Shown here one piece after another: positions 1 through 64,000 of a DNA stretch of 64,000 nt. Numbering within the stretch: the first letter of the stretch is position 1; each line of letters opens with the position of its first letter. The DNA lies in the NCBI GenBank assembly GCA_947591245.1, contig CANQCY010000001.1, positions 124,001 to 188,000 on the forward strand. The letters run 5' to 3'. Under the pieces are notes generated by a model, which saw only the letters and a program-made list of their open reading frames with translations, searched no databases and was not told where the DNA came from. This DNA is from an uncultured Lachnospiraceae bacterium. GTDB lineage: Bacteria; Bacillota; Clostridia; Lachnospirales; Lachnospiraceae. The translations under genes and the position numbers were made by a program.

Positions 1-875
1 AATTGTCGCTTTTACAGATGAAGAGCACGACGTTTTTTTCCGGGGATTATCCCGCGGGGTGCAGGCAGCTTTATACGCCGCCCAAGCGAATGTTCTATAA
101 GGGCGGCCTGCCGACGGAAAAATACCGTGTCGCCGTGGTGGGGGCAAGAGATTGTTCGTTGTATGGAAAATCGATGGCGCGTTTTTTCGGCGCCGGTTTG
201 GCGGCGGCGGGAGTGGCGGTTATAAGCGGGATGGCGCGGGGAATCGATGGCTGGGCGCATCAGGGCGCGCTGGAGGGCGGCGGGAGGACATATGCGGTGC
301 TCGGCAACAGTGCAGAAATCTGTTATCCCCGTGAACATTGGCGATTATATGAGAGCATTATCAAAAATGGCGGAGCGCTCTCGGAGTATCCGCCGGGGAC
401 GGAGGCGCGCCAGGGTTATTTTCCGATGCGGAACCGTATTATCAGCGCGCTCGCTGATGCGGTACTCGTGATTGAAGCGAGAAAGAAAAGCGGGTCGCTG
501 ATCACAGCGGATCTCGCCTTGGAAATGGGAAAGGAAGTTTTTGCCATTCCGGGAAGGATCGGCGATACGTTAAGCGAGGGATGCAACAGCATGATAAAAC
601 AGGGCGCGGGACTGGTCACGGAGCCGGAAGAGATACTGGATATTTTGGGAATCGACGTCCGGACGGAAACAGAAAAAATAAAAAAAATAAATATTCATCT
701 TGAAACGAATGAAAAAATGGTGTATGATAGTTTAAGTTTTGAGCCTACGCATATCAATACGCTGATGGAAGATTTGAACATGTCACAGATTGGGCTTATG
801 AGGTGTTTGCTGCCGCTTTTGAAGGACGGCCTTATTCAGGAAATTGGAAATCATTACTATATTAAATGCAACTGA
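1..875 (+). CDS. dprA: DNA-processing protein DprA/Smf, 5'-truncated by window edge
   Basis: ORF in frame 3; Rossmann-like DprA motifs VAVVGARDCSLYG, SGMARGIDGWAHQGAL, FPMRNRIISALADAVLVIEA; C-terminal winged-helix-like region; directly upstream of topA. Confidence 0.93.
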   Translation, partial: LSLLQMKSTTFFSGDYPAGCRQLYTPPKRMFYKGGLPTEKYRVAVVGARDCSLYGKSMARFFGAGLAAAGVAVISGMARGIDGWAHQGALEGGGRTYAVLGNSAEICYPREHWRLYESIIKNGGALSEYPPGTEARQGYFPMRNRIISALADAVLVIEARKKSGSLITADLALEMGKEVFAIPGRIGDTLSEGCNSMIKQGAGLVTEPEEILDILGIDVRTETEKIKKINIHLETNEKMVYDSLSFEPTHINTLMEDLNMSQIGLMRCLLPLLKDGLIQEIGNHYYIKCN

Positions 876-890
876 AGGGAGCAGATTGAG

Positions 891-2969
891 ATGGCAAAGA
901 ACTTAATCATTGTTGAGTCTCCGGCAAAATCGAAAACAATTAAAAAATTTCTGGGAAGTAATTATACGGTCGTTGCCTCCAACGGGCATGTAAGGGATTT
1001 ACCGAAAAGCCAGATGGGCATTGATTTTGAAAACGATTTTGAGCCGAAGTATATTACCATTCGCGGAAAAGGAGAACTTCTTGCTTCCCTGCGAAAAGAA
1101 GTAAAGAAAGCGGATAAGATTTATCTGGCGACCGACCCCGATCGTGAGGGTGAGGCGATTTCATGGCATTTGTTTCATTCACTTAAACTTGACCCCAAAA
1201 AAACGAAGCGTATCACATTCAACGAAATCACTAAAAATGCAGTGCGGCAGGCGATTAAAGAGTCCCGCGGGATCGACATGGATCTTGTCGACGCCCAGCA
1301 GGCGAGAAGAGTGCTGGATCGCGTGGTTGGATATTCCATCAGCCCTGTTTTGTGGCAGAAAGTGAAACGAGGATTAAGCGCCGGGCGGGTGCAGTCGGTT
1401 GCCCTGCGCATTATCGCTGACCGCGAGGCGGAGATTGATGCGTTTATTCCAAGCGAATACTGGACGCTGGAGGCTTCTTTTCAAGTAAAAGGAAGCAAAA
1501 AACCGCTCGTGGCGAAATATTACGGAAATCCCGCAAAGCAGGAAAACATTTCCGCAGAAGAGATGGACGGAATCGTGAAGGCTCTGAAAGATAAAAAATA
1601 TAAGGTGACGGATATCAAGAAGGGCGAGCGCACCAAAAAGCCCCCCCTTCCGTTTACGACGAGTACGCTTCAGCAGGAGTGTTCTAAAAATCTGAATTTT
1701 TCAACGAAGAAGACGATGCAGGTGGCTCAGCAGCTCTATGAGGGCGTTGCTGTAAAAGGGCGCGGCACGATTGGTTTGATTACGTATCTCCGTACCGATT
1801 CAATTCGAATTTCCGAAGAAGCGGATCGCGAGTGCAAACAGTTTATCCGGGAAAATTATGGTGAGGAAAATATTAATGCTTTCAGCCAGGCAAAGGCAAC
1901 GGATAAAAAAATTCAGGATGCGCACGAGGCAATCCGGCCGACCTATGTGGATCTCACGCCGGCAATGCTGAAGGAATCGCTGTCCCGAGACCAGTTTCGC
2001 CTGTACCAGCTTGTGTGGAAAAGATTTGTCGCCAGCCGGATGAGCGGGGCGAAATATGAGACGACATCGGTAAAGATCGATGCGGGTGAATATCGGTTTA
2101 CGAGCGCGGGATCAAAAATTGTTTTTCCGGGATTTTTGTCCGTGTATCAGACGGAGGAAGACAAGGCGGACAATAATGCGGTTCTTCATAAAATCAGTAC
2201 AGAGACGGTATTTTCAGACGCAGAGCTGAATAAAGAGCAGCATTTTACGCAGCCGCCCCCGCATTATACGGAAGCATCGCTGGTAAAGGCGCTGGAAGAG
2301 CTTGGAATCGGGCGTCCGAGCACGTATGCGCCTACGATTACCACGCTTATATCGCGCAGATATGTGGTGAAGGAGCAGAAAAACCTTTACCTTTCAGAAC
2401 TTGGCGACATTGTAAACCAGATTATGATTCGCGCGTTTCCGAGTATTGTAAACGTAAATTTCACGGCCATGATGGAGACGCTTCTCGACGGCGTGGAAGA
2501 GGGGAGCGTGGAATGGAAAAGCATTATCCGAAATTTTTATCCTGATTTGGAGAAGGCGGTCAGCGATGCGGAGCTCGCCTTGGAAAAAATAAAAATTGAG
2601 GATGAGGTGACTGATACAATATGCGAGAATTGCGGGGCGAATATGGTGATCAAATACGGGCCGCACGGTAAATTTCTGGCATGTCCCGCATTTCCGGACT
2701 GCCGGAATACAAAACCGTATTTTGAGAAAATCGGCGTGAAGTGCAATAAGTGCGGCGGCGAGATTGTGATCAAAAAAACGCAGAAGGGAAGAAGGTATTA
2801 TGGGTGTGAAAATTATCCAGACTGTGATGTGATGACATGGCAGAGGCCATCGGACGAGCTTTGCCCAAAATGCGGGAATATGCTGTTGGAAAAGGGAAAT
2901 AAGCTGGTTTGCGCCGACGCTTCCTGCGGCTACAATACGGATAAAAAAACCGAAAAACAGGAAAAATAA
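891..2969 (+). CDS. topA: DNA topoisomerase I (type IA) with C-terminal zinc ribbons
   Basis: 692 aa; Toprim start MAKNLIIVESPAKSKTIKKFLG, DPDREGEAISWH, active-site region GLITYLRTDS; three CxxC...C zinc-ribbon repeats at the C terminus. Confidence 0.98.
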   Translation: MAKNLIIVESPAKSKTIKKFLGSNYTVVASNGHVRDLPKSQMGIDFENDFEPKYITIRGKGELLASLRKEVKKADKIYLATDPDREGEAISWHLFHSLKLDPKKTKRITFNEITKNAVRQAIKESRGIDMDLVDAQQARRVLDRVVGYSISPVLWQKVKRGLSAGRVQSVALRIIADREAEIDAFIPSEYWTLEASFQVKGSKKPLVAKYYGNPAKQENISAEEMDGIVKALKDKKYKVTDIKKGERTKKPPLPFTTSTLQQECSKNLNFSTKKTMQVAQQLYEGVAVKGRGTIGLITYLRTDSIRISEEADRECKQFIRENYGEENINAFSQAKATDKKIQDAHEAIRPTYVDLTPAMLKESLSRDQFRLYQLVWKRFVASRMSGAKYETTSVKIDAGEYRFTSAGSKIVFPGFLSVYQTEEDKADNNAVLHKISTETVFSDAELNKEQHFTQPPPHYTEASLVKALEELGIGRPSTYAPTITTLISRRYVVKEQKNLYLSELGDIVNQIMIRAFPSIVNVNFTAMMETLLDGVEEGSVEWKSIIRNFYPDLEKAVSDAELALEKIKIEDEVTDTICENCGANMVIKYGPHGKFLACPAFPDCRNTKPYFEKIGVKCNKCGGEIVIKKTQKGRRYYGCENYPDCDVMTWQRPSDELCPKCGNMLLEKGNKLVCADASCGYNTDKKTEKQEK

Positions 2970-3017
2970 ACCGTTTCACAATGTAAATAATACCGCTTGC
3001 AACAAGACAAGTAATGC

Positions 3018-3046
3018 TTGAATTATTTTGCGACTTATGATAAAAT
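3018..3046 (+). promoter_or_regulatory. sigma-A-like promoter for codY (TTGAAT-N17-TAAAAT)
   Basis: TTGAAT 3018-3023, 17-nt spacer, TAAAAT 3041-3046; 30 nt before the codY start. Confidence 0.6.
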
Positions 3047-3075
3047 GGTTAAAAATATACCTTGGAGGAAGGAAA

Positions 3076-3837
3076 ATGAGTGTTGATTTATTGGATAAAA
3101 CACGAAAAATCAGTGAACTTCTCAGGGATAACCCCGCTTCAAAGGTTGCTTTTACGGATTTATGCCGGGTTCTTGGTGATTTGCTTTGCTCCAACGTATA
3201 TGTGATCAGCGGCAAAGGAAAGGCGCTTGGGATTTCATTACTTGAAGAAAGGCAGGCGTTGCCGGCGTTTCCGAAAGTAAAAGGAAAAAAGATTGATAGT
3301 AAGCTGTGCAAGCGCTTTTTGGACGTCCGGTCAACAAAAGAAAACGTGAATCTTGAGGCTTTGGGCATGCCGAGGGAGGACACCAGTGATCTGCAGGCGT
3401 TGATTACGCCTGTATACATAGCTGGCGAGCGGCTCGGAACCTTGTTTATTTACCGTTACAGGCAGGCGTACGGTATAGACGACATTATTCTGACAGAGTA
3501 CAGCACGACGGTTGTCGGGCTTGAAATGCTCCGTTCTGTCACGGAAGAGAAAAACAGCGAAGACAGAAAACGCCGGGTCGTGGATTCTGTCATGAACACA
3601 TTGTCCCCGCTTGAGAGGAAGGCGGTGTCTGCCGTGGTGTTGAGGATCAGCGGCAGCGAGGGGACGGTCATTACGTCCCGGCTGGCGAAAGAGGTCGGGA
3701 TAACGAGGACGGTGTTTATAAATGCCCTGAAAAAACTCGAGACCGCCGGATTGCTGGAGACGCAGTCCTATGGCGTGAAGGGAACCCATATCCGGATTTT
3801 GAACGACATTGTATATGACGGATTTGGGGAGGGCTAG
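3076..3837 (+). CDS. codY: GTP-sensing pleiotropic transcriptional repressor CodY
   Basis: MSVDLLDKTRKISELL start with RBS ggagg; C-terminal wHTH ...SEGTVITSRLAKEVGITRTVFINALKKLETAGLLETQSYGVKGTHIRILND typical of CodY. Confidence 0.96.
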   Translation: MSVDLLDKTRKISELLRDNPASKVAFTDLCRVLGDLLCSNVYVISGKGKALGISLLEERQALPAFPKVKGKKIDSKLCKRFLDVRSTKENVNLEALGMPREDTSDLQALITPVYIAGERLGTLFIYRYRQAYGIDDIILTEYSTTVVGLEMLRSVTEEKNSEDRKRRVVDSVMNTLSPLERKAVSAVVLRISGSEGTVITSRLAKEVGITRTVFINALKKLETAGLLETQSYGVKGTHIRILNDIVYDGFGEG

Positions 3838-3868
3838 TGAAATAATATGTGGAAAAGGATTTCTATTG

Positions 3869-3912
3869 ACGCAAACGGAATTGTGTTTTTTACATAATGC
3901 CTTTGCGTTTTT
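3869..3912 (+). terminator. candidate terminator/attenuator between codY and flgB
   Basis: ACGCAAA (3869-3875) pairs with TTTGCGT (3902-3908); inner arms ATTGTG/CATAAT also pair (one G-U); followed by a run of T to 3912. Confidence 0.45.
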
Positions 3913-3954
3913 GTGGGGAAATAAGGCAGAGTGCGGCAGAAAGGATGAGCAAAA

Positions 3955-4344
3955 ATGATTCTATCAAATGCATATAATTATGTAAATGTGCTTGGGAAGG
4001 CGGCGGATGCGAGCTGGACGAGAAATGACATTCTGGCGAACAATATTGCAAATGCCGATACGCCCGGATACAAGAGAAAGGACGTGCAGTTTGAGACATA
4101 TCTTGCCAATCTGGTAGCGGGTACGGATTCGCTTGATGAGACGGTTTCCAATATTGACCTGAACGAGTTGAACTGCACGACTTATATCGATCAGGCAAAT
4201 CTCAGCTACCGGTATGACGGAAATAACGTGGATATGAATACAGAGAGCGTGGAACTCGCTAAAAACCAGTTGAAATATTATACGCTTATGAATTCCATGT
4301 CACAGGAATTTTCAAGGCTGAAGATGGCGATGCGGACGAGCTGA
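3955..4344 (+). CDS. flgB: flagellar basal-body rod protein FlgB
   Basis: NDILANNIANADTPGYKRKDVQFE rod motif; first gene of fla cluster. Confidence 0.95.
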   Translation: MILSNAYNYVNVLGKAADASWTRNDILANNIANADTPGYKRKDVQFETYLANLVAGTDSLDETVSNIDLNELNCTTYIDQANLSYRYDGNNVDMNTESVELAKNQLKYYTLMNSMSQEFSRLKMAMRTS

Positions 4345-4393
4345 TTCTGATATTATTTTATTTAATTAAATTTAACTGAATGGAGGGAAAATC

Positions 4394-4834
4394 ATGTCGG
4401 TTTTTGGAGCTATGGATATGAGCGCCACGGGAATGACGGCGCAACAGGTGAGAAGCGATATTATTGCGCAGAATCTTGCGAATGTAAATACAACCCGCGA
4501 TGCAAACGGGAATGTGTATAAGAGAAAAACCGTGGTATTTGAGGAAAAAAGTTTTCCGACGTTTCAGGAGTCGCTGAGCTGGGCTGCCGGCTACACCGGA
4601 AAGGGCGTAAAGGTATCGGAAATTGTAGAGGATCCGTCAGAGGGGAATATGGTATACGACCCCTCTCATCCCGACGCCAATGAAGATGGGTACGTGACAT
4701 ATCCGAATGTGAATACCGTGACGGAGATGACGAATATGATAGACGCCACGAGAGCATATGAAGCAAATGTCACGGCGCTTAATTCCACTAAAGGAATGGC
4801 GCTCAAAGCGTTAGAGATCGGAAATGCGGGCTGA
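4394..4834 (+). CDS. flgC: flagellar basal-body rod protein FlgC
   Basis: AQNLANVNTTRDANGNVYKRK and C-terminal MIDATRAYEANVTALNSTKGMALKALEIG. Confidence 0.96.
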   Translation: MSVFGAMDMSATGMTAQQVRSDIIAQNLANVNTTRDANGNVYKRKTVVFEEKSFPTFQESLSWAAGYTGKGVKVSEIVEDPSEGNMVYDPSHPDANEDGYVTYPNVNTVTEMTNMIDATRAYEANVTALNSTKGMALKALEIGNAG

Positions 4835-4889
4835 CGCTTACGATAAAAGCAGATGAGCGGGGGAAAAAGAAAAGAGAGGACTGTGAGAG

Positions 4890-5210
4890 ATGAACGTAAA
4901 TCAGATTTTGGGAGTTGACAGCCTGTCGGATGCGAGCAGGTATGGCAGTACATCGGATCCGGCGGCAAAGGTATCCGGGCAGGGGACGTTTGACGATATT
5001 CTTTCTTCTGCTATGCGGCTGGTCAACGAAACGGACCAGCTGTCAAATCAGGCGGAGGCGGAAGAGGTTCGTTTTGCGATGGGCGAGACGGACAGCTGGC
5101 ATGAGCTGATGGTTGCACAGCAAAAAGCAAATATATCATTACAATATACAGTTGCCGTGAAAAATACGGCGATGGAAGCATACAAATCACTGATTAATAT
5201 GCAGTTCTGA
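4890..5210 (+). CDS. fliE: flagellar hook-basal body protein FliE
   Basis: C-terminal HELMVAQQKANISLQYTVAVKNTAMEAYKSLINMQF. Confidence 0.94.
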   Translation: MNVNQILGVDSLSDASRYGSTSDPAAKVSGQGTFDDILSSAMRLVNETDQLSNQAEAEEVRFAMGETDSWHELMVAQQKANISLQYTVAVKNTAMEAYKSLINMQF

Positions 5211-5245
5211 TTGATAATGCTTATGTTATACTACAGTTAGGAGCG

Positions 5246-6877
5246 ATGGAAATTATGATGGATCAATTGATCGCCATTAAAGATAAATTGCTTGCATGGT
5301 GGAATAACTACACAACGAAGCAGAAGACGATTATTATTTGCGTTGTGCTTGCTATTTTCTTTCTTATTGTTTTGCTGTCATATCTGCTTACGAGGCCGGT
5401 ATACACGCATTTGGCGAATTTTTCGGATGCCGGACTGGCAAATACGCTGTCAGAGGCGTTGGAAGAAGAAGGCATAAAGTACAAAATGGAGACGGACGCT
5501 TCGGGAACGACGAGCTTTGACGTGGAGCAGGGCGACTATTCAAATGCTGTTTTGGCGATGGGTTCCAATGGAATTGTGGATAAGGATATGACGTGGGAGG
5601 ATGCGCTCAAGAGCGATATGACGACGTCTTCCCTTGAAAAGCATACCAAAATCACTCTTGCCCTCCAGTCATCCATTCAGGAAAATCTTATGAATTTCGA
5701 CGGGGTTGAAGACGCTTCTGTAGTTATTGACCGCAAAGAGGACGACAATACAATTAAGTCGGAGAACGAGGAAACTTCTGTAAGCGTGACGCTGCGCGTG
5801 AAGGAGGGTGCGGAGATCGAGGCGGAGGTTGCAAGGGCGATGGCGTATTACCTCACAAATGCAGTCGGAAATAAAACGACCGACAATATCGTCATTGTTG
5901 ATACAAAGGGAGATTTGTTGTATGGGGCGAAGACAGACAATACGCTGGGCGGCGTCGTAACCGGAGTTGAGGATTATAAAGCGAAGCTTCAGAGGACATT
6001 TGCCGAGCGTACGGAGAGAATGCTTTTGGAGGCGGGGTACGATAAGGCTGAGGTGAGCGAGCCCTCCATCATATTCAACATGGACAAGGTCACGGAGCTT
6101 GTGACGGAATATTCTGTGGCGGAGGGACAAGATCAGGGATATTATTCCCATTCGTATGAATATAAATCAAACGGGCAGTCCGGCAGCGGGGGTATTCCGG
6201 GAACGGATTCCAACAGCGAGGAAACGGACTATATGCTGCAGAGTAACGGAACTGCCAACACAGAAACGATTTTGAATAAATATGATTATCTTCCGAATGA
6301 AGATGTGAAAAATATTGAGTATGAAGTCGGAGCCGTGGATCAGGAACGTTCGTCAATCGGAGTCGTTCTCACGACGTACCGGCGGATTTCAGAGGAAGCG
6401 CTCGAAGAGCAGGGGGCGCTGGATAATATGACCTTTGACCAGTATATCGAGCAGAACAGCACCGTTACGCAGTTGGATGTGCCGGAAGGCCTGTATGAAC
6501 TCATATCTGCGGCGACGGGAATTGCGACGAACAATATCTCAATCCGCCTGCAGGAGAAACCGGTGTATCAGGCGGCAGAGGAAACAGGATTTTTCGGAAG
6601 CATTACAAACTACCTGATGATTATCCTGACCGTGCTGATCGGCGCGCTGTTGATTTTTGTTATTATCCGCGGAACTTCTCCGGTGGAGGTTACCGAACTG
6701 GAACCGGAGCTTTCGGTCGAAGATCTTCTTGCTACGACGCAGGAAGAAGAGGGATTGGGTGAAATTGAGCTTGGCGAAAAATCTGAAACCAGAACGCTGA
6801 TAGAAAAATTTGTCGATGAAAATCCGGAAGCGGTGGCAGCGCTGCTTAGAAACTGGATAAACGAAGATTGGGGGTAA
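5246..6877 (+). CDS. fliF: flagellar M-ring protein FliF
   Basis: 543 aa with N- and C-terminal TM segments; position between fliE and fliG; VDEDGxE-like C-terminal FliG-binding tail. Confidence 0.93.
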   Translation: MEIMMDQLIAIKDKLLAWWNNYTTKQKTIIICVVLAIFFLIVLLSYLLTRPVYTHLANFSDAGLANTLSEALEEEGIKYKMETDASGTTSFDVEQGDYSNAVLAMGSNGIVDKDMTWEDALKSDMTTSSLEKHTKITLALQSSIQENLMNFDGVEDASVVIDRKEDDNTIKSENEETSVSVTLRVKEGAEIEAEVARAMAYYLTNAVGNKTTDNIVIVDTKGDLLYGAKTDNTLGGVVTGVEDYKAKLQRTFAERTERMLLEAGYDKAEVSEPSIIFNMDKVTELVTEYSVAEGQDQGYYSHSYEYKSNGQSGSGGIPGTDSNSEETDYMLQSNGTANTETILNKYDYLPNEDVKNIEYEVGAVDQERSSIGVVLTTYRRISEEALEEQGALDNMTFDQYIEQNSTVTQLDVPEGLYELISAATGIATNNISIRLQEKPVYQAAEETGFFGSITNYLMIILTVLIGALLIFVIIRGTSPVEVTELEPELSVEDLLATTQEEEGLGEIELGEKSETRTLIEKFVDENPEAVAALLRNWINEDWG

Positions 6878-6883
6878 AAACAA

Positions 6884-7909
6884 ATGGCGGGTCGTTCACA
6901 TAGTTCTCCTTCCGAACTGGATGGTATTCAAAAGGCGGCGATACTCCTGATCACGCTGGGACCGGACAAAGCAGCCACTATATTTAAACATTTAAAAGAA
7001 GACGAAATAGAACAGCTGACACTGGAGATTGCCAATATCCGCAGCGTGACGCCGGCTGATAAGGAGGCCGTTCTGTCTGAGTTTTATGAAGTCTGCCTTG
7101 CGCAGCAGTACATTGAAGAGGGCGGTATCGGATATGCCAAAGACCTTCTTCAGAAAGCGCTTGGAGATGAAAAGGCGAATGAGGTGCTTGGCAAGCTGAC
7201 GGCATCCCTTCAGGTGCGTCCGTTTGAATTTATACGGAAAACAGAGGCGTCCCAGATCCTTAACTTTATTCAGGATGAGCATCCGCAGACGATCGCAATG
7301 ATTCTTTCCTATCTGTCTTCGACGCAGGCGGCGGGGATTATTAGTACGCTTGCTCCGGAAAAACAGACGGATGTGGCGAAACGTATTGCGCTTATGGATC
7401 GTACATCGCCGGATGTCATCAAGGAGGTCGAAAACATATTGGAACAGAAGCTTTCGTCTCTTGTTAACCAGGACTATACGATTGTCGGCGGTATCGATTC
7501 GATCGTGGAAGTGTTGAATACGGTAGACCGGGGAACAGAAAAACATATTATGGAGAACTTGGAAATCGAAGAGCCGGAGCTGGCAGACGAAATCAGGAAG
7601 AAAATGTTCGTATTCGAGGATATTCTTATGCTCGACGACCGCTCCATCCAGCGCGTGCTGCGCGAGGTTGAGAACAGCGAGCTTGCGATCGCCCTTAAGG
7701 GCGCCAATGAGGATGTGCAGAATGCAATTTTCAACAATATGTCCACGCGTCTGTCTGCGATGATCAAGGAAGATATGGAATATATGGGGCCTGTGCGTAT
7801 GAAGGATGTTGAAGAGGCGCAGCAGAAGATTGTAAACGTTATAAGGAAACTGGAGGATTCCGGTGAGATTGTTATCTCCAGAGGCGGAGGTGACGAGATC
7901 GTTGTCTAA
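6884..7909 (+). CDS. fliG: flagellar motor switch protein FliG
   Basis: GIQKAAILLITLGPDKAATIFKHL, DEHPQTIAMILSYL, FVFEDILMLDDRSIQRVLREVENSELAIALKGA. Confidence 0.98.
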   Translation: MAGRSHSSPSELDGIQKAAILLITLGPDKAATIFKHLKEDEIEQLTLEIANIRSVTPADKEAVLSEFYEVCLAQQYIEEGGIGYAKDLLQKALGDEKANEVLGKLTASLQVRPFEFIRKTEASQILNFIQDEHPQTIAMILSYLSSTQAAGIISTLAPEKQTDVAKRIALMDRTSPDVIKEVENILEQKLSSLVNQDYTIVGGIDSIVEVLNTVDRGTEKHIMENLEIEEPELADEIRKKMFVFEDILMLDDRSIQRVLREVENSELAIALKGANEDVQNAIFNNMSTRLSAMIKEDMEYMGPVRMKDVEEAQQKIVNVIRKLEDSGEIVISRGGGDEIVV

Positions 7910-7910
7910 T

Positions 7911-8771
7911 GTGATCAAGTACCCTTTTGTTAGCATGAACAATAAAGAGGCAGTTATTATTGATAATAACAAACAGGATTCCTTTACCCCTTTGTTTGGC
8001 GGAAGCGGGAGGCGCGCGGGAGGTTCGGTATCTGCGGGCTCCATGGAATTTAAAACGATCAGCCAGATTGAGACGGAAAAGGCGCTCCGTGCTGCGGAGA
8101 TGGGAGAGCTTCCGGCGAAAGGGGAATTTAAGGCCGGACTGCCGGCGACGGATCTGGATGCGCGGGAGAAGGAACGCCGGCATGAAGCGGAGGACAAGGC
8201 TGAAGAAATTGTTGCCGCAGCGCGGGAAGAGGCGGAGCGTATTACGAAAGAAGCCGCAATAGCTGCAGATGCGGCGAGGGCCAGCGGGTATGAAGAGGGA
8301 AAGAGCCAAGGCTATGAAGACGGCATGGCGGCGGCGGAGCAGGCGATTCAGCAGAAAGAGGCCGAGCTCGCAGAAAGTGCGAGAATGCAACAGGAGGAGA
8401 TGGATTCCTTTATCGGTTCCATTGAGGGACGGTATGTAGACGTCGTGATAGCCCTTGTCCGTAAGCTGACCGGCATTTTGATCGAGGGCAGGGAAGACCT
8501 CATTTTGTATCTGATACGCACGGCGATGAATGATTTGGAGCCGTCTGCAAATTATAAAATCCGGGTTTCTCCGGATGATGTTTACTATTTGGAATCCCAT
8601 CGCGCCGGAATTGCGGACTCGATCGGCGAGAATGTTTCTCTTGAATTTATTGAGGAAAAGGGATTGGAAAATGGCCAGTGTATCATCGAGACGGACAGTC
8701 AGATGGTGGACTGCGGATTTCAGACACAGCTTGATATGCTCGTGCGCGATTTGAAAATGCTGGTAAATTAA
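7911..8771 (+). CDS. fliH: flagellar assembly protein FliH (GTG start inferred)
   Basis: Ala/Glu-rich coiled coil plus C-terminal FliH/V-ATPase E-like domain; position between fliG and fliI; start uncertain. Confidence 0.88.
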   Translation: MIKYPFVSMNNKEAVIIDNNKQDSFTPLFGGSGRRAGGSVSAGSMEFKTISQIETEKALRAAEMGELPAKGEFKAGLPATDLDAREKERRHEAEDKAEEIVAAAREEAERITKEAAIAADAARASGYEEGKSQGYEDGMAAAEQAIQQKEAELAESARMQQEEMDSFIGSIEGRYVDVVIALVRKLTGILIEGREDLILYLIRTAMNDLEPSANYKIRVSPDDVYYLESHRAGIADSIGENVSLEFIEEKGLENGQCIIETDSQMVDCGFQTQLDMLVRDLKMLVN

Positions 8772-8783
8772 TCAAAGAGGAAG

Positions 8784-10127
8784 ATGAATATGAATCCTTC
8801 ATCCGTAATCAATTTTGACAGATATGATGCGCTGCTGGAAAGAAGTCTGGTAAAGCATCTTGGAAAAGTGACAAAAGTCGTCGGGCTTACGATTGAATCG
8901 ATCGGTCCGGAGGCAAAATTAAATGATCTGTGCATTATCCGTTCCAATTCTGCGGCGGGAACCGTTAAAGCAGAGGTTGTCGGATTCCGGAATGACCGGG
9001 TGCTGCTGATGCCCTATGATAATGTGGAAGGCGTGGGGCTTGGGAGCTGGGTTGAAAACACCGGAGCGCCGCTTCAGGTGCCGGTGGGAGACGAGCTTCT
9101 CGGCAAGACTTTGGACGGCGTCGGCGATCCGATGAATGCGGAAAAATTGTCGGAAAATAGTCATAAGTATTCTGTAGAGGCGTCTCCGCCCGATCCACTC
9201 AGCCGTAAAATAATAGATCAAGTCCTGCCGTTGGGAGTAAAAGCAGTTGACGGCCTGATTACTGTCGGAAAAGGACAGCGTATCGGAATTTTTGCGGGAA
9301 GCGGCGTGGGAAAAAGCACGCTGATGGGTATGTTTGCCAGAAATACAAAAGCGGATATTAATGTGATTGCCCTGATCGGGGAGCGCGGCAGGGAGGTTCG
9401 CGAGTTTATCGAGCGCGACCTCGGAGAAGAGGGAATGAAGCGGTCGGTTGTGGTCGTGGCGACTTCCGACCGCCCGGCGCTCATACGAAACAAGGCGGCG
9501 AAGACGGCGACCGCAGTCGCAGAATATTTTCGCGATCAGGGAAAAGACGTCTTGCTCATGATGGATTCCCTGACGCGATTTTCAATGGCGCAGCGGGAAA
9601 TCGGGCTGGCGTCCGGAGAACCTCCTGTTTCGAGAGGATATCCGCCGAGCGTGTATGCTGAGATGCCCAAACTTTTAGAGCGCGCCGGTAATTCTGACCG
9701 CGGTTCGATCACGGGGCTGTATACGGTTCTTGTCGACGCCGACGATTTCAATGAACCGATTACCGATACGGCAAGGGGAATTCTGGACGGCCATATCGTG
9801 CTTTCCCGTGCGATGGCGCAGAAAAACCATTATCCTGCGATTGATATTCTCGGAAGCATTTCCCGTGTCATGAGCATGATCGCGACAAAGGAGCACAAGG
9901 ATGTGGCGGGCAAGCTTAAAAATGTGCTTGCTACTTATCGGGAGGCGGAGGATCTTATTAATATCGGTGCGTATAAAGAAGGTTCAAACAGGGAGATTGA
10001 TTTTGCGATTGAAAAAATTGATCAGGTGAATGAATTTCTCAGGCAGTCTACGGAGGATAAATTCAGTTTTGATGAGACGGTTTCCATCATGACAGGCATA
10101 TTTAGCGGACAGGAAGGGGAAATTTAA
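8784..10127 (+). CDS. fliI: flagellum-specific ATPase FliI
   Basis: Walker A GIFAGSGVGKSTLMGM; GERGREVREFIE; DVLLMMDSLTRFSMAQREIGLASGEPP. Confidence 0.98.
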   Translation: MNMNPSSVINFDRYDALLERSLVKHLGKVTKVVGLTIESIGPEAKLNDLCIIRSNSAAGTVKAEVVGFRNDRVLLMPYDNVEGVGLGSWVENTGAPLQVPVGDELLGKTLDGVGDPMNAEKLSENSHKYSVEASPPDPLSRKIIDQVLPLGVKAVDGLITVGKGQRIGIFAGSGVGKSTLMGMFARNTKADINVIALIGERGREVREFIERDLGEEGMKRSVVVVATSDRPALIRNKAAKTATAVAEYFRDQGKDVLLMMDSLTRFSMAQREIGLASGEPPVSRGYPPSVYAEMPKLLERAGNSDRGSITGLYTVLVDADDFNEPITDTARGILDGHIVLSRAMAQKNHYPAIDILGSISRVMSMIATKEHKDVAGKLKNVLATYREAEDLINIGAYKEGSNREIDFAIEKIDQVNEFLRQSTEDKFSFDETVSIMTGIFSGQEGEI

Positions 10128-10580
10128 TTGGCGCGGTTTCAGTTTCCGTTGGAAAATATACTGAACGTAAAGAAGAAGCTGGAGAAACAGGCAAAAAATG
10201 AGTTTGGGCAGGCGAACGCCCGGCTGTTCCGCGAGCAGGAGAAGCTGGAGGCGGTCATTCTCCGAAGCGGGGAAGCGCGCCAGAAGCTTAAGGCGGCATT
10301 GTCCGAGACGCTGTCGGTAACAGAGATCAGGAGAAGAGAGGAAGCTGTGGAAATCCTCAAATTCTATGTGCTGCAGCAGCAGCTCGCCGTGAAGCGGCGT
10401 GAAAAAGAAGTGGAAATCGCAAGGGAGAAGCTCAACGAGGCGATGAAGGAACGAAAAATATATGAAAAGCTGAAGGAAAAGGCGTTTGATGAGTTCATGC
10501 GGGAAGAAAACCGCAAAGAGCAGAGGGCAGTGGACGAGCTCATGAGTTATAAACATGGCGCAAAGGCAGAAAATGCATAG
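10128..10580 (+). CDS. fliJ: flagellar export protein FliJ (TTG start)
   Basis: ARFQFPLENILNVKKKLEKQAKNEF coiled coil; position after fliI. Confidence 0.88.
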   Translation: MARFQFPLENILNVKKKLEKQAKNEFGQANARLFREQEKLEAVILRSGEARQKLKAALSETLSVTEIRRREEAVEILKFYVLQQQLAVKRREKEVEIAREKLNEAMKERKIYEKLKEKAFDEFMREENRKEQRAVDELMSYKHGAKAENA

Positions 10581-10627
10581 CGCGCATAAAAATATGTTTT
10601 GTGCGGTCTGCACGATTGGAGGAAAGC

Positions 10628-11380
10628 ATGGCGGGGAAAAAAGATAAGAAAAAAGACGAAAACAACGAGGTTGCACAGGAAGAGAGTGCGGGAAGCAAAT
10701 TGCTCACGATTCTTATCGTATTTGTGATCGTGGCCATATGGCTTGCGCTTTTTTGCGTACTCATTAAATTTGACGTCGGCCATTTCGGAAGCGAGGTGCT
10801 GTATCCGATATTGAAGGATGTGCCCGTTGTAAATAAGGTGCTGCCGCCGGTAGAGGGCGGACAGGAGCCGGAGGGGTACACGGATATCGATGCGGCGAAC
10901 GCGCGGATCCAAGAACTGGAAAAGCAGCTTGCCGACGCACAGAACAGCGGCACGGCAAGCGAAGAAGAGGTTAAGGATTTGAGGACGGAAAATGAACGCC
11001 TGAAAAAATATGAGGAACAGCAGCGCGCCTTTGAAAAACGCGTGAAAGAATTTGACGAGCAGGTTGTGTATAACGACAAAGCGCCGGAGTTGTCGGAGTA
11101 CCAGAAATATTATGAGGAGATTGATCCGGATAACGCCGCCGAACTGTATAAACAGGTTGTTCAGGATGTCCAGCAGTCAATGAAAATCACCAAGCAATCG
11201 ACGCTTTATTCCAAAATGGAGCCGGCGCAGGCGGCGAGCGTGTTGGAAACGATGTCCGGCGATCTGGATCTGGTAGCGGCGATCCTCGACGGGATGTCTG
11301 AGTCTAAGAGCGCGGCGATTCTGGCAAATATGTCTCCGGAGACAGCGGCGCAGATTACGACGAAGATGACGGCAAAATGA
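10628..11380 (+). CDS. MotE/YlxF-like flagellar protein
   Basis: one TM, coiled coil and C-terminal MotE-type motif AASVLETMSGDLDLVAAILDGMSESKSAAILANMSPETAAQITTKM. Confidence 0.8.
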   Translation: MAGKKDKKKDENNEVAQEESAGSKLLTILIVFVIVAIWLALFCVLIKFDVGHFGSEVLYPILKDVPVVNKVLPPVEGGQEPEGYTDIDAANARIQELEKQLADAQNSGTASEEEVKDLRTENERLKKYEEQQRAFEKRVKEFDEQVVYNDKAPELSEYQKYYEEIDPDNAAELYKQVVQDVQQSMKITKQSTLYSKMEPAQAASVLETMSGDLDLVAAILDGMSESKSAAILANMSPETAAQITTKMTAK

Positions 11381-11393
11381 TATTGAAATTTGT

Positions 11394-11420
11394 TTAACAT
11401 TTTTCATTTTTCGCCGATAT
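11394..11420 (+). promoter_or_regulatory. candidate sigma-D (sigma-28) promoter upstream of fliK
   Basis: TTAA-N15-GCCGATAT; -10 GCCGATAT (11413-11420) matches the Bacillus sigma-D consensus TAAA-N15-GCCGATAT exactly; -35 is 3/4. Confidence 0.5.
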
Positions 11421-11517
11421 ATATGATATGAATCGCGAGTTCCCATTTTTCATATAAGGAAATGGCGAATCATAAAAAATAAGACCGCGTTAAGATGGTC
11501 TGGAAAGGAGGAAAAGG

Positions 11518-13152
11518 ATGCAGGCACAGGGTGTTTTACAGAGCATGGGTTCTGTACAGCTTCAGTCAAATGCGAATGCTTCTGGAAAGCCATCAAAAAC
11601 AGACCGGGCGGCTTTTGACAGTTTTATGTCGAAAGATGCAGCGGGCCAGACGCAAAGCAGCCATCGTTCCGTTGTCGGGCAGACCGGCGGCAAAACAGGA
11701 AAAAATAATTTGGATGCGAGCGCTCCCAACGAGGATGCGGGTCAGAATAAAATACCTCTGGCGGATGGCAAAAATACGTTGCAGACGGTTGAGGCGGATG
11801 AGATCCGGGAAGTGGAAACGATGGTTGTGCAGCTTTTGCAGGATACATTCGGCATGACTGAGGAAGATGTTGCCGATGTGCTGGAACAGCTGGGACTGGC
11901 GCCGCTTGATCTCGCCTTTATGATGATTCCGGGATTAAATACGGCGGGCGTTCAGCCGGTCAATGTGGAAAACATCAAAGCCGTGATAATGGAAACGCAT
12001 GGCGTGGACGAGGCAAACCTGTTTCTTATATCTGACCGGATGTCCGGGGAGTTTTCGGATATCAGGAACGGCATCGAGCATATTTTGTCAGAGCAGCTGG
12101 GTATTGGCGCTGATGATTTGTCTGAGGAAGATGTCCGGTTTTTACAGCATTTTGCAGAGGCGGCTGAGCAGATGGCGGAAAGCGCTGAGTATGCCGCGCA
12201 GGATGTGATGAATGCGGAACAGGCGGCGGCAGCCGACGAGAATATCAATGCTGATGCAGAGGCGCTTTCGATGGCCGGACAGGAAACAGCGATCCAGGCA
12301 GAGGTACATAATGCTGAAAGCATGGGACGGGACGCCGCTTCGGACAAAGCGGATGATCTGACGTACAATGCGGTACGCGAATCCGTGAACACGGTGGATC
12401 CGAATGCCGTACGAAACGCCGTACAGAATGACGGGGAAGCGAAGACGGCAGGAGATCGTGATGAGAACGCGGTTTCCGCAGCGGGAATGAAACAGGACAT
12501 TTCGGTAGTGGCAGAGGTTTCCAAAGAGTCTGGAACGCCAAACCAGACATTCCAGAATGAAAAGCAGGATCTGTCAGAACATGCAAGCCGCAAGACGGCA
12601 GAGCGGCCGATTGAAAATCCGCTGAACGCATTCGTCGAGAGGCTGACGGAATCGTTTGAGACGGTGAGGCGGGACAGCGCTTTGACGTCGAGGCAGGCTA
12701 CGATGGATCAGATTGTGGAGCAGGTAGTAAACCATGTGAGAATACGGGTACTGCCGCAGACAACGAGCATGGAGCTTCAGTTAAATCCGGCGTCCCTCGG
12801 AAGGGTAAACCTGAATGTTACTTCACAGAATGGAACGGCGACCGCTACGCTCACTGTTCAGAATCAGGTGGCCAAGGAAGCGCTTGAGAGTCAGCTTACG
12901 GTACTTCGCGAAAATCTTGAAAGTCATGGCCTGAAAGTAGATGCCGTTGAGGTCAATGTGTCGGAGTTTGGATTTAAACATCCGGAGGACTCGAACAACA
13001 ATCACTTCAAACAGAAAAAATCCTCACAGAACAGGAAAATTCGTTTTGGTGCGGCAGGCGATGTCGAAAACCGGGATGATTCGGCTGAAACAGAGATCGC
13101 TGCTTTGGCTGACCGGCGTGATAGGAATAGCGTAGTAGACTATACGGCATGA
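11518..13152 (+). CDS. fliK: flagellar hook-length control protein FliK
   Basis: C-terminal Flg_hook domain SMELQLNPASLGRVNLNVTSQNGTATATLTVQNQVAKEALESQLTVLRENLESHGLKVDAVEVNV. Confidence 0.92.
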   Translation: MQAQGVLQSMGSVQLQSNANASGKPSKTDRAAFDSFMSKDAAGQTQSSHRSVVGQTGGKTGKNNLDASAPNEDAGQNKIPLADGKNTLQTVEADEIREVETMVVQLLQDTFGMTEEDVADVLEQLGLAPLDLAFMMIPGLNTAGVQPVNVENIKAVIMETHGVDEANLFLISDRMSGEFSDIRNGIEHILSEQLGIGADDLSEEDVRFLQHFAEAAEQMAESAEYAAQDVMNAEQAAAADENINADAEALSMAGQETAIQAEVHNAESMGRDAASDKADDLTYNAVRESVNTVDPNAVRNAVQNDGEAKTAGDRDENAVSAAGMKQDISVVAEVSKESGTPNQTFQNEKQDLSEHASRKTAERPIENPLNAFVERLTESFETVRRDSALTSRQATMDQIVEQVVNHVRIRVLPQTTSMELQLNPASLGRVNLNVTSQNGTATATLTVQNQVAKEALESQLTVLRENLESHGLKVDAVEVNVSEFGFKHPEDSNNNHFKQKKSSQNRKIRFGAAGDVENRDDSAETEIAALADRRDRNSVVDYTA

Positions 13153-13163
13153 CGGCAGGCAGG

Positions 13164-13195
13164 CAAGTTTGCGTCCGCGCTGCTGCGCAAACTTG
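13164..13195 (+). repeat. 10-bp perfect inverted repeat (hairpin) between fliK and flgD
   Basis: CAAGTTTGCG (13164-13173) / CGCAAACTTG (13186-13195), 12-nt loop; no T tract. Confidence 0.8.
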
Positions 13196-13232
13196 GGATG
13201 AATATCAAAGCAACGCAGAAATGAGGGAAAAT

Positions 13233-14066
13233 ATGGCTACATCTTTAGATGGTCTTCTGACATCGCTGCAGGATCTCTCGATGAACACGCAGAGAACGAA
13301 TACTTCAGAAGAAAAGAAGAGCCGGAACCCGGGGGGCGATCTGGGCAAGGAAGAGTTTTTACAACTGCTTGTCTGCCAGATGAGAAATCAGGATCCGCTC
13401 GAACCGGCAAAAGATACGGAATTTATCGCACAGCTTGCACAGTTCTCAGCGTTAGAGCAGATGCAGAACCTGAATGAAACAGTGGTGAATTCACAGGCGT
13501 TTAGTTTGGTAGGCAAGTACGTATTGATTAATACGACGGATTCCGACGGAAGGGCCGGCGAGGTAGCAGGCGTTGTCGACTGCATTACGATGAAGGGCGG
13601 AGAGACGTACATGACTGTGAACGGACAGCAGTATTCGATGGATCAGCTCGTCGAAGTAAGGGATGAGTATTATGCTGTTCAGGAGTATCTTCCATCCGTG
13701 GAAAAAATGGAAGCGGTTTATGACAAGTCAAATAAAGCTCCGGTTTATGTTCCGATCGATCTCGGCAAGAATTCATATGCGGCGACAAGCGTGGCGGTAT
13801 TTATAAACGGCGAGGCGGTATCTCCGGATTATCTCAAATATGATGAGGCGACAAAGGAACTGTCGATCTGGCCGGGATTTCTTGATAACTTGGAGGCGGG
13901 CGTTTATCAGGTGGCTTTTGTATTTGATGACTTATATGCGACGACCATTAGCGACAAGGTGACGATTCAGGTGACGGACTCCGGCGTGTCCAACGAGGAC
14001 TCCGGCGTGCCTAACGAGGACTCCGGCGTGCCTAACGAGGACTCCGGCGTGCCCAACGAGGAATAA
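13233..14066 (+). CDS. flgD: flagellar hook capping protein FlgD
   Basis: LGKEEFLQLLVCQMRNQDPLEPAKDTEFIAQLAQFSALEQMQNLNETV; start MATSLDG preceded by gaggg. Confidence 0.95.
   Translation: MATSLDGLLTSLQDLSMNTQRTNTSEEKKSRNPGGDLGKEEFLQLLVCQMRNQDPLEPAKDTEFIAQLAQFSALEQMQNLNETVVNSQAFSLVGKYVLINTTDSDGRAGEVAGVVDCITMKGGETYMTVNGQQYSMDQLVEVRDEYYAVQEYLPSVEKMEAVYDKSNKAPVYVPIDLGKNSYAATSVAVFINGEAVSPDYLKYDEATKELSIWPGFLDNLEAGVYQVAFVFDDLYATTISDKVTIQVTDSGVSNEDSGVPNEDSGVPNEDSGVPNEE
13977..14060 (+). repeat. four 21-bp tandem repeats at the 3' end of flgD (DSGV[S/P]NE x4)
   Basis: gactccggcgtg(t/c)c(c/t)aacgag repeated at 13977, 13998, 14019, 14040 in frame with flgD. Confidence 0.97.
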
Positions 14067-14147
14067 AAAAGCGGGAGCTCTTATGACTCCGGTACGCAGC
14101 CGGATGCGATGAGAATTCGCAGAAATGATCGGGAGGTGGACAAAGGA

Positions 14148-14534
14148 ATGAATATATCGAATAATAACTTTGCTTCCATCGATGAAATGCGCCATAAGAT
14201 GGCGAATGGTTCTGCCCATACAGTGGCGGGCGCCGCAGGGAATGGTTCTGGGAAATCGTTTGACAAGGTGCTGATTGATACAGCGGACGAGGTGAAGTTT
14301 TCCAAGCATGCTGCGAAGAGGTTGGAAATGCGAAATATCAATATTTCCGACGAGCAGAAGGCGAGATTGGAAGATGCCGCAGATCAGGCGATGGAAAAAG
14401 GAATGACAGAATCTCTCGTGATGGTTGATAATCTGGCGTTTATACTTAATGTCAGGAATAAAACCGTTGTAACTGCCGTAAATGATACGGCAAATGCAAT
14501 TTTTACCAATATCGATGGAGCGATTATTAATTAA
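14148..14534 (+). CDS. TIGR02530-like flagellar operon protein
   Basis: FDKVLIDTADEVKFSKHAAKRLEMRNINISDEQKARLEDAADQAMEKGMTESLVMVDNLAFILNVRNKTVVTAV; located between flgD and flgE. Confidence 0.85.
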   Translation: MNISNNNFASIDEMRHKMANGSAHTVAGAAGNGSGKSFDKVLIDTADEVKFSKHAAKRLEMRNINISDEQKARLEDAADQAMEKGMTESLVMVDNLAFILNVRNKTVVTAVNDTANAIFTNIDGAIIN

Positions 14535-14642
14535 AATTGCAAGAGAAACTTATAAATGTCATGCTGGCCCTTTACAGGAAGCATGAAAGCCTTTGATTGC
14601 CAGATAAGGCTTAGTTTTAAACAAAAATGGAGGGTAATTATT

Positions 14643-16220
14643 ATGATGAGATCACTGTGGTCTGGTGTTTCCGGTCTGAAAGTACACCAGACAAAAATGG
14701 ACGTTATAGGTAACAATATTGCAAACGTAAATACGGTTGGATTCCGTTCCAGTACGGTAAATTTCTCAGATGTGTACTATCAGACGACGAGAAGCGCTTC
14801 GGGACCGAATGTTGACACCGGGACTGCCGGTACAAATGCGATGCAGATCGGTCTCGGATCCAACGTAGCGGCGATCAGCGTGAATTTGTCGGGAACCGGC
14901 GCGACAAACCGTACCGACAGGGGAATGGATCTGATGATTAACGGCGATGCGTTCTTTGTTGTTGACAACATGGGAACGACGTGCTTTACGAAGGCCGGAG
15001 CGCTTGATATTGATGCAAACGGCATGCTCTACTGTATAACAAACGGCGCGTCTGTTCTCGGCTGGGGCGTGGATGAAGAAGGGAACATAAGGAAAGACAT
15101 GGTAAGCACGCTGACCCTTATGTCGCCGGAAAACGAGACGGCAGCGCCGAGTGCGACAAAAAATGTAACCCTTTCCGGAAATATCGACAAAAAAGATCCG
15201 GATGTAGCGTACAATGTCGGACCGGTATTGGATGAGGACGGACAGCCGACGGATGAGGTACAGTTTCTTTCCGACGGCTATCCGATTTCGGTGAAGTTCT
15301 TTGATAATGTCGGAAATTCCTACACGGCGAAATTAGGCGTTATGCAGGTGGAGGGCGATGATAACAAATATACGGTCAGGCTGCTTGACGTACTGGATAA
15401 AAACGGTTCGATCCTCAAAGAGGCGTATGATGACAACGGAGTTACAAAATACAAAAAAGTAAACGCGGTTGTAAATGAGGACGGTACGATTAATGAGGAA
15501 GGAGCCGGCCAGTATCTGAATCTGGCGGGTAAGGAGATTACGTATACTGTGGATCAGGTAACCGGCGAGCTTACGTTTTCAACGCCGGAAGGCGGCGATC
15601 CGCAGCTCTGGTTCAACGGATACAGCGGAGAGTTCGTGGGCGTAGGAAATCTTCCGGCAGACGGAGGAGATGACGCCACGGTAACGGGCGGATCCCTGAA
15701 TTTAGCGTTAAATAACGCCGAGGCCCCGAACACTGACAGTCCGTTCCCTATCGCGGGCGTGGACATTGATTTCTCCGGACTTACAATGTACGGCGGAAGC
15801 AAGTCGAGCAAGGTAGAGTCAAAGAGGGGCGACAGAACGGGAGCGAATGGCGGTAATGCGCCGGGGGCTCTGAACGGATTCACGATCAATACGGAAGGAA
15901 AAATTTACGCCGTATATGATAACGGAGACAATAAGCTGCTTGGACAGATTGCATTTGCTACGTTCCCGAACCCGTCAGGTCTGGAAGCTCTCGGAAACGG
16001 ACTGTATGCGGCGACGCTGAACTCCGGCGAGTTTGACGGAATCGGAGAAGAAATCACGGCATGCGGCAGCCTGTCGGTGGGCGCGCTGGAAATGTCTGAC
16101 GTCGATCTGGCGACGGAGTTTACAAATATGATTACGACCCAGCGTGGTTTTCAGGCGAATTCAAGGACGATCACAACGTCGGATACGATGTTGGAAGAAC
16201 TGATCAACCTGAAACGATAA
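14643..16220 (+). CDS. flgE: flagellar hook protein FlgE
   Basis: MMRSLWSGVSGLKVHQTKMDVIGNNIANVNTVGFRSS ... VDLATEFTNMITTQRGFQANSRTITTSDTMLEELINLKR. Confidence 0.97.
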   Translation: MMRSLWSGVSGLKVHQTKMDVIGNNIANVNTVGFRSSTVNFSDVYYQTTRSASGPNVDTGTAGTNAMQIGLGSNVAAISVNLSGTGATNRTDRGMDLMINGDAFFVVDNMGTTCFTKAGALDIDANGMLYCITNGASVLGWGVDEEGNIRKDMVSTLTLMSPENETAAPSATKNVTLSGNIDKKDPDVAYNVGPVLDEDGQPTDEVQFLSDGYPISVKFFDNVGNSYTAKLGVMQVEGDDNKYTVRLLDVLDKNGSILKEAYDDNGVTKYKKVNAVVNEDGTINEEGAGQYLNLAGKEITYTVDQVTGELTFSTPEGGDPQLWFNGYSGEFVGVGNLPADGGDDATVTGGSLNLALNNAEAPNTDSPFPIAGVDIDFSGLTMYGGSKSSKVESKRGDRTGANGGNAPGALNGFTINTEGKIYAVYDNGDNKLLGQIAFATFPNPSGLEALGNGLYAATLNSGEFDGIGEEITACGSLSVGALEMSDVDLATEFTNMITTQRGFQANSRTITTSDTMLEELINLKR

Positions 16221-16251
16221 AACGTTATTTTGAATTTCATAAGTTTTTTAT

Positions 16252-16288
16252 AAAAAAGGGGAACAAAAAGGTTTCCCTTTTTTCATTT
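16252..16288 (+). terminator. intrinsic terminator-like hairpin downstream of flgE
   Basis: AAAAAAGGGGAAC / GTTTCCCTTTTTT (one G-U) followed by T-rich tail. Confidence 0.6.
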
Positions 16289-16373
16289 TTATGTTATGAT
16301 TAAAGGGTATGGGAATATTGCGCCTATAAAAGGGCGAATGTCCGGTTGTCTGCTTGGAAAGGGGGAGCAGGGA

Positions 16374-16562
16374 ATGATAGATGTTACAAGAATAAGCGGA
16401 AAACCGTTTACGTTAAACTGTGACCTGATCGAGACGGTAGAAGAGTCTCCGGATACGGTGATCACACTTACGACTGGGAAAAAAATAATTGTAAAAGAAA
16501 GTAGACAAGATATTAAAAATTTAGTAAAATTGTATCGGAAGGAAATTTTCCAAAACATATAG
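16374..16562 (+). CDS. flbD: FlbD family flagellar protein (short; Clostridia type)
   Basis: MIDVTRISGKPFTLNCDLIETVEESPDTVITLTTGKKIIVKES; ~62 aa between flgE and motA. Confidence 0.92.
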   Translation: MIDVTRISGKPFTLNCDLIETVEESPDTVITLTTGKKIIVKESRQDIKNLVKLYRKEIFQNI

Positions 16563-16589
16563 ACAAAAACATTAAGGTGGTGTATCGAC

Positions 16590-17402
16590 TTGGATTTAGC
16601 ATCTATTATAGGTATAGTGGGATGTGCTGCAGCTGTTGTTTACGGTATCATATCCGGTGATCAGGGTGTTTCTGCCCTGAACAACTTCTGGGATATGCCT
16701 TCTTTCCTGATTACGGTCCTCGGTTCCATGTTCTGTATGCTGACAATGGCGGACAGCATACCGGGACTGCTGGCTTCTCTGAAGTCAATCGGGCTGATTA
16801 TGAAGGTTCCTGAGAGCAATGAAGGGGAAGTGATACATACGATCATCGATCTGGCAAATGTTGCCAGAAAAGAAGGCCTTTTGCAGCTGGAAGAAGCGGC
16901 GTCGGAAATCGAGGATGATTTCCTGAAAAAAGGGATTATGCTGATTGTAGACGGTACGGACCAAGAGCTTGTTACGAGCATATTGGATACCGATTTGAAT
17001 TGTATTGAACGGCGGCACAATAAAATTATCAGTTTCTGGGAGGGCCTGGCGGCGATGGGGCCCTCATGGGGAATGATCGGTACCCTGATCGGACTGATCA
17101 ACATGCTTAAGCTTCTCGACGACCCAAGCTCGATCGGGCCGAACATGGCAGTAGCGCTCATTACGACATTGTACGGTTCTCTGCTTGCGAACTGGATTAG
17201 CATTCCCGTTGCGTCTAAGCTGAAAGCGATCAATGCGACAGAGATCATGACAAAGGAAGTCATCTGCGAAGGGATTTTGTCAATTCAGGCAGGTGAAAAC
17301 CCGCGTGTGATCGAGGAAAAACTGAAATCCTTCCTGGCGCCAAAGCTTCGTGACGAGGTATTGAACAATGGTCAGGATGCCGGTCAAGGTGGTGAGGGAT
17401 AA
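16590..17402 (+). CDS. motA: flagellar stator MotA/PomA-like (TTG start)
   Basis: MDLASIIGIVGCAAAVVYGI; EGLAAMGPSWGMIGTLIGLINML; four TM. Confidence 0.95.
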   Translation: MDLASIIGIVGCAAAVVYGIISGDQGVSALNNFWDMPSFLITVLGSMFCMLTMADSIPGLLASLKSIGLIMKVPESNEGEVIHTIIDLANVARKEGLLQLEEAASEIEDDFLKKGIMLIVDGTDQELVTSILDTDLNCIERRHNKIISFWEGLAAMGPSWGMIGTLIGLINMLKLLDDPSSIGPNMAVALITTLYGSLLANWISIPVASKLKAINATEIMTKEVICEGILSIQAGENPRVIEEKLKSFLAPKLRDEVLNNGQDAGQGGEG

Positions 17403-18229
17403 TGGCAAGAAAGAAACAGGAAGAACCGGATTCAATTGAAGGCGGTTGGATCAATACGTTTGCCGACTTGATGAATTTGCTGCTGTGCTTTTTCGTGCTT
17501 TTGTTTTCAATGTCAACGGTGGATGCTGAAAAATACGAGCAGATCGTTCAATCGTTTACGCAAAAAATCAATATATTCGACGGCGGCGATAAGTCTGTGG
17601 GGGAGGGCGCCTTTGTTTCCAGCGGCACGAGCCAGAAAATATCAATGGAGCAGTTTTTTAACGAATTTGAAGAGAGCAGCTCCGATCCGAATCAGGAAGA
17701 AACCAGTTCGGAAATTCTGGACGAAGAAAGCGAATGGGAAGCGAAAAAACAGGCGGAACTCAAGAGCAAAACGACGGCTATTTATGATGATGTGTCGGAT
17801 AGGGCGGCCGATAAAAAAATTCAGGATGAGATTAATGTGAACATGGATGAAAAATACCGATATGTACAGATCTCCCTGAACGGCGCGATTCTTTTTGATT
17901 CCGGTTCCGATGCGATTAAGCAGTCCGCAATTGGAATTTTGAGCAAGGTCGGAGATATATTAAAGGTATATGACAAGCATATGATAAAGATTGAGGGGCA
18001 TACGGATAATGTCCAGATATCAGGAGGACGTTTCCCGAATAATATGTGGCTGTCCGCTGCGAGGGCGACGCAGGTATTTGACTATTTTGTCAGCGTGAAG
18101 AAACTGGATCCGCATACGCTTGAGGCGACGGGACGGAGCGAATACGAGCCGGTATCGGACAATGATACCGAGAAAGGCCGCGCGCGCAACCGAAGGGTTG
18201 AGATAAAGATATATACGGAGAATGATTAG
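17402..18229 (+). CDS. motB: flagellar stator MotB/PomB-like
   Basis: TFADLMNLLLCFFVLLFSMSTVDAEKY TM with conserved Asp; C-terminal OmpA domain KIEGHTDNVQI...RARNRRVEIKI. Confidence 0.95.
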   Translation: MARKKQEEPDSIEGGWINTFADLMNLLLCFFVLLFSMSTVDAEKYEQIVQSFTQKINIFDGGDKSVGEGAFVSSGTSQKISMEQFFNEFEESSSDPNQEETSSEILDEESEWEAKKQAELKSKTTAIYDDVSDRAADKKIQDEINVNMDEKYRYVQISLNGAILFDSGSDAIKQSAIGILSKVGDILKVYDKHMIKIEGHTDNVQISGGRFPNNMWLSAARATQVFDYFVSVKKLDPHTLEATGRSEYEPVSDNDTEKGRARNRRVEIKIYTEND

Positions 18230-18238
18230 GAGGCTATT

Positions 18239-18748
18239 ATGAAGAAGAATATACTTACGATTGTGATTATGGCCGCTACGGTAGTGAACTTGATTCTTAC
18301 GATTATTATGGTTTTTTCTATCGTACCGGCGGCAAACAAAACAAACAAGCTTGTTGATAAAGTGGCTGAGGTCATGGATATGGAGCTTGAGCAGGAACAG
18401 GCGGAGAACTATTCGTTTGAAGACCTTACGCCGTACGAGGTTAATTTTGAAAACAAACAGACGATCAACCTGACGCAAGAGGACGGCGACAAGGAGCCGC
18501 ATTACGTTGTGATCGACGGATTTTCCGTTTCGTTGAATAAGGAAGCGGACGATTACGACAAAATTTATGAAGCAGTACAGACGTCTCCGGTGTATGTGAC
18601 GGGATGCGTGAAATCAGCGATAGCTGAGCAGACGATCAGCACGCTGAATGAAGAGACGATTAAGGCGGCGGCGCTTGCAAAAATACAGGATTTTTACGAT
18701 AGCAAGTGCATCGTACGAGTGGATTTAAATGGATATATGTACCAATAG
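18239..18748 (+). CDS. fliL: flagellar basal body-associated protein FliL
   Basis: single N-terminal TM; C-terminal EETIKAAALAKIQDFYDSKCIVRVDLNGYMYQ; motB-fliL-fliM context. Confidence 0.85.
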   Translation: MKKNILTIVIMAATVVNLILTIIMVFSIVPAANKTNKLVDKVAEVMDMELEQEQAENYSFEDLTPYEVNFENKQTINLTQEDGDKEPHYVVIDGFSVSLNKEADDYDKIYEAVQTSPVYVTGCVKSAIAEQTISTLNEETIKAAALAKIQDFYDSKCIVRVDLNGYMYQ

Positions 18749-18790
18749 GATGGTTATTTTAAGAAAACACTTTAATTTATTTTGAGTTTG

Positions 18791-18799
18791 TGTTATAAT
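18791..18799 (+). promoter_or_regulatory. candidate internal promoter (extended -10 TGTTATAAT) upstream of fliM
   Basis: TGtTATAAT with no strong -35; 66 nt upstream of fliM start. Confidence 0.4.
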
Positions 18800-18864
18800 A
18801 CACTATGGGTGTCACGTTTCCTAACCAGCACCTATTTATAACAAGATACAGTGAGGTGAGGATC

Positions 18865-19842
18865 ATGGCGGATGTGCTGTCGCAAAGCGAAATTGATAGT
18901 TTGCTTTCCGCTCTGAACAGTGGCGATTTTGACCCTGCAAAAACCGAAGATATGGAGGAACGGCAGGTAAAAGATTATAATTTTGCCAGACCATCCAAAT
19001 TTTCCAAAGACCACTTACGTACGCTGGTGTTTATATTCGAGCATTATGCGCGGCTGCTCTCGACAAGCCTTCCGGTCTATCTGAGGAAAAATGTTCAGGT
19101 AGAAGTGATGGATGCGGAGGCGGCGACATTTCAGGAGTTTTCAAACTCCCTGTCGAATCCGGTATTGCTTGGCGTGGTAAATTTTGCGCCGCTGGAGGGA
19201 ACGGTTGTTATAGAAATGGCAAGCGGGCTTGGTTATATGATTGTAGACAGAATGCTTGGCGGAAGCGGCGTGCCACTGGATAAAGTAAGAGAATTTACGG
19301 AAATCGAGCTGACGATTATTAAACGGATTATGAGCGTCTGCACAAATTTGCTTGTGGAACCGTGGGCGAACGTTCAGGAATTAAATCCGACGCTTGAGCG
19401 CATTGAGACCAATTCGCAGTTTGCCCAGTTTGTTTCGCCGAATGAAATGACTTCGGTGATTACGATGAATATTAAGATTGGCGATATACAGGGACTTATG
19501 AATATCTGCATTCCGTATACTGTGGTGAAGCCGGTTATTGATAAAATCAATACAAAGTATTGGTATTCGACGGCGGATGTCAAGAGTAACGAAGCGTACC
19601 GCAGGTCGATTGAGGATACGCTGAACCGCGCGCAAATTCCTGTCCGAGCCATTATGGGACGAAGCGCAATTTCGGTCAATGATTTTATTCATTTGCAAGT
19701 AGGGGATATTATCAAGATTGACACAAAACTTGAAGATGAAATGGATGTTTTTGTGGGAAATATCAAGAAATTTTCTGCAGTGCCCGGAGCACGTGACGAT
19801 GCATATGCAGTTAAGATTAAATCAGTATACAGAGAGGAGTAA
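18865..19842 (+). CDS. fliM: flagellar motor switch protein FliM
   Basis: MADVLSQSEIDSLLSALNSG CheY-binding motif; LRTLVFIFEHYARLLSTSLPVYLR. Confidence 0.97.
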   Translation: MADVLSQSEIDSLLSALNSGDFDPAKTEDMEERQVKDYNFARPSKFSKDHLRTLVFIFEHYARLLSTSLPVYLRKNVQVEVMDAEAATFQEFSNSLSNPVLLGVVNFAPLEGTVVIEMASGLGYMIVDRMLGGSGVPLDKVREFTEIELTIIKRIMSVCTNLLVEPWANVQELNPTLERIETNSQFAQFVSPNEMTSVITMNIKIGDIQGLMNICIPYTVVKPVIDKINTKYWYSTADVKSNEAYRRSIEDTLNRAQIPVRAIMGRSAISVNDFIHLQVGDIIKIDTKLEDEMDVFVGNIKKFSAVPGARDDAYAVKIKSVYREE

Positions 19843-19848
19843 AATGCA

Positions 19849-21069
19849 ATGGATGGAATGTTATCGCAGGAAGAAATCAATGCATTGCTCGGTGGCATGG
19901 ACGGCGATTCCAGTGCTGAATCAGATGCCGGCCAGCAGGAAGCGCCGGGTATGGGCGCAGCCGATTCTTCCACAGCAGCAGAATCCGAGGAGCGTTTATC
20001 TCTGGAAGAGGGCGACGCCTTAGGCGAGATCGCAAATATCAGTATGGGAACGGCGGCTACAACGCTGTCTGTATTGATGAATAATCGGGTCGAGATTACG
20101 ACGCCACAGCTTTCTTATGTGACTGTTGATGATCTCAAAGAACGTAATCAGGCTCCGTGCGTGTTTATATACATAGGTTACCGTACGGGACTGGAAGGAA
20201 AAAATGTTCTGATACTGAAAGAAAAGGATGTAAAAATCATTACAGATCTTATGATGGGTGGTGATGGAACCAATACCGATGTAGAACTTTCGGAGCTCCA
20301 CCTCAGCGCCATCAGTGAGGCGATGAATCAGATGATGGGTTCGGCGGCCACTTCGATGTCGACGATGATTAATGAAATGGTGGATATCAGTCCGCCCACA
20401 TCGATCCGGGTGGATTTTGATGATGACGTCGGCCTTCAGGATGTTCTGAAAGACATGGTAGGAAAATTATTTGCGCAGGTTTCCTTTAAGATGGTAATCG
20501 GAGATTTGATTGACAGCGAGATCATACAGTTATATCCGCTTCAATTTGCGCGTATGCTATACGATAAGTTTAAAGATACGATGGGAGGAGGCGGCGTAGA
20601 AGAAGAGCCGGCGCCGCAACCCGCCGCTGCGCCGCAGCCGGCGGCAGCGCCGCAACAGCAGCCGGCGCAACAGCCACAGCAGCCGGCGCAACAGCCGGTG
20701 ATGCAGCAGATGCCGCCGCAGCAAATGATGATGGGGGCGATGCCGATGTATGCAATGCCGCCTCAGGATTTGAATGTGCAGCCGGCACAATTCCAGAGCT
20801 TTGCACCGGTGCAGAATTTAGACGGTATTGCTCCGGAAAACATAGATTTGATTATGGATGTGCCGCTGGAAGTTACGGTTGAGCTTGGCAGAACCAGCAA
20901 ATCCATAAAAGAGATACTGGATTTTTCGCCGGGTACGGTCATAGAGCTGGATAAACTTGCCGGAGAACCCATTGACGTGTTAGTGAATGGTAAATTTGTA
21001 GCCAAAGGCGAAGTGGTCGTTATTGAAGAAAACTTCGCTATTCGTGTAACTGAAATTATTAAAGATTAA
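19849..21069 (+). CDS. fliY: flagellar motor switch phosphatase FliY (CheC-like plus FliN domain)
   Basis: LSQEEINALLGGM N-term; two CheC-like helices GDALGEIANISMGTAATTLS and LSAISEAMNQMMGSAATSMS; C-terminal FliN MDVPLEVTVELGRTSKSIKEILDFSPGTVIELDKLAGEPIDVLVNGKFVAKGEVVVIEENFAIRVTEI. Confidence 0.96.
   Translation: MDGMLSQEEINALLGGMDGDSSAESDAGQQEAPGMGAADSSTAAESEERLSLEEGDALGEIANISMGTAATTLSVLMNNRVEITTPQLSYVTVDDLKERNQAPCVFIYIGYRTGLEGKNVLILKEKDVKIITDLMMGGDGTNTDVELSELHLSAISEAMNQMMGSAATSMSTMINEMVDISPPTSIRVDFDDDVGLQDVLKDMVGKLFAQVSFKMVIGDLIDSEIIQLYPLQFARMLYDKFKDTMGGGGVEEEPAPQPAAAPQPAAAPQQQPAQQPQQPAQQPVMQQMPPQQMMMGAMPMYAMPPQDLNVQPAQFQSFAPVQNLDGIAPENIDLIMDVPLEVTVELGRTSKSIKEILDFSPGTVIELDKLAGEPIDVLVNGKFVAKGEVVVIEENFAIRVTEIIKD
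20608..20763 (+). repeat. low-complexity Pro/Gln/Ala then Met-rich linker-coding tract inside fliY
   Basis: encodes PAPQPAAAPQPAAAPQQQPAQQPQQPAQQPVMQQMPPQQMMMGAMPMYAMPPQ. Confidence 0.9.
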
Positions 21070-21087
21070 TTACGGAGGAAAATAACA

Positions 21088-21450
21088 ATGGCAAAAAGTG
21101 TTTTGGTATGTGATGACGCAGCGTTTATGAGAGTCATGATTAAAGACATTTTAACAAAAAACGGCTATGATGTAGTCGGAGAAGCGGAAAATGGCATGGT
21201 TGCTGTCGATAAGTACAATGAGACAAAACCGGATTTGGTTATGATGGATATCACGATGCCGGAGATGGATGGTATTCAGGCGCTGAAGAAGATCAAAGAG
21301 ACAGATGCGGGAGCAAACATTATTATGTGTTCTGCAATGGGCCAGCAGGCTATGGTCATTGAGTCTATTCAGTCGGGCGCCAAGGACTTTATCGTAAAGC
21401 CATTTCAGGCGGATCGCGTTTTGGAAGCCGTAAAGAAGGTAATCGGATAA
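21088..21450 (+). CDS. cheY: chemotaxis response regulator CheY
   Basis: stand-alone receiver; DDAAFMR, MMDITMPEMDG, CSAMGQQ, KPF. Confidence 0.96.
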   Translation: MAKSVLVCDDAAFMRVMIKDILTKNGYDVVGEAENGMVAVDKYNETKPDLVMMDITMPEMDGIQALKKIKETDAGANIIMCSAMGQQAMVIESIQSGAKDFIVKPFQADRVLEAVKKVIG

Positions 21451-21451
21451 A

Positions 21452-21808
21452 ATGGCGAATAATATTCTGCAGTTGCTTGGCATGGTTGTGGTGTTTATTT
21501 TAATTCTCGCTGCGACGTATTATGTGACAAAATGGATTGCCAGGTCGGGGGCGATTCAGCCCTCTTCAAAGAATATTAAAGTGATTGAAACTTTTAAAAT
21601 TGCACCAAATAAATATATCCAGATTATCCGGTTAGGCAGTCGGTATTATTCGATTGGCGTGACAAAGGAGCATATAACCTTTCTTTCTGCATTAGACGAG
21701 GAACAGCTGAATTTGCAGGAATTGGACGCGGCTTTACCTAACGCCACGTTTGTGGATGTTATGAGTAAAGTTGCTTCCAGGATTAAAAAGAAAGAAGAAA
21801 AAAAATAA
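21452..21808 (+). CDS. fliO: flagellar biosynthesis protein FliO
   Basis: one TM then IKVIETFKIAPNKYIQIIRLGSRYYSIGVTKEHITFL; cheY-fliO-fliP order. Confidence 0.87.
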   Translation: MANNILQLLGMVVVFILILAATYYVTKWIARSGAIQPSSKNIKVIETFKIAPNKYIQIIRLGSRYYSIGVTKEHITFLSALDEEQLNLQELDAALPNATFVDVMSKVASRIKKKEEKK

Positions 21809-21823
21809 GAAAAGGTTGGTATT

Positions 21824-22675
21824 ATGAGAACACATAAGAGATGGTTTTTGATTGTATGCAAAGGGATGTCTCTGTTTTTGGTACTATGTATATTAACCTT
21901 TTTTTGTGGTACAATCATACATGCTGCGCCGGTGAGCTCCGATGCCAATGCAGATCAGGTCGGGGCAGCTTCGACAGGAGGCGTTAGCGATCCTGAGGAT
22001 CCGGACAGTTTTGAATTTAATATAACGTCAAATGCGGGGAGCAGCAGCTTATCAGCAAGTCTGCAGATGCTTCTTGTTCTGACGGTTTTATCCATAGCAC
22101 CATCGATCCTTATCATGATGACGTCGTTTACAAGGATTATTGTGGTGCTACATTTTGTGCGCTCGGCGCTGGGAACGCAGACAACGCCGCCGAACCAGGT
22201 TCTGACCGGGTTGGCGCTGTTTTTGACGCTGTTTATTATGTCGCCGGTCATAGCGGATGTTAATGCGAATTGCGTACAGCCGTTCCAGCAGGGACAGCTG
22301 ACTCAGGAGGAGGCGCTTAACGCGGGCCTGAAGCCGATCCGTGAATTTATGTTTGAACAGACGAATCGATCAGATATACGCCTCTTTCTGGACATAGAAG
22401 GAGAGGACAGGGAAATTAATTCTGAAGAAGATATTCCCACTATGGTTCTCATGCCGGCGTTTATGATCAGCGAACTGCGGACTGCGTTTATTATCGGCTT
22501 TATGATTTATTTGCCGTTTATTATTATAGATATGGTTGTGGCGTCGACGCTCATGTCGATGGGCATGATGATGCTGCCCCCCACTACGATTTCCATGCCG
22601 TTTAAGATTTTGCTGTTTGTATTGGCAGATGGTTGGAATTTAGTGATAGGGGAGCTTGTTAAAACGTTTTATTAG
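21824..22675 (+). CDS. fliP: flagellar type III export protein FliP
   Basis: LSIAPSILIMMTSFTRIIVVLHFVRSALGTQTTPPNQVLTGLALFLTLFIMSPV; MGMMMLPPTTISMPFKILLFVLADGWNL. Confidence 0.97.
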   Translation: MRTHKRWFLIVCKGMSLFLVLCILTFFCGTIIHAAPVSSDANADQVGAASTGGVSDPEDPDSFEFNITSNAGSSSLSASLQMLLVLTVLSIAPSILIMMTSFTRIIVVLHFVRSALGTQTTPPNQVLTGLALFLTLFIMSPVIADVNANCVQPFQQGQLTQEEALNAGLKPIREFMFEQTNRSDIRLFLDIEGEDREINSEEDIPTMVLMPAFMISELRTAFIIGFMIYLPFIIIDMVVASTLMSMGMMMLPPTTISMPFKILLFVLADGWNLVIGELVKTFY

Positions 22676-22710
22676 TGTTGATCTTATAGGAAAGCGAGGT
22701 GGCGGGTACT

Positions 22711-22980
22711 ATGACAGAAGCAGATGTGGTTGATATTTCATCAAAGATGATCTGGGTTATTATCAAGTGTTCTGCGCCATTGCTGCTTGTTTCCCTTATC
22801 GTGGGATTGATCATCAGCATATTTCAGACAGTCACGTCCATACAGGAGCAGACGCTTACGTTTGTGCCGAAGCTGCTGGCGATCTTTATTGTGCTGCTTT
22901 TGTGCGGGAACTGGATTATGAATAACTGCGTTGAGTTTTTCCGGCTGCTGTGTGAAAGCTTTAAATTGTTTGTGAAATAA
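22711..22980 (+). CDS. fliQ: flagellar type III export protein FliQ
   Basis: LLLVSLIVGLIISIFQTVTSIQEQTLTFVPKLLAI. Confidence 0.96.
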   Translation: MTEADVVDISSKMIWVIIKCSAPLLLVSLIVGLIISIFQTVTSIQEQTLTFVPKLLAIFIVLLLCGNWIMNNCVEFFRLLCESFKLFVK

Positions 22981-23008
22981 GCAGGCTGTCTGGTAAGGAG
23001 GAATTACT

Positions 23009-23791
23009 GTGAATCATGCGTTTAATTTTACGGTAGAGAATCTTGAATTTTATCTCATGGTTCTGATTCGCATTTCATCCTTTGTCATGGTAGCCCCGTT
23101 TTTCAATTTTCAGACGATACCCGCCAGGTGGAAGTTTGCCGTCAGCTTCTTGCTGAGCGTCGTGATGATTCAGTCGATTCCCGCAGTACAGCTTGAATAC
23201 ACCGGAATTATCGGTTTTTCGGCGCTTATTATAAAAGAATGCGCGGTAGGGCTGATTCTCGGATATGTTTGCAATATATGCCTTTATATCGTGAATTTCG
23301 CCGGACAGCTGATGGATATGGACATGGGATTGTCAATGGCGAGCATGTTTGATCCGATTACCAGCGTGCAGGTATCCGTAACCGCAAATATGTATGTGTA
23401 TCTGGTTATGCTCGTTATGGTAGTGACAAATATGCACCATTATGTCATAAGGGCGATCTTGGAAACGTTTGAGTATTTCACGATCGGGCAGGAGGTTTTC
23501 AATGCGAATCTTCTCCAAATGGCGATTGGGTTCATCACAAATTATTTTGTGATCGGATTTCGGATCGTGCTTCCCGTATTTGCGTGCATGCTTGTGATCA
23601 ATGTGGTGCTCGGCGTTTTGTCGAGGGCGGCGCCGCAGATGAATATGTTCGTTGTCGGTATGCAGCTTAAAGTGTTTGCTGGCATTCTTGTGCTGGCGAT
23701 TATCGTTACGACCGTTCCTACCATTGCAGAGTTCGTTTTCGGCAAAATGAAGGACGTCGTTACGGATGTATACCGATCGTTTACGCCATAA
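23009..23791 (+). CDS. fliR: flagellar type III export protein FliR (GTG start)
   Basis: multi-TM; ISSFVMVAPFFNFQTIPARWKFAVSFLLS; VLGVLSRAAPQMNMFVVGMQLKVFAG. Confidence 0.96.
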   Translation: MNHAFNFTVENLEFYLMVLIRISSFVMVAPFFNFQTIPARWKFAVSFLLSVVMIQSIPAVQLEYTGIIGFSALIIKECAVGLILGYVCNICLYIVNFAGQLMDMDMGLSMASMFDPITSVQVSVTANMYVYLVMLVMVVTNMHHYVIRAILETFEYFTIGQEVFNANLLQMAIGFITNYFVIGFRIVLPVFACMLVINVVLGVLSRAAPQMNMFVVGMQLKVFAGILVLAIIVTTVPTIAEFVFGKMKDVVTDVYRSFTP

Positions 23792-23822
23792 GAAAAAACG
23801 GTCAGGAAATGAGGGTTTCGGC

Positions 23823-24920
23823 ATGGTTGAATACAATCTGCAGTTTTTTGCCAAAGATGGAGAGGGCGGAGAAAAAACAGAAGACGCTACCCAGAAAAAG
23901 CTGGAAGACGCCAGAAAAGAAGGACAGGTAGCGAAAAGCCAGGACGTCAGCGTCGCCGTGCTCCTGCTCCTGATGTTTGTATGCCTCCGGGTATTTGGCG
24001 GATATATTGTAGATTCTACCCTTAAGGTGTTTAAGCTGTATTATGGAAGCATTCATGATTATGCGCGCGATTTTACGGTGATGCGGTCGATGAACCTGCT
24101 CACGCTGGGGGGCAGGGATATTCTGTTGATTGCGGGTCCGATTCTTGCGCTGACGCTCATTGCGGCGGTCACTGTCAATGTAGTGCAGGTCAAGTGGAAG
24201 CCGACGCTGAAACCGCTTCAGCCGAAGTTCTCAAAAATCAATCCCATTTCCGGTTTCAAACGGATGTTTTCAAAGGATAAGATTTTTGATCTTTTAAAAT
24301 CAGTGGCAAAGCTTGCCGTATTGTTTTATGTTGTATATTCGTCTCTCAAGGACGAGTGGGGAATGGTCGTCAATATTTATGAGCTGGAGCTGTATCCCGC
24401 CGTGCTGCTTGTGGTCGATACAGTGATAAATGTGGGGTTTAAGATTAGTATCGTTTTTATGATATTGGCGGCGGCGGATTATTACTACCAGCGTAGAAAA
24501 TTTAAGAATGATATGAAGATGACGAAGCAGGAAGTAAAAGACGAGTATAAAAATACTGAGGGAAATCCGCAAATTAAAGGGCGTATCCGAAGCAAGATGC
24601 AGGAGGCGTCGCGAAGGCGTATGATGCAGAGCGTGCCGGAGGCGGATGTCGTTATTACAAACCCGACTCACCTGGCGATCGCTCTTAAGTATGATAAGGA
24701 GCTGGCGGAAGCGCCGGTGGTGCTTGCCAAGGGAGCGGATTTTCTCGCAGAAAAGATTAAGGCGGCGGCGCGGGAAAATAAAGTGGAGATTGTTGAGAAT
24801 AAGCCGCTGGCGAGAATGTTATATTACAATGTAGAAATCGGAAACCAGATTCCGCCGGAATTGTACCAGATGGTGGCGGAGGTGCTGGCTTACGTATATG
24901 GAATACAAGGTAAGCTCTGA
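23823..24920 (+). CDS. flhB: flagellar type III export switch protein FlhB
   Basis: EKTEDATQKKLEDARKEGQVAKSQDV; autocleavage motif NPTH in VVITNPTHLAIALKYD. Confidence 0.97.
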   Translation: MVEYNLQFFAKDGEGGEKTEDATQKKLEDARKEGQVAKSQDVSVAVLLLLMFVCLRVFGGYIVDSTLKVFKLYYGSIHDYARDFTVMRSMNLLTLGGRDILLIAGPILALTLIAAVTVNVVQVKWKPTLKPLQPKFSKINPISGFKRMFSKDKIFDLLKSVAKLAVLFYVVYSSLKDEWGMVVNIYELELYPAVLLVVDTVINVGFKISIVFMILAAADYYYQRRKFKNDMKMTKQEVKDEYKNTEGNPQIKGRIRSKMQEASRRRMMQSVPEADVVITNPTHLAIALKYDKELAEAPVVLAKGADFLAEKIKAAARENKVEIVENKPLARMLYYNVEIGNQIPPELYQMVAEVLAYVYGIQGKL

Positions 24921-24964
24921 TATGAAATCAGATAAATTATAAGAGATTTGGAGGTGGAGCGGAG

Positions 24965-27001
24965 ATGAAAAAGCAGGATATTATACTCGGACTGTTTGTT
25001 TTAATACCTATTTTATGCCTGATTATTCCGGTTCCGCTCGTATTGCTGGATATTTTATTTACAATGAATATTGCTGTTTCCATGCTGACGCTGTTCAGCG
25101 CATTGTTTGCGAAAGAACCGCTTGACATGTCTTCATTTCCTACGCTGCTGCTTTTGACGACGCTGTTCCGGCTGTCGCTCAATGTAAGCTCTACAAGAAA
25201 TATTTTGTTGCGGGGAGAGGCGGGCAACGTCGTAAATACTTTTGGCAATTTCGTGGGAGGCGGTAATCTTGTCGTCGGGGCGGTTGTTTTCCTGATCCTG
25301 ATTATCGTACAGCTTATGGTAATTAATAAAGGCTCGGAGCGCGTATCCGAGGTTACGGCGCGGTTTACCCTGGATGCGATGCCCGGCAAGCAGATGGCGA
25401 TTGACGCCGACTTAAATACGGGTGCGATTACGGATGAAGAAGCGAAGGAACGAAGAGAAAAAATCCAGTCAGAGGCGGCGTTTTTCGGCTCTATGGATGG
25501 CGCTACAAAATATGTAAAAGGAGATGCGACGGCGGGTCTGATTATTACCGTTATCAACTTTATCGGCGGTCTTGCCATCGGTATACTGATGAGGGGGATG
25601 GAGTCGGGGACGGCGCTGCAGACGTATTCCATCCTTACGATCGGCGACGGGCTTACGAGCCAGATTCCATCCCTTATGATTTCCCTTGCGACCGGCGTTC
25701 TTGTTACGAAAGGGTCGAAGGAGGCGGATATCGGAGGGATTTTGCAAAGGCAGCTTCTCAGTACGCCCAAGGTACTTATGATCGTAGGATGCGCCCTCAT
25801 AGGGCTCGGTGTGTTTACTCCGATGAATATCGTTATTTTTTGCGGGTATGGCATTTTCTTTATCGTGGCGTCCCGTATGATGACGAACGAGCTTGAGATG
25901 GCGGAAACAGATATGGAGGTCAGCGAGGAAGAGGAGTCTGCGGAGGAGATTCGGAGGCCGGAGAACGTGACTTCCCTTCTCAAGGTAGATGCAATCGAGT
26001 TGGAATTTGGTTACGGGATCATTCCTCTTGCCGACGTGAACCAGGGCGGAGACCTGCTTGACCGCGTGGTAATGATCCGAAGGCAGATCGCTCTGGAGCT
26101 GGGCTGCGTTGTGCCGATGATTCGCCTCCGCGATAATATTCAGCTCAATCCGAACCAGTATGTGATCAAGATCAAGGGCGTTCCGGTTAGTGAAGGCGAG
26201 ATTTTGTTTGATCACTATATGGCGATGAATCCGGGATTTGTGGAAGAAGAACTGACCGGTATTCCGACTTTTGAGCCGTCTTTCCATCTGCCGGCGATCT
26301 GGATTACGGAAGGGCAGAGGGAGCGCGCCGAGTCGCTCGGATACACGGTGGTGGATCCGCCGTCAATTATTGCTACCCATCTGATGGAGATTATCCGCGG
26401 AAATCTGCATGAACTGCTTACGAGACAGGATGTACAGAATCTGATTGATAACGTGAAAGAGGCAAATGAAACGCTGATTGCCGAACTTGTACCGAAAATG
26501 CTCAGCGTCGGCGAGATTCAGAAAGTATTGCAGAATCTGCTGATGGAGGGGATTTCGATCCGGGATTCGATTACGATTTTTGAAACGCTTGCGGATTATG
26601 CCCCGACAACGCATGACGCCGATATTCTGACGGAATATGCGAGACAGAGCCTGAAACGGGCAATTTCAAACAAATACTTTTCGCAAAACGAGGCAACCAG
26701 CGTTATTACTTTGGATCCCAAAGTGGAGCAGGAGATTATGAATGCGGTAAAACAGACGGAACAGGGAGCGTACCTGGCTCTGGATCCGGATTATTCTGCA
26801 AAGCTTATGGAAGCGCTTCAGGAAGAGAGCGGAAAACTGGAAGAACTCGGAAGAACGCCGATTATTATTACGTCGCCTATTGTCAGAATGTATTTTAAAC
26901 ATCTGACGATGGAGCAGTTTAAAAACTTACATGTATTATCATATAATGAGGTTGATTCCGATGTGGAACTTCAGTCAGTTGGGATGGTGACAGTTGAATG
27001 A
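24965..27001 (+). CDS. flhA: flagellar export gate protein FlhA
   Basis: 678 aa; FPTLLLLTTLFRLSLNVSSTRNILL; GFVEEELTGIPTFEPSFHLPAIWI. Confidence 0.98.
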   Translation: MKKQDIILGLFVLIPILCLIIPVPLVLLDILFTMNIAVSMLTLFSALFAKEPLDMSSFPTLLLLTTLFRLSLNVSSTRNILLRGEAGNVVNTFGNFVGGGNLVVGAVVFLILIIVQLMVINKGSERVSEVTARFTLDAMPGKQMAIDADLNTGAITDEEAKERREKIQSEAAFFGSMDGATKYVKGDATAGLIITVINFIGGLAIGILMRGMESGTALQTYSILTIGDGLTSQIPSLMISLATGVLVTKGSKEADIGGILQRQLLSTPKVLMIVGCALIGLGVFTPMNIVIFCGYGIFFIVASRMMTNELEMAETDMEVSEEEESAEEIRRPENVTSLLKVDAIELEFGYGIIPLADVNQGGDLLDRVVMIRRQIALELGCVVPMIRLRDNIQLNPNQYVIKIKGVPVSEGEILFDHYMAMNPGFVEEELTGIPTFEPSFHLPAIWITEGQRERAESLGYTVVDPPSIIATHLMEIIRGNLHELLTRQDVQNLIDNVKEANETLIAELVPKMLSVGEIQKVLQNLLMEGISIRDSITIFETLADYAPTTHDADILTEYARQSLKRAISNKYFSQNEATSVITLDPKVEQEIMNAVKQTEQGAYLALDPDYSAKLMEALQEESGKLEELGRTPIIITSPIVRMYFKHLTMEQFKNLHVLSYNEVDSDVELQSVGMVTVE

Positions 27002-28275
27002 TTATAAAGAAATTTTTGGCAAAAACAGAAACAGAAGCAATTGAGATGGCGAAGAAGGAGCTGGGCAGCAACGCCGTAGTCATGAATATAAAAAAAGTGC
27101 AGCCGAAAGGCCTCGCTAAGCTTTTTGTAAAAAGCAAAGTGGAGGTGACGGCGGCGCTCGATGAAAATATTGTCTATGATACGGATGGCAAAAGCGAAAA
27201 GAAGGAAACGGAATCAAAGCATGACGGGGTCGCTTTGGAAATATCCGGACAGAAGGCGATTCCGGGAAACGTACCGGACATCGTGGCAGATGAAAACGAG
27301 GATGACAAAAACGTGGCTGCGATTGAGGAAAAGCTCGACAGTCTGCAGCGGATGCTTGAAAAGCAGATGATGGAGAAGGCGCAGGAGGAAAAGGAGCCGT
27401 CCGTTCAGGAAAATGACGCGATAGAACATGCGGAGAAGGAAAAAGAGAAAAAGGAGACGCCGGGAAAAGAGCATGACAAGACGGCAGCCTGCAAGGAGCT
27501 GATTCGCAAGCAGATGATACAAAATGAAGTGGAGCAGTCGATTGTTGACCGCCTGATCGATGAGATTGATAAATCTCTGCCGAAAGACGCATCTCTCGAC
27601 CAGATTCTCGGCGCCATTTACCAGAAAATCATTCTTATGGCGGGACGCCCGTACCTCATTGACAAAACACAGAGTAAAGAGACGAAATATATATTTTTTC
27701 TCGGTTCTACAGGTGTAGGAAAAACGACTACGATCGCGAAAATCGCGTCGAAGATGAAACTGGATCACAAGAAGAATATTGCCCTTGTGACGGCGGATAC
27801 GTATCGTATTGCCGCAGTTGAGCAGCTTAAGACGTATGCCAATATTCTGGGCGTGCCGCTTTATGTCGTGTATCATGCGGACGAATTGGGAGAGATGCTG
27901 GAAGAACTCAGCCAGTATGATATGTGTCTGGTTGATACGGCGGGCTGTTCCCATAAGAATAAGGCGCAGATGGAAATTGTCAGCAATCTGATCGATCAGG
28001 TGCCGATTTCCAGACGGGAAATATATCTTGTTCTGAATGCGGCAACGAAATACAGCGATTTAAAGGAAATTGCGGACGTGTATTCCAAAATCACGGATTA
28101 CAGCCTGATTTTTACCAAATTGGACGAGACGTCTTCGGCAGGAGTGATGCTGAATATGAAGGTGTACACAGACCGTCCGTTATCGTATGTGACCTGGGGG
28201 CAGAATGTCCCTGACGACATCGGCAAAGTAGATGCGCAAAAAATGGCAAAAGAACTGTTAGGAGGTAAGTCGTAG
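26998..28275 (+). CDS. flhF: flagellar SRP-like GTPase FlhF
   Basis: FLGSTGVGKTTTIAKIASK, VTADTYRIAAVEQLKTYANILGVPL, VDTAGCSHKN; overlaps flhA stop by ATGA. Confidence 0.97.
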   Translation: MIIKKFLAKTETEAIEMAKKELGSNAVVMNIKKVQPKGLAKLFVKSKVEVTAALDENIVYDTDGKSEKKETESKHDGVALEISGQKAIPGNVPDIVADENEDDKNVAAIEEKLDSLQRMLEKQMMEKAQEEKEPSVQENDAIEHAEKEKEKKETPGKEHDKTAACKELIRKQMIQNEVEQSIVDRLIDEIDKSLPKDASLDQILGAIYQKIILMAGRPYLIDKTQSKETKYIFFLGSTGVGKTTTIAKIASKMKLDHKKNIALVTADTYRIAAVEQLKTYANILGVPLYVVYHADELGEMLEELSQYDMCLVDTAGCSHKNKAQMEIVSNLIDQVPISRREIYLVLNAATKYSDLKEIADVYSKITDYSLIFTKLDETSSAGVMLNMKVYTDRPLSYVTWGQNVPDDIGKVDAQKMAKELLGGKS

Positions 28276-29162
28276 TGGACCAGGCAGATCGGTTAAGAAA
28301 TATTATAAAAAAACAGGACTTATCGCCGGAGAGAACGAGAACGGCAAAGGTTATCACCGTGACGAGCGGCAAGGGCGGCGTCGGCAAGTCGAGCTTGTCC
28401 GTAAATCTTGCGATTCAGCTGAGCCGTTTGGGAAAACGCGTTGTGATTTTTGATGCGGATTTTGGACTTGCCAATATCGAAATTATGCTCGGGATGCATC
28501 CGAAATATAACCTTGCCGACGTGATGTACCATGGAAAGAGGATTAAGGACGTTATCACCTGCGGGCCTGAAAATATCGGTTTTATATCGGGGGGTTCCGG
28601 TATTCACGAATTGACCAACATATCAAGAGATCAGGTGTTTTCCCTGATACATAAATTGGAGGAATTGGATCGCCTTGCCGATATAATTATTGTAGACACG
28701 GGAGCCGGCATCAGTGATACGGTGCTTGAATTTGTGGCGGCGAGTGAAGAAGTGCTGCTTGTCGCGACGCCGGAACCCACGTCGGTGACAGACGCCTATG
28801 CCCTGATGAAGGTGCTGAACAGGAGGACGGCTTACAAGCTTGACCGCACGACAGTGAGGCTCGTGGCGAATCAGGTCAGGGAAGAGTGGGAAGCGGAGGA
28901 TTTATTTGAGAAGCTGGGCGCAGTGGCGCGCAGATTTTTGGATATTGAGGTAGAATATCTGGGAGCCGTACCGTATGATAAAAATATGCAGAGGGCGGTG
29001 ATGCATCAGAATCCGGTGAGCGTATGCCGTCCGGACGCAAAATCTGCCAGAGCATTGAAGCGGATCGCCCTCCTGCTCGAGGATCCGCTTTCATTGGAAG
29101 AAGAGCACGGCGGTATCGCAAAGCTGTTTGCCAGCGTGATCCGTATGAAATTTATGAAGTAG
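28275..29162 (+). CDS. flhG: MinD/ParA-family ATPase FlhG (YlxH)
   Basis: VITVTSGKGGVGKSSLSVNLAIQLSRLGKRVVIFDADFGLANIEIML. Confidence 0.95.
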   Translation: MDQADRLRNIIKKQDLSPERTRTAKVITVTSGKGGVGKSSLSVNLAIQLSRLGKRVVIFDADFGLANIEIMLGMHPKYNLADVMYHGKRIKDVITCGPENIGFISGGSGIHELTNISRDQVFSLIHKLEELDRLADIIIVDTGAGISDTVLEFVAASEEVLLVATPEPTSVTDAYALMKVLNRRTAYKLDRTTVRLVANQVREEWEAEDLFEKLGAVARRFLDIEVEYLGAVPYDKNMQRAVMHQNPVSVCRPDAKSARALKRIALLLEDPLSLEEEHGGIAKLFASVIRMKFMK

Positions 29163-29202
29163 ATTATAAATCGAGCAGATGATTCGATGGAGGGGTAATG
29201 TT

Positions 29203-29247
29203 GTGATTATGGTGTATTTTTCTATTGATTGGAGTGAAGCCGTATGA
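29203..29247 (+). other. possible 14-codon upstream ORF coupled to the PilZ gene
   Basis: GTG start 7 nt after GGAGGGG; encodes MIMVYFSIDWSEAV; stop overlaps pilZ start as ATGA. Confidence 0.35.
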
Positions 29248-30044
29248 GGAAAGTTCTGATTCATATCGGGGATAAAATTGAGATGACGCACGTGAAAAGC
29301 GCAACGAGAAGAAAGCTGTCGGATGTTAAATACGTCAGCAGCGTTCTGGAATATGACGGCAGAAGGACGGCGAAGATTTCCACGCCGATTTATGGGGGAA
29401 AAGTGATTCCCATCCAGCCGGGAGACGAGTACAACCTTTGTTTTTATACGTCCGCGGGCCTGTTTTTGAGCAGGGTAAGGGTGAAATCGCGTTTTAAGGA
29501 AAAGAATATGTTCGGTCTTTCCGTGGAGATGCTGACTCGTCCCACGAAACACCAGCGGAGGCAGTTTTTTCGCCTTGACTGCGTGATGAAAATGCGCTAT
29601 CGGATTGTAACGCCAGAGGAAAGGGAGCTTCGCGATTTCATTGCGTCGAGTAGCTTTGAGGATCCTCAAGAGCTGGAAGTCCATATGCAGAAGCTCGAAG
29701 GGATGACGGGGGACTGGGAGCGCGCAACTCTTACGGATATCAGCGGAGGAGGCGTACGCTTTAAATGCAGGGAGAACATGGAACCGGATCAGATCCTGGA
29801 GATTTCGGTACCGCTGGCATTTAAAGAAGGGACCCGGGCGTTTTGCTGCATGGTTAAGGTGGTGGCAATCGCCAATATTATGCTCAAGGGGTCGAGCGAG
29901 ATTGAATTGCGGTGCCAGTTTTTCCAGATTGAAAAAGCAAAAAGGGAGCTGGTCGTTAAATATGTATTTGAAGAACAGAGAAGGCGAATGAGAAATAAGA
30001 TTGGGGTACAGATTGCGCCGAATGAAGACATGGATGAGATGTAG
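29244..30044 (+). CDS. YcgR/YpfA-like PilZ-domain flagellar brake protein (c-di-GMP receptor)
   Basis: PTKHQRRQFFRLDC (RxxxR) and DISGGGVRF (D/NxSxxG) motifs. Confidence 0.92.
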   Translation: MRKVLIHIGDKIEMTHVKSATRRKLSDVKYVSSVLEYDGRRTAKISTPIYGGKVIPIQPGDEYNLCFYTSAGLFLSRVRVKSRFKEKNMFGLSVEMLTRPTKHQRRQFFRLDCVMKMRYRIVTPEERELRDFIASSSFEDPQELEVHMQKLEGMTGDWERATLTDISGGGVRFKCRENMEPDQILEISVPLAFKEGTRAFCCMVKVVAIANIMLKGSSEIELRCQFFQIEKAKRELVVKYVFEEQRRRMRNKIGVQIAPNEDMDEM

Positions 30045-30071
30045 TCGGCGGAAAGGGAATGGTTGCGTTTT

Positions 30072-31142
30072 ATGAAAAAAATCTTGGTGGTTGATGACTC
30101 TGCAGTCATGAGGAAGTTGCTATCTGATATAATAAAAAAAGAACCTAATGTAAGCGTTGTGGACACTGTAGAAAACGGAAGCCTGGTCGTACAGCTTTTG
30201 CGAAAAAAACAGATGTACGATTTGATTGTGCTTGATATCAAGATGCCCGAATTAGACGGGGTAAGCGTACTGGAGTTTATGAATCGCAACAACTACAAGA
30301 TTCCGACGCTTATTGTCAGCTCGGAGGCGAGCAAAAGCAAGGCGGAAACGTTGAGGGCGCTGGAACTCGGGGCTTACGATTTTGTGAAAAAGCCCGGCGC
30401 CTCAGGAGAAGCGACTGTGACGGAATTTTGCGAACAGATTCGCGAAAAAGTGCAGTGCGGCTTGAAGATGACCTGGGCAGTAAATTTTGTAACGGGAGAT
30501 AAAGCATATGCCGCGGCGCCTGTGGCAAGGCATAGAGACGGAAAAGGCGTTTTAAGGGGAATGCAGGGGGGAAATATTATTTTTATCGCCTCTTCTACCG
30601 GCGGCCCCAAGGCGCTTCAATCCGTGATACCGGTTTTCCCTGAAAATTTAGGGTGTCCGGTTGTCGTTGTCCAGCACATGCCGGAAGGGTTCACAGCATC
30701 CTTGGCGGCGCGTTTAAACGAACTGAGCCGGTGCAGGGTCAAAGAGGCGGAACATGAAGAGATCCTAGAAAACGGAGTCGTTTATATCGCAAAAGGAGGG
30801 CACCAGCTCCGCGTGAAGGCGGCCGGAGCGAAAGGGTATCGGCTGACGCTGGATCGGGATGAACCGAGAAACGGGCTCCGTCCTTGCGCCGACGTATTTC
30901 TGGAGTCATTGTTGGACACCGGATACCAGAGGGTCATATGCGCCGTGCTGACCGGGATGGGAAGTGACGGAACAAGCGGATTGCTCCAGTTAAAAGAGGT
31001 GAAGCAGGTATACGCGGTAGGACAAAACCAGAAGTCGTGCGTTGTCTACGGCATGCCCCGCGCGGCAGTTCAGGCGGGCGTGGTAGACGTCGTCGTCGAT
31101 TTGGCGGATGTGGGCAACATGCTGACCAAGATGGTGATGTGA
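30072..31142 (+). CDS. cheB: chemotaxis methylesterase CheB
   Basis: receiver DDSAVMRKLL, LDIKMPELDG; methylesterase IASSTGGPKAL, VVQHMPEGFTASLAARLNE, GMGSDGTSGLL. Confidence 0.97.
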   Translation: MKKILVVDDSAVMRKLLSDIIKKEPNVSVVDTVENGSLVVQLLRKKQMYDLIVLDIKMPELDGVSVLEFMNRNNYKIPTLIVSSEASKSKAETLRALELGAYDFVKKPGASGEATVTEFCEQIREKVQCGLKMTWAVNFVTGDKAYAAAPVARHRDGKGVLRGMQGGNIIFIASSTGGPKALQSVIPVFPENLGCPVVVVQHMPEGFTASLAARLNELSRCRVKEAEHEEILENGVVYIAKGGHQLRVKAAGAKGYRLTLDRDEPRNGLRPCADVFLESLLDTGYQRVICAVLTGMGSDGTSGLLQLKEVKQVYAVGQNQKSCVVYGMPRAAVQAGVVDVVVDLADVGNMLTKMVM

Positions 31143-31220
31143 TAAACCGGGTTTTATGAAATATTGTACAATGTAACGAAATAGTTTTGCAGTGATGATA
31201 CAATGGAATGGAGGATAAGG

Positions 31221-33335
31221 ATGGATACCAGTCAATATTTAGAATTATTTATCGATGAAACAAAAGAGCATTTACAGTCATTGAACGAGCATATTCTGGA
31301 GTTGGAGAAAGATCCGGAAAATGCCGATACGATTAACGAGATTTTCCGCGCGGCCCATACTCTGAAGGGGATGGCGGGAACGATGGGATTTGCCAGAATG
31401 CAGCGGCTTACCCACGATCTGGAAAATGTGTTTCAGGAGATCAGGAACGGCAATATGAAGGCGAATGCAAAGCTGGTTGATATTTTGTTCCGCGGATTGG
31501 ATGCATTGGAATCCTATCTTGAAGTGATTTCTACGACGGGCGGCGAAGGTACGGAAGACAATGAAGATATCATCAATGATTTAAACGAGGTCATTGCCGA
31601 AGAAAAGGGAACCGGGGGTTCCGCCGATGCGGAAAAGGCAGCCGATAAGGAGGCGTCTTCGCAGACGGCGGAAAACGCTGCGGGATCCGCTCCCTTGAGG
31701 GAACGCAAATACGAGAGGATTCCTGTTTCGGAATATGAAATCAATTCCATGAATAAGGCGAAGGAAGAGGGACAGAACATATTCGGCATTACGGTTTACA
31801 TTCAGGAATCCTGCATATTGAAGGCGGCGCGGGCGTTCCTCGTGTTTAAAACGATGGAGAGCAGGGGCGAACTCATTAAATCGCTGCCAACGGTAGAGCA
31901 GATTGAGGATGAGGAGTTTGAGTTTGACTTTAGCTGGATTCTTGCCACGAAAGAGAGCAAGGAGACTGTGAAGCAGCTGATTATGAATGTTTCGGAGATC
32001 GCGGACGTCAGCATCGGAGAGTTTCAATATGATTCGCAGATAACGCCGGAAGAGGTCAAGGAGACGGAGGAAGAGGGCAAAAAGAAGCCGGCGGCGGAGC
32101 CTTCTGAACCGAAGAAAGCAGTGCAGACGGCTTCGAAAGGCAAAGTGGCAAGCCGTTCCGTGCGCGTGGATATCGATAAGCTCGATGTGCTGATGAATCT
32201 TGTGAGCGAGCTTATTATTGCTAAAAATGCGCTGGTATCTGTTTCGTCCGGCGGCGAGGGAACGGATGCCGGATCGGGCGTGAATGAGGGACAGAATCAG
32301 GCGTTCCACGAGAATATCGAGTATCTTGAGCGCGTGACGACGAACCTTCATGAATCAGTGATGAAAGTCAGGATGGTGCCGATTGAGAGCGTGGTAAACC
32401 GTTTTCCGCGTATGATCCGCGATCTGAACCGCAAGCTCGGGAAGAAAATGGAGCTGTATATGTCCGGTGAGGATACGGAGCTGGATCGTACTGTTATAGA
32501 TGAGCTCGGCGATCCGCTGATGCATCTTCTCCGTAATTCGGCGGATCATGGACTTGAGAGCAATGCCGAACGCGTGCGCCTTGGCAAGCCGGAGGTTGGC
32601 TCGATCTTTCTGGACGCCTATCAGGATGGAAATAACGTAACGATTGAAGTAAGGGATGACGGCGCCGGAATCGATACGGAAAAGGTAAAGAGGAAAGCGC
32701 TGGAACGCGGCACGATTACAGAGCAGCAGGCAGAGACAATGAGCGATAAGGATTTTATCGATCTTTTATTCCGCCCGAGCTTTTCTACAGCAGACCAGAT
32801 TTCGGATATTTCCGGAAGAGGCGTCGGCCTTGATGTCGTAAAGACAAAGATTGAGTCGCTCGGAGGAAGCATTGAGGCGAAAAGCGTGAAGGGAGAGGGA
32901 AGCACCTTTGCGATCCAGCTTCCGTTGACGCTGGCGATTATTCAGGCGCTGATGGTAGAGGTCGGAAAAGAAAAATACGCGATTCCCCTTGGCAATGTCG
33001 ATACGATCGAAGATGTATTGATCAATGAAATCAAGCTGGTGCAGTCGAAAGAAGTCATACATCTCCGCGGAAGCGTTATTCCGATTATCAGGATGAATGA
33101 AATATTGGAAATGGAAGATTATGAGAAGAGCGGGGAAACGGAATCCGAGATCATAGTCGTTGTGAAAAAGGGCGATCAGAGAATCGGCCTGGCTGTGGAT
33201 AAGCTTTTGGGTCAGCAGGAAACGGTTATCAAGTCGATAGGGCACCACATCACAAACGCCAAGCTGTTTAGCGGCGCGACGATTCTCGGTGATGGCGAAG
33301 TGGCATTGATCCTTGATACAAATACATTAATCTAG
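31221..33335 (+). CDS. cheA: chemotaxis histidine kinase CheA
   Basis: Hpt AAHTLKGMAGTMGF; LRNSADHGLE; DISGRGVGLDVVKTKIESLGG; C-terminal CheW-like domain. Confidence 0.98.
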   Translation: MDTSQYLELFIDETKEHLQSLNEHILELEKDPENADTINEIFRAAHTLKGMAGTMGFARMQRLTHDLENVFQEIRNGNMKANAKLVDILFRGLDALESYLEVISTTGGEGTEDNEDIINDLNEVIAEEKGTGGSADAEKAADKEASSQTAENAAGSAPLRERKYERIPVSEYEINSMNKAKEEGQNIFGITVYIQESCILKAARAFLVFKTMESRGELIKSLPTVEQIEDEEFEFDFSWILATKESKETVKQLIMNVSEIADVSIGEFQYDSQITPEEVKETEEEGKKKPAAEPSEPKKAVQTASKGKVASRSVRVDIDKLDVLMNLVSELIIAKNALVSVSSGGEGTDAGSGVNEGQNQAFHENIEYLERVTTNLHESVMKVRMVPIESVVNRFPRMIRDLNRKLGKKMELYMSGEDTELDRTVIDELGDPLMHLLRNSADHGLESNAERVRLGKPEVGSIFLDAYQDGNNVTIEVRDDGAGIDTEKVKRKALERGTITEQQAETMSDKDFIDLLFRPSFSTADQISDISGRGVGLDVVKTKIESLGGSIEAKSVKGEGSTFAIQLPLTLAIIQALMVEVGKEKYAIPLGNVDTIEDVLINEIKLVQSKEVIHLRGSVIPIIRMNEILEMEDYEKSGETESEIIVVVKKGDQRIGLAVDKLLGQQETVIKSIGHHITNAKLFSGATILGDGEVALILDTNTLI

Positions 33336-33351
33336 AAAAGAGGGTAAGCTC

Positions 33352-33816
33352 ATGGATGGAATGATAAATGAAACGACAGTAGAAGAAATTCAGTACATAG
33401 TGATTCGTATTGGGGAAGAACAATACGGCATCAATATCGGATATGTCGATAATATTGTCCGGATGCAGCGGATTACGCGGGTTCCAAAATCCCAGCCGTA
33501 TTATGTGGGCGTAATCAATCTCCGTGGCGAGGTGGTTCCCGTAATGAGCCTCCGAAAGCGTTTCGGACTGGAAGTTACGGAGTATTCCGGCTCGACAAGA
33601 ATTATTATATTGAAACTGGAAGACCAGTCTCTTGTAGGGGTAGTCGTTGATGAAGTCAGAGAGGTAGTCAACCTGGATCCGAAGACCATTGAGGCGCCGT
33701 CCTTTAAGCTGGATGAGAAAAATGCGGCGTATCTTGCCGGTATTGGGAAAAACGGGGACAATCTTATTTCATTGCTAAATATAGAAAATGTGGTTGGAGA
33801 TACGAAGACGGCATGA
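33352..33816 (+). CDS. cheW: chemotaxis coupling protein CheW
   Basis: EEQYGINIGYVDNIVRMQRITRVPKSQPYYVGVINLRGEVVPVMSLRKRFGL. Confidence 0.97.
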   Translation: MDGMINETTVEEIQYIVIRIGEEQYGINIGYVDNIVRMQRITRVPKSQPYYVGVINLRGEVVPVMSLRKRFGLEVTEYSGSTRIIILKLEDQSLVGVVVDEVREVVNLDPKTIEAPSFKLDEKNAAYLAGIGKNGDNLISLLNIENVVGDTKTA

Positions 33817-34298
33817 GCGAGATGGTTCGTGTGGGAATGGCGGAGTATAAGCTCTGCTGTTCGCCGCAAAAAATATCAACCGTTGGATTGGGATCATGCG
33901 TGGGGGTTGTCTTGTATGACAGCGCCGCGAAGATATGCGGAATGGCGCATATTATGATGCCGGATAGCACAAAAGCCACTAAAATTTCTAACCGGATGAA
34001 GTTTGCCGATACATGCATTCAGGACATGTACGGCGATCTGATCCGGGCCGGCGCCAATCCGAGGCGTTTGATTGCCAAGATGGCCGGCGGGGCGAAAATG
34101 TTTGATCATCGGGGCGGGATGGAGTGTTTGGACATTGGACGCCAGAATGAAGAGGCTGTACGCAAAGTGCTGTTAAAATGGGAGATTCCGATTGTTTGCG
34201 AAGATGTTGGGAAAAATTACGGAAGAACAATTGAATTTGATACGACCACAGGGGAGCTGTTCATACACTCTGTTGGTTCTGGCGACATAATTATCTGA
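33813..34298 (+). CDS. cheD: chemoreceptor glutamine deamidase CheD
   Basis: STVGLGSCVGVVLYD, MAHIMMPDS, AKMAGGAKMF. Confidence 0.97.
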   Translation: MSEMVRVGMAEYKLCCSPQKISTVGLGSCVGVVLYDSAAKICGMAHIMMPDSTKATKISNRMKFADTCIQDMYGDLIRAGANPRRLIAKMAGGAKMFDHRGGMECLDIGRQNEEAVRKVLLKWEIPIVCEDVGKNYGRTIEFDTTTGELFIHSVGSGDIII

Positions 34299-34344
34299 TT
34301 TTATACGGAATTGGGGAAAAGACGTGCGCGAACGGAGGGAAAGA

Positions 34345-34698
34345 ATGAAATATCGGTTTATTCCGGCATTTGTCATGCTGTTGGCGGGATTGGTATGCTG
34401 TATCATGAGCATTGTTCAGAGATGGCCGGTGGCTTATAGCATGATCGCTCTTATCATTGTACTTATTGTCTTTTATATTATCGGCCAGATCGCCGCTCAG
34501 GTAGTAGGCAAGGTTGCGGCGGAGCACGAGGCGATGGTGAAGGCAGAGCAGGAGCGTTTGGAAGCAGAGGCGGAGGCGAAGCGTCTGGAAGAAGAGGCGA
34601 GGCTGGCAAAGGAAGAAGAAAAGAAAAAAGAAAAGAAAAAAGAAGAAATGCAGGCTGACGGAGCAGAAGAGGCGCCGGATTCGGAGAACAGCTGGTAA
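34345..34698 (+). CDS. small membrane protein, two TM segments plus charged coiled-coil tail, unknown function
   Basis: MKYRFIPAFVMLLAGLVCCIMSIVQRWPVAYSMIALIIVLIVFYIIGQI then Glu/Lys-rich tail; RBS aggga; between cheD and sigD. Confidence 0.8.
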   Translation: MKYRFIPAFVMLLAGLVCCIMSIVQRWPVAYSMIALIIVLIVFYIIGQIAAQVVGKVAAEHEAMVKAEQERLEAEAEAKRLEEEARLAKEEEKKKEKKKEEMQADGAEEAPDSENSW

Positions 34699-34788
34699 TC
34701 CGGATTGCAGATCGGGAATTCCTTTGAAGGACCAGTCTGAATGGAGTTGCCCGCAACATCATTTATATATACTAAGTGGGGTATGTTT

Positions 34789-35559
34789 ATGGCTTTAAGT
34801 GAGGGAGAAAGAAAAAAGCTCTGGAATAAATATATGAAAACCAAAAGCCAGGAGCTTCGGGAGCAGCTGATTCTCGAATATGTGAACCTGGTCAATCTTG
34901 TGGCGGGAAGAATGGGAATGTATCTCGGCTATACGGTAGAATATGATGATTTGGTCGGTTATGGGATTTTTGGGCTGATTGACGCCATTGACAAATTCAA
35001 TCTTGAGAAAAATGTGAAGTTTGAGACTTATGCCAGCTTACGGATCCGCGGTTCCATATTGGATCAGATCCGCAAGATGGATTGGATCCCGAGAACGCTT
35101 CGCCAAAGGCAAAGGCAGATGGATAATGCGTGCGCCAAGCTGGAGGCAGAACTGGGCAGGCCCGCTACGGACGCCGAGATCGCAAATGAATTGGACGTCA
35201 CGGTCGAAGAGTATGAAGGATGGAAAAACGAGGCTCAGTTTACGAATCTCGTTTCACTGGATGATTATTTGGAGCAGGGCGGCGGCAAAATGGAGGCGGG
35301 CGGATCCCGCCGTTTTGAGCAGCCGGAACAGGCGATTCAGAAAAAAGAACTGAAAGAGATGCTGGCGGAGGCGCTGCGTACTCTCACGGAGAAAGAGTGC
35401 AGCGTCATCACGCTATATTATTATGAGGACATGACGCTTAAGGAAATCAGTCAGGTTTTGTCGGTGTCGGAGTCCAGAGTTTCCCAGCTTCATACGAAAG
35501 CGCTTCAGAAGATTAAAGTGCGGCTGGGGGATTCGGTTGAACTGTTAAATTTGTTTTAA
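34789..35559 (+). CDS. sigD: flagellar RNA polymerase sigma factor (SigD/FliA/WhiG family)
   Basis: DDLVGYGIFGLIDAIDKFN, RIRGSILDQIRKMDWIPRTLR, TEKECSVITLYYYEDMTLKEISQVLSVSESRVSQLHTKAL. Confidence 0.97.
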   Translation: MALSEGERKKLWNKYMKTKSQELREQLILEYVNLVNLVAGRMGMYLGYTVEYDDLVGYGIFGLIDAIDKFNLEKNVKFETYASLRIRGSILDQIRKMDWIPRTLRQRQRQMDNACAKLEAELGRPATDAEIANELDVTVEEYEGWKNEAQFTNLVSLDDYLEQGGGKMEAGGSRRFEQPEQAIQKKELKEMLAEALRTLTEKECSVITLYYYEDMTLKEISQVLSVSESRVSQLHTKALQKIKVRLGDSVELLNLF

Positions 35560-35607
35560 ATGATTTCGGTTGCGTTTACAGGAGACAGGTCGGAAAGGAG
35601 GGTAAAT

Positions 35608-37206
35608 ATGGGGAAAAATGCATATTTTCAAGTGGTACATAAGACGAATAAGACAATGCTTAAGGTGTTTCCGGCTTCCAAGGATGGGGAGATGTTTTCG
35701 GTTGACGAGGTGGTGAGGTATCTGGATCTCATCAATTTTAAAGACGTCGATACCGTAGCGCTGCACAACTATTTGAATAAAGGCGATTTTAAGTTGGAAT
35801 TTTTACTGGCAAAAAAGGAAATACTGCCGGAGGACGGAAAAACAATTACGAAAATTGAAGATCAGGGGCAGCGTGCAGTTACCCGGTTTTATCCGCCGTC
35901 GGATGGCGGCAGGAAGATGACGAGAAACGATATTCTCAGCGATCTGGCGCAGGCAGGCATTGTTCACGGGATCCAGCAGGACGTGATCGATGAGTTTTTG
36001 AAAAATCCGGAGTTCTGCAGGGACTATGTGGTTGCTGTTGCAACGCCGCCGGTACAGGGACACGACGCGGTAGTAGAGTATCATTTTGATATCAATACGA
36101 CGGCAAAACCCAAATTAAATGAAGATGGCAGCGTAGATTTTCATCAATTGGGGAATATTAAGCCTGTGGAAGTTGGCGACAAGCTGGCGACCCTTACGCC
36201 CGCAGACCGTGGAAAGCCCGGGATTAACGTATTGGGAGGAGCGCTTCCTCCGGTGAAGGTGGCGGTGAAGCACCTTCGGTTCGGAAGAAATATTACGCTT
36301 TCCGAGGATAAGTGTGAAATCTATTCGGATGTTGCCGGTCATGTAACTCTTGTGGACGACATGGTTATGGTTTCCGATGTGTATGAAGTGCCGGCAAATG
36401 TGGACTCTTCTACTGGCGATATCGAATATAACGGAACCGTAAATGTGGTAGGAAACGTCAATACGGGATATGAGATCCGTGCGGAGGGCGATATTATTGT
36501 AAATGGAGCCGTCGAGGGCGCGACGCTCATTGCCGGGGGCAACATCGTGCTAAAGCGCGGCATGCAGGGCATGAACCGGGGAACTCTTGAAGCGGAAGGA
36601 AATATTACGGCTAAATTTATCGAGAACAGCACAGTGAAGTGCAACGGCACGTTGATGTGCGACGCGGTGCTCCACAGCGATGTGGAGTGCAACGGAAAAA
36701 TTTCGATCCTTGGAAGAAAAGGGCTTATCAACGGAGGGCATATTCGTTCGTACACGGATATTGCGGCGACGCAGCTCGGATCCTCCATGGGAATTACTAC
36801 ATCTGTAGAAATCATGTCTGATGTGGATCTGATCAAGAGGCAGAACGATATCGGAGAGAAGGTTGAGGAAACAAACGCTGCCCTTCAGAAAATGAATGTA
36901 GTGCTTATCGCCATCAAAAGATCCATCAATGAGGGCAATGAGATTACGCCGGAGCAGGAAAGGTATCTTAAAATGGCGGCTAAGACAAAACCGATATTGA
37001 AAAAGCAGATTCGGGATATGGAGCATGAATACGATAATTTACAAAAGGTGATTGATTCTACGCAGCATGCGAGCATAAAGGTGGAAAGCGTAGTAAATGC
37101 CGGCGTCCGCATTATTATTCAGGATGTCACGCGCATTATTAATGACAATGTTTCCAGATGTAAGTTTGTCCGCGAAGGGGCGGATGTGAAAATTTTAGGA
37201 TTGTAA
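35608..37206 (+). CDS. FapA (DUF342) family protein
   Basis: 532 aa; beta-helix-like NGTVNVVGNVNTGYEIRAEGDIIVNGAVEGATLIAGGNIVLKRGMQG; typical FapA location after sigD. Confidence 0.9.
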   Translation: MGKNAYFQVVHKTNKTMLKVFPASKDGEMFSVDEVVRYLDLINFKDVDTVALHNYLNKGDFKLEFLLAKKEILPEDGKTITKIEDQGQRAVTRFYPPSDGGRKMTRNDILSDLAQAGIVHGIQQDVIDEFLKNPEFCRDYVVAVATPPVQGHDAVVEYHFDINTTAKPKLNEDGSVDFHQLGNIKPVEVGDKLATLTPADRGKPGINVLGGALPPVKVAVKHLRFGRNITLSEDKCEIYSDVAGHVTLVDDMVMVSDVYEVPANVDSSTGDIEYNGTVNVVGNVNTGYEIRAEGDIIVNGAVEGATLIAGGNIVLKRGMQGMNRGTLEAEGNITAKFIENSTVKCNGTLMCDAVLHSDVECNGKISILGRKGLINGGHIRSYTDIAATQLGSSMGITTSVEIMSDVDLIKRQNDIGEKVEETNAALQKMNVVLIAIKRSINEGNEITPEQERYLKMAAKTKPILKKQIRDMEHEYDNLQKVIDSTQHASIKVESVVNAGVRIIIQDVTRIINDNVSRCKFVREGADVKILGL

Positions 37207-37227
37207 TAGAAAGGCAGGGTGATTGTT

Positions 37228-37530
37228 ATGCCGATCAGTGCAATTGACGCTTCTACGATCGCGCCGCGTTCCGCTGAAGCATCCAGTTTGGTGGGAAAAG
37301 AGCAGCAGCAGATTCATCATGTCGGAGAAAATGGCGCCGTTAGTTTTCAGCAGAATGTCGAGCAGAAAAGCCAGCGCACGGTGGAAACTGCAAAAAGCGA
37401 GACGGACGAGTACAACTATGAAGGCTCCGGTTCCGGTAAATATCAGGACGGAAGAAAAAAGAAGAAAAAGGAAGGAAAGGAAGCCCCCGTTGCTCCGCGT
37501 TCAAATAGCAGTTTTGACATTATGGTGTAG
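37228..37530 (+). CDS. small disordered protein of the sigD-downstream region, unknown function
   Basis: MPISAIDASTIAPRSAEASSLVGKEQQQIHHVGEN...SSFDIMV; RBS aggcagggtg; polar/charged composition. Confidence 0.75.
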   Translation: MPISAIDASTIAPRSAEASSLVGKEQQQIHHVGENGAVSFQQNVEQKSQRTVETAKSETDEYNYEGSGSGKYQDGRKKKKKEGKEAPVAPRSNSSFDIMV

Positions 37531-37550
37531 AAGAAAGGTAAAGCTTTAGG

Positions 37551-38420
37551 ATGAATATAGCAGAAGTACTATTACTGATACTCGGTTTTGCGAGCGTCTC
37601 AATTAGTTTTTTTATAGGAAACAGGGAAAAGGGCAAAGCGCCGGAGGGGACGGAAGAGGATGCTTTTTCGAGAGACATTTGGACGGAAAAAGAAGAAGAG
37701 CTTGTCCGGGATCAGATTACCCGTATTTTAAAAGAAGAAAGGGAGAACATTGTCGTTGAGACTACCAATCTTCTTAATCGGAGAAGCAATGAGAAAATTA
37801 TGGAATTTGACGAATTTTCCAGTCAGCTTATGGCAAAGATCAACCACAATCATGACGAGGTTGTATTTATGTATAATATGCTGACGGAGAAAGAAAAAGA
37901 ATGGAAAGAAGCGGCGGCAGCGTCAAAGCCGCAGCCAACGGCAAAACCGCAGCCAGACGCTCCGGTCAGGCAGCAGGAGGATGTGCGGGCGTCCAAAGAG
38001 ACAGTCCCGGGGCCATCGCCATCTGCGTCGCCGGTTCAGGAAGCAAAGCCGGCAAAAAGGCAGAAGGCTGTTGCCGGGAATGCGGCTCCTGCATCAAAAT
38101 ACGCTGCGAAACAGGAGACGGGACTGGAACAGCTGACAAAACGTGCAAAAATGACGGCGGATGCCGCGCCGCAGAAACCGGGGCGCGAGCCGGATAAAAC
38201 AGTAATTGCGGAACAACCGTTGGGAGCCGCGCCCGAACAGGCGGCAGCTCAGATGGAAAAGACGCCTGAAACGACGGAAAACGGCAGTACGGACAACGTG
38301 AATAGCAAGATTGTCAAAATGTACAGGCAGGGAAAATCAATATTAGAAATTTCAAAGCTTCTGAACGTCGGGCAGGGCGAGGTAAAGCTTACGATTGCTT
38401 TATACGGAGGAAACAGATGA
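37551..38420 (+). CDS. DUF6115-like membrane-anchored protein with C-terminal HTH-like motif
   Basis: N-terminal TM; Ala/Pro/Gln-rich linker; C-terminal VNSKIVKMYRQGKSILEISKLLNVGQGEVKLTIALYGGNR. Confidence 0.75.
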   Translation: MNIAEVLLLILGFASVSISFFIGNREKGKAPEGTEEDAFSRDIWTEKEEELVRDQITRILKEERENIVVETTNLLNRRSNEKIMEFDEFSSQLMAKINHNHDEVVFMYNMLTEKEKEWKEAAAASKPQPTAKPQPDAPVRQQEDVRASKETVPGPSPSASPVQEAKPAKRQKAVAGNAAPASKYAAKQETGLEQLTKRAKMTADAAPQKPGREPDKTVIAEQPLGAAPEQAAAQMEKTPETTENGSTDNVNSKIVKMYRQGKSILEISKLLNVGQGEVKLTIALYGGNR

Positions 38421-38971
38421 AAATAAAATGGTTTATAAGAGGGCTTGGTGCAGGCATTATCATCACCGCCCTTATTCTTTGCATCACATACCGGAGCGAT
38501 TCCAAAAGCAGCAATATCATCGAGCAGGCGAAAAAGCTCGGCATGGAATTTCCGAAAAAGACGGAGCAAGACCAGCCTGCGGAAGCGAGCGAACGGCCGT
38601 CAGCGGCGCCGCCGGAAGCGCCTACCAGTGCCGCGGTGCAGGCGGCGGACGGCGGGCAGGCGGCGGAAACCGGCAAGGAACAGTCGGAGGCAGACCGGAA
38701 GCTGAAGGACAAACTGGATAAAAGCACAGACGATATATCAAACGCATCCCGGTATAAGGAAGGCAAAAAAAGCTTTGTCGTGAGGAACGGGCTCTTATCC
38801 AGCTCCGTGGCAAGAGAGATGGAGCAGGCGGGCATTATTGATGATGCGGACGCTTTTGATGAATATATAGAAAAGAATGGTTATGGAAAACTTGTCCGCA
38901 GCGGAAAGTATGACATTCCGGTGGGGGCGGATTTTGAAACCATTGCTAAAATAATAACGAGACAGCAATAA
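38417..38971 (+). CDS. membrane-anchored protein with MltG/YceG N-terminal (LysM-like) module, no catalytic domain
   Basis: TM anchor, disordered linker, then SSVAREMEQAGIIDDADAFDEYIEKNGYGKLVRSGKYDIPVGADFETIAKIITRQQ; stop before any lytic transglycosylase domain. Confidence 0.7.
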   Translation: MKIKWFIRGLGAGIIITALILCITYRSDSKSSNIIEQAKKLGMEFPKKTEQDQPAEASERPSAAPPEAPTSAAVQAADGGQAAETGKEQSEADRKLKDKLDKSTDDISNASRYKEGKKSFVVRNGLLSSSVAREMEQAGIIDDADAFDEYIEKNGYGKLVRSGKYDIPVGADFETIAKIITRQQ

Positions 38972-39074
38972 AAGGCGGGGCAAACGCTTAATAAATTGTG
39001 ATATTCGCCGTTCGAAACACAATGGATGATTAAGCGGCTGCCCTTAAATTGCCCTTGAAAATGGAAATTTCTAC

Positions 39075-39103
39075 TTGCATTTCACATGTACATGTGATAA
39101 AAT
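39075..39103 (+). promoter_or_regulatory. rpsB promoter TTGCAT-N17-TAAAAT with 16-bp palindrome in the spacer
   Basis: -35 39075-39080, -10 39098-39103; TCACATGTACATGTGA at 39082-39097. Confidence 0.65.
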
Positions 39104-39214
39104 AAATCGGATTGAAAAAACACGGGGATTGATTTTTTCATGGTGCCCTTGTATTCAGGGGTTTAGAAAAAGAAATGATGTTCCCGGAAGAAAAACCATA
39201 TGGAGGTAAGAAAG

Positions 39215-39985
39215 ATGAGCGTTATTTCAATGAAACAGTTACTGGAGGCAGGAGTTCATTTCGGACATCAGACGAGAAGATGGAATCCTAAAATGGCTGA
39301 GTACATCTACACGGAGAGAAATGGCATTTATATCATTGACCTGCAGAAGTCTGTAGGAAAAGTAGACGAGGCGTACAATGCCGTCAAGGAAGTCGTTGCA
39401 GACGGCGGAAACATCTTGTTTGTCGGTACGAAGAAACAGGCGCAGGATTCCATTAAGAACGAGGCGGAGCGCTGCGGCATGTATTATGTCAACGAGAGAT
39501 GGCTCGGCGGCATGCTGACGAACTTCAAGACGATTCAGGATCGTATCAAAAGGCTGAAAGCGATCGAGAAGATGTCAGAAGACGGAACCTTTGACGTGCT
39601 TCCGAAAAAAGAAGTAATCAATATCAAAAAAGAATGGGCAAAGCTTGAGAGAAATCTCGGCGGCATAAAAGACATGCCGGACATTCCTGCTGCAATTTTT
39701 GTTGTAGACCCGAAAAAGGAGAGGATTTGTATTCAGGAAGCCCATATTCTCGGTATTCCGCTGATTGGCATTGTAGATACGAACTGTGATCCGGAAGAGC
39801 TTGATTATGTCATTCCGGGTAATGATGATGCGATTCGCGCGGTAAAGCTGATCGTATCTAAGATGGCAGACGCCGTCATTGAAGCAAAGCAGGGCGAAAC
39901 ATTTACAGATGCGCCGTCAGGCGACGCAGAGGAGGAAGAGGCGGCAGAAGAGACCGCTTTGGCAGAGGAAGAAACAGCGGAGTGA
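39215..39985 (+). CDS. rpsB: 30S ribosomal protein S2
   Basis: [45 protein letters not shown]. Confidence 0.99.
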
Positions 39986-40026
39986 GAACGTGAATAACTT
40001 GTTTAGATAGAAAGGAAGAAAAGAAA

Positions 40027-40956
40027 ATGGCTATTTCAGCATCTATGGTTAAGGAATTAAGGGAAATGACAGGCGCCGGTATGATGGATTGTAAGAAAGC
40101 CCTTACAAATACGGACGGCGATATGGATAAAGCAGTAGAATACCTGCGCGAAAACGGTCTGGCAAAAGCTGAGAAAAAGGCGGGCAGGATCGCGGCAGAG
40201 GGTATTGTAAAAACGAATATCAGCGCAGACGGCAAAAAGGCGGCGATCGTCGAGGTAAACAGCGAGACGGATTTTGTTGCCAAAAATGAAAAATTCCAGG
40301 ATTTTGTCGGTGCGGTTGCAGCGCAGGTAAATGATTCGGATGCCGCGGATATTGACGCTTTCCTGGGCGAAGCGTGGGCCGGAGACGCATCGAAGACAGT
40401 GAAAGAAGAACTGGCTTCCATGATTGCGACAATCGGTGAAAATATGAACATCCGCCGTTTCGAGAAAGTATCCTGCGATAACGGAATCGTGATCGACTAT
40501 ATCCATGCGGGAGGAAAGATCGGCGTTCTTGTCGCCGCTGAGACGGATAATACGGGGGATGACGTAAAGGAGTGCCTCAAAAATGTGGCAATGCAGGTAG
40601 CGGCGATGAACCCGAAATATCTTTCAGCCGGAGACGTTTCCGATGAGTATAAAGAGAAAGAAAAAGAAGTTCTTCTCGCTCAGGCGAAAAAAGATCCGAA
40701 AAATGAGGGCAAACCGGATGCAATTATCGAGAAGATGATTCTCGGAAGGCTGAATAAGGAGCTGAAAGAGGTTTGCCTGCTGGAACAGGCATATGTAAAG
40801 GCGGAAAACAAAGAAAACGTGTCGCAGTATGTGGACGCCGTGGCGAAAGCGGCGGGCTGCAGCATCAAAGTGAAAGGCTTTGTGCGCTTTGAAACCGGTG
40901 AAGGCCTTGAAAAGAAAAATGAAGATTTTGCGGCAGAAGTAGCGGCTCAGTTATAA
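40027..40956 (+). CDS. tsf: elongation factor Ts
   Basis: VKELREMTGAGMMDCKKALTNTDGDMDKAVEYLRENGLAKAEKKAGRIAAEG. Confidence 0.99.
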   Translation: MAISASMVKELREMTGAGMMDCKKALTNTDGDMDKAVEYLRENGLAKAEKKAGRIAAEGIVKTNISADGKKAAIVEVNSETDFVAKNEKFQDFVGAVAAQVNDSDAADIDAFLGEAWAGDASKTVKEELASMIATIGENMNIRRFEKVSCDNGIVIDYIHAGGKIGVLVAAETDNTGDDVKECLKNVAMQVAAMNPKYLSAGDVSDEYKEKEKEVLLAQAKKDPKNEGKPDAIIEKMILGRLNKELKEVCLLEQAYVKAENKENVSQYVDAVAKAAGCSIKVKGFVRFETGEGLEKKNEDFAAEVAAQL

Positions 40957-40977
40957 ATCTGGTTTGATGTGGACATT

Positions 40978-41033
40978 TGACTCCGGGCATCGGAAATTTC
41001 TCAAATTTTTGGCGTTCGGGGTCAGATTTTTTT
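40978..41033 (+). terminator. intrinsic terminator downstream of tsf
   Basis: TGACTCCGGGC / GTTCGGGGTCA stem (with G-U pairs) followed by gATTTTTTT. Confidence 0.75.
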
Positions 41034-41060
41034 AAAAGTGACGCCATATTAAATTTTTTG

Positions 41061-41089
41061 TTGGCAATTCGCATGAAATCGTGTATAAT
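41061..41089 (+). promoter_or_regulatory. sigma-A promoter TTGGCA-N17-TATAAT for the GGDEF gene
   Basis: TTGGCA 41061-41066; TATAAT 41084-41089. Confidence 0.75.
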
Positions 41090-41146
41090 AAATTGTATGT
41101 ATATTTTGGAGATTTTTAGCTAAAACATATATTGGGGATGAAAATT

Positions 41147-43072
41147 ATGTTTGAAAATGGCAGGAAAAACTTATGTGTGATTCTCTGTGATGTGGCGAAT
41201 CATTATCAGGAGCAAGTATGCAGAACAATTACTTCCTGTGCTCTGGCAAGAGGATATAATGTTTCTTATTTTTCCTTTTTTACATGTTATGGCGTGGATA
41301 CGGACAATGGCATCGGCGAGATGAATATTATTAACCTCGTCCCATACGAGCGGTTTGATGGTTTTGTGATCTGCCACGATACGTTTTTTAACAAGTTTGC
41401 TGTTGAAGAAATCTTTAAATATATTAAAGAGAGAACAAAAACGCCGGTAATTACGCTGCGCAGACAGTGGGAGGATTATCCTTGCGTACTGACTGACAAT
41501 TCCGGTTCCATACAGAAGGTTGTCCAGCATTTGGTCGATGTTCACGGATTCAAGCGCATTGCCTTTATGAGCGGGCCGGCGGAGCATCCGGATGCGCAGC
41601 AGCGTCTGAGGGATTATAAGGAAGGAATAGAGAGCCGGGGGATCGCATATGATGAGGGGCTGATCTTTTTCGGAGACTTTTGGAAAAAGAAGGCAAAAGC
41701 GGCGGTGCGCTATTTTTTGACGGAAATACCGGAAAAGCCGGAGGCGATCGTGTGCGCCAATGATTATATGGCGCTTTCCCTCTGCAATGAACTGATTAAT
41801 CAGGGAACGATGGTGCCGGATGACATTGTAGTCACCGGATTTGATAATATATGGGAAACGTCGACTTATATGCCGCCCGTGACAACGGTTGCGGTGCCGG
41901 TGGAAAAGATGAGCGAGATTGCCTTTGACACCTTGGAGAAAATGATTAACGGTGAAGAGGTTCCGAATATACAGACCGTTCCGACCGAGCCGGTGTACCG
42001 CAATTCCTGCGGGTGTGCGGACATGGATTTTAAAACGATGGTGAAACGCAGCGTCCGGCAGAGTAAAGAAAGCGAGAGCATTCAGGAGCTGATAAACAGC
42101 AATATGCATATGGTCGTGGCGATGGCGGGCGTGGATTATGCGGAAGAGCTGGTGGAACATGCCAGGATTGTCGGGGATAGGGAAAATTATATACGGAATC
42201 TGTTTATCTGCCTCGGCGAGGGAGAAGGGGATGTTTATCCGAAATACTGTTCCGAGGAACCGGGGTATCCGACGCGCTTCAAATCAGTCGGCAGCGTGAT
42301 TAACAGAGAGATTGTGCAGACAGAACCGTTTGATGCGGTAGACCTTCTTCCGAAAGAGGCCGTTGTGAGCGACCCGATGATTTACTTTTTCTTTCCGCTG
42401 CACAATCTGCGGCGCACATACGGATATGTCGCCATCAATTATATGGATGTACATAGCTGTGAAAAAACGTTTCATAGCTGGATTGCGATTTTGGGAAATG
42501 CAATTGAAGGAATCCGGCTGCGGCATAAAAGCAACAGCCTTCTTAATGAGCTCAACAATTTATATGTGCACGACGCGCTGACCGGCCTTATGAACCGAAG
42601 GGGCTTTGAATACAGCGCCACGGAGCTGTATGAGAAAAGCCTGCGCGAGGGGAAGACAATGGTCATCATTTCCATCGATATGGATAATCTGAAGATTGTC
42701 AATGACCAATACGGGCATGCGCAGGGAGATGTGGCTCTTCAGGAGATCGCGGAGGCAATGGAGCGGTCTGCCGGAGAGGGCGATGTTTGTTCGCGGAGCG
42801 GTGGAGATGAGTTCGCCGTTTTCGGCATCGGATATGACAAAGCGAAGGTGAAAAGGTTTTTGGAAAAATTCCAGCAGCACCTGAATGATTTTAATGAGAA
42901 AAGCGGCCTGCCGTATCTCGTGATGGCGAGCTATGGGTATTATATTATTCCTGAGGACCATTCTGTTTCATTGGAGACTGCGCTGGTACAAAGCGACCGG
43001 TATCTGTATGATATAAAGCGGGAAAGGAAAGCAAAGAAACTTGATGACGTGGTGAGGAAGCAAAGGCAATAG
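41147..43072 (+). CDS. LacI/periplasmic-binding-type sensor fused to GGDEF diguanylate cyclase, cytoplasmic
   Basis: N-terminal LacI-like ligand fold without HTH (ALARGYNVSYFS, DGFVICHD, AIVCANDYMALSLCNELINQGTMVPDDIVVTGFDN); C-terminal HDALTGLMNRRGFE...SRSGGDEFAVFG. Confidence 0.92.
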   Translation: MFENGRKNLCVILCDVANHYQEQVCRTITSCALARGYNVSYFSFFTCYGVDTDNGIGEMNIINLVPYERFDGFVICHDTFFNKFAVEEIFKYIKERTKTPVITLRRQWEDYPCVLTDNSGSIQKVVQHLVDVHGFKRIAFMSGPAEHPDAQQRLRDYKEGIESRGIAYDEGLIFFGDFWKKKAKAAVRYFLTEIPEKPEAIVCANDYMALSLCNELINQGTMVPDDIVVTGFDNIWETSTYMPPVTTVAVPVEKMSEIAFDTLEKMINGEEVPNIQTVPTEPVYRNSCGCADMDFKTMVKRSVRQSKESESIQELINSNMHMVVAMAGVDYAEELVEHARIVGDRENYIRNLFICLGEGEGDVYPKYCSEEPGYPTRFKSVGSVINREIVQTEPFDAVDLLPKEAVVSDPMIYFFFPLHNLRRTYGYVAINYMDVHSCEKTFHSWIAILGNAIEGIRLRHKSNSLLNELNNLYVHDALTGLMNRRGFEYSATELYEKSLREGKTMVIISIDMDNLKIVNDQYGHAQGDVALQEIAEAMERSAGEGDVCSRSGGDEFAVFGIGYDKAKVKRFLEKFQQHLNDFNEKSGLPYLVMASYGYYIIPEDHSVSLETALVQSDRYLYDIKRERKAKKLDDVVRKQRQ

Positions 43073-43097
43073 ATTAAAAGGCAAGGAGGAAATTCCA

Positions 43098-43994
43098 TTG
43101 GCAAAGGACACTGGGGGAACTCTGGATTATCGGCAAAAGCGAAGAAAGAGAATTAAGACGGCCATTATAGTATTGGCCGTGACTTTACTCGTACTGCCCC
43201 TGGTACTGTCCGCGTTCCTTCTGTTCCGGGTCAGCCGCCTGGAGAACCGTCTTGACGAGCTGGTTTCTCAGAGCGGATTGCAAACGCAGAAAAGCGTGGA
43301 AACACCGGATGTGGTAAAAGCGGAGGCAAAACCGGAGACGGCGAGCGGTGCGGCCGCCGCAGCAGAGGAGGCTCCGAAAGCGAAGCGGGTGTATCTGACA
43401 TTTGACGACGGACCGAGCAGGGAAACAGAAAAGATTTTAGATATATTAAAGGAAAAGGATGTCAAAGCGACGTTTTTTGTGATCGGAAGGGAAGATGAAT
43501 TTTCTAAAACGATTTATAAGAGGATTGCAGAAGAGGGGCATACGCTTGGCATGCACTCTTATTCGCACATTAACACGGAGATATATGCATCGATGGATGC
43601 ATTTCAAAAGGATTTTAATAAACTATACAAACTGCTGCTCGGGACGACCGGCGTACAGCCGGAATATTACCGTTTTCCGGGGGGGAGCAAAAACACTGTG
43701 AACCAGATTTCGATTGATCAGTATAAGGCTTTTCTGGCAGACCAGGGGGTTTCTTATCAGGACTGGAATGTGATTGCGGCCAACAGCACGACGGATGATG
43801 TTTCTCGGAAACAGATGGTTCAGTCTGTTTTGGACGGAGTATCGCAGTATGAAACGTCGATCGTGCTTTTATATGATTCTGCAGACAAGAAAATGACGGC
43901 AAAATCCATAGGGACGATTATTGACCGCCTCAGAGCGGGCGGGTATGAAATCTTGCCGATTGATGAGGACACAACGCCTGTGCAGCATTCGTAA
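43098..43994 (+). CDS. membrane-anchored polysaccharide deacetylase (NodB domain; TTG start)
   Basis: N-terminal TM; KRVYLTFDDGPSRETEKILDILKEKDVKATFFVIG; GMHSYSH; YRFPGGS. Confidence 0.93.
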   Translation: MAKDTGGTLDYRQKRRKRIKTAIIVLAVTLLVLPLVLSAFLLFRVSRLENRLDELVSQSGLQTQKSVETPDVVKAEAKPETASGAAAAAEEAPKAKRVYLTFDDGPSRETEKILDILKEKDVKATFFVIGREDEFSKTIYKRIAEEGHTLGMHSYSHINTEIYASMDAFQKDFNKLYKLLLGTTGVQPEYYRFPGGSKNTVNQISIDQYKAFLADQGVSYQDWNVIAANSTTDDVSRKQMVQSVLDGVSQYETSIVLLYDSADKKMTAKSIGTIIDRLRAGGYEILPIDEDTTPVQHS

Positions 43995-44086
43995 GGATGT
44001 CGGGGAACAGTTTCCCGGGCAGGGTTGATATAAATAAGTACCGGATACTGCGTGCGGGGTTCCGGCGATGTTTAGGAGGAAGAGAA

Positions 44087-45097
44087 ATGAGCTTTTTTAA
44101 AGAACTAAAAGAAGATATTGTTCAGTCGGTGAACGAGCTGAGCGATTCCCTTGACGAATCCATTGCTGACGATGAAATAAAGGATGAAAAAAGTAGCGGC
44201 GGAGAACTGGAAAAGGAGATCCAGCGGGAGATTCAGCAGGAAATCAATTCAATACTGGATGGCGATGAGCTGTCGGGCGATACGCCGGATAAAGAATCTG
44301 ATGCAGAGAATCCGCCGGATCAAGATTTAGAGGGGCCGCAGGCTGATTCGGAAGAAACGGCGTCCGAAACACTGGAATTGCAAGAAGCTGAGGACGAGCG
44401 GCAGAAGGAAGAAGAGATGTCAGATCTTGAAAAAATGGCTGCAGAGCAAATGGGATTTGGAGATGCCGGCTTCGAGGATGGCGGCAGCCTCAGAGAGGCG
44501 ATTGAATCCATGAGAAAAGAATTTGAGGAAGAGGCTCAGAAAGAAGAAAACGAGGAGGTTGCTGAAATGAAGGATAATGGCATGGATAATGTTGAGGAAG
44601 AGCAGGGCGTAGACAGCAGGGACGACATGAATGATGGAGGCAATACGCATAACAGTGATGAGACGACTGTGATTACAAAGGGAACAACGATCAACGGCGG
44701 TATCCGGTCCGACACATCGCTTGTCGTAAAAGGCGTGATTGAAGGCGATGTAGAGTGCCAGGGCAAGCTGACGATTACAGGCCGCGTGGCAGGAAACAGC
44801 GTGGCGTCAGAAATTTATGTCAACACGCCGCGGCTGACGGGAAATCTTGTTAGTAAGGGCAGCGTGAAAGTGGATGTGGGAACGGTTGTGATCGGCAATA
44901 TATCCAGCGCGTCCGTAGTCGTAGCCGGCGCCGTAAAGGGTGATATCGATGTAAACGGTCCGATTATCGTGGATTCGACAGCAGTAGTACAAGGCAGCAT
45001 TGTAGGAAAATCCATTCAGATCAACAGCGGCGCTGTTGTGGATGGCATGTGTTCGCTTAAGTATGCTGATGTGGATTTGGATTCATTTTTTGAATAA
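44087..45097 (+). CDS. bactofilin with long acidic N-terminal extension
   Basis: about 200 aa Glu/Asp-rich region, then VITKGTTINGGIRSDTSLVVKGVIEGDVECQGKLTITGRVAGNSVASEIYV repeats. Confidence 0.9.
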   Translation: MSFFKELKEDIVQSVNELSDSLDESIADDEIKDEKSSGGELEKEIQREIQQEINSILDGDELSGDTPDKESDAENPPDQDLEGPQADSEETASETLELQEAEDERQKEEEMSDLEKMAAEQMGFGDAGFEDGGSLREAIESMRKEFEEEAQKEENEEVAEMKDNGMDNVEEEQGVDSRDDMNDGGNTHNSDETTVITKGTTINGGIRSDTSLVVKGVIEGDVECQGKLTITGRVAGNSVASEIYVNTPRLTGNLVSKGSVKVDVGTVVIGNISSASVVVAGAVKGDIDVNGPIIVDSTAVVQGSIVGKSIQINSGAVVDGMCSLKYADVDLDSFFE

Positions 45098-45112
45098 GGC
45101 GTGGTAAGGAAT

Positions 45113-45817
45113 ATGAAATATAAAAGAATTTTATTAAAATTAAGCGGCGAGGCGCTTTCGGGCGACAAGGGCGCGGGTTTTGACGAGGCGACCTGCATCC
45201 GGGTGGCAGGACAGATTAAGACGCTGGCGGACGGCGGCTGCCAGGTGGCGGTCGTCATAGGCGGCGGCAATTTCTGGAGAGGCAGAACGAGCGGCATAAT
45301 CCAGAGGAATCAGGCGGATCAGATCGGAATGCTGGCTACAGTGATGAATTGTATTTATATGTCGGAAATGTGCAGGCATGAAGGGTTGATGACACAGGTG
45401 CTTACACCGTTTGAATGCGGCTCTTTCACAAAACTTTTCAGCCGTGACAGGGTAGAGAAATATCTTTCAAAAAATATGGTCGTATTTCTCGCCGGCGGAA
45501 CGGGCCATCCGTATTTTTCTACGGATACGGCGACGGCGCTCCGGGCGGTGGAGATTCAGGCGGATGCCATTTTAGCCGCCAGATCAGTGGATGGCGTCTA
45601 TGACTCGGATCCGAAATCAAATCCGAATGCAAAGAAATACGATACGATTCCGATTTCAAAAATCATAGACGAAAAGCTGGGCGTTGTCGACCTGACAGCG
45701 GCGGTCATTTGTTACGAAAATAAGATGCCGCTGTGCGTGTTTGGCCTGAACGAAGAAAACAGTATTGTGAACTGCGTAAATGGCAGCTGTTCAGGGACAG
45801 TCGTTACAGCGGATTGA
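45113..45817 (+). CDS. pyrH: uridylate kinase
   Basis: KYKRILLKLSGEALSGDKGAGFD; VVIGGGNFWRGRT; DQIGMLATVMNCIYM. Confidence 0.98.
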   Translation: MKYKRILLKLSGEALSGDKGAGFDEATCIRVAGQIKTLADGGCQVAVVIGGGNFWRGRTSGIIQRNQADQIGMLATVMNCIYMSEMCRHEGLMTQVLTPFECGSFTKLFSRDRVEKYLSKNMVVFLAGGTGHPYFSTDTATALRAVEIQADAILAARSVDGVYDSDPKSNPNAKKYDTIPISKIIDEKLGVVDLTAAVICYENKMPLCVFGLNEENSIVNCVNGSCSGTVVTAD

Positions 45818-45842
45818 GGCAAGCGCAGGAATGGAGGATAAT

Positions 45843-46397
45843 ATGGAATTTAGTACAGATGCATATAAGGAGAAAATGGAAAAGTCGTTATCCAATCTTC
45901 AGGATGAATATATTTCGATTCGTGCCGGACGGGCGAATCCGCACATTCTTGATAAAATCCAAGTGGATTATTATGGAACGCCGTCTTCTCTTCAGACGGT
46001 GGCGAATATTTCCGTGCCGGAGGCGAGAATGATCTTGATTCAGCCGTGGGAGGCGAGCCTGATCAAGGAGATTGAAAAGGCGATTCTTTCTTCCGATTTG
46101 GGACTCACGCCGGCAAATGATGGGAAAGCGATCCGTCTTTCTTTTCCGGAATTAACGGAGGAGCGCCGCAAAGAGCTGGTTAAGGACGTGAAGAAAAAAG
46201 GCGAGGGCGCAAAAGTCGCAGTCCGCAACATACGCCGCGATGCAAATGATGCAATTAAGAAGCAGAATAAGGCAAATGAAATTTCCGAGGATGAGCAAAA
46301 ACAGCTGGAAGATCAGATTCAGAAACTGACGGATCAGTTTATCTCAAAGATCGACGAGGCAATCGAAGCAAAATCAAAGGAAATTATGACTGTTTAA
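45843..46397 (+). CDS. frr: ribosome recycling factor
   Basis: YISIRAGRANPHILDKIQVDYYGTPSSLQTVANISVPEARMILIQPW. Confidence 0.98.
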   Translation: MEFSTDAYKEKMEKSLSNLQDEYISIRAGRANPHILDKIQVDYYGTPSSLQTVANISVPEARMILIQPWEASLIKEIEKAILSSDLGLTPANDGKAIRLSFPELTEERRKELVKDVKKKGEGAKVAVRNIRRDANDAIKKQNKANEISEDEQKQLEDQIQKLTDQFISKIDEAIEAKSKEIMTV

Positions 46398-46430
46398 TGG
46401 CATATGGCGTGCACAGAAAAGAGAGAAAAA

Positions 46431-47144
46431 ATGAGCGATAAGGAATTTTCTGTTCCACAGCATGTGGCGATTATCCTTGACGGAAACGGCAGATGGGCGA
46501 AAAAGCGATTTTTGCCGCGGAAGGCAGGGCATGCGGCGGGCAGCAAGGCTGTGGAGCAGATTTGCGAGGATGCGTGGGATTTGGGTATTCATTATTTGAC
46601 TGTATACGCATTTTCAACAGAAAACTGGAAGCGTCCCAAGGATGAGGTGGATGCTCTGATGAAGCTTCTCAGGCAGTATTTGAAAGATTGTATTAAGAGA
46701 AGTACGAAAAACAATATGTGCGTGAAGGTTCTCGGGGATATTACGCCGTTAGACGGCGATTTAAAAGAAAGGATCCGGGAACTGGAGGAAGTTTCTAAGA
46801 ATAATACAGGCCTGCATTTTCAGGTGGCGCTTAATTACGGCAGCCGTGATGAGATGATTCGCGCAATGAAATGCATGGCGGCTGATCTTGTATCAGGAAA
46901 AAAGACGCCGGATGATATTTCGGAACAAATGTTTCAGGGATACCTGGACACCCGCGGCATTCCTGACCCGGATCTTTTGATCCGCACGAGCGGGGAAGAG
47001 AGGCTGTCAAATTTTCTTTTGTGGCAGCTGGCATATACCGAATTTTATTTTACGGATGTACTGTGGCCGGACTTCAATAAAAAGGAATTGCAGAAGGCGA
47101 TTGCGTATTATAACAATCGCGACAGAAGATTCGGGGGGGTCTGA
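46431..47144 (+). CDS. uppS: undecaprenyl diphosphate synthase
   Basis: HVAIILDGNGRWAKKRFLPRKAGHAAG; LTVYAFSTENWKRP; DPDLLIRTSGEERLSNFLLWQLAYTEFYF. Confidence 0.98.
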   Translation: MSDKEFSVPQHVAIILDGNGRWAKKRFLPRKAGHAAGSKAVEQICEDAWDLGIHYLTVYAFSTENWKRPKDEVDALMKLLRQYLKDCIKRSTKNNMCVKVLGDITPLDGDLKERIRELEEVSKNNTGLHFQVALNYGSRDEMIRAMKCMAADLVSGKKTPDDISEQMFQGYLDTRGIPDPDLLIRTSGEERLSNFLLWQLAYTEFYFTDVLWPDFNKKELQKAIAYYNNRDRRFGGV

Positions 47145-47156
47145 AAGGAGTCTTTT

Positions 47157-47963
47157 ATGTTTGTCAAACGCTTGATAAGTGCAGTGGTTTTGCTTGCTAT
47201 TATGGGGATCGCTTTGATAACGGGCAAAACTTTTTTATTGCTGCTGGGTATGCTCGTTTCCCTTGTCGGGGTGTTCGAACTCTTGCGGGCGGGCCATATG
47301 CAAAAATGCGTGCCGGGATGTATTGGTTATATCTCGGTTATTGGTTTTTATCTGATGCTGTATTTTCGGTGTGACAGCCTGTATGAGCTCTGGGCGGCGG
47401 CGACGCTTATAGTTATGCTGGTTGCATATGTGGCTGCGTATCCGAAATATCATGTGAAGGATATCGCGACCTGCTTTCTGTTCGTTTTTTATGTTGGGGT
47501 TTTGATTTCCTATGTATATCGGACGCGGTGCATGGCGTATGGGCAATGGTTTGTATGGCTTATTATCATCAGCGCCTCCGGCTCGGATACATTTGCGTAT
47601 CTGACAGGGCGGCTGATCGGAAAACATCATTTTTCTGAATTGAGTCCGAAAAAGACGATTGAGGGCTGTATCGGCGGCGTGGCAGGAGCGGCGCTTTTGG
47701 CGGGCGCCTATTCAATGTTTCTGCCGGAGGGCGCGGCCAGTCTGTTTGATATGAACGCATCGCTTATTTTTGTGGGAACCGCCGTAGTCGGTTCGGTCAT
47801 TTCACAGTTTGGCGATCTGGCGGCGTCGGCGGTGAAGCGAAATCATGGTTTAAAAGATTTCGGCGACTTGATTCCGGGCCATGGCGGAGTTTTGGACCGG
47901 ATTGACAGCATTCTATTTGCCGCGCCGTTAGTATATTATATTTTATATGGGTTTATGCATTGA
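47157..47963 (+). CDS. cdsA: phosphatidate cytidylyltransferase
   Basis: multi-TM; SDTFAYLTGRLIGKHHFSELSPKKTIEGCIGGVAGA; SQFGDLAASAVKRNHGLKDFGDLIPGHGGVLDRIDS. Confidence 0.97.
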   Translation: MFVKRLISAVVLLAIMGIALITGKTFLLLLGMLVSLVGVFELLRAGHMQKCVPGCIGYISVIGFYLMLYFRCDSLYELWAAATLIVMLVAYVAAYPKYHVKDIATCFLFVFYVGVLISYVYRTRCMAYGQWFVWLIIISASGSDTFAYLTGRLIGKHHFSELSPKKTIEGCIGGVAGAALLAGAYSMFLPEGAASLFDMNASLIFVGTAVVGSVISQFGDLAASAVKRNHGLKDFGDLIPGHGGVLDRIDSILFAAPLVYYILYGFMH

Positions 47964-47982
47964 TAAAAACGCGGGAGGACAG

Positions 47983-49161
47983 ATGAGACGAAATTTATGC
48001 ATACTGGGCTCGACTGGCTCCATTGGGACCCAGTCGCTTGAAGTGGTAGACAATAATGATAAGGATCTTTGCGTGCTGTCAATGACAGCGGGAGATAATG
48101 TTGAGCTTTTTTGCGGGCAGATCATGAAATATGAGCCGCTAAAGGTCAGCGTAAGGAGCGAAGAGGGAGCGGAGAGGCTGCGGAAGCTGCTTCTGGAAAG
48201 GCAAAAGGACAGGGAATTTTCGATGCCTGAGATTTGCTACGGCATGGATGGATTTATCGCCTGCGCCACGATGCCCGACGTACATATGACAGTGGCGGCG
48301 ATGGTCGGGATGATCGGCCTTCGTCCCGTCATCGAAGCGATTCGGAGCGGAAAGGATATTGCTCTGGCAAATAAGGAGACGCTTGTAACCGCCGGTCATA
48401 TTATTATGCCTATGGCGGAGGAATACGGAGTGAAAATTCTTCCGGTGGACAGTGAACATTCTGCTATTTTTCAGGGGATGCAGAGCGGTTCTTCGGAAGA
48501 GATCGAGCGTATCTACCTTACGGCATCGGGCGGGCCGTTCCGGCATTTTACCGCGGAAGAGCTTGCGGCAGCGACGGTGGAGCAGGCGCTGGCCCACCCC
48601 AACTGGCGGATGGGAAAAAAGATTACGATTGATTCAGCTACGCTGATCAATAAAGGGCTGGAGATGATTGAGGCATGCTGGCTGTTTCACGTAGGGATAG
48701 ACAAAATCCATGTGCTGGTGCAGCCGGACAGCGTTATCCACTCTATGGTTGGATTTCAGGACGGTTCGGTAATGGCGCAGCTTGGAACGCCGGATATGAG
48801 GCTTCCGATCCAATATGCCCTTATGTATCCAAGACGCCCCAAGCTTTCCGGCGGCCGGCTGAATTTTGAAGAATTGGCGTCGATTTGTTTTGAACGTCCG
48901 AATACCGAGGCGCTGAAAGGCATCGATCTGGCAAAACGTTCCTTTGAGGCCGGAGGCAGCATGACGACGGTCATGAATGCAGCGAATGAATATGCCGTGG
49001 CAAAATTTTTAAATCGGGAAATCGGATTTTTGGATATTTATGCAATGATCGAATATGCGATGGATCACCATGCGTTCATAAAAAATCCATCTTTGGATGA
49101 TATACTGGAAACGGAAAAAGAAACGTATGCCGTATTGGAAAGACAGAATGGAGGTAAGTAG
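47983..49161 (+). CDS. dxr: 1-deoxy-D-xylulose-5-phosphate reductoisomerase
   Basis: NLCILGSTGSIGTQSLEVV; ALANKETLVTAG; PVDSEHSAIFQ; LTASGGPFR. Confidence 0.98.
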   Translation: MRRNLCILGSTGSIGTQSLEVVDNNDKDLCVLSMTAGDNVELFCGQIMKYEPLKVSVRSEEGAERLRKLLLERQKDREFSMPEICYGMDGFIACATMPDVHMTVAAMVGMIGLRPVIEAIRSGKDIALANKETLVTAGHIIMPMAEEYGVKILPVDSEHSAIFQGMQSGSSEEIERIYLTASGGPFRHFTAEELAAATVEQALAHPNWRMGKKITIDSATLINKGLEMIEACWLFHVGIDKIHVLVQPDSVIHSMVGFQDGSVMAQLGTPDMRLPIQYALMYPRRPKLSGGRLNFEELASICFERPNTEALKGIDLAKRSFEAGGSMTTVMNAANEYAVAKFLNREIGFLDIYAMIEYAMDHHAFIKNPSLDDILETEKETYAVLERQNGGK

Positions 49162-49166
49162 TAAGT

Positions 49167-50342
49167 ATGAAGGGATCATTTTTGGGCAGCTTTCTGCATG
49201 ATAGCTCAAATATTTTAATTGCGCTGCTATTGTTTGGCGCCGTTATTTTATTTCATGAGCTTGGACATTTTCTGCTTGCTAAGGCAAATAAGGTTGCCGT
49301 ACTTGAATTTTCTCTTGGCATGGGGCCGCGGATTGTTTCGTTTGCCAGGACGGATCAGGGGTTCCGGATCAAGTTTTTTGGTTCAGGTAAATATTTTGAA
49401 GAACATGAAGAATACAAGGATCATACGATTTATTCGTGGAAAATTCTGCCCATCGGCGGCTCGTGCATGATGCTGGGCGAGATGGAGGATATCGAGGATG
49501 ACCGGGCGTTTGGCAAAAAGAGCGTGCTGGCGCGTATGTCCGTTATTTTTGCAGGACCGTTTTTTAACTTTATTCTCGCATTTGCTATGGCGCTGTGCAT
49601 AATCGGCATGATCGGATACGACAAGGCGGAAATCACACGGGTAGAGCAGGGAATGCCGATTGCGGAGAGCGGATTCAGGGATGGAGACGTTATAACGGGT
49701 ATTAACAAAAAAAATATTGTGGTGAACAGAGATCTTATCTATTATCTGCAGTTCCATCCTCTGACGGACGAATCGATCGAGCTTACGGCAGAGCGCGACG
49801 GCAAGGAAATAAAGGCGACGGTTACGCCGAAGCTTGCAAAAGATGAAAATGGCAAGGAGGTATACCGTCTCGGTTTTGCTTATGGGAACGGAAGGACGAA
49901 GACCGGGGTGGGGGGTACGATCAAGTATGCCGCGTACGAGGTGAAATTCTGGATCACTACAACAGTAGAAAGTTTGGGGATGCTGATTTCCGGACGCGTG
50001 AGCCCGCGCGAGCTGTCCGGTCCGGTCGGAATCGTCCATGTGATCGGCGACGCCGTGGATCAGAGCCGGGAAAACGAGAGCCCTGAGGACGTTGTGAAGT
50101 ATGTATTCCTGAATCTTCTCAGCCTCGGCATCATGCTGACGGCAAACCTCGGCGTAGTGAATCTTCTTCCGATTCCGGTATTGGACGGCGGACGGCTTCT
50201 GTTTCTCTTCATTGAGGGGATTCGGAGGAAGCCGATTCCGGAGAAGGTTGAAAATGGCTTCAATATCGGCGGGATTGCCGTGCTTATGCTGCTTATGGTC
50301 TTTACGCTGGTGAATGATATTATGCAGTTGATTCCGCATTAA
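49167..50342 (+). CDS. rseP: site-2 zinc metalloprotease RseP
   Basis: HELGHFLLAKANKV; PDZ domain; NLGVVNLLPIPVLDGGRLLFLFIE. Confidence 0.97.
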   Translation: MKGSFLGSFLHDSSNILIALLLFGAVILFHELGHFLLAKANKVAVLEFSLGMGPRIVSFARTDQGFRIKFFGSGKYFEEHEEYKDHTIYSWKILPIGGSCMMLGEMEDIEDDRAFGKKSVLARMSVIFAGPFFNFILAFAMALCIIGMIGYDKAEITRVEQGMPIAESGFRDGDVITGINKKNIVVNRDLIYYLQFHPLTDESIELTAERDGKEIKATVTPKLAKDENGKEVYRLGFAYGNGRTKTGVGGTIKYAAYEVKFWITTTVESLGMLISGRVSPRELSGPVGIVHVIGDAVDQSRENESPEDVVKYVFLNLLSLGIMLTANLGVVNLLPIPVLDGGRLLFLFIEGIRRKPIPEKVENGFNIGGIAVLMLLMVFTLVNDIMQLIPH

Positions 50343-50366
50343 ATTTTTGCCGGAAAGGAAAAGGGA

Positions 50367-51413
50367 ATGAAGACGAGGGAAATAGCGGTTGGAACCGTGA
50401 AAATCGGCGGAGGAAACCCAATTGCGGTTCAGTCCATGACAAATACAAAGACAGAGGATGTACGGGCGACGGTGGCGCAGATCGGCCGGCTCGCGCAGGC
50501 GGGGTGCGATATCGTCCGCGTGGCGGTTCCGACAATGCAGGCGGCGGAGGCCATCGGGCAGATTAAGCGGCAGGTTGCGATTCCCGTTGTGGCAGACATC
50601 CATTTTGACTACAGGCTGGCGATTGCGGCAGCGGAGAACGGCGCGGATAAAATCCGCATCAATCCGGGAAATATCGGGAACAGGGAACGCATTCGGGCGG
50701 TTGTGGACGCATGCCGGCAGAGAAATATTCCGATCCGCGTCGGCGTAAACAGCGGGTCGCTTGAGAAGCATCTTCTCGAAAAATACGGCGGCGTCACACC
50801 CGAGGCGCTTGTCGAGAGCGCATTGGATAAGGTTGCGGTTATCGAGGATATGGGGTATGGCAATCTTGTTATCAGCATAAAGACGACGGATGTGCCGAAT
50901 TGCATCAAAGCACATGAGATCATAGCGGAGCGGACCGATTATCCGCTTCATGTGGGAATTACGGAATCCGGTACGGTACTGTCCGGCAGTATTAAGTCGG
51001 CAGTCGGCATCGGAGTCATTCTGCATCAGGGAATCGGCGACACGATCCGCGTTTCCCTGACCGGGGATCCCGTGGAGGAAATACATGCGGCAAACCTGAT
51101 TTTAAAATCGCTCGGCCTGAAAAAGAGCGGTATCACGGTTGTGTCCTGTCCGACATGCGGGCGGACGCAGATCGATCTGATCGGGCTGGCGTCCCAAGTG
51201 GAGAAAATGGTTCAGGAGTTTGATCTGGATATCAAGGTGGCCGTCATGGGCTGCGCGGTAAACGGCCCGGGCGAAGCGAAAGAGGCGGATATCGGAATTG
51301 CCGGCGGCGTCGGAGAGGGGCTTTTGATCAAAAAGGGCGAGATCGTGAAAAAAATGCCTGAAAATGAGCTGTTGGAGGCGCTCCGGCAGGAGCTGGCAAA
51401 TTGGGGGCGGTAA
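50367..51413 (+). CDS. ispG: 4-hydroxy-3-methylbut-2-enyl diphosphate synthase
   Basis: NPIAVQSMTNTKTEDVRATVAQI; SCPTCGRTQIDL; VAVMGCAVNGPGEAKEADIGIAGG. Confidence 0.98.
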   Translation: MKTREIAVGTVKIGGGNPIAVQSMTNTKTEDVRATVAQIGRLAQAGCDIVRVAVPTMQAAEAIGQIKRQVAIPVVADIHFDYRLAIAAAENGADKIRINPGNIGNRERIRAVVDACRQRNIPIRVGVNSGSLEKHLLEKYGGVTPEALVESALDKVAVIEDMGYGNLVISIKTTDVPNCIKAHEIIAERTDYPLHVGITESGTVLSGSIKSAVGIGVILHQGIGDTIRVSLTGDPVEEIHAANLILKSLGLKKSGITVVSCPTCGRTQIDLIGLASQVEKMVQEFDLDIKVAVMGCAVNGPGEAKEADIGIAGGVGEGLLIKKGEIVKKMPENELLEALRQELANWGR

Positions 51414-51415
51414 GC

Positions 51416-54400
51416 GTGGAGAATTTTTTTAACGCATTTTCCAAATTGAAATGCAGCGATGCGATAAAAAAACAATATGAGGACGTGATGGTGGAACGGA
51501 TCAGCGCGTCTAATTCAAAAAAGCTGGTGTTTGTTTATTGTAAAAAACGCCAGTTCTTGCCGTATAAAAAAATTCGGGAAATGGAGGGGGAATTGTATAA
51601 GCAGGTGTTTAAACAGGCGGGATTCCGTCCGATGTTGAAATTTTCTTTTCCCGGGTTCTGCGACATGCCCCTTTCGGAATTGCTCTCCAAAGTGGAGGAG
51701 GACTTAAAAGAGGAAATCCGGGAACAGGATTCGGTAAATGGACTGGAATTTTGTTCGCAGCCGTTTGAGGCGGAGGGGGAGTCGCTGTATATTACGTGCG
51801 GGGACTCTTTTTTGACGCGTAAACGGTGCGGCCTGGTCGGAGACTTTATCCGTTCCGTATTTTTGCAGCGGTTTCAGAGGGAAATTGCAGTAGAATTTAT
51901 TTTTAAGGAAGCAGAACGCAAAAAGGATTGGGAGCAGGAGACATATTTCGTGAAAATGGGCGGTGGAGAAAAAAGAGGGCCGGCGCAGAAAACGGAAGGG
52001 GAAAACGGCAGGACGGACAAGCCCGCTTCTGCCGCCGCAGGAGGAAAGCAGTCCCGGGCGGCAAACAGAAGCGGCGCCGGGACGGATGGGCGGAAGGGCG
52101 CGCGTAAGAAGAGCGGTTTTCGACGTCCTGCTGCAGATCCCGGGGTGTTTTATGGGAGGAACTGCGACGGCGACGTCATACCGGTCAGGGAAATTCAGGA
52201 TGAAATCGGCGAGGTGGTGATCGAGGGGCAGATACGGAGCGTTGAGAGCCGGCCGATTTCCGGTGAGAAGCAGATTGTTACATTTGCAGTGACAGATTAT
52301 ACGGATACGATTTTGTGCAAGGTCTTTATCAAAAATGAACAGGTGATTGATACCGGCTTTTATCAATTCGTCAAAAAGGGAAATTTTGTAAGGGTGAAAG
52401 GATATGCGGCGTGGGATTCATATGATAAGCAAATCCGTATAAGCAGTATCGCGGGAATGAAAGAAATAGAAGATTTCCGCATGGAACGGGTTGATCGCGC
52501 TCCCGTAAAGCGTGTGGAACTGCATGCCCATACGCAGATGAGCGATATGGACGGCGTTACGCATGTCGAACAGCTTGTCAACCGCGCCCATGCATGGGGA
52601 CACCGCGCGGTGGCGGTTACCGACCACGGCGTCGTGCAGGCGTTTCCGGATGCGAATCATGCCCTGGAAAAGTTGAAACTTTCGCCGGAGGATGATTTTA
52701 AGGTATTATATGGCTGTGAAGCATATCTGGTGGATGATTTGATCGACCCTGTTGTGGAAAATGAGAAAGGGCAGAAGCTGACGGATGATTTTGTCGTGTT
52801 TGATTTGGAGACAACGGGATTTTCAACGGCGAACGACCGCATTATCGAGATTGGCGCCGTCCGGGTGAGCGAGGGAAGGATATCGGAACGGTACAGTTCC
52901 TTCGTCAATCCGGGCATGCATATTCCGGAGCGGATCACCGAGCTTACGACGATTACGGATGATATGGTGAAAGACGCGCCGCCGATTGAGGCGGTTCTGC
53001 CGGAATTTTTAAACTTTATCGGCGATAATGCGCTTGTAGCGCACAATGCCGGTTTCGATCATGGCTTTATCCGGGCAAAGGCGAAGGAGCAGGGGATGGA
53101 CACGGATTTTACCGTGGTGGATACGGTCGGAATGGCGCGCGTTCTTCTGCCGGATCTTGCTAAGTTTAAGCTGGATCATGTCGCAAAAAAATTGAAGATT
53201 TCTCTGGGAAACCATCATCGTGCAGTCGATGACGCGGGCGCGACGGCGAAGATTTTTGAGAAATTTGTAAATATGCTGGCAGAACGGGATATATTTGATT
53301 TAAAGCAGTTGGAGGAGCTGACGGCCGGGGCGGCGGATATCGTGAAAAAGAAACCGTCTTATCATGCGATTATTTTTGCGGCGAATGAGACGGGAAGGGT
53401 CAATCTGTACCGCCTTGTCTCGATGGGGCACCTTGATTATTTTTATCGGCGTCCGCGTATTCCAAAAAGCATGTTTAAGAAGTATCGGGACGGCCTGATC
53501 ATCGGTTCCGCCTGTGAGGCGGGAGAGCTCTACCGCGCCCTTTTGGACGGCGCGCCGGATGAGAGGATTCGGGAAATCGTGGAGTTTTATGATTATCTGG
53601 AAATCCAGCCGATTGCAAACAATCATTTTATGATCGAAAGCGAAAAGGTAGAAAAGATAACAAGCGAAGAGGATCTGCGCGAGATGAACCGCCGTATTGT
53701 CCGGCTTGGCGAAAGGTATGATAAACCGGTGGCGGCAACGTGCGATGTGCACTTTCTCGATCCGGAGGATGAAATTTACCGGAGAATCATACTTGCCGGA
53801 AAACAGATGAAGGATGCGGATGAGCAGCCCCCGCTGTTTTTGCGGACCACGGACGAGATGCTGGAAGAATTTTCCTATTTGGGAGAGGAAAAGGCATATG
53901 AGGTTGTTGTGGCGAATACGAATTTAATTGCGGACAGGATAGAGAAAATGTCGCCGGTCTATCCGGATAAATGCCCGCCGGTCATTCCCAACTCGGACGA
54001 GACGCTGCGGGAGATTTGTTATACAAAGGCAATCAGCATGTACGGCGATCCGCTTCCGCCGCAGGTGAAGGGGCGGCTTGATCATGAGCTGGATTCGATT
54101 ATCAAAAACGGGTTCGCCGTGATGTATATTATCGCACAGAAGCTTGTGTGGAAATCAAATGAGGACGGCTATCTCGTGGGCTCGCGCGGTTCCGTCGGCT
54201 CCTCTTTTGTCGCTACGATGTCCGGCATCACGGAGGTCAATCCGCTCCCGGCGCATTATTATTGCGAAAACTGCCACTATGTCGATTTTGATTCGGATGA
54301 GGTGAAGAGGTATGCGGGGAGCTCGGGATGCGACATGCCGCCCAAAAACTGCCCGAAGTGCGGGAAGCCTCTGCTTCAGGACGGACACGACATTCCGTTT

Positions 54401-55879
54401 GAGACATTTCTCGGATTTTACGGGGATAAAGAGCCCGATATCGATCTGAATTTTTCCGGTGAGTACCAGAGCAAGGCGCATGCCTACACGGAAGTTATTT
54501 TCGGTGCGGGCCAGACGTTTCGCGCTGGAACGATCGCTACTCTTGCGGACAAGACGGCGTATGGGTATGTGAAAAATTATTTTGAGGAGCGGGGGGAACA
54601 TAAGCGCCCGGAAGAGATCGACCGCATACTAGGCGGCTGCGTCGGCATCCGGCGTTCGACCGGACAGCACCCCGGAGGAATCATCGTACTTCCTCTCGGG
54701 CAGGAAATCTATACGTTTACGCCGGTGCAGCATCCGGCAAATGACATGAATACGCCGATCATCACCACGCATTTCGACTACCACTCGATCGACCATAACC
54801 TGTTGAAACTCGACATACTCGGACACGATGATCCCACGATGATCCGCATGCTCGAGGATCTGACCGGTCTGGATGCCAGAACGATCTCCCTCGACAATCC
54901 GGAGGTGCTTTCGCTGTTTGCGGATACCTCTGCACTGAACGTCACGCCGGACGAGCTTCAGGGCTGCGACCTCGGATGCCTTGGAGTGCCGGAATTCGGC
55001 ACGGAATTTGTCATGCAGATGCTTCGCGATACGAAACCGAAAAATTTCTCCGATCTTGTGCGGATTTCCGGGCTTTCGCACGGTACGGATGTATGGCTTA
55101 ACAATGCGCAGTATTTCATTAAAGAGGGAAAGTGTACGCTTTCCACGGCGATCTGTACGCGTGACGACATTATGACCTATCTCATTCATACCGGCGTGGA
55201 AAATGGTCTCGCATTTAAGATCATGGAGAGCGTCAGAAAGGGAAAAGGGCTGACGCCGGATATGGAGCAGGCGATGATCGAAGCGGGCGTGGAGGACTGG
55301 TATATCGAGTCCTGCAAACGGATTAAGTACATGTTTCCGAAAGCCCATGCGGTGGCGTATGTCATGATGGCATTCCGGATCGCTTATTTTAAGGTGTTCT
55401 ATCCGCTTGCGTACTATGCGGCGTTTTTCAGCATCCGTGCAAAGGCGTTTGACTATGAGCTTATGTGCCTGGGCAAGGAGAAACTGGAAACGGCGATGAG
55501 AGATTATAAGAGGCGGTACAATGAGTTGTCGAAAAAAGAACAGGACAGCTACAACGATATGAAGATCGTGCAGGAGATGTATGCGAGGGGCTTTACGTTT
55601 ATGCCGATTGATATTTTCCGGGCAAAAGCAAACCATTTTCAGATCATCGACGGAAAGCTGATGCCGGCTTTGAGCGCCATTGACGGAATGGGCGGAAAGG
55701 CGGCGGATGGCGTTGTGGAGGCCGCGAAGGATGGCCCGTTTTCCTCAAGGCAGAATTTTAAGGAGCGCAGTAAGATATCGGGAACCGTAGTGGATAAAAT
55801 GGCGGAACTCGGTATTCTCGGGGAGCTGCCGGAGACGGATCAGATGTCAATCTTGGATCTTTTCGAAATGGAAGCATAA
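51416..55879 (+). CDS. polC: DNA polymerase III PolC-type alpha subunit with 3'-5' exonuclease (GTG start)
   Basis: PHP HAHTQMSDMDG; DEDD exonuclease FVVFDLETTGFST; TGQHPGGIIVLP; KAHAVAYVMMAFRIAYFK. Confidence 0.98.
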   Translation: MENFFNAFSKLKCSDAIKKQYEDVMVERISASNSKKLVFVYCKKRQFLPYKKIREMEGELYKQVFKQAGFRPMLKFSFPGFCDMPLSELLSKVEEDLKEEIREQDSVNGLEFCSQPFEAEGESLYITCGDSFLTRKRCGLVGDFIRSVFLQRFQREIAVEFIFKEAERKKDWEQETYFVKMGGGEKRGPAQKTEGENGRTDKPASAAAGGKQSRAANRSGAGTDGRKGARKKSGFRRPAADPGVFYGRNCDGDVIPVREIQDEIGEVVIEGQIRSVESRPISGEKQIVTFAVTDYTDTILCKVFIKNEQVIDTGFYQFVKKGNFVRVKGYAAWDSYDKQIRISSIAGMKEIEDFRMERVDRAPVKRVELHAHTQMSDMDGVTHVEQLVNRAHAWGHRAVAVTDHGVVQAFPDANHALEKLKLSPEDDFKVLYGCEAYLVDDLIDPVVENEKGQKLTDDFVVFDLETTGFSTANDRIIEIGAVRVSEGRISERYSSFVNPGMHIPERITELTTITDDMVKDAPPIEAVLPEFLNFIGDNALVAHNAGFDHGFIRAKAKEQGMDTDFTVVDTVGMARVLLPDLAKFKLDHVAKKLKISLGNHHRAVDDAGATAKIFEKFVNMLAERDIFDLKQLEELTAGAADIVKKKPSYHAIIFAANETGRVNLYRLVSMGHLDYFYRRPRIPKSMFKKYRDGLIIGSACEAGELYRALLDGAPDERIREIVEFYDYLEIQPIANNHFMIESEKVEKITSEEDLREMNRRIVRLGERYDKPVAATCDVHFLDPEDEIYRRIILAGKQMKDADEQPPLFLRTTDEMLEEFSYLGEEKAYEVVVANTNLIADRIEKMSPVYPDKCPPVIPNSDETLREICYTKAISMYGDPLPPQVKGRLDHELDSIIKNGFAVMYIIAQKLVWKSNEDGYLVGSRGSVGSSFVATMSGITEVNPLPAHYYCENCHYVDFDSDEVKRYAGSSGCDMPPKNCPKCGKPLLQDGHDIPFETFLGFYGDKEPDIDLNFSGEYQSKAHAYTEVIFGAGQTFRAGTIATLADKTAYGYVKNYFEERGEHKRPEEIDRILGGCVGIRRSTGQHPGGIIVLPLGQEIYTFTPVQHPANDMNTPIITTHFDYHSIDHNLLKLDILGHDDPTMIRMLEDLTGLDARTISLDNPEVLSLFADTSALNVTPDELQGCDLGCLGVPEFGTEFVMQMLRDTKPKNFSDLVRISGLSHGTDVWLNNAQYFIKEGKCTLSTAICTRDDIMTYLIHTGVENGLAFKIMESVRKGKGLTPDMEQAMIEAGVEDWYIESCKRIKYMFPKAHAVAYVMMAFRIAYFKVFYPLAYYAAFFSIRAKAFDYELMCLGKEKLETAMRDYKRRYNELSKKEQDSYNDMKIVQEMYARGFTFMPIDIFRAKANHFQIIDGKLMPALSAIDGMGGKAADGVVEAAKDGPFSSRQNFKERSKISGTVVDKMAELGILGELPETDQMSILDLFEMEA

Positions 55880-55956
55880 AGAGGGGGGCTGTTTTTGAAG
55901 GCGGATCGCGCGGTTACGCTGCCAATCGGCGGGCGGCGCCGGGAGGTAAAAAAATA

Positions 55957-55985
55957 TTGCACTATTTTAGTAAATAATGTATAAT
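55957..55985 (+). promoter_or_regulatory. sigma-A promoter TTGCAC-N17-TATAAT for DHH gene
   Basis: TTGCAC 55957-55962; TATAAT 55980-55985; 36 nt before the start codon. Confidence 0.7.
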
Positions 55986-56020
55986 GGATTTTAAGATTAT
56001 ATGACGAGAGAGGTAGCAGA

Positions 56021-56941
56021 ATGAGACTAATTACTAGATCGGATTTTGATGGACTGGCATGTGCAGCGTTATTGAAAGAAGCTGGCATTATCGACAGCTG
56101 GAAATTTGCGCATCCGAAGGATTTGCAGGACGGGCTGGTAGAGGTCACGGAGAATGACTGTCTGGCTAACGTGCCTTTTGTAGAGGGGTGCGGGTTGTGG
56201 TTCGACCATCATTCCAGCGAGCATGAAAGAGTGCAGCTGGAAGGCAGGTATAAAGGAGAGAGCCGCATTACGCCTTCCTGCGCCCGTATAATATATGAGT
56301 ATTATGGAGGAAAAGAAAAATTCCCGCAGTTTGACGACTTAATGGAAGCGGTGGATAAGGTGGATTCCGCAAATCTTACGCTGGATGAGATACAGAACCC
56401 GACGGGATGGGTGCTGGTTGGATTTATTATGGATCCGCGCACCGGCCTTGGGAGATGGAGGAACTTCCGCATACCGAATTATCAGCTGATGGAGGAATTG
56501 ATCGACGCCTGCCGCACGATGACGACAGAAGAGATTCTGGCGCTTCCCGATGTCAAAGAGCGCATCGATGTATATTTTGAGCAGGCAGAAAAATTTACGG
56601 AAATGGTACGGAAATATACGAGGGTGGAAAAAGACGTCATAATTTCGGATTTACGCGGCGTCGATCCGATTTATTCGGGCAACCGTTTTATGATTTACAG
56701 TATGTATCCGGAGCAGAATATATCGGTTTGGATTGTCAATGGAAAAGGCGGAAAGGGCTGTTCCGCAGCGGTTGGCTACAGCGTGCTCAATAGGACGTCG
56801 AACGTAAACGTCGGCCAGCTCATGTTGAAATACGGCGGCGGCGGCCACAAGGCGGTTGGCACGTGCCAGTTTGACGATGAGCATATGGATGAAATGCTGC
56901 CGAAGCTGATCGATGAGATTGTAAATTATAAAGAGCAGTGA
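56021..56941 (+). CDS. DHH-family phosphoesterase
   Basis: RSDFDGLACAALL; LWFDHHSSEHER; C-terminal YGGGGHKAVGTCQF DHHA1-like. Confidence 0.9.
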   Translation: MRLITRSDFDGLACAALLKEAGIIDSWKFAHPKDLQDGLVEVTENDCLANVPFVEGCGLWFDHHSSEHERVQLEGRYKGESRITPSCARIIYEYYGGKEKFPQFDDLMEAVDKVDSANLTLDEIQNPTGWVLVGFIMDPRTGLGRWRNFRIPNYQLMEELIDACRTMTTEEILALPDVKERIDVYFEQAEKFTEMVRKYTRVEKDVIISDLRGVDPIYSGNRFMIYSMYPEQNISVWIVNGKGGKGCSAAVGYSVLNRTSNVNVGQLMLKYGGGGHKAVGTCQFDDEHMDEMLPKLIDEIVNYKEQ

Positions 56942-56967
56942 ACATATTGGCGTGGAAATCTAAAAAG

Positions 56968-57006
56968 ATGCTGGTGTCAGGCAAGCTTTTGACACCGGCA
57001 TTTTTA
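56968..57006 (+). terminator. intrinsic terminator downstream of DHH gene
   Basis: ATGCTGGTGTCA / TGACACCGGCAT 12-bp stem (one G-U), 10-nt loop, TTTTT. Confidence 0.85.
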
Positions 57007-57032
57007 AAATTTATGAAAAGGTGTGACAAAAA

Positions 57033-58478
57033 ATGTTTGATTTTGGACTGATCGACCGCACGGACATAAGCGGGGAGGCTCCGGCAGAGGAACCGGCAAG
57101 ACAGTATTATTTCATGAAAAAGTGCAGGCTGTGGGCGCAGGAGGAAGAAAAAAAGCTCGGAAGGAAGCTTACGTTGTCGATGCAGACGATGGGATGTCAG
57201 ATGAACGCCAGGGATTCGGAGAAACTGGAGGCGATCTTGGCATTCATCGGTTATGAGGCGGTGGATGAGGCAGCGGCGGATTTCATCTTATATAATACGT
57301 GTACGGTTCGGGAAAATGCGAATTTGAAAGTGTATGGGCGGCTGGGGTATATGAAAAACCAAAAGAAGAAAAATCCGCGGATGAAGATTGCGATGTGCGG
57401 CTGTATGATGCAGGAGCTTTCGGTCGTGGAAAAGATAAAGAAAAGCTATCCGTTTGTGGATATGATCTTCGGAACCCATAACGTGTACAAGCTGGCAGAA
57501 ATTTTTTATACGCATCTGCAGTCGGAACGCATGGTGCTGGATGTGTGGAAGGAAGCGGAAGGCATCGTGGAGGATCTGCCGAGCGTGCGCAAATTTCCGT
57601 TTAAGGCGGGGGTCAATATCATGTATGGGTGCAATAATTTCTGCAGCTATTGTATCGTGCCCTATGTGCGGGGCAGGGAACGGAGCAGGCAGCCGGAGGA
57701 AATCCTTCGGGAAGTCCGGGAACTGGCGGCGGACGGCGTAGTGGAGGTGATGCTCCTCGGTCAGAATGTAAATTCGTACGGGAACACGCTGGAAGCTGAC
57801 GTGAACTTCGCGCAGCTGTTACGTGAAGTTGAGAAAACAGACGGCTTGGAACGCATCCGTTTTATGACATCCCACCCGAAGGATCTGTCGGAAGAGCTGA
57901 TCGATGTTATGGCCGGGAGCACGAAAATCTGTTCGCACCTGCACCTTCCGATCCAGTCGGGAAGCACGAGAATATTGAGGGAAATGAACCGCCGCTACAC
58001 GAAAGAAGATTATTTGAATCTCGTGGCGCGGATTCGCGAACGCATGCCGGACATTTCGCTGACGACGGATCTCATCGTGGGATTTCCGGGAGAAACAGAG
58101 GAGGATTTTCTGGAGACGCTGGATGTGGTTCGCCGGGTGAGGTATGACAGCGTATATTCCTTTATATATTCGAGGCGGACGGGGACGCCCGCGGCCGCGA
58201 TGGAGGGCCAGGTGCCGGAGGAAGTTGCGAAAGGGCGCTTCCAGAGGCTTTTGGAGGCAATCCGGAATATTTCCAAAGAAATTACAGAGGAACAGGTGGG
58301 GCGGGAGGCGGAGGCTTTGATGGAGGAAATCAATGGCCACGATCCGTCGCTGGTCACCGGGCGGCTATCCTCGAATGCAGTCGTACACTGCAAGGGAACG
58401 CCCGCATGCATCGGAAAGATTTGCCGGGTCAGGCTGACGGAAAGCAGGGGGTTTTATTTTATGGGGGAAATCGTATGA
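57033..58478 (+). CDS. miaB: tRNA-2-methylthio-N6-dimethylallyladenosine synthase MiaB
   Basis: MQTMGCQMNARDSEKL; radical SAM MYGCNNFCSYCIVPYVRGRERSR; C-terminal TRAM. Confidence 0.97.
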   Translation: MFDFGLIDRTDISGEAPAEEPARQYYFMKKCRLWAQEEEKKLGRKLTLSMQTMGCQMNARDSEKLEAILAFIGYEAVDEAAADFILYNTCTVRENANLKVYGRLGYMKNQKKKNPRMKIAMCGCMMQELSVVEKIKKSYPFVDMIFGTHNVYKLAEIFYTHLQSERMVLDVWKEAEGIVEDLPSVRKFPFKAGVNIMYGCNNFCSYCIVPYVRGRERSRQPEEILREVRELAADGVVEVMLLGQNVNSYGNTLEADVNFAQLLREVEKTDGLERIRFMTSHPKDLSEELIDVMAGSTKICSHLHLPIQSGSTRILREMNRRYTKEDYLNLVARIRERMPDISLTTDLIVGFPGETEEDFLETLDVVRRVRYDSVYSFIYSRRTGTPAAAMEGQVPEEVAKGRFQRLLEAIRNISKEITEEQVGREAEALMEEINGHDPSLVTGRLSSNAVVHCKGTPACIGKICRVRLTESRGFYFMGEIV

Positions 58479-58493
58479 ATGATAAATTTTCTC

Positions 58494-58522
58494 TTGACAA
58501 AGCCGGTTAAATGATATATTAT
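58494..58522 (+). promoter_or_regulatory. sigma-A promoter TTGACA-N17-TATTAT for tRNA-Glu
   Basis: consensus -35 58494-58499, TATTAT 58517-58522. Confidence 0.8.
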
Positions 58523-58540
58523 AGTTGTTGTGATGTTTAA

Positions 58541-58612
58541 GGTCCGTTGGTCAAGCGGCTAAGACGCTGCCCTCTCACGGCAGAAACAGGGGTTCGATTC
58601 CCCTACGGACTA
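58541..58612 (+). tRNA. tRNA-Glu, anticodon CTC
   Basis: cloverleaf by eye: acceptor GGTCCGT/ACGGACT, anticodon arm CTGCC-CTCTCAC-GGCAG, T arm AGGGGTTCGATTCCCCT; no encoded CCA. Confidence 0.93.
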
Positions 58613-58623
58613 TTTTGAGGCTG

Positions 58624-58655
58624 AATCCCCCGCAGAAACGCTGTGGGGGATTTTG
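58624..58655 (+). terminator. terminator downstream of tRNA-Glu
   Basis: AATCCCCCGCAG...CTGTGGGGGATT followed by TT. Confidence 0.7.
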
Positions 58656-58730
58656 CAGTCATGAGATTGTTTATGCAGGCAGCGGCAGCGCTGCGGCGGT
58701 AAGCCGCACGACAGGAAGTGAGAAACTTTG

Positions 58731-60476
58731 ATGGAAGAGAAAAAATATTTTAAATGGGGTGAATTTTTAAGTTATTATAAACCGTTCAAGGGCATTTTTG
58801 CGGCAGATATGTTTTTTGCCTTTCTCGGGGCGGCGACGACGCTTGTCATCCCGCTGATCGTACGGTATATCACGGGGGAAGTTGTTTTTATGCCGCAGGA
58901 CCGGATTATGCGCACGATTGCAGCGCTGGGGGCGGCAATGACTGTTCTCGTGCTGATTCAGTGTTTCAGCAACTACTTTATCGGCAATTACGGGCATGTC
59001 ATGGGCGCAAAGATCGAGTTCAATATGCGCAAGGAGATTTTCGAGCATTATCAGAAATTATCGTTTTCGTTTTATGATAATCAGAAAGTCGGGCAGCTGA
59101 TGTCAAGAATTACGAGCGACCTGTTTGATATTACGGAGCTTTTGCATCATGGCCCGGAAGATGTGGTGATCTCTTTCATTAAATTTGCGGGGACGCTCGG
59201 GATTCTTTTCTGGGTAAACGTAAAGCTTGCGGTTGCTGCGTTCGTACTGATTCCGATTATGTTTGTTTATGCCTATATCTTAAATAAGAAAATGAAGCGC
59301 GCATTTAAGCAAAACAGGGTGAAAATCGCCGAGATCAATGCCAATATAGAGGATAACCTGTCGGGAATACGGGTGGTGAAATCTTTCGCCAATGAAGCGG
59401 TGGAAGAAGAAAAATTTATGGTAGGGAACCGGGGATTTTTGGACAGCAAGAAAAACAGTTACTTTTATATGGGGCAGTACCATGCCGGATTGACGGCGTT
59501 TATTACGATGATTACCGTTTTCGTCGTGGTTGCGGGAGCGGCGCTTCTGGCAGACGGAAAGCTGGCTGCGCCGGATCTGATCACATTTTTGCTCTATATC
59601 AACAACTTTACGGAGCCGGTGCAGAAACTGATCAATTTTACAGAGCAGTTTCAGAATGGGATATCCGGTTATGAGCGCTTCCGTGAAATACTTGCGATCG
59701 AGCCGGAGATCCGGGAGCCGGAGCATCCGGTCTGCGTCAGCCGCATGAATGGAAATATCCGTTTTGATGATGTGGGATTTCGATATGAAGAAGATCAGGA
59801 AAAGGTGCTAAGCCACGTGAGCCTCGATGTGGAAGAGGGGGAATATGTGGCGCTCGTGGGCTCTTCCGGAGCAGGAAAGACGACGCTGTGCAGTCTGATA
59901 CCGAGATTTTACGAGGTGACATTCGGGGCGATTTATGTGGATGATGTAGACGTCCGGGATTATTCCCTGAAAACGCTGCGCCAGAATATCGGCGTCGTGC
60001 AGCAGGATGTATATTTGTTTGCCGGTACCGTCATTGATAATATCCGTTACGGAAAACCGGATGCGACGAGGGACGAAATTATTGAAGCTGCGAAAAATGC
60101 AAATGCCCATGAATTTATTATGAATCTGCCGGACGGGTATGAGACGAATATCGGGCAGCGGGGAGTGAAGCTGTCCGGGGGGCAGAAACAGAGGCTTTCT
60201 ATCGCCCGCGTGTTTTTGAAAAATCCGCCGATACTCATTTTCGATGAGGCGACGTCTGCGCTTGATAATGAAAGCGAAAGGGTGGTTCAGGAATCGCTTG
60301 AGAGGCTGGCAAAAAACAGGACGACATTTGTCATCGCGCACCGGCTGTCTACGATCCGGAATGCGCAGAGGATTCTTGTGCTGACGGAGGAGGGGATCGA
60401 AGAGCAGGGAACGCATGAGGAACTGATGCAGAAAAAGGGCGTGTATTATGGGCTGTATACGCTGTCAGGGGGATAA
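58731..60476 (+). CDS. ABC exporter half-transporter (MsbA/BmrA-like)
   Basis: 6-TM domain; Walker A VGSSGAGKTTLCSL; LSGGQKQRLSIARVFLKNPPILIFDEATSALDNESE. Confidence 0.95.
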   Translation: MEEKKYFKWGEFLSYYKPFKGIFAADMFFAFLGAATTLVIPLIVRYITGEVVFMPQDRIMRTIAALGAAMTVLVLIQCFSNYFIGNYGHVMGAKIEFNMRKEIFEHYQKLSFSFYDNQKVGQLMSRITSDLFDITELLHHGPEDVVISFIKFAGTLGILFWVNVKLAVAAFVLIPIMFVYAYILNKKMKRAFKQNRVKIAEINANIEDNLSGIRVVKSFANEAVEEEKFMVGNRGFLDSKKNSYFYMGQYHAGLTAFITMITVFVVVAGAALLADGKLAAPDLITFLLYINNFTEPVQKLINFTEQFQNGISGYERFREILAIEPEIREPEHPVCVSRMNGNIRFDDVGFRYEEDQEKVLSHVSLDVEEGEYVALVGSSGAGKTTLCSLIPRFYEVTFGAIYVDDVDVRDYSLKTLRQNIGVVQQDVYLFAGTVIDNIRYGKPDATRDEIIEAAKNANAHEFIMNLPDGYETNIGQRGVKLSGGQKQRLSIARVFLKNPPILIFDEATSALDNESERVVQESLERLAKNRTTFVIAHRLSTIRNAQRILVLTEEGIEEQGTHEELMQKKGVYYGLYTLSGG

Positions 60477-60519
60477 ATTCAGGAAAATTTTGAAAAATCC
60501 GCTTGCATTTTCCTGAATT
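60476..60519. repeat. 13-bp perfect inverted repeat at the ABC gene stop / rimP promoter
   Basis: AATTCAGGAAAAT (60476-60488) / ATTTTCCTGAATT (60507-60519). Confidence 0.9.
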
Positions 60520-60531
60520 GTGTGTTACACT
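60503..60531 (+). promoter_or_regulatory. promoter of rimP-nusA-infB operon (TTGCAT-N17-TACACT)
   Basis: -35 60503-60508, -10 60526-60531. Confidence 0.6.
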
Positions 60532-60551
60532 GAGAATGTTATTGAGGATTG

Positions 60552-60582
60552 ATGAGTGGACGAAAGTCCACTCATTGTTTTT
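60552..60582 (+). terminator. leader terminator/attenuator upstream of rimP-nusA
   Basis: perfect stem ATGAGTGGAC / GTCCACTCAT, GAAA tetraloop, TGTTTTT tail. Confidence 0.75.
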
Positions 60583-60607
60583 AGGTTATAGGAAAGAAGG
60601 TTGCTTT

Positions 60608-61099
60608 TTGAGTAAACATCAGAACTATGAACAGCGCACGGAACAGCTTATTCTGCCCATTTTGGAGGAACATCATTTTGAGCTTGCGGATATTGAATTT
60701 GTGAAGGAGGCGGGCAGCTGGCGCCTGCGGGCATACATTGACAAAGAGGGCGGCATCACGATCGATGACCTTACGTTAGTCAATCATGCGCTGAGCGATT
60801 TGTTGGACAGGGAGGATTTTATTGATGAATCCTATATTCTTGAGGTGAGCTCGCCGGGACTTTTGAGACCCTTTAAAAAGCCGAAGGATTACATAAGAAA
60901 TGTCGGTCAGGATGTAGAAGTAAAACTGTTTGCGCCCATCACGTGGGAACAGGACGGGGAAAAATATACGGACAAGGAATTTATCGGCATTTTGGAAAAG
61001 TATGAAGATGGGAAGGTTTGGATTGGTTTTGGAGGGGACGACGCTCTTGAATTGGAGACAAAAAATATAGCACTGATTCGTAAGTCGGTTGACTTTTAA
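60608..61099 (+). CDS. rimP: ribosome maturation factor RimP (TTG start inferred)
   Basis: YEQRTEQLILPILEEHHFELADIEFVKEAGSWRLRAYIDKEGGITIDDLTLVNHALSDLLD; RBS ggaaagaagg; immediately before nusA. Confidence 0.93.
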   Translation: MSKHQNYEQRTEQLILPILEEHHFELADIEFVKEAGSWRLRAYIDKEGGITIDDLTLVNHALSDLLDREDFIDESYILEVSSPGLLRPFKKPKDYIRNVGQDVEVKLFAPITWEQDGEKYTDKEFIGILEKYEDGKVWIGFGGDDALELETKNIALIRKSVDF

Positions 61100-61115
61100 A
61101 TATGGAGGTAAAAAA

Positions 61116-62186
61116 ATGAAGGCGAAAAACAGCAAAGAGACAAAAGGTAATCCGGAATTAATCGAGGCATTAAATGCGATTGAAAAAGAAAAAGATATCA
61201 GCAAGGATATTCTTATAGAGGCGATCGAGAATTCCCTTTTGGCGGCGTGTAAGGATCAGTTTGGAAAATCTGACAATATACGGGTATTTTTGGACGACGT
61301 CACGGGCGAATTCCATGTATATCAGGACAAAGAAGTGGTCGAAGAAGTGGAGGATGAAAACCTCCAGATGTCATTGACGGAAGCGGAAGCCAGATATGGA
61401 GTGAAAGAGCTGGGCGAAGTCGTCAGCATCGAGGTGACGCCGAAGAATTTCGGACGCATATCGGCTCAGAAAGCAAAGCAGGTCGTTGTGCAGAAAATCC
61501 GCGAAGAAGAAAGAAAGGTTCTTTTTGACCAGTATTATACAAAAGAAAGAGACATTATCACCGGTACCGTGCAGCGGTATAACGGCGGAAGCTATACGGT
61601 CAATCTGGGTAAGGTCGATACGATACTGACGGAGGCAGAGCAGGTCAGGACGGAACGGTTCCAGTCCCATGAAAAGATAAAGCTTTATGTGACGGAAGTC
61701 AGGGATACGACGAGGGGGCCGAGAATTACGGTAAGCCGTACGCATCCGGAGTTTGTAAAACGCCTGTTTGAGGCAGAAGTGGCGGAGATTCAAAGCGGAG
61801 TGGTAGAGATTAAGAGCGTTTCAAGGGAACCGGGTTCGCGTTCCAAAATTGCGGTATACAGTTCAAATCCGGATGTGGATCCGGTGGGCGCCTGCGTCGG
61901 CGTCAATGGAATCCGCGTCAATACGGTAGTAGATGAACTGCGGGGAGAAAAAATAGATATTGTCGAATGGAATGAAGATCCTACCATATTTATTGAACAT
62001 GCGCTCAGCCCGTCCAGAGTATTGTCTGTCACCGTAAATCCCGAAGAGAGAACGGCAGCGGTCATCGTACCGGATTACCAGCTGTCGCTTGCTATCGGAA
62101 GGGAAGGGCAGAATGCAAGACTGGCGGCGCGCCTTACCGGCTACAAGATCGATATAAAGAGCGAGACGCAGAGCCTCGAAGGATAA
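61116..62186 (+). CDS. nusA: transcription termination/antitermination factor NusA
   Basis: S1 and KH domains: ISAQKAKQVVVQKIREEER; GSRSKIAVYSSNPDVDPVGACVGVNGIRVNTVVDELRGEKIDIVEW; AIGREGQNARLAARLTGYKIDIKSE. Confidence 0.98.
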   Translation: MKAKNSKETKGNPELIEALNAIEKEKDISKDILIEAIENSLLAACKDQFGKSDNIRVFLDDVTGEFHVYQDKEVVEEVEDENLQMSLTEAEARYGVKELGEVVSIEVTPKNFGRISAQKAKQVVVQKIREEERKVLFDQYYTKERDIITGTVQRYNGGSYTVNLGKVDTILTEAEQVRTERFQSHEKIKLYVTEVRDTTRGPRITVSRTHPEFVKRLFEAEVAEIQSGVVEIKSVSREPGSRSKIAVYSSNPDVDPVGACVGVNGIRVNTVVDELRGEKIDIVEWNEDPTIFIEHALSPSRVLSVTVNPEERTAAVIVPDYQLSLAIGREGQNARLAARLTGYKIDIKSETQSLEG

Positions 62187-62206
62187 AAAGGCGGCGGGCC
62201 CATTGC

Positions 62207-62518
62207 GTGCGCAAGAATATAAATGAGGATAAGCGGGTGATATATTTGAGCGGTAAAAAAATTCCGATGCGGCAGTGCGTGGGATGCAGGGAGAGCAGAG
62301 AGAAAAAAGATCTGATCCGCATTGTGAAATCCGGGGAGGGAGACGGCATTGCGATTTGCGTGGACCGTACCGGCAGAGCGAATGGAAGGGGAGCTTATTT
62401 GTGCGACAATTTAGAGTGTCTCCGGAGAGCAAAGAAAAATCATGCGCTTAACCGGGCGTTTAAAATAAATGTGGCAGATGAAATATATGATGATCTGGAA
62501 AGGCAGTTGGGTAAATGA
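62207..62518 (+). CDS. ylxR: YlxR (RnpM) family RNA-binding protein; start codon uncertain
   Basis: KKIPMRQCVGCRESREKKDLIRIVKSGEG...DRTGRANGRGAYLCDN. Confidence 0.93.
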   Translation: MRKNINEDKRVIYLSGKKIPMRQCVGCRESREKKDLIRIVKSGEGDGIAICVDRTGRANGRGAYLCDNLECLRRAKKNHALNRAFKINVADEIYDDLERQLGK

Positions 62519-62856
62519 TTCAAAAAAGCAAAGTGTTTGGAATGCTGGGTATGGCGATGAAATCGGGAAATGTCGTCAGCGGCGAGTACATGACGGAGAA
62601 GGCGGTGCGTTCAGGAACGGCGAAACTTGTTATTGTCGCAGAGGATGCATCTGCGAATACAAAAAAAAAGTTTATGAATTCATGTTTTTATTATAAGGTT
62701 CCCCTCTCCGTGTTTGGCCAAAAGGAACAAATAGGAAACGCGATCGGAAAAGAGTTTCGAGCCTCTCTTGCTGTTTTGGATCAGGGATTTGCATCATCAA
62801 TAAGTAAAAATTTAGATTTGGAGGAAATGCAGTATGGCAAAAATGAAGATATTTGA
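62515..62856 (+). CDS. ylxQ: L7Ae-like ribosomal protein (YlxQ)
   Basis: GMLGMAMKSGNVVSGEYMTEKAVRSGTAKLVIVAEDASANTKKKF; context. Confidence 0.9.
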   Translation: MIQKSKVFGMLGMAMKSGNVVSGEYMTEKAVRSGTAKLVIVAEDASANTKKKFMNSCFYYKVPLSVFGQKEQIGNAIGKEFRASLAVLDQGFASSISKNLDLEEMQYGKNEDI

Positions 62857-64000
62857 AATAGCAAGGAGTTTACAATCAAAAAATAAAGAGATAAAAAGCG
62901 CGACTCTGGTAAAGCTTTTAAATGATAACGGGTTTGAGGTAAAGGGTCCGAACAGCAATATCGAGGACGATGCGATTGCATTTTTGCTGAAAACATTTGC
63001 TAATCAAGCTACAGCTTCTCCGAATACGAAAGAAAAAGCGGAAAAGAATGAGCAGAAACGGAACAGTGCGGAACCGGCGGCTCCGGCAGAAGTTCCAGAA
63101 GCCTCCCAGGATGAGAAGAAGCCGGCGCCGGAGGAGAAAGAGAAAGACAAGGCGGCCGGAAAACCGGCGGGCGCAGCAGCGGCGTCCGTTGAAAAGAAGG
63201 AGATCGCCGAGAAAACGGAGAAACAGCCGCAGCCGGCAAATGCGCAAGAGAAAGCGGGAGGCAATTCTGTTCGGAATAGAGAGGACCGGCAAAAAGACGG
63301 CGAGCGCAGGAACCAGAATAATAACGACCGGAAAGGACACAATAGCGGCGAGCGCAGGAACCAGAACAATAACGACCGGAAAGGCCAAAATGGCGGCGAA
63401 CGCAGAAATCAGAACAATAATGACCGCAGAAGCCAGAATGGAAATTACGGGATGGGCGGATCTGCCGGACGGAAGCAGAACAATAACAGCCGGGGAGGCG
63501 AACGGGTATTTGCGCGTTTTGAGAAAGTGCAGAGCGGTTTTGACGGCATAAAACAGGAGCAGAAAAATTCAAGGAAGAGAAATAAGAAAGTCACGGAAAA
63601 AGGAACATATAAGAAATCCAGCAAAGAAGAGATGAGCCGCATCCGGAATAAAAAGGATCCGAACCGTAAGGGCGCGTTCATAAAGCCGGAGCCGGTTGTC
63701 AAAGAGCAGGAGGATGCAATCAAGCAGATTACGATACCAGAGAGCCTGACCATTCGCGAGCTGGCTGAAAAGATGAAAATGCCGGCAGCAGCCCTTGTGA
63801 AAAAGCTGTTCCTGCAAGGACAGGCGGTATCGTTAAATCAGGATATTACTTTTGAAGAGGCAGAGGAAATTGCCCTTGAATTCGATATTATTGCAGAGAA
63901 GGAAGAAAAAATTGATATGGTGGCGGAGCTTCTCAAAGAAGAGGAAGAGCCGGAAGAGAAAATGAAGAAACGCCCTCCGGTAGTTTGCGTGATGGGACAC
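62834..64000 (+). CDS. infB: translation initiation factor IF-2, 3'-truncated by window edge
   Basis: frame open from ATG 62834 to window end (389 codons); MAKMKIFEIARSLQ...IKSATLVKLL N-domain; ITIPESLTIRELAEKMKMPAAALVKKLFLQG; ends RPPVVCVMGH. Confidence 0.96.
   Translation, partial: MAKMKIFEIARSLQSKNKEIKSATLVKLLNDNGFEVKGPNSNIEDDAIAFLLKTFANQATASPNTKEKAEKNEQKRNSAEPAAPAEVPEASQDEKKPAPEEKEKDKAAGKPAGAAAASVEKKEIAEKTEKQPQPANAQEKAGGNSVRNREDRQKDGERRNQNNNDRKGHNSGERRNQNNNDRKGQNGGERRNQNNNDRRSQNGNYGMGGSAGRKQNNNSRGGERVFARFEKVQSGFDGIKQEQKNSRKRNKKVTEKGTYKKSSKEEMSRIRNKKDPNRKGAFIKPEPVVKEQEDAIKQITIPESLTIRELAEKMKMPAAALVKKLFLQGQAVSLNQDITFEEAEEIALEFDIIAEKEEKIDMVAELLKEEEEPEEKMKKRPPVVCVMGH
63299..63442 (+). repeat. 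three 48-bp tandem repeats inside infB (GERRNQNNNDR[K/R]xxN)
   Basis: in-frame units at 63299, 63347, 63395. Confidence 0.9.

Follow-up and report, generated by a model that had tools for sequence, protein, structure and literature searches.

Judged by gene order and co-occurrence across genomes, the genes for a CE4-family polysaccharide deacetylase homologue and a bactofilin form, together with pyrH, an old family-level module of the Lachnospiraceae and not a random insert. We consider it rather probable that the two proteins make up a conserved cell-envelope module, in which the bactofilin would serve as a scaffold that positions a bitopic CE4-family client via the client's tail. The module was studied in a stretch of 64,000 nucleotides from an uncultured Lachnospiraceae bacterium (G000:C1:124001-188000, hereafter the window; the assembly comprises 2.07 Mb and is 85% complete). 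There, three genuine ORFs exactly fill the space between the stop codon of tsf (40956) and the ATG of pyrH (45113), as an ORF check confirmed. Profile searches revealed Peripla_BP_3 and GGDEF domains in the first ORF, Polysacc_deac_1 in the second and Bactofilin in the third, followed by UMP kinase. The original prediction had placed a GGDEF-type sensor, a deacetylase and a bactofilin between tsf and pyrH, and both its coordinates and its domain assignments were correct. The locus contains the following features:

40975..41034, + strand: intrinsic terminator after tsf, a long hairpin with U7 (from folding of 40957-41060)
41061..41089, + strand: sigma-A-type promoter TTGGCA-N17-TATAAT (11/12 match; conserved hexamers)
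41147..43072, + strand: sensor of 641 aa, predicted to be cytoplasmic, with a LacI-type ligand-binding domain without HTH, an alpha/beta middle domain and a C-terminal GGDEF domain
43098..43994, + strand: homologue of CE4 (NodB-fold) polysaccharide deacetylases, predicted to be bitopic, with the motif-5 His replaced by Tyr259
44087..45097, + strand: bactofilin with an MTS-like N-terminus (MSFFKELK), a 193-aa acidic tail and a C-terminal beta-helix domain
45113..45817, + strand: pyrH (UMP kinase; TIGR02075, 2e-78), the partner in the conserved bactofilin linkage
45849..46397, + strand: frr, next after pyrH in the window and in related loci

The starts of the first three genes are corrected ones (ATG 41147 for the sensor, TTG 43098 for the deacetylase, ATG 44087 for the bactofilin). 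An alternative bactofilin start at 43997 was dropped, as the ATG at 44087 has a ribosome-binding site (AGGAGG) in front of it. The intergenic gaps within the three-gene unit are 25 and 92 bases, and 15 bases separate the bactofilin gene from the pyrH ATG. Upstream of the locus, the window carries a flagellar and chemotaxis cluster (FlgE-type, FliP, FlhB, FlhA, FlhF, MinD-like, YcgR-PilZ, CheB, CheA, sigma factor), followed by fapA, a DUF6115 gene, a YceG-like gene and then rpsB and tsf. An Rfam search at the gathering cut-off gave tRNA as the sole match.

For comparison we used 150 genomes of Lachnospiraceae, almost every one from a different genus and most of them draft or metagenome assemblies (genera and families are designated here by group codes). 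Wherever this could be done, absences at contig ends were left out of the counts by requiring 2.5 kb or more of upstream sequence, and bactofilins were counted in whole-genome searches; a scan of the contig set gave 3 loci only. The view that tsf and pyrH are normally adjacent, as parts of a conserved gene string that a single insertion has broken here, had to be rejected for the Lachnospiraceae: in a survey of tsf-pyrH spacing the two genes are less than 1 kb apart in just two (G110, G062) of the 50 genomes that have both on one contig. In nine others of these 50 genomes the gap is 1.8-2.2 kb, and in all nine it is filled by the deacetylase and bactofilin genes. A bactofilin gene directly 5' of pyrH is found in 62 of the 150 genomes, with a median domain-to-domain gap of 83 bp. 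Furthermore, in a sample of 148 Clostridia the bactofilin-pyrH linkage is present in all five bactofilin carriers that belong to the Lachnospiraceae and in none of the ~47 carriers from outside this family. Outside the window's genus, 135 loci had enough upstream sequence; 44 of them possess both genes, 17 bactofilin only, three deacetylase only and 71 neither. The unit is thus a family module joined within the genus by a sensor, and not the single three-gene insert that had been proposed. The proposed tie to translation genes, i.e. to tsf, is incidental: in a genus-mate (G108) tsf is located elsewhere, and sensor, deacetylase, bactofilin and pyrH genes stand together. Scattering of the genes in sister species would have spoken against a unit, and the opposite was seen for deacetylase, bactofilin and pyrH, which stay together.

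The two proteins also co-occur irrespective of their position. Clear deacetylase orthologues, defined by a profile search of the 150 genomes (at least 287 bits, a cut-off of our own choice), are present in 56 genomes; 51 of these have a pyrH-linked bactofilin, compared to 11 of the 94 genomes without an orthologue (odds ratio 77; Fisher p 3e-23, a value that ignores relatedness). In the five deacetylase genomes that lack a pyrH-linked bactofilin, no other bactofilin was found either at the threshold used. As 11 genomes possess a bactofilin without a clear deacetylase orthologue and five the reverse, neither protein strictly requires the other. Where the deacetylase is missing, the genes upstream of bactofilin look mostly unrelated among themselves, so a shared substitute gene was discarded. 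These single-gene genomes, as well as the housekeeping nature of the neighbouring pyrH and frr, would also fit a simple hitch-hiking, in which the pair precedes pyrH because its link to the essential pyrH-frr genes ensures steady, growth-linked expression, and the deacetylase and the bactofilin belong to separate pathways. We regard this as improbable, since in five genomes (G002, G040, G070, G106, G129) the deacetylase gene has been relocated elsewhere and the bactofilin is nevertheless still present. Moreover, gains and losses are joint: a pyrH/frr/uppS tree requires at least 18 bactofilin changes, and in supported phylogenetically independent pairs the deacetylase follows bactofilin 6:0 on average (median p 0.03, which is marginal). 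Finally, the topology of the deacetylase, which resembles that of the peptidase LmdC, and its conserved tail are not expected from hitch-hiking.

The scaffold reading, too, draws on this topology. The window's deacetylase (PF01522, 8.5e-30) has Polysacc_deac_1 as its only domain and no M23 peptidase domain, and is predicted to consist of a short basic cytoplasmic tail, a transmembrane helix, a linker and an extracytoplasmic CE4 domain. Its AF2 model (pLDDT 82) shows a long helix (6-58), then the linker and then the NodB domain. The tail has the consensus RRKRVxRIK. Among bactofilin-linked proteins, Arg is found in alignment column 15 in 70 of 75 and Lys or Arg in column 20 in 73 of 75; the Arg is present in none of three complete-tail proteins from bactofilin-less genomes, although these are three genomes only and the motif was picked after inspection. 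The bactofilin (PF04519, 3.7e-20, above the gathering cut-off) possesses the central beta-helix polymerisation domain and a 193-aa tail with 68 D/E versus 16 K/R (pI 4.05). Its N-terminus, MSFFKELK or, at other loci, MGFFKxFK-like, combines hydrophobic residues with Lys, is conserved across loci and resembles, without being equal to, the bactofilin membrane-targeting consensus MFSKKKK (PMC12448750). In favour of the scaffold reading, LmdC shares the topology of the deacetylase and binds its bactofilin by the N-terminal cytoplasmic tail. Under this reading, a membrane-associated bactofilin polymer would form a scaffold on the cytoplasmic side of the membrane and capture the short basic tail of the CE4 protein; the capture would hold the extracytoplasmic CE4 domain at particular sites of the wall, and the pair would shape the cell wall, much as bactofilins place M23 peptidases.

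In one catalytic residue the client differs between genera. The window's protein retains the NodB fold and CE4 motifs 1-4 (TFDD, HSxxH, RxP, D(W)). Reading the motif columns from 81 aligned deacetylase sequences, we found the motif-5 His in 49 of 50 sequences from other genera; in the window's genus it is missing in 30 of 31, being replaced by Tyr in 27 cases (Tyr259 in the window) and by Gln, Asn and Asp in one case each. The sole sequence of the genus with His (L181) has another N-terminus and looks like the product of a different CE4 gene that occupies the same place. The metal ligands, the Arg and the motif-4 Asp are present in 31/31 proteins of the genus and the base Asp in 29/31 (Glu in two), and dN/dS values of 0.08-0.2 between near species point to purifying selection, which rules out a decaying pseudogene. 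Both facts would suit a deacetylase that is still active on peptidoglycan, with Tyr259 or a neighbouring residue donating the proton. However, this appears rather unlikely, as the general-acid His of motif 5 is described as strictly conserved in CE4 enzymes (PMC5855634), its replacement in the genus is not always Tyr, and CE4 pseudoenzymes are known: 7bkf (BA3943) and 6hpa are among our structure matches, and in PMC4505593 BA0330 and BA0331 are described as inactive CE4 proteins, BA0331 being required for cell shape. The loss of the His under purifying selection leads us to predict a pseudoenzyme or an altered enzyme: the CE4 protein of this genus is probably a non-catalytic or altered wall-binding protein, and its CE4 domain would act in the scaffolded module without the general acid and with its activity probably lost or altered.

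The sensor gene is present in only 17 of the 39 species of the genus (window included; 49-62% identity) and is therefore outside the core device. In all 17 species it is located directly 5' of the deacetylase-bactofilin pair; in G311, where the deacetylase has been lost, it precedes the bactofilin gene. tsf as its upstream neighbour was found in the window and G306 only, and other members of the genus (L175-L182, L186) have tsf, deacetylase, bactofilin and pyrH genes in this order without the sensor. By this distribution the sensor joined the deacetylase-bactofilin unit later, within the genus; on the genus tree it shows five changes between presence and absence, so the order of gain and loss is not certain. 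The protein (PF13377, 1.3e-26; PF00990, 6.1e-33; AF2 pLDDT 80.6, with LacI-family folds among the structure matches) has no HTH, its alignment starting at position 67 of CytR, and hence does not qualify as a LacI transcription factor. Its GGDEF motif is intact, with GGDE invariant across eight aligned sequences, and the optional RxxD I-site is absent (GEGD at that position). The sensor would likely make c-di-GMP when a small molecule of the cytoplasm, probably similar to a sugar, binds to it.

As the same genome has eight GGDEF and two PilZ matches, the organism likely uses c-di-GMP signalling, and c-di-GMP control of the bactofilin or the deacetylase is plausible by inference. There is, in our estimate, slightly less than an even chance that the sensor is instead a free-standing regulator that landed upstream of the pair, its c-di-GMP acting on flagella via a YcgR-type PilZ protein rather than on the wall module. 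The flagellar cluster upstream of rpsB-tsf encodes such a protein (29244-30044); a paralogue of the sensor (33%) is present elsewhere in the genome, and in other genera GGDEF proteins near the locus are, in our judgement, few and about at chance level. On the other hand, the position of the sensor before deacetylase or bactofilin is kept in 17/17 species while the upstream sequence varies. GGDEF proteins as a general partner of the locus were dismissed, the upstream GGDEF-type ORFs in G125 and G039 being near chance level.

In the part of the genus that possesses it, the sensor would have become the first gene of the unit and brought a promoter of its own. The terminator and the strong promoter that had been proposed in front of it both held up. 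The hairpin after tsf (40957-41060) folds at -35.4 kcal/mol (z -4.9; 0/200 shuffles as good) and is followed by seven U; a mechanical terminator scan had missed it, and it was revealed by folding. TTGGCA-17-TATAAT is the top-scoring site of the region (11/12). At 84-94 bases 5' of the sensor ATG, eight species share these hexamers and their spacing; in a ninth, L201, the -35 hexamer reads TTGGCT. Among the promoter-bearing species, tsf lies upstream only in the window and L201; elsewhere it was not found in the available sequence. A chance match can be dismissed, since the promoter recurs at a similar distance in eight species, seven of them without tsf found upstream. In a second clade (L007, L202-L206) the equivalent position is taken by a different conserved element, AAGTGGAAA...TATAAT. 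Folding revealed no terminator-like structure before the bactofilin gene or before pyrH, in line with the predicted reading into pyrH, and the sensor-gene promoter probably also drives pyrH-frr. Taken to its full extent, this would give a CE4 client of bactofilin that has lost catalysis throughout the genus and binds the wall as a structural protein, under c-di-GMP control by a cytoplasmic sugar-type sensor heading the pyrH-frr transcript, so that a single promoter would couple growth genes and the shaping of the wall to the nutrient state; we consider this complete picture unlikely to hold.

Bactofilin function in Clostridia seems to be almost unstudied. In the open-access full-text library that was searched, no paper mentions bactofilin together with any of the terms "polysaccharide deacetylase", "pyrH" and "Lachnospiraceae", and judged from the open-access literature only, the deacetylase-bactofilin pair is undescribed so far. 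If the scaffold reading is true, wall enzymes of two or more kinds are clients of bactofilins, namely CE4 deacetylases besides M23 peptidases, and the pair would contribute to cell shape in a major family of gut bacteria. The module, with the sensor added in one lineage and the key catalytic residue lost from its CE4 protein, suggests a little-studied route of cell shaping, and the His-less genus, compared with the closely related His-type genera, offers a natural experiment on the client's need for catalysis.

Csd1 and Csd2 of Helicobacter pylori are M23-type proteins, and we know of no pyrH linkage for the CcmA-Csd1/Csd2 system. According to PMC9507126, this system likewise comprises a bactofilin complex with a non-enzymatic homologue of its wall enzyme; unlike the proteins studied here, Csd1 and Csd2 are not CE4 proteins. 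The Bacillus anthracis proteins BA0330/BA0331 (PMC4505593) and BA3943 (7bkf) share with the window's protein the NodB fold and the absence of deacetylase activity or altered motifs, but they are lipoproteins or otherwise anchored and have other motif changes, and the available parts of these sources mention no bactofilin. The nearest solved structure, the peptidoglycan GlcNAc deacetylase of Eubacterium rectale (PDB 5jmu; sequence E 1.7e-36, fold TMt 0.85), retains the motif-5 His where the window's protein has Tyr259. The domain combination of the window's sensor, GGDEF with a Periplas_BP/LacI-type sensor domain, is listed in a census (PMC8846402) that names no role of this sensor domain backed by experiment; the window's sensor differs in being tied to a bactofilin locus. 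Also among the closest parallels to the module are the bactofilin-LmdC pairs, for example of Hyphomonas neptunium and Rhodospirillum rubrum (BacA and an M23 endopeptidase; PMC10945521), in which a bactofilin gene likewise adjoins the gene of a bitopic envelope enzyme. The M23 peptidase LmdC consists of a short cytoplasmic tail, with which it binds bactofilin, a transmembrane helix, a coiled coil and the peptidase domain (PMC10945521), and both proteins, ours by prediction, have a short N-terminal cytoplasmic tail, one transmembrane segment, an extended linker and an extracytoplasmic catalytic domain. This domain is CE4/NodB rather than M23 in the Lachnospiraceae protein, which is furthermore pyrH-linked and in the window's genus misses a catalytic residue. 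By analogy, the deacetylase may work like LmdC, but it is not LmdC.

The deacetylase ortholog lies immediately 5' of pyrH in L046, L055, L059 and L063, four loci from which bactofilin has been lost. All three complete deacetylases among these bactofilin-less loci lack the basic motif (consensus RRKRVxRIK) of the cytoplasmic tail, the proposed bactofilin-binding element.

The pyrH-linked bactofilin ORF of genome G051 (L026:2415-3968) matches the window bactofilin weakly, and the Pfam bactofilin model gives a strong, full-length match to it (81.6 bits); this ORF possibly represents another bactofilin class in the same position. In G314, the deacetylase position (L181:2831-3826) is occupied by an apparently different CE4 gene with a different N-terminus and with His in motif 5 (Tyr259 in the window deacetylase), as if the module had taken in a substitute client.

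Upstream of the sensor gene, L007 and L202-L206 share a conserved AAGTGGAAA element preceding TATAAT, a second promoter type distinct from the TTGGCA type of the window's clade. A YcgR-type PilZ protein (window 29244-30044), encoded near the sensor gene within the flagellar/chemotaxis cluster, is a candidate c-di-GMP receptor. Between the sigma factor gene and rpsB (window 35608-38971) lie fapA, a DUF6115 gene and a YceG-like gene, an arrangement resembling that around sigD-swrB-rpsB in Bacillus.
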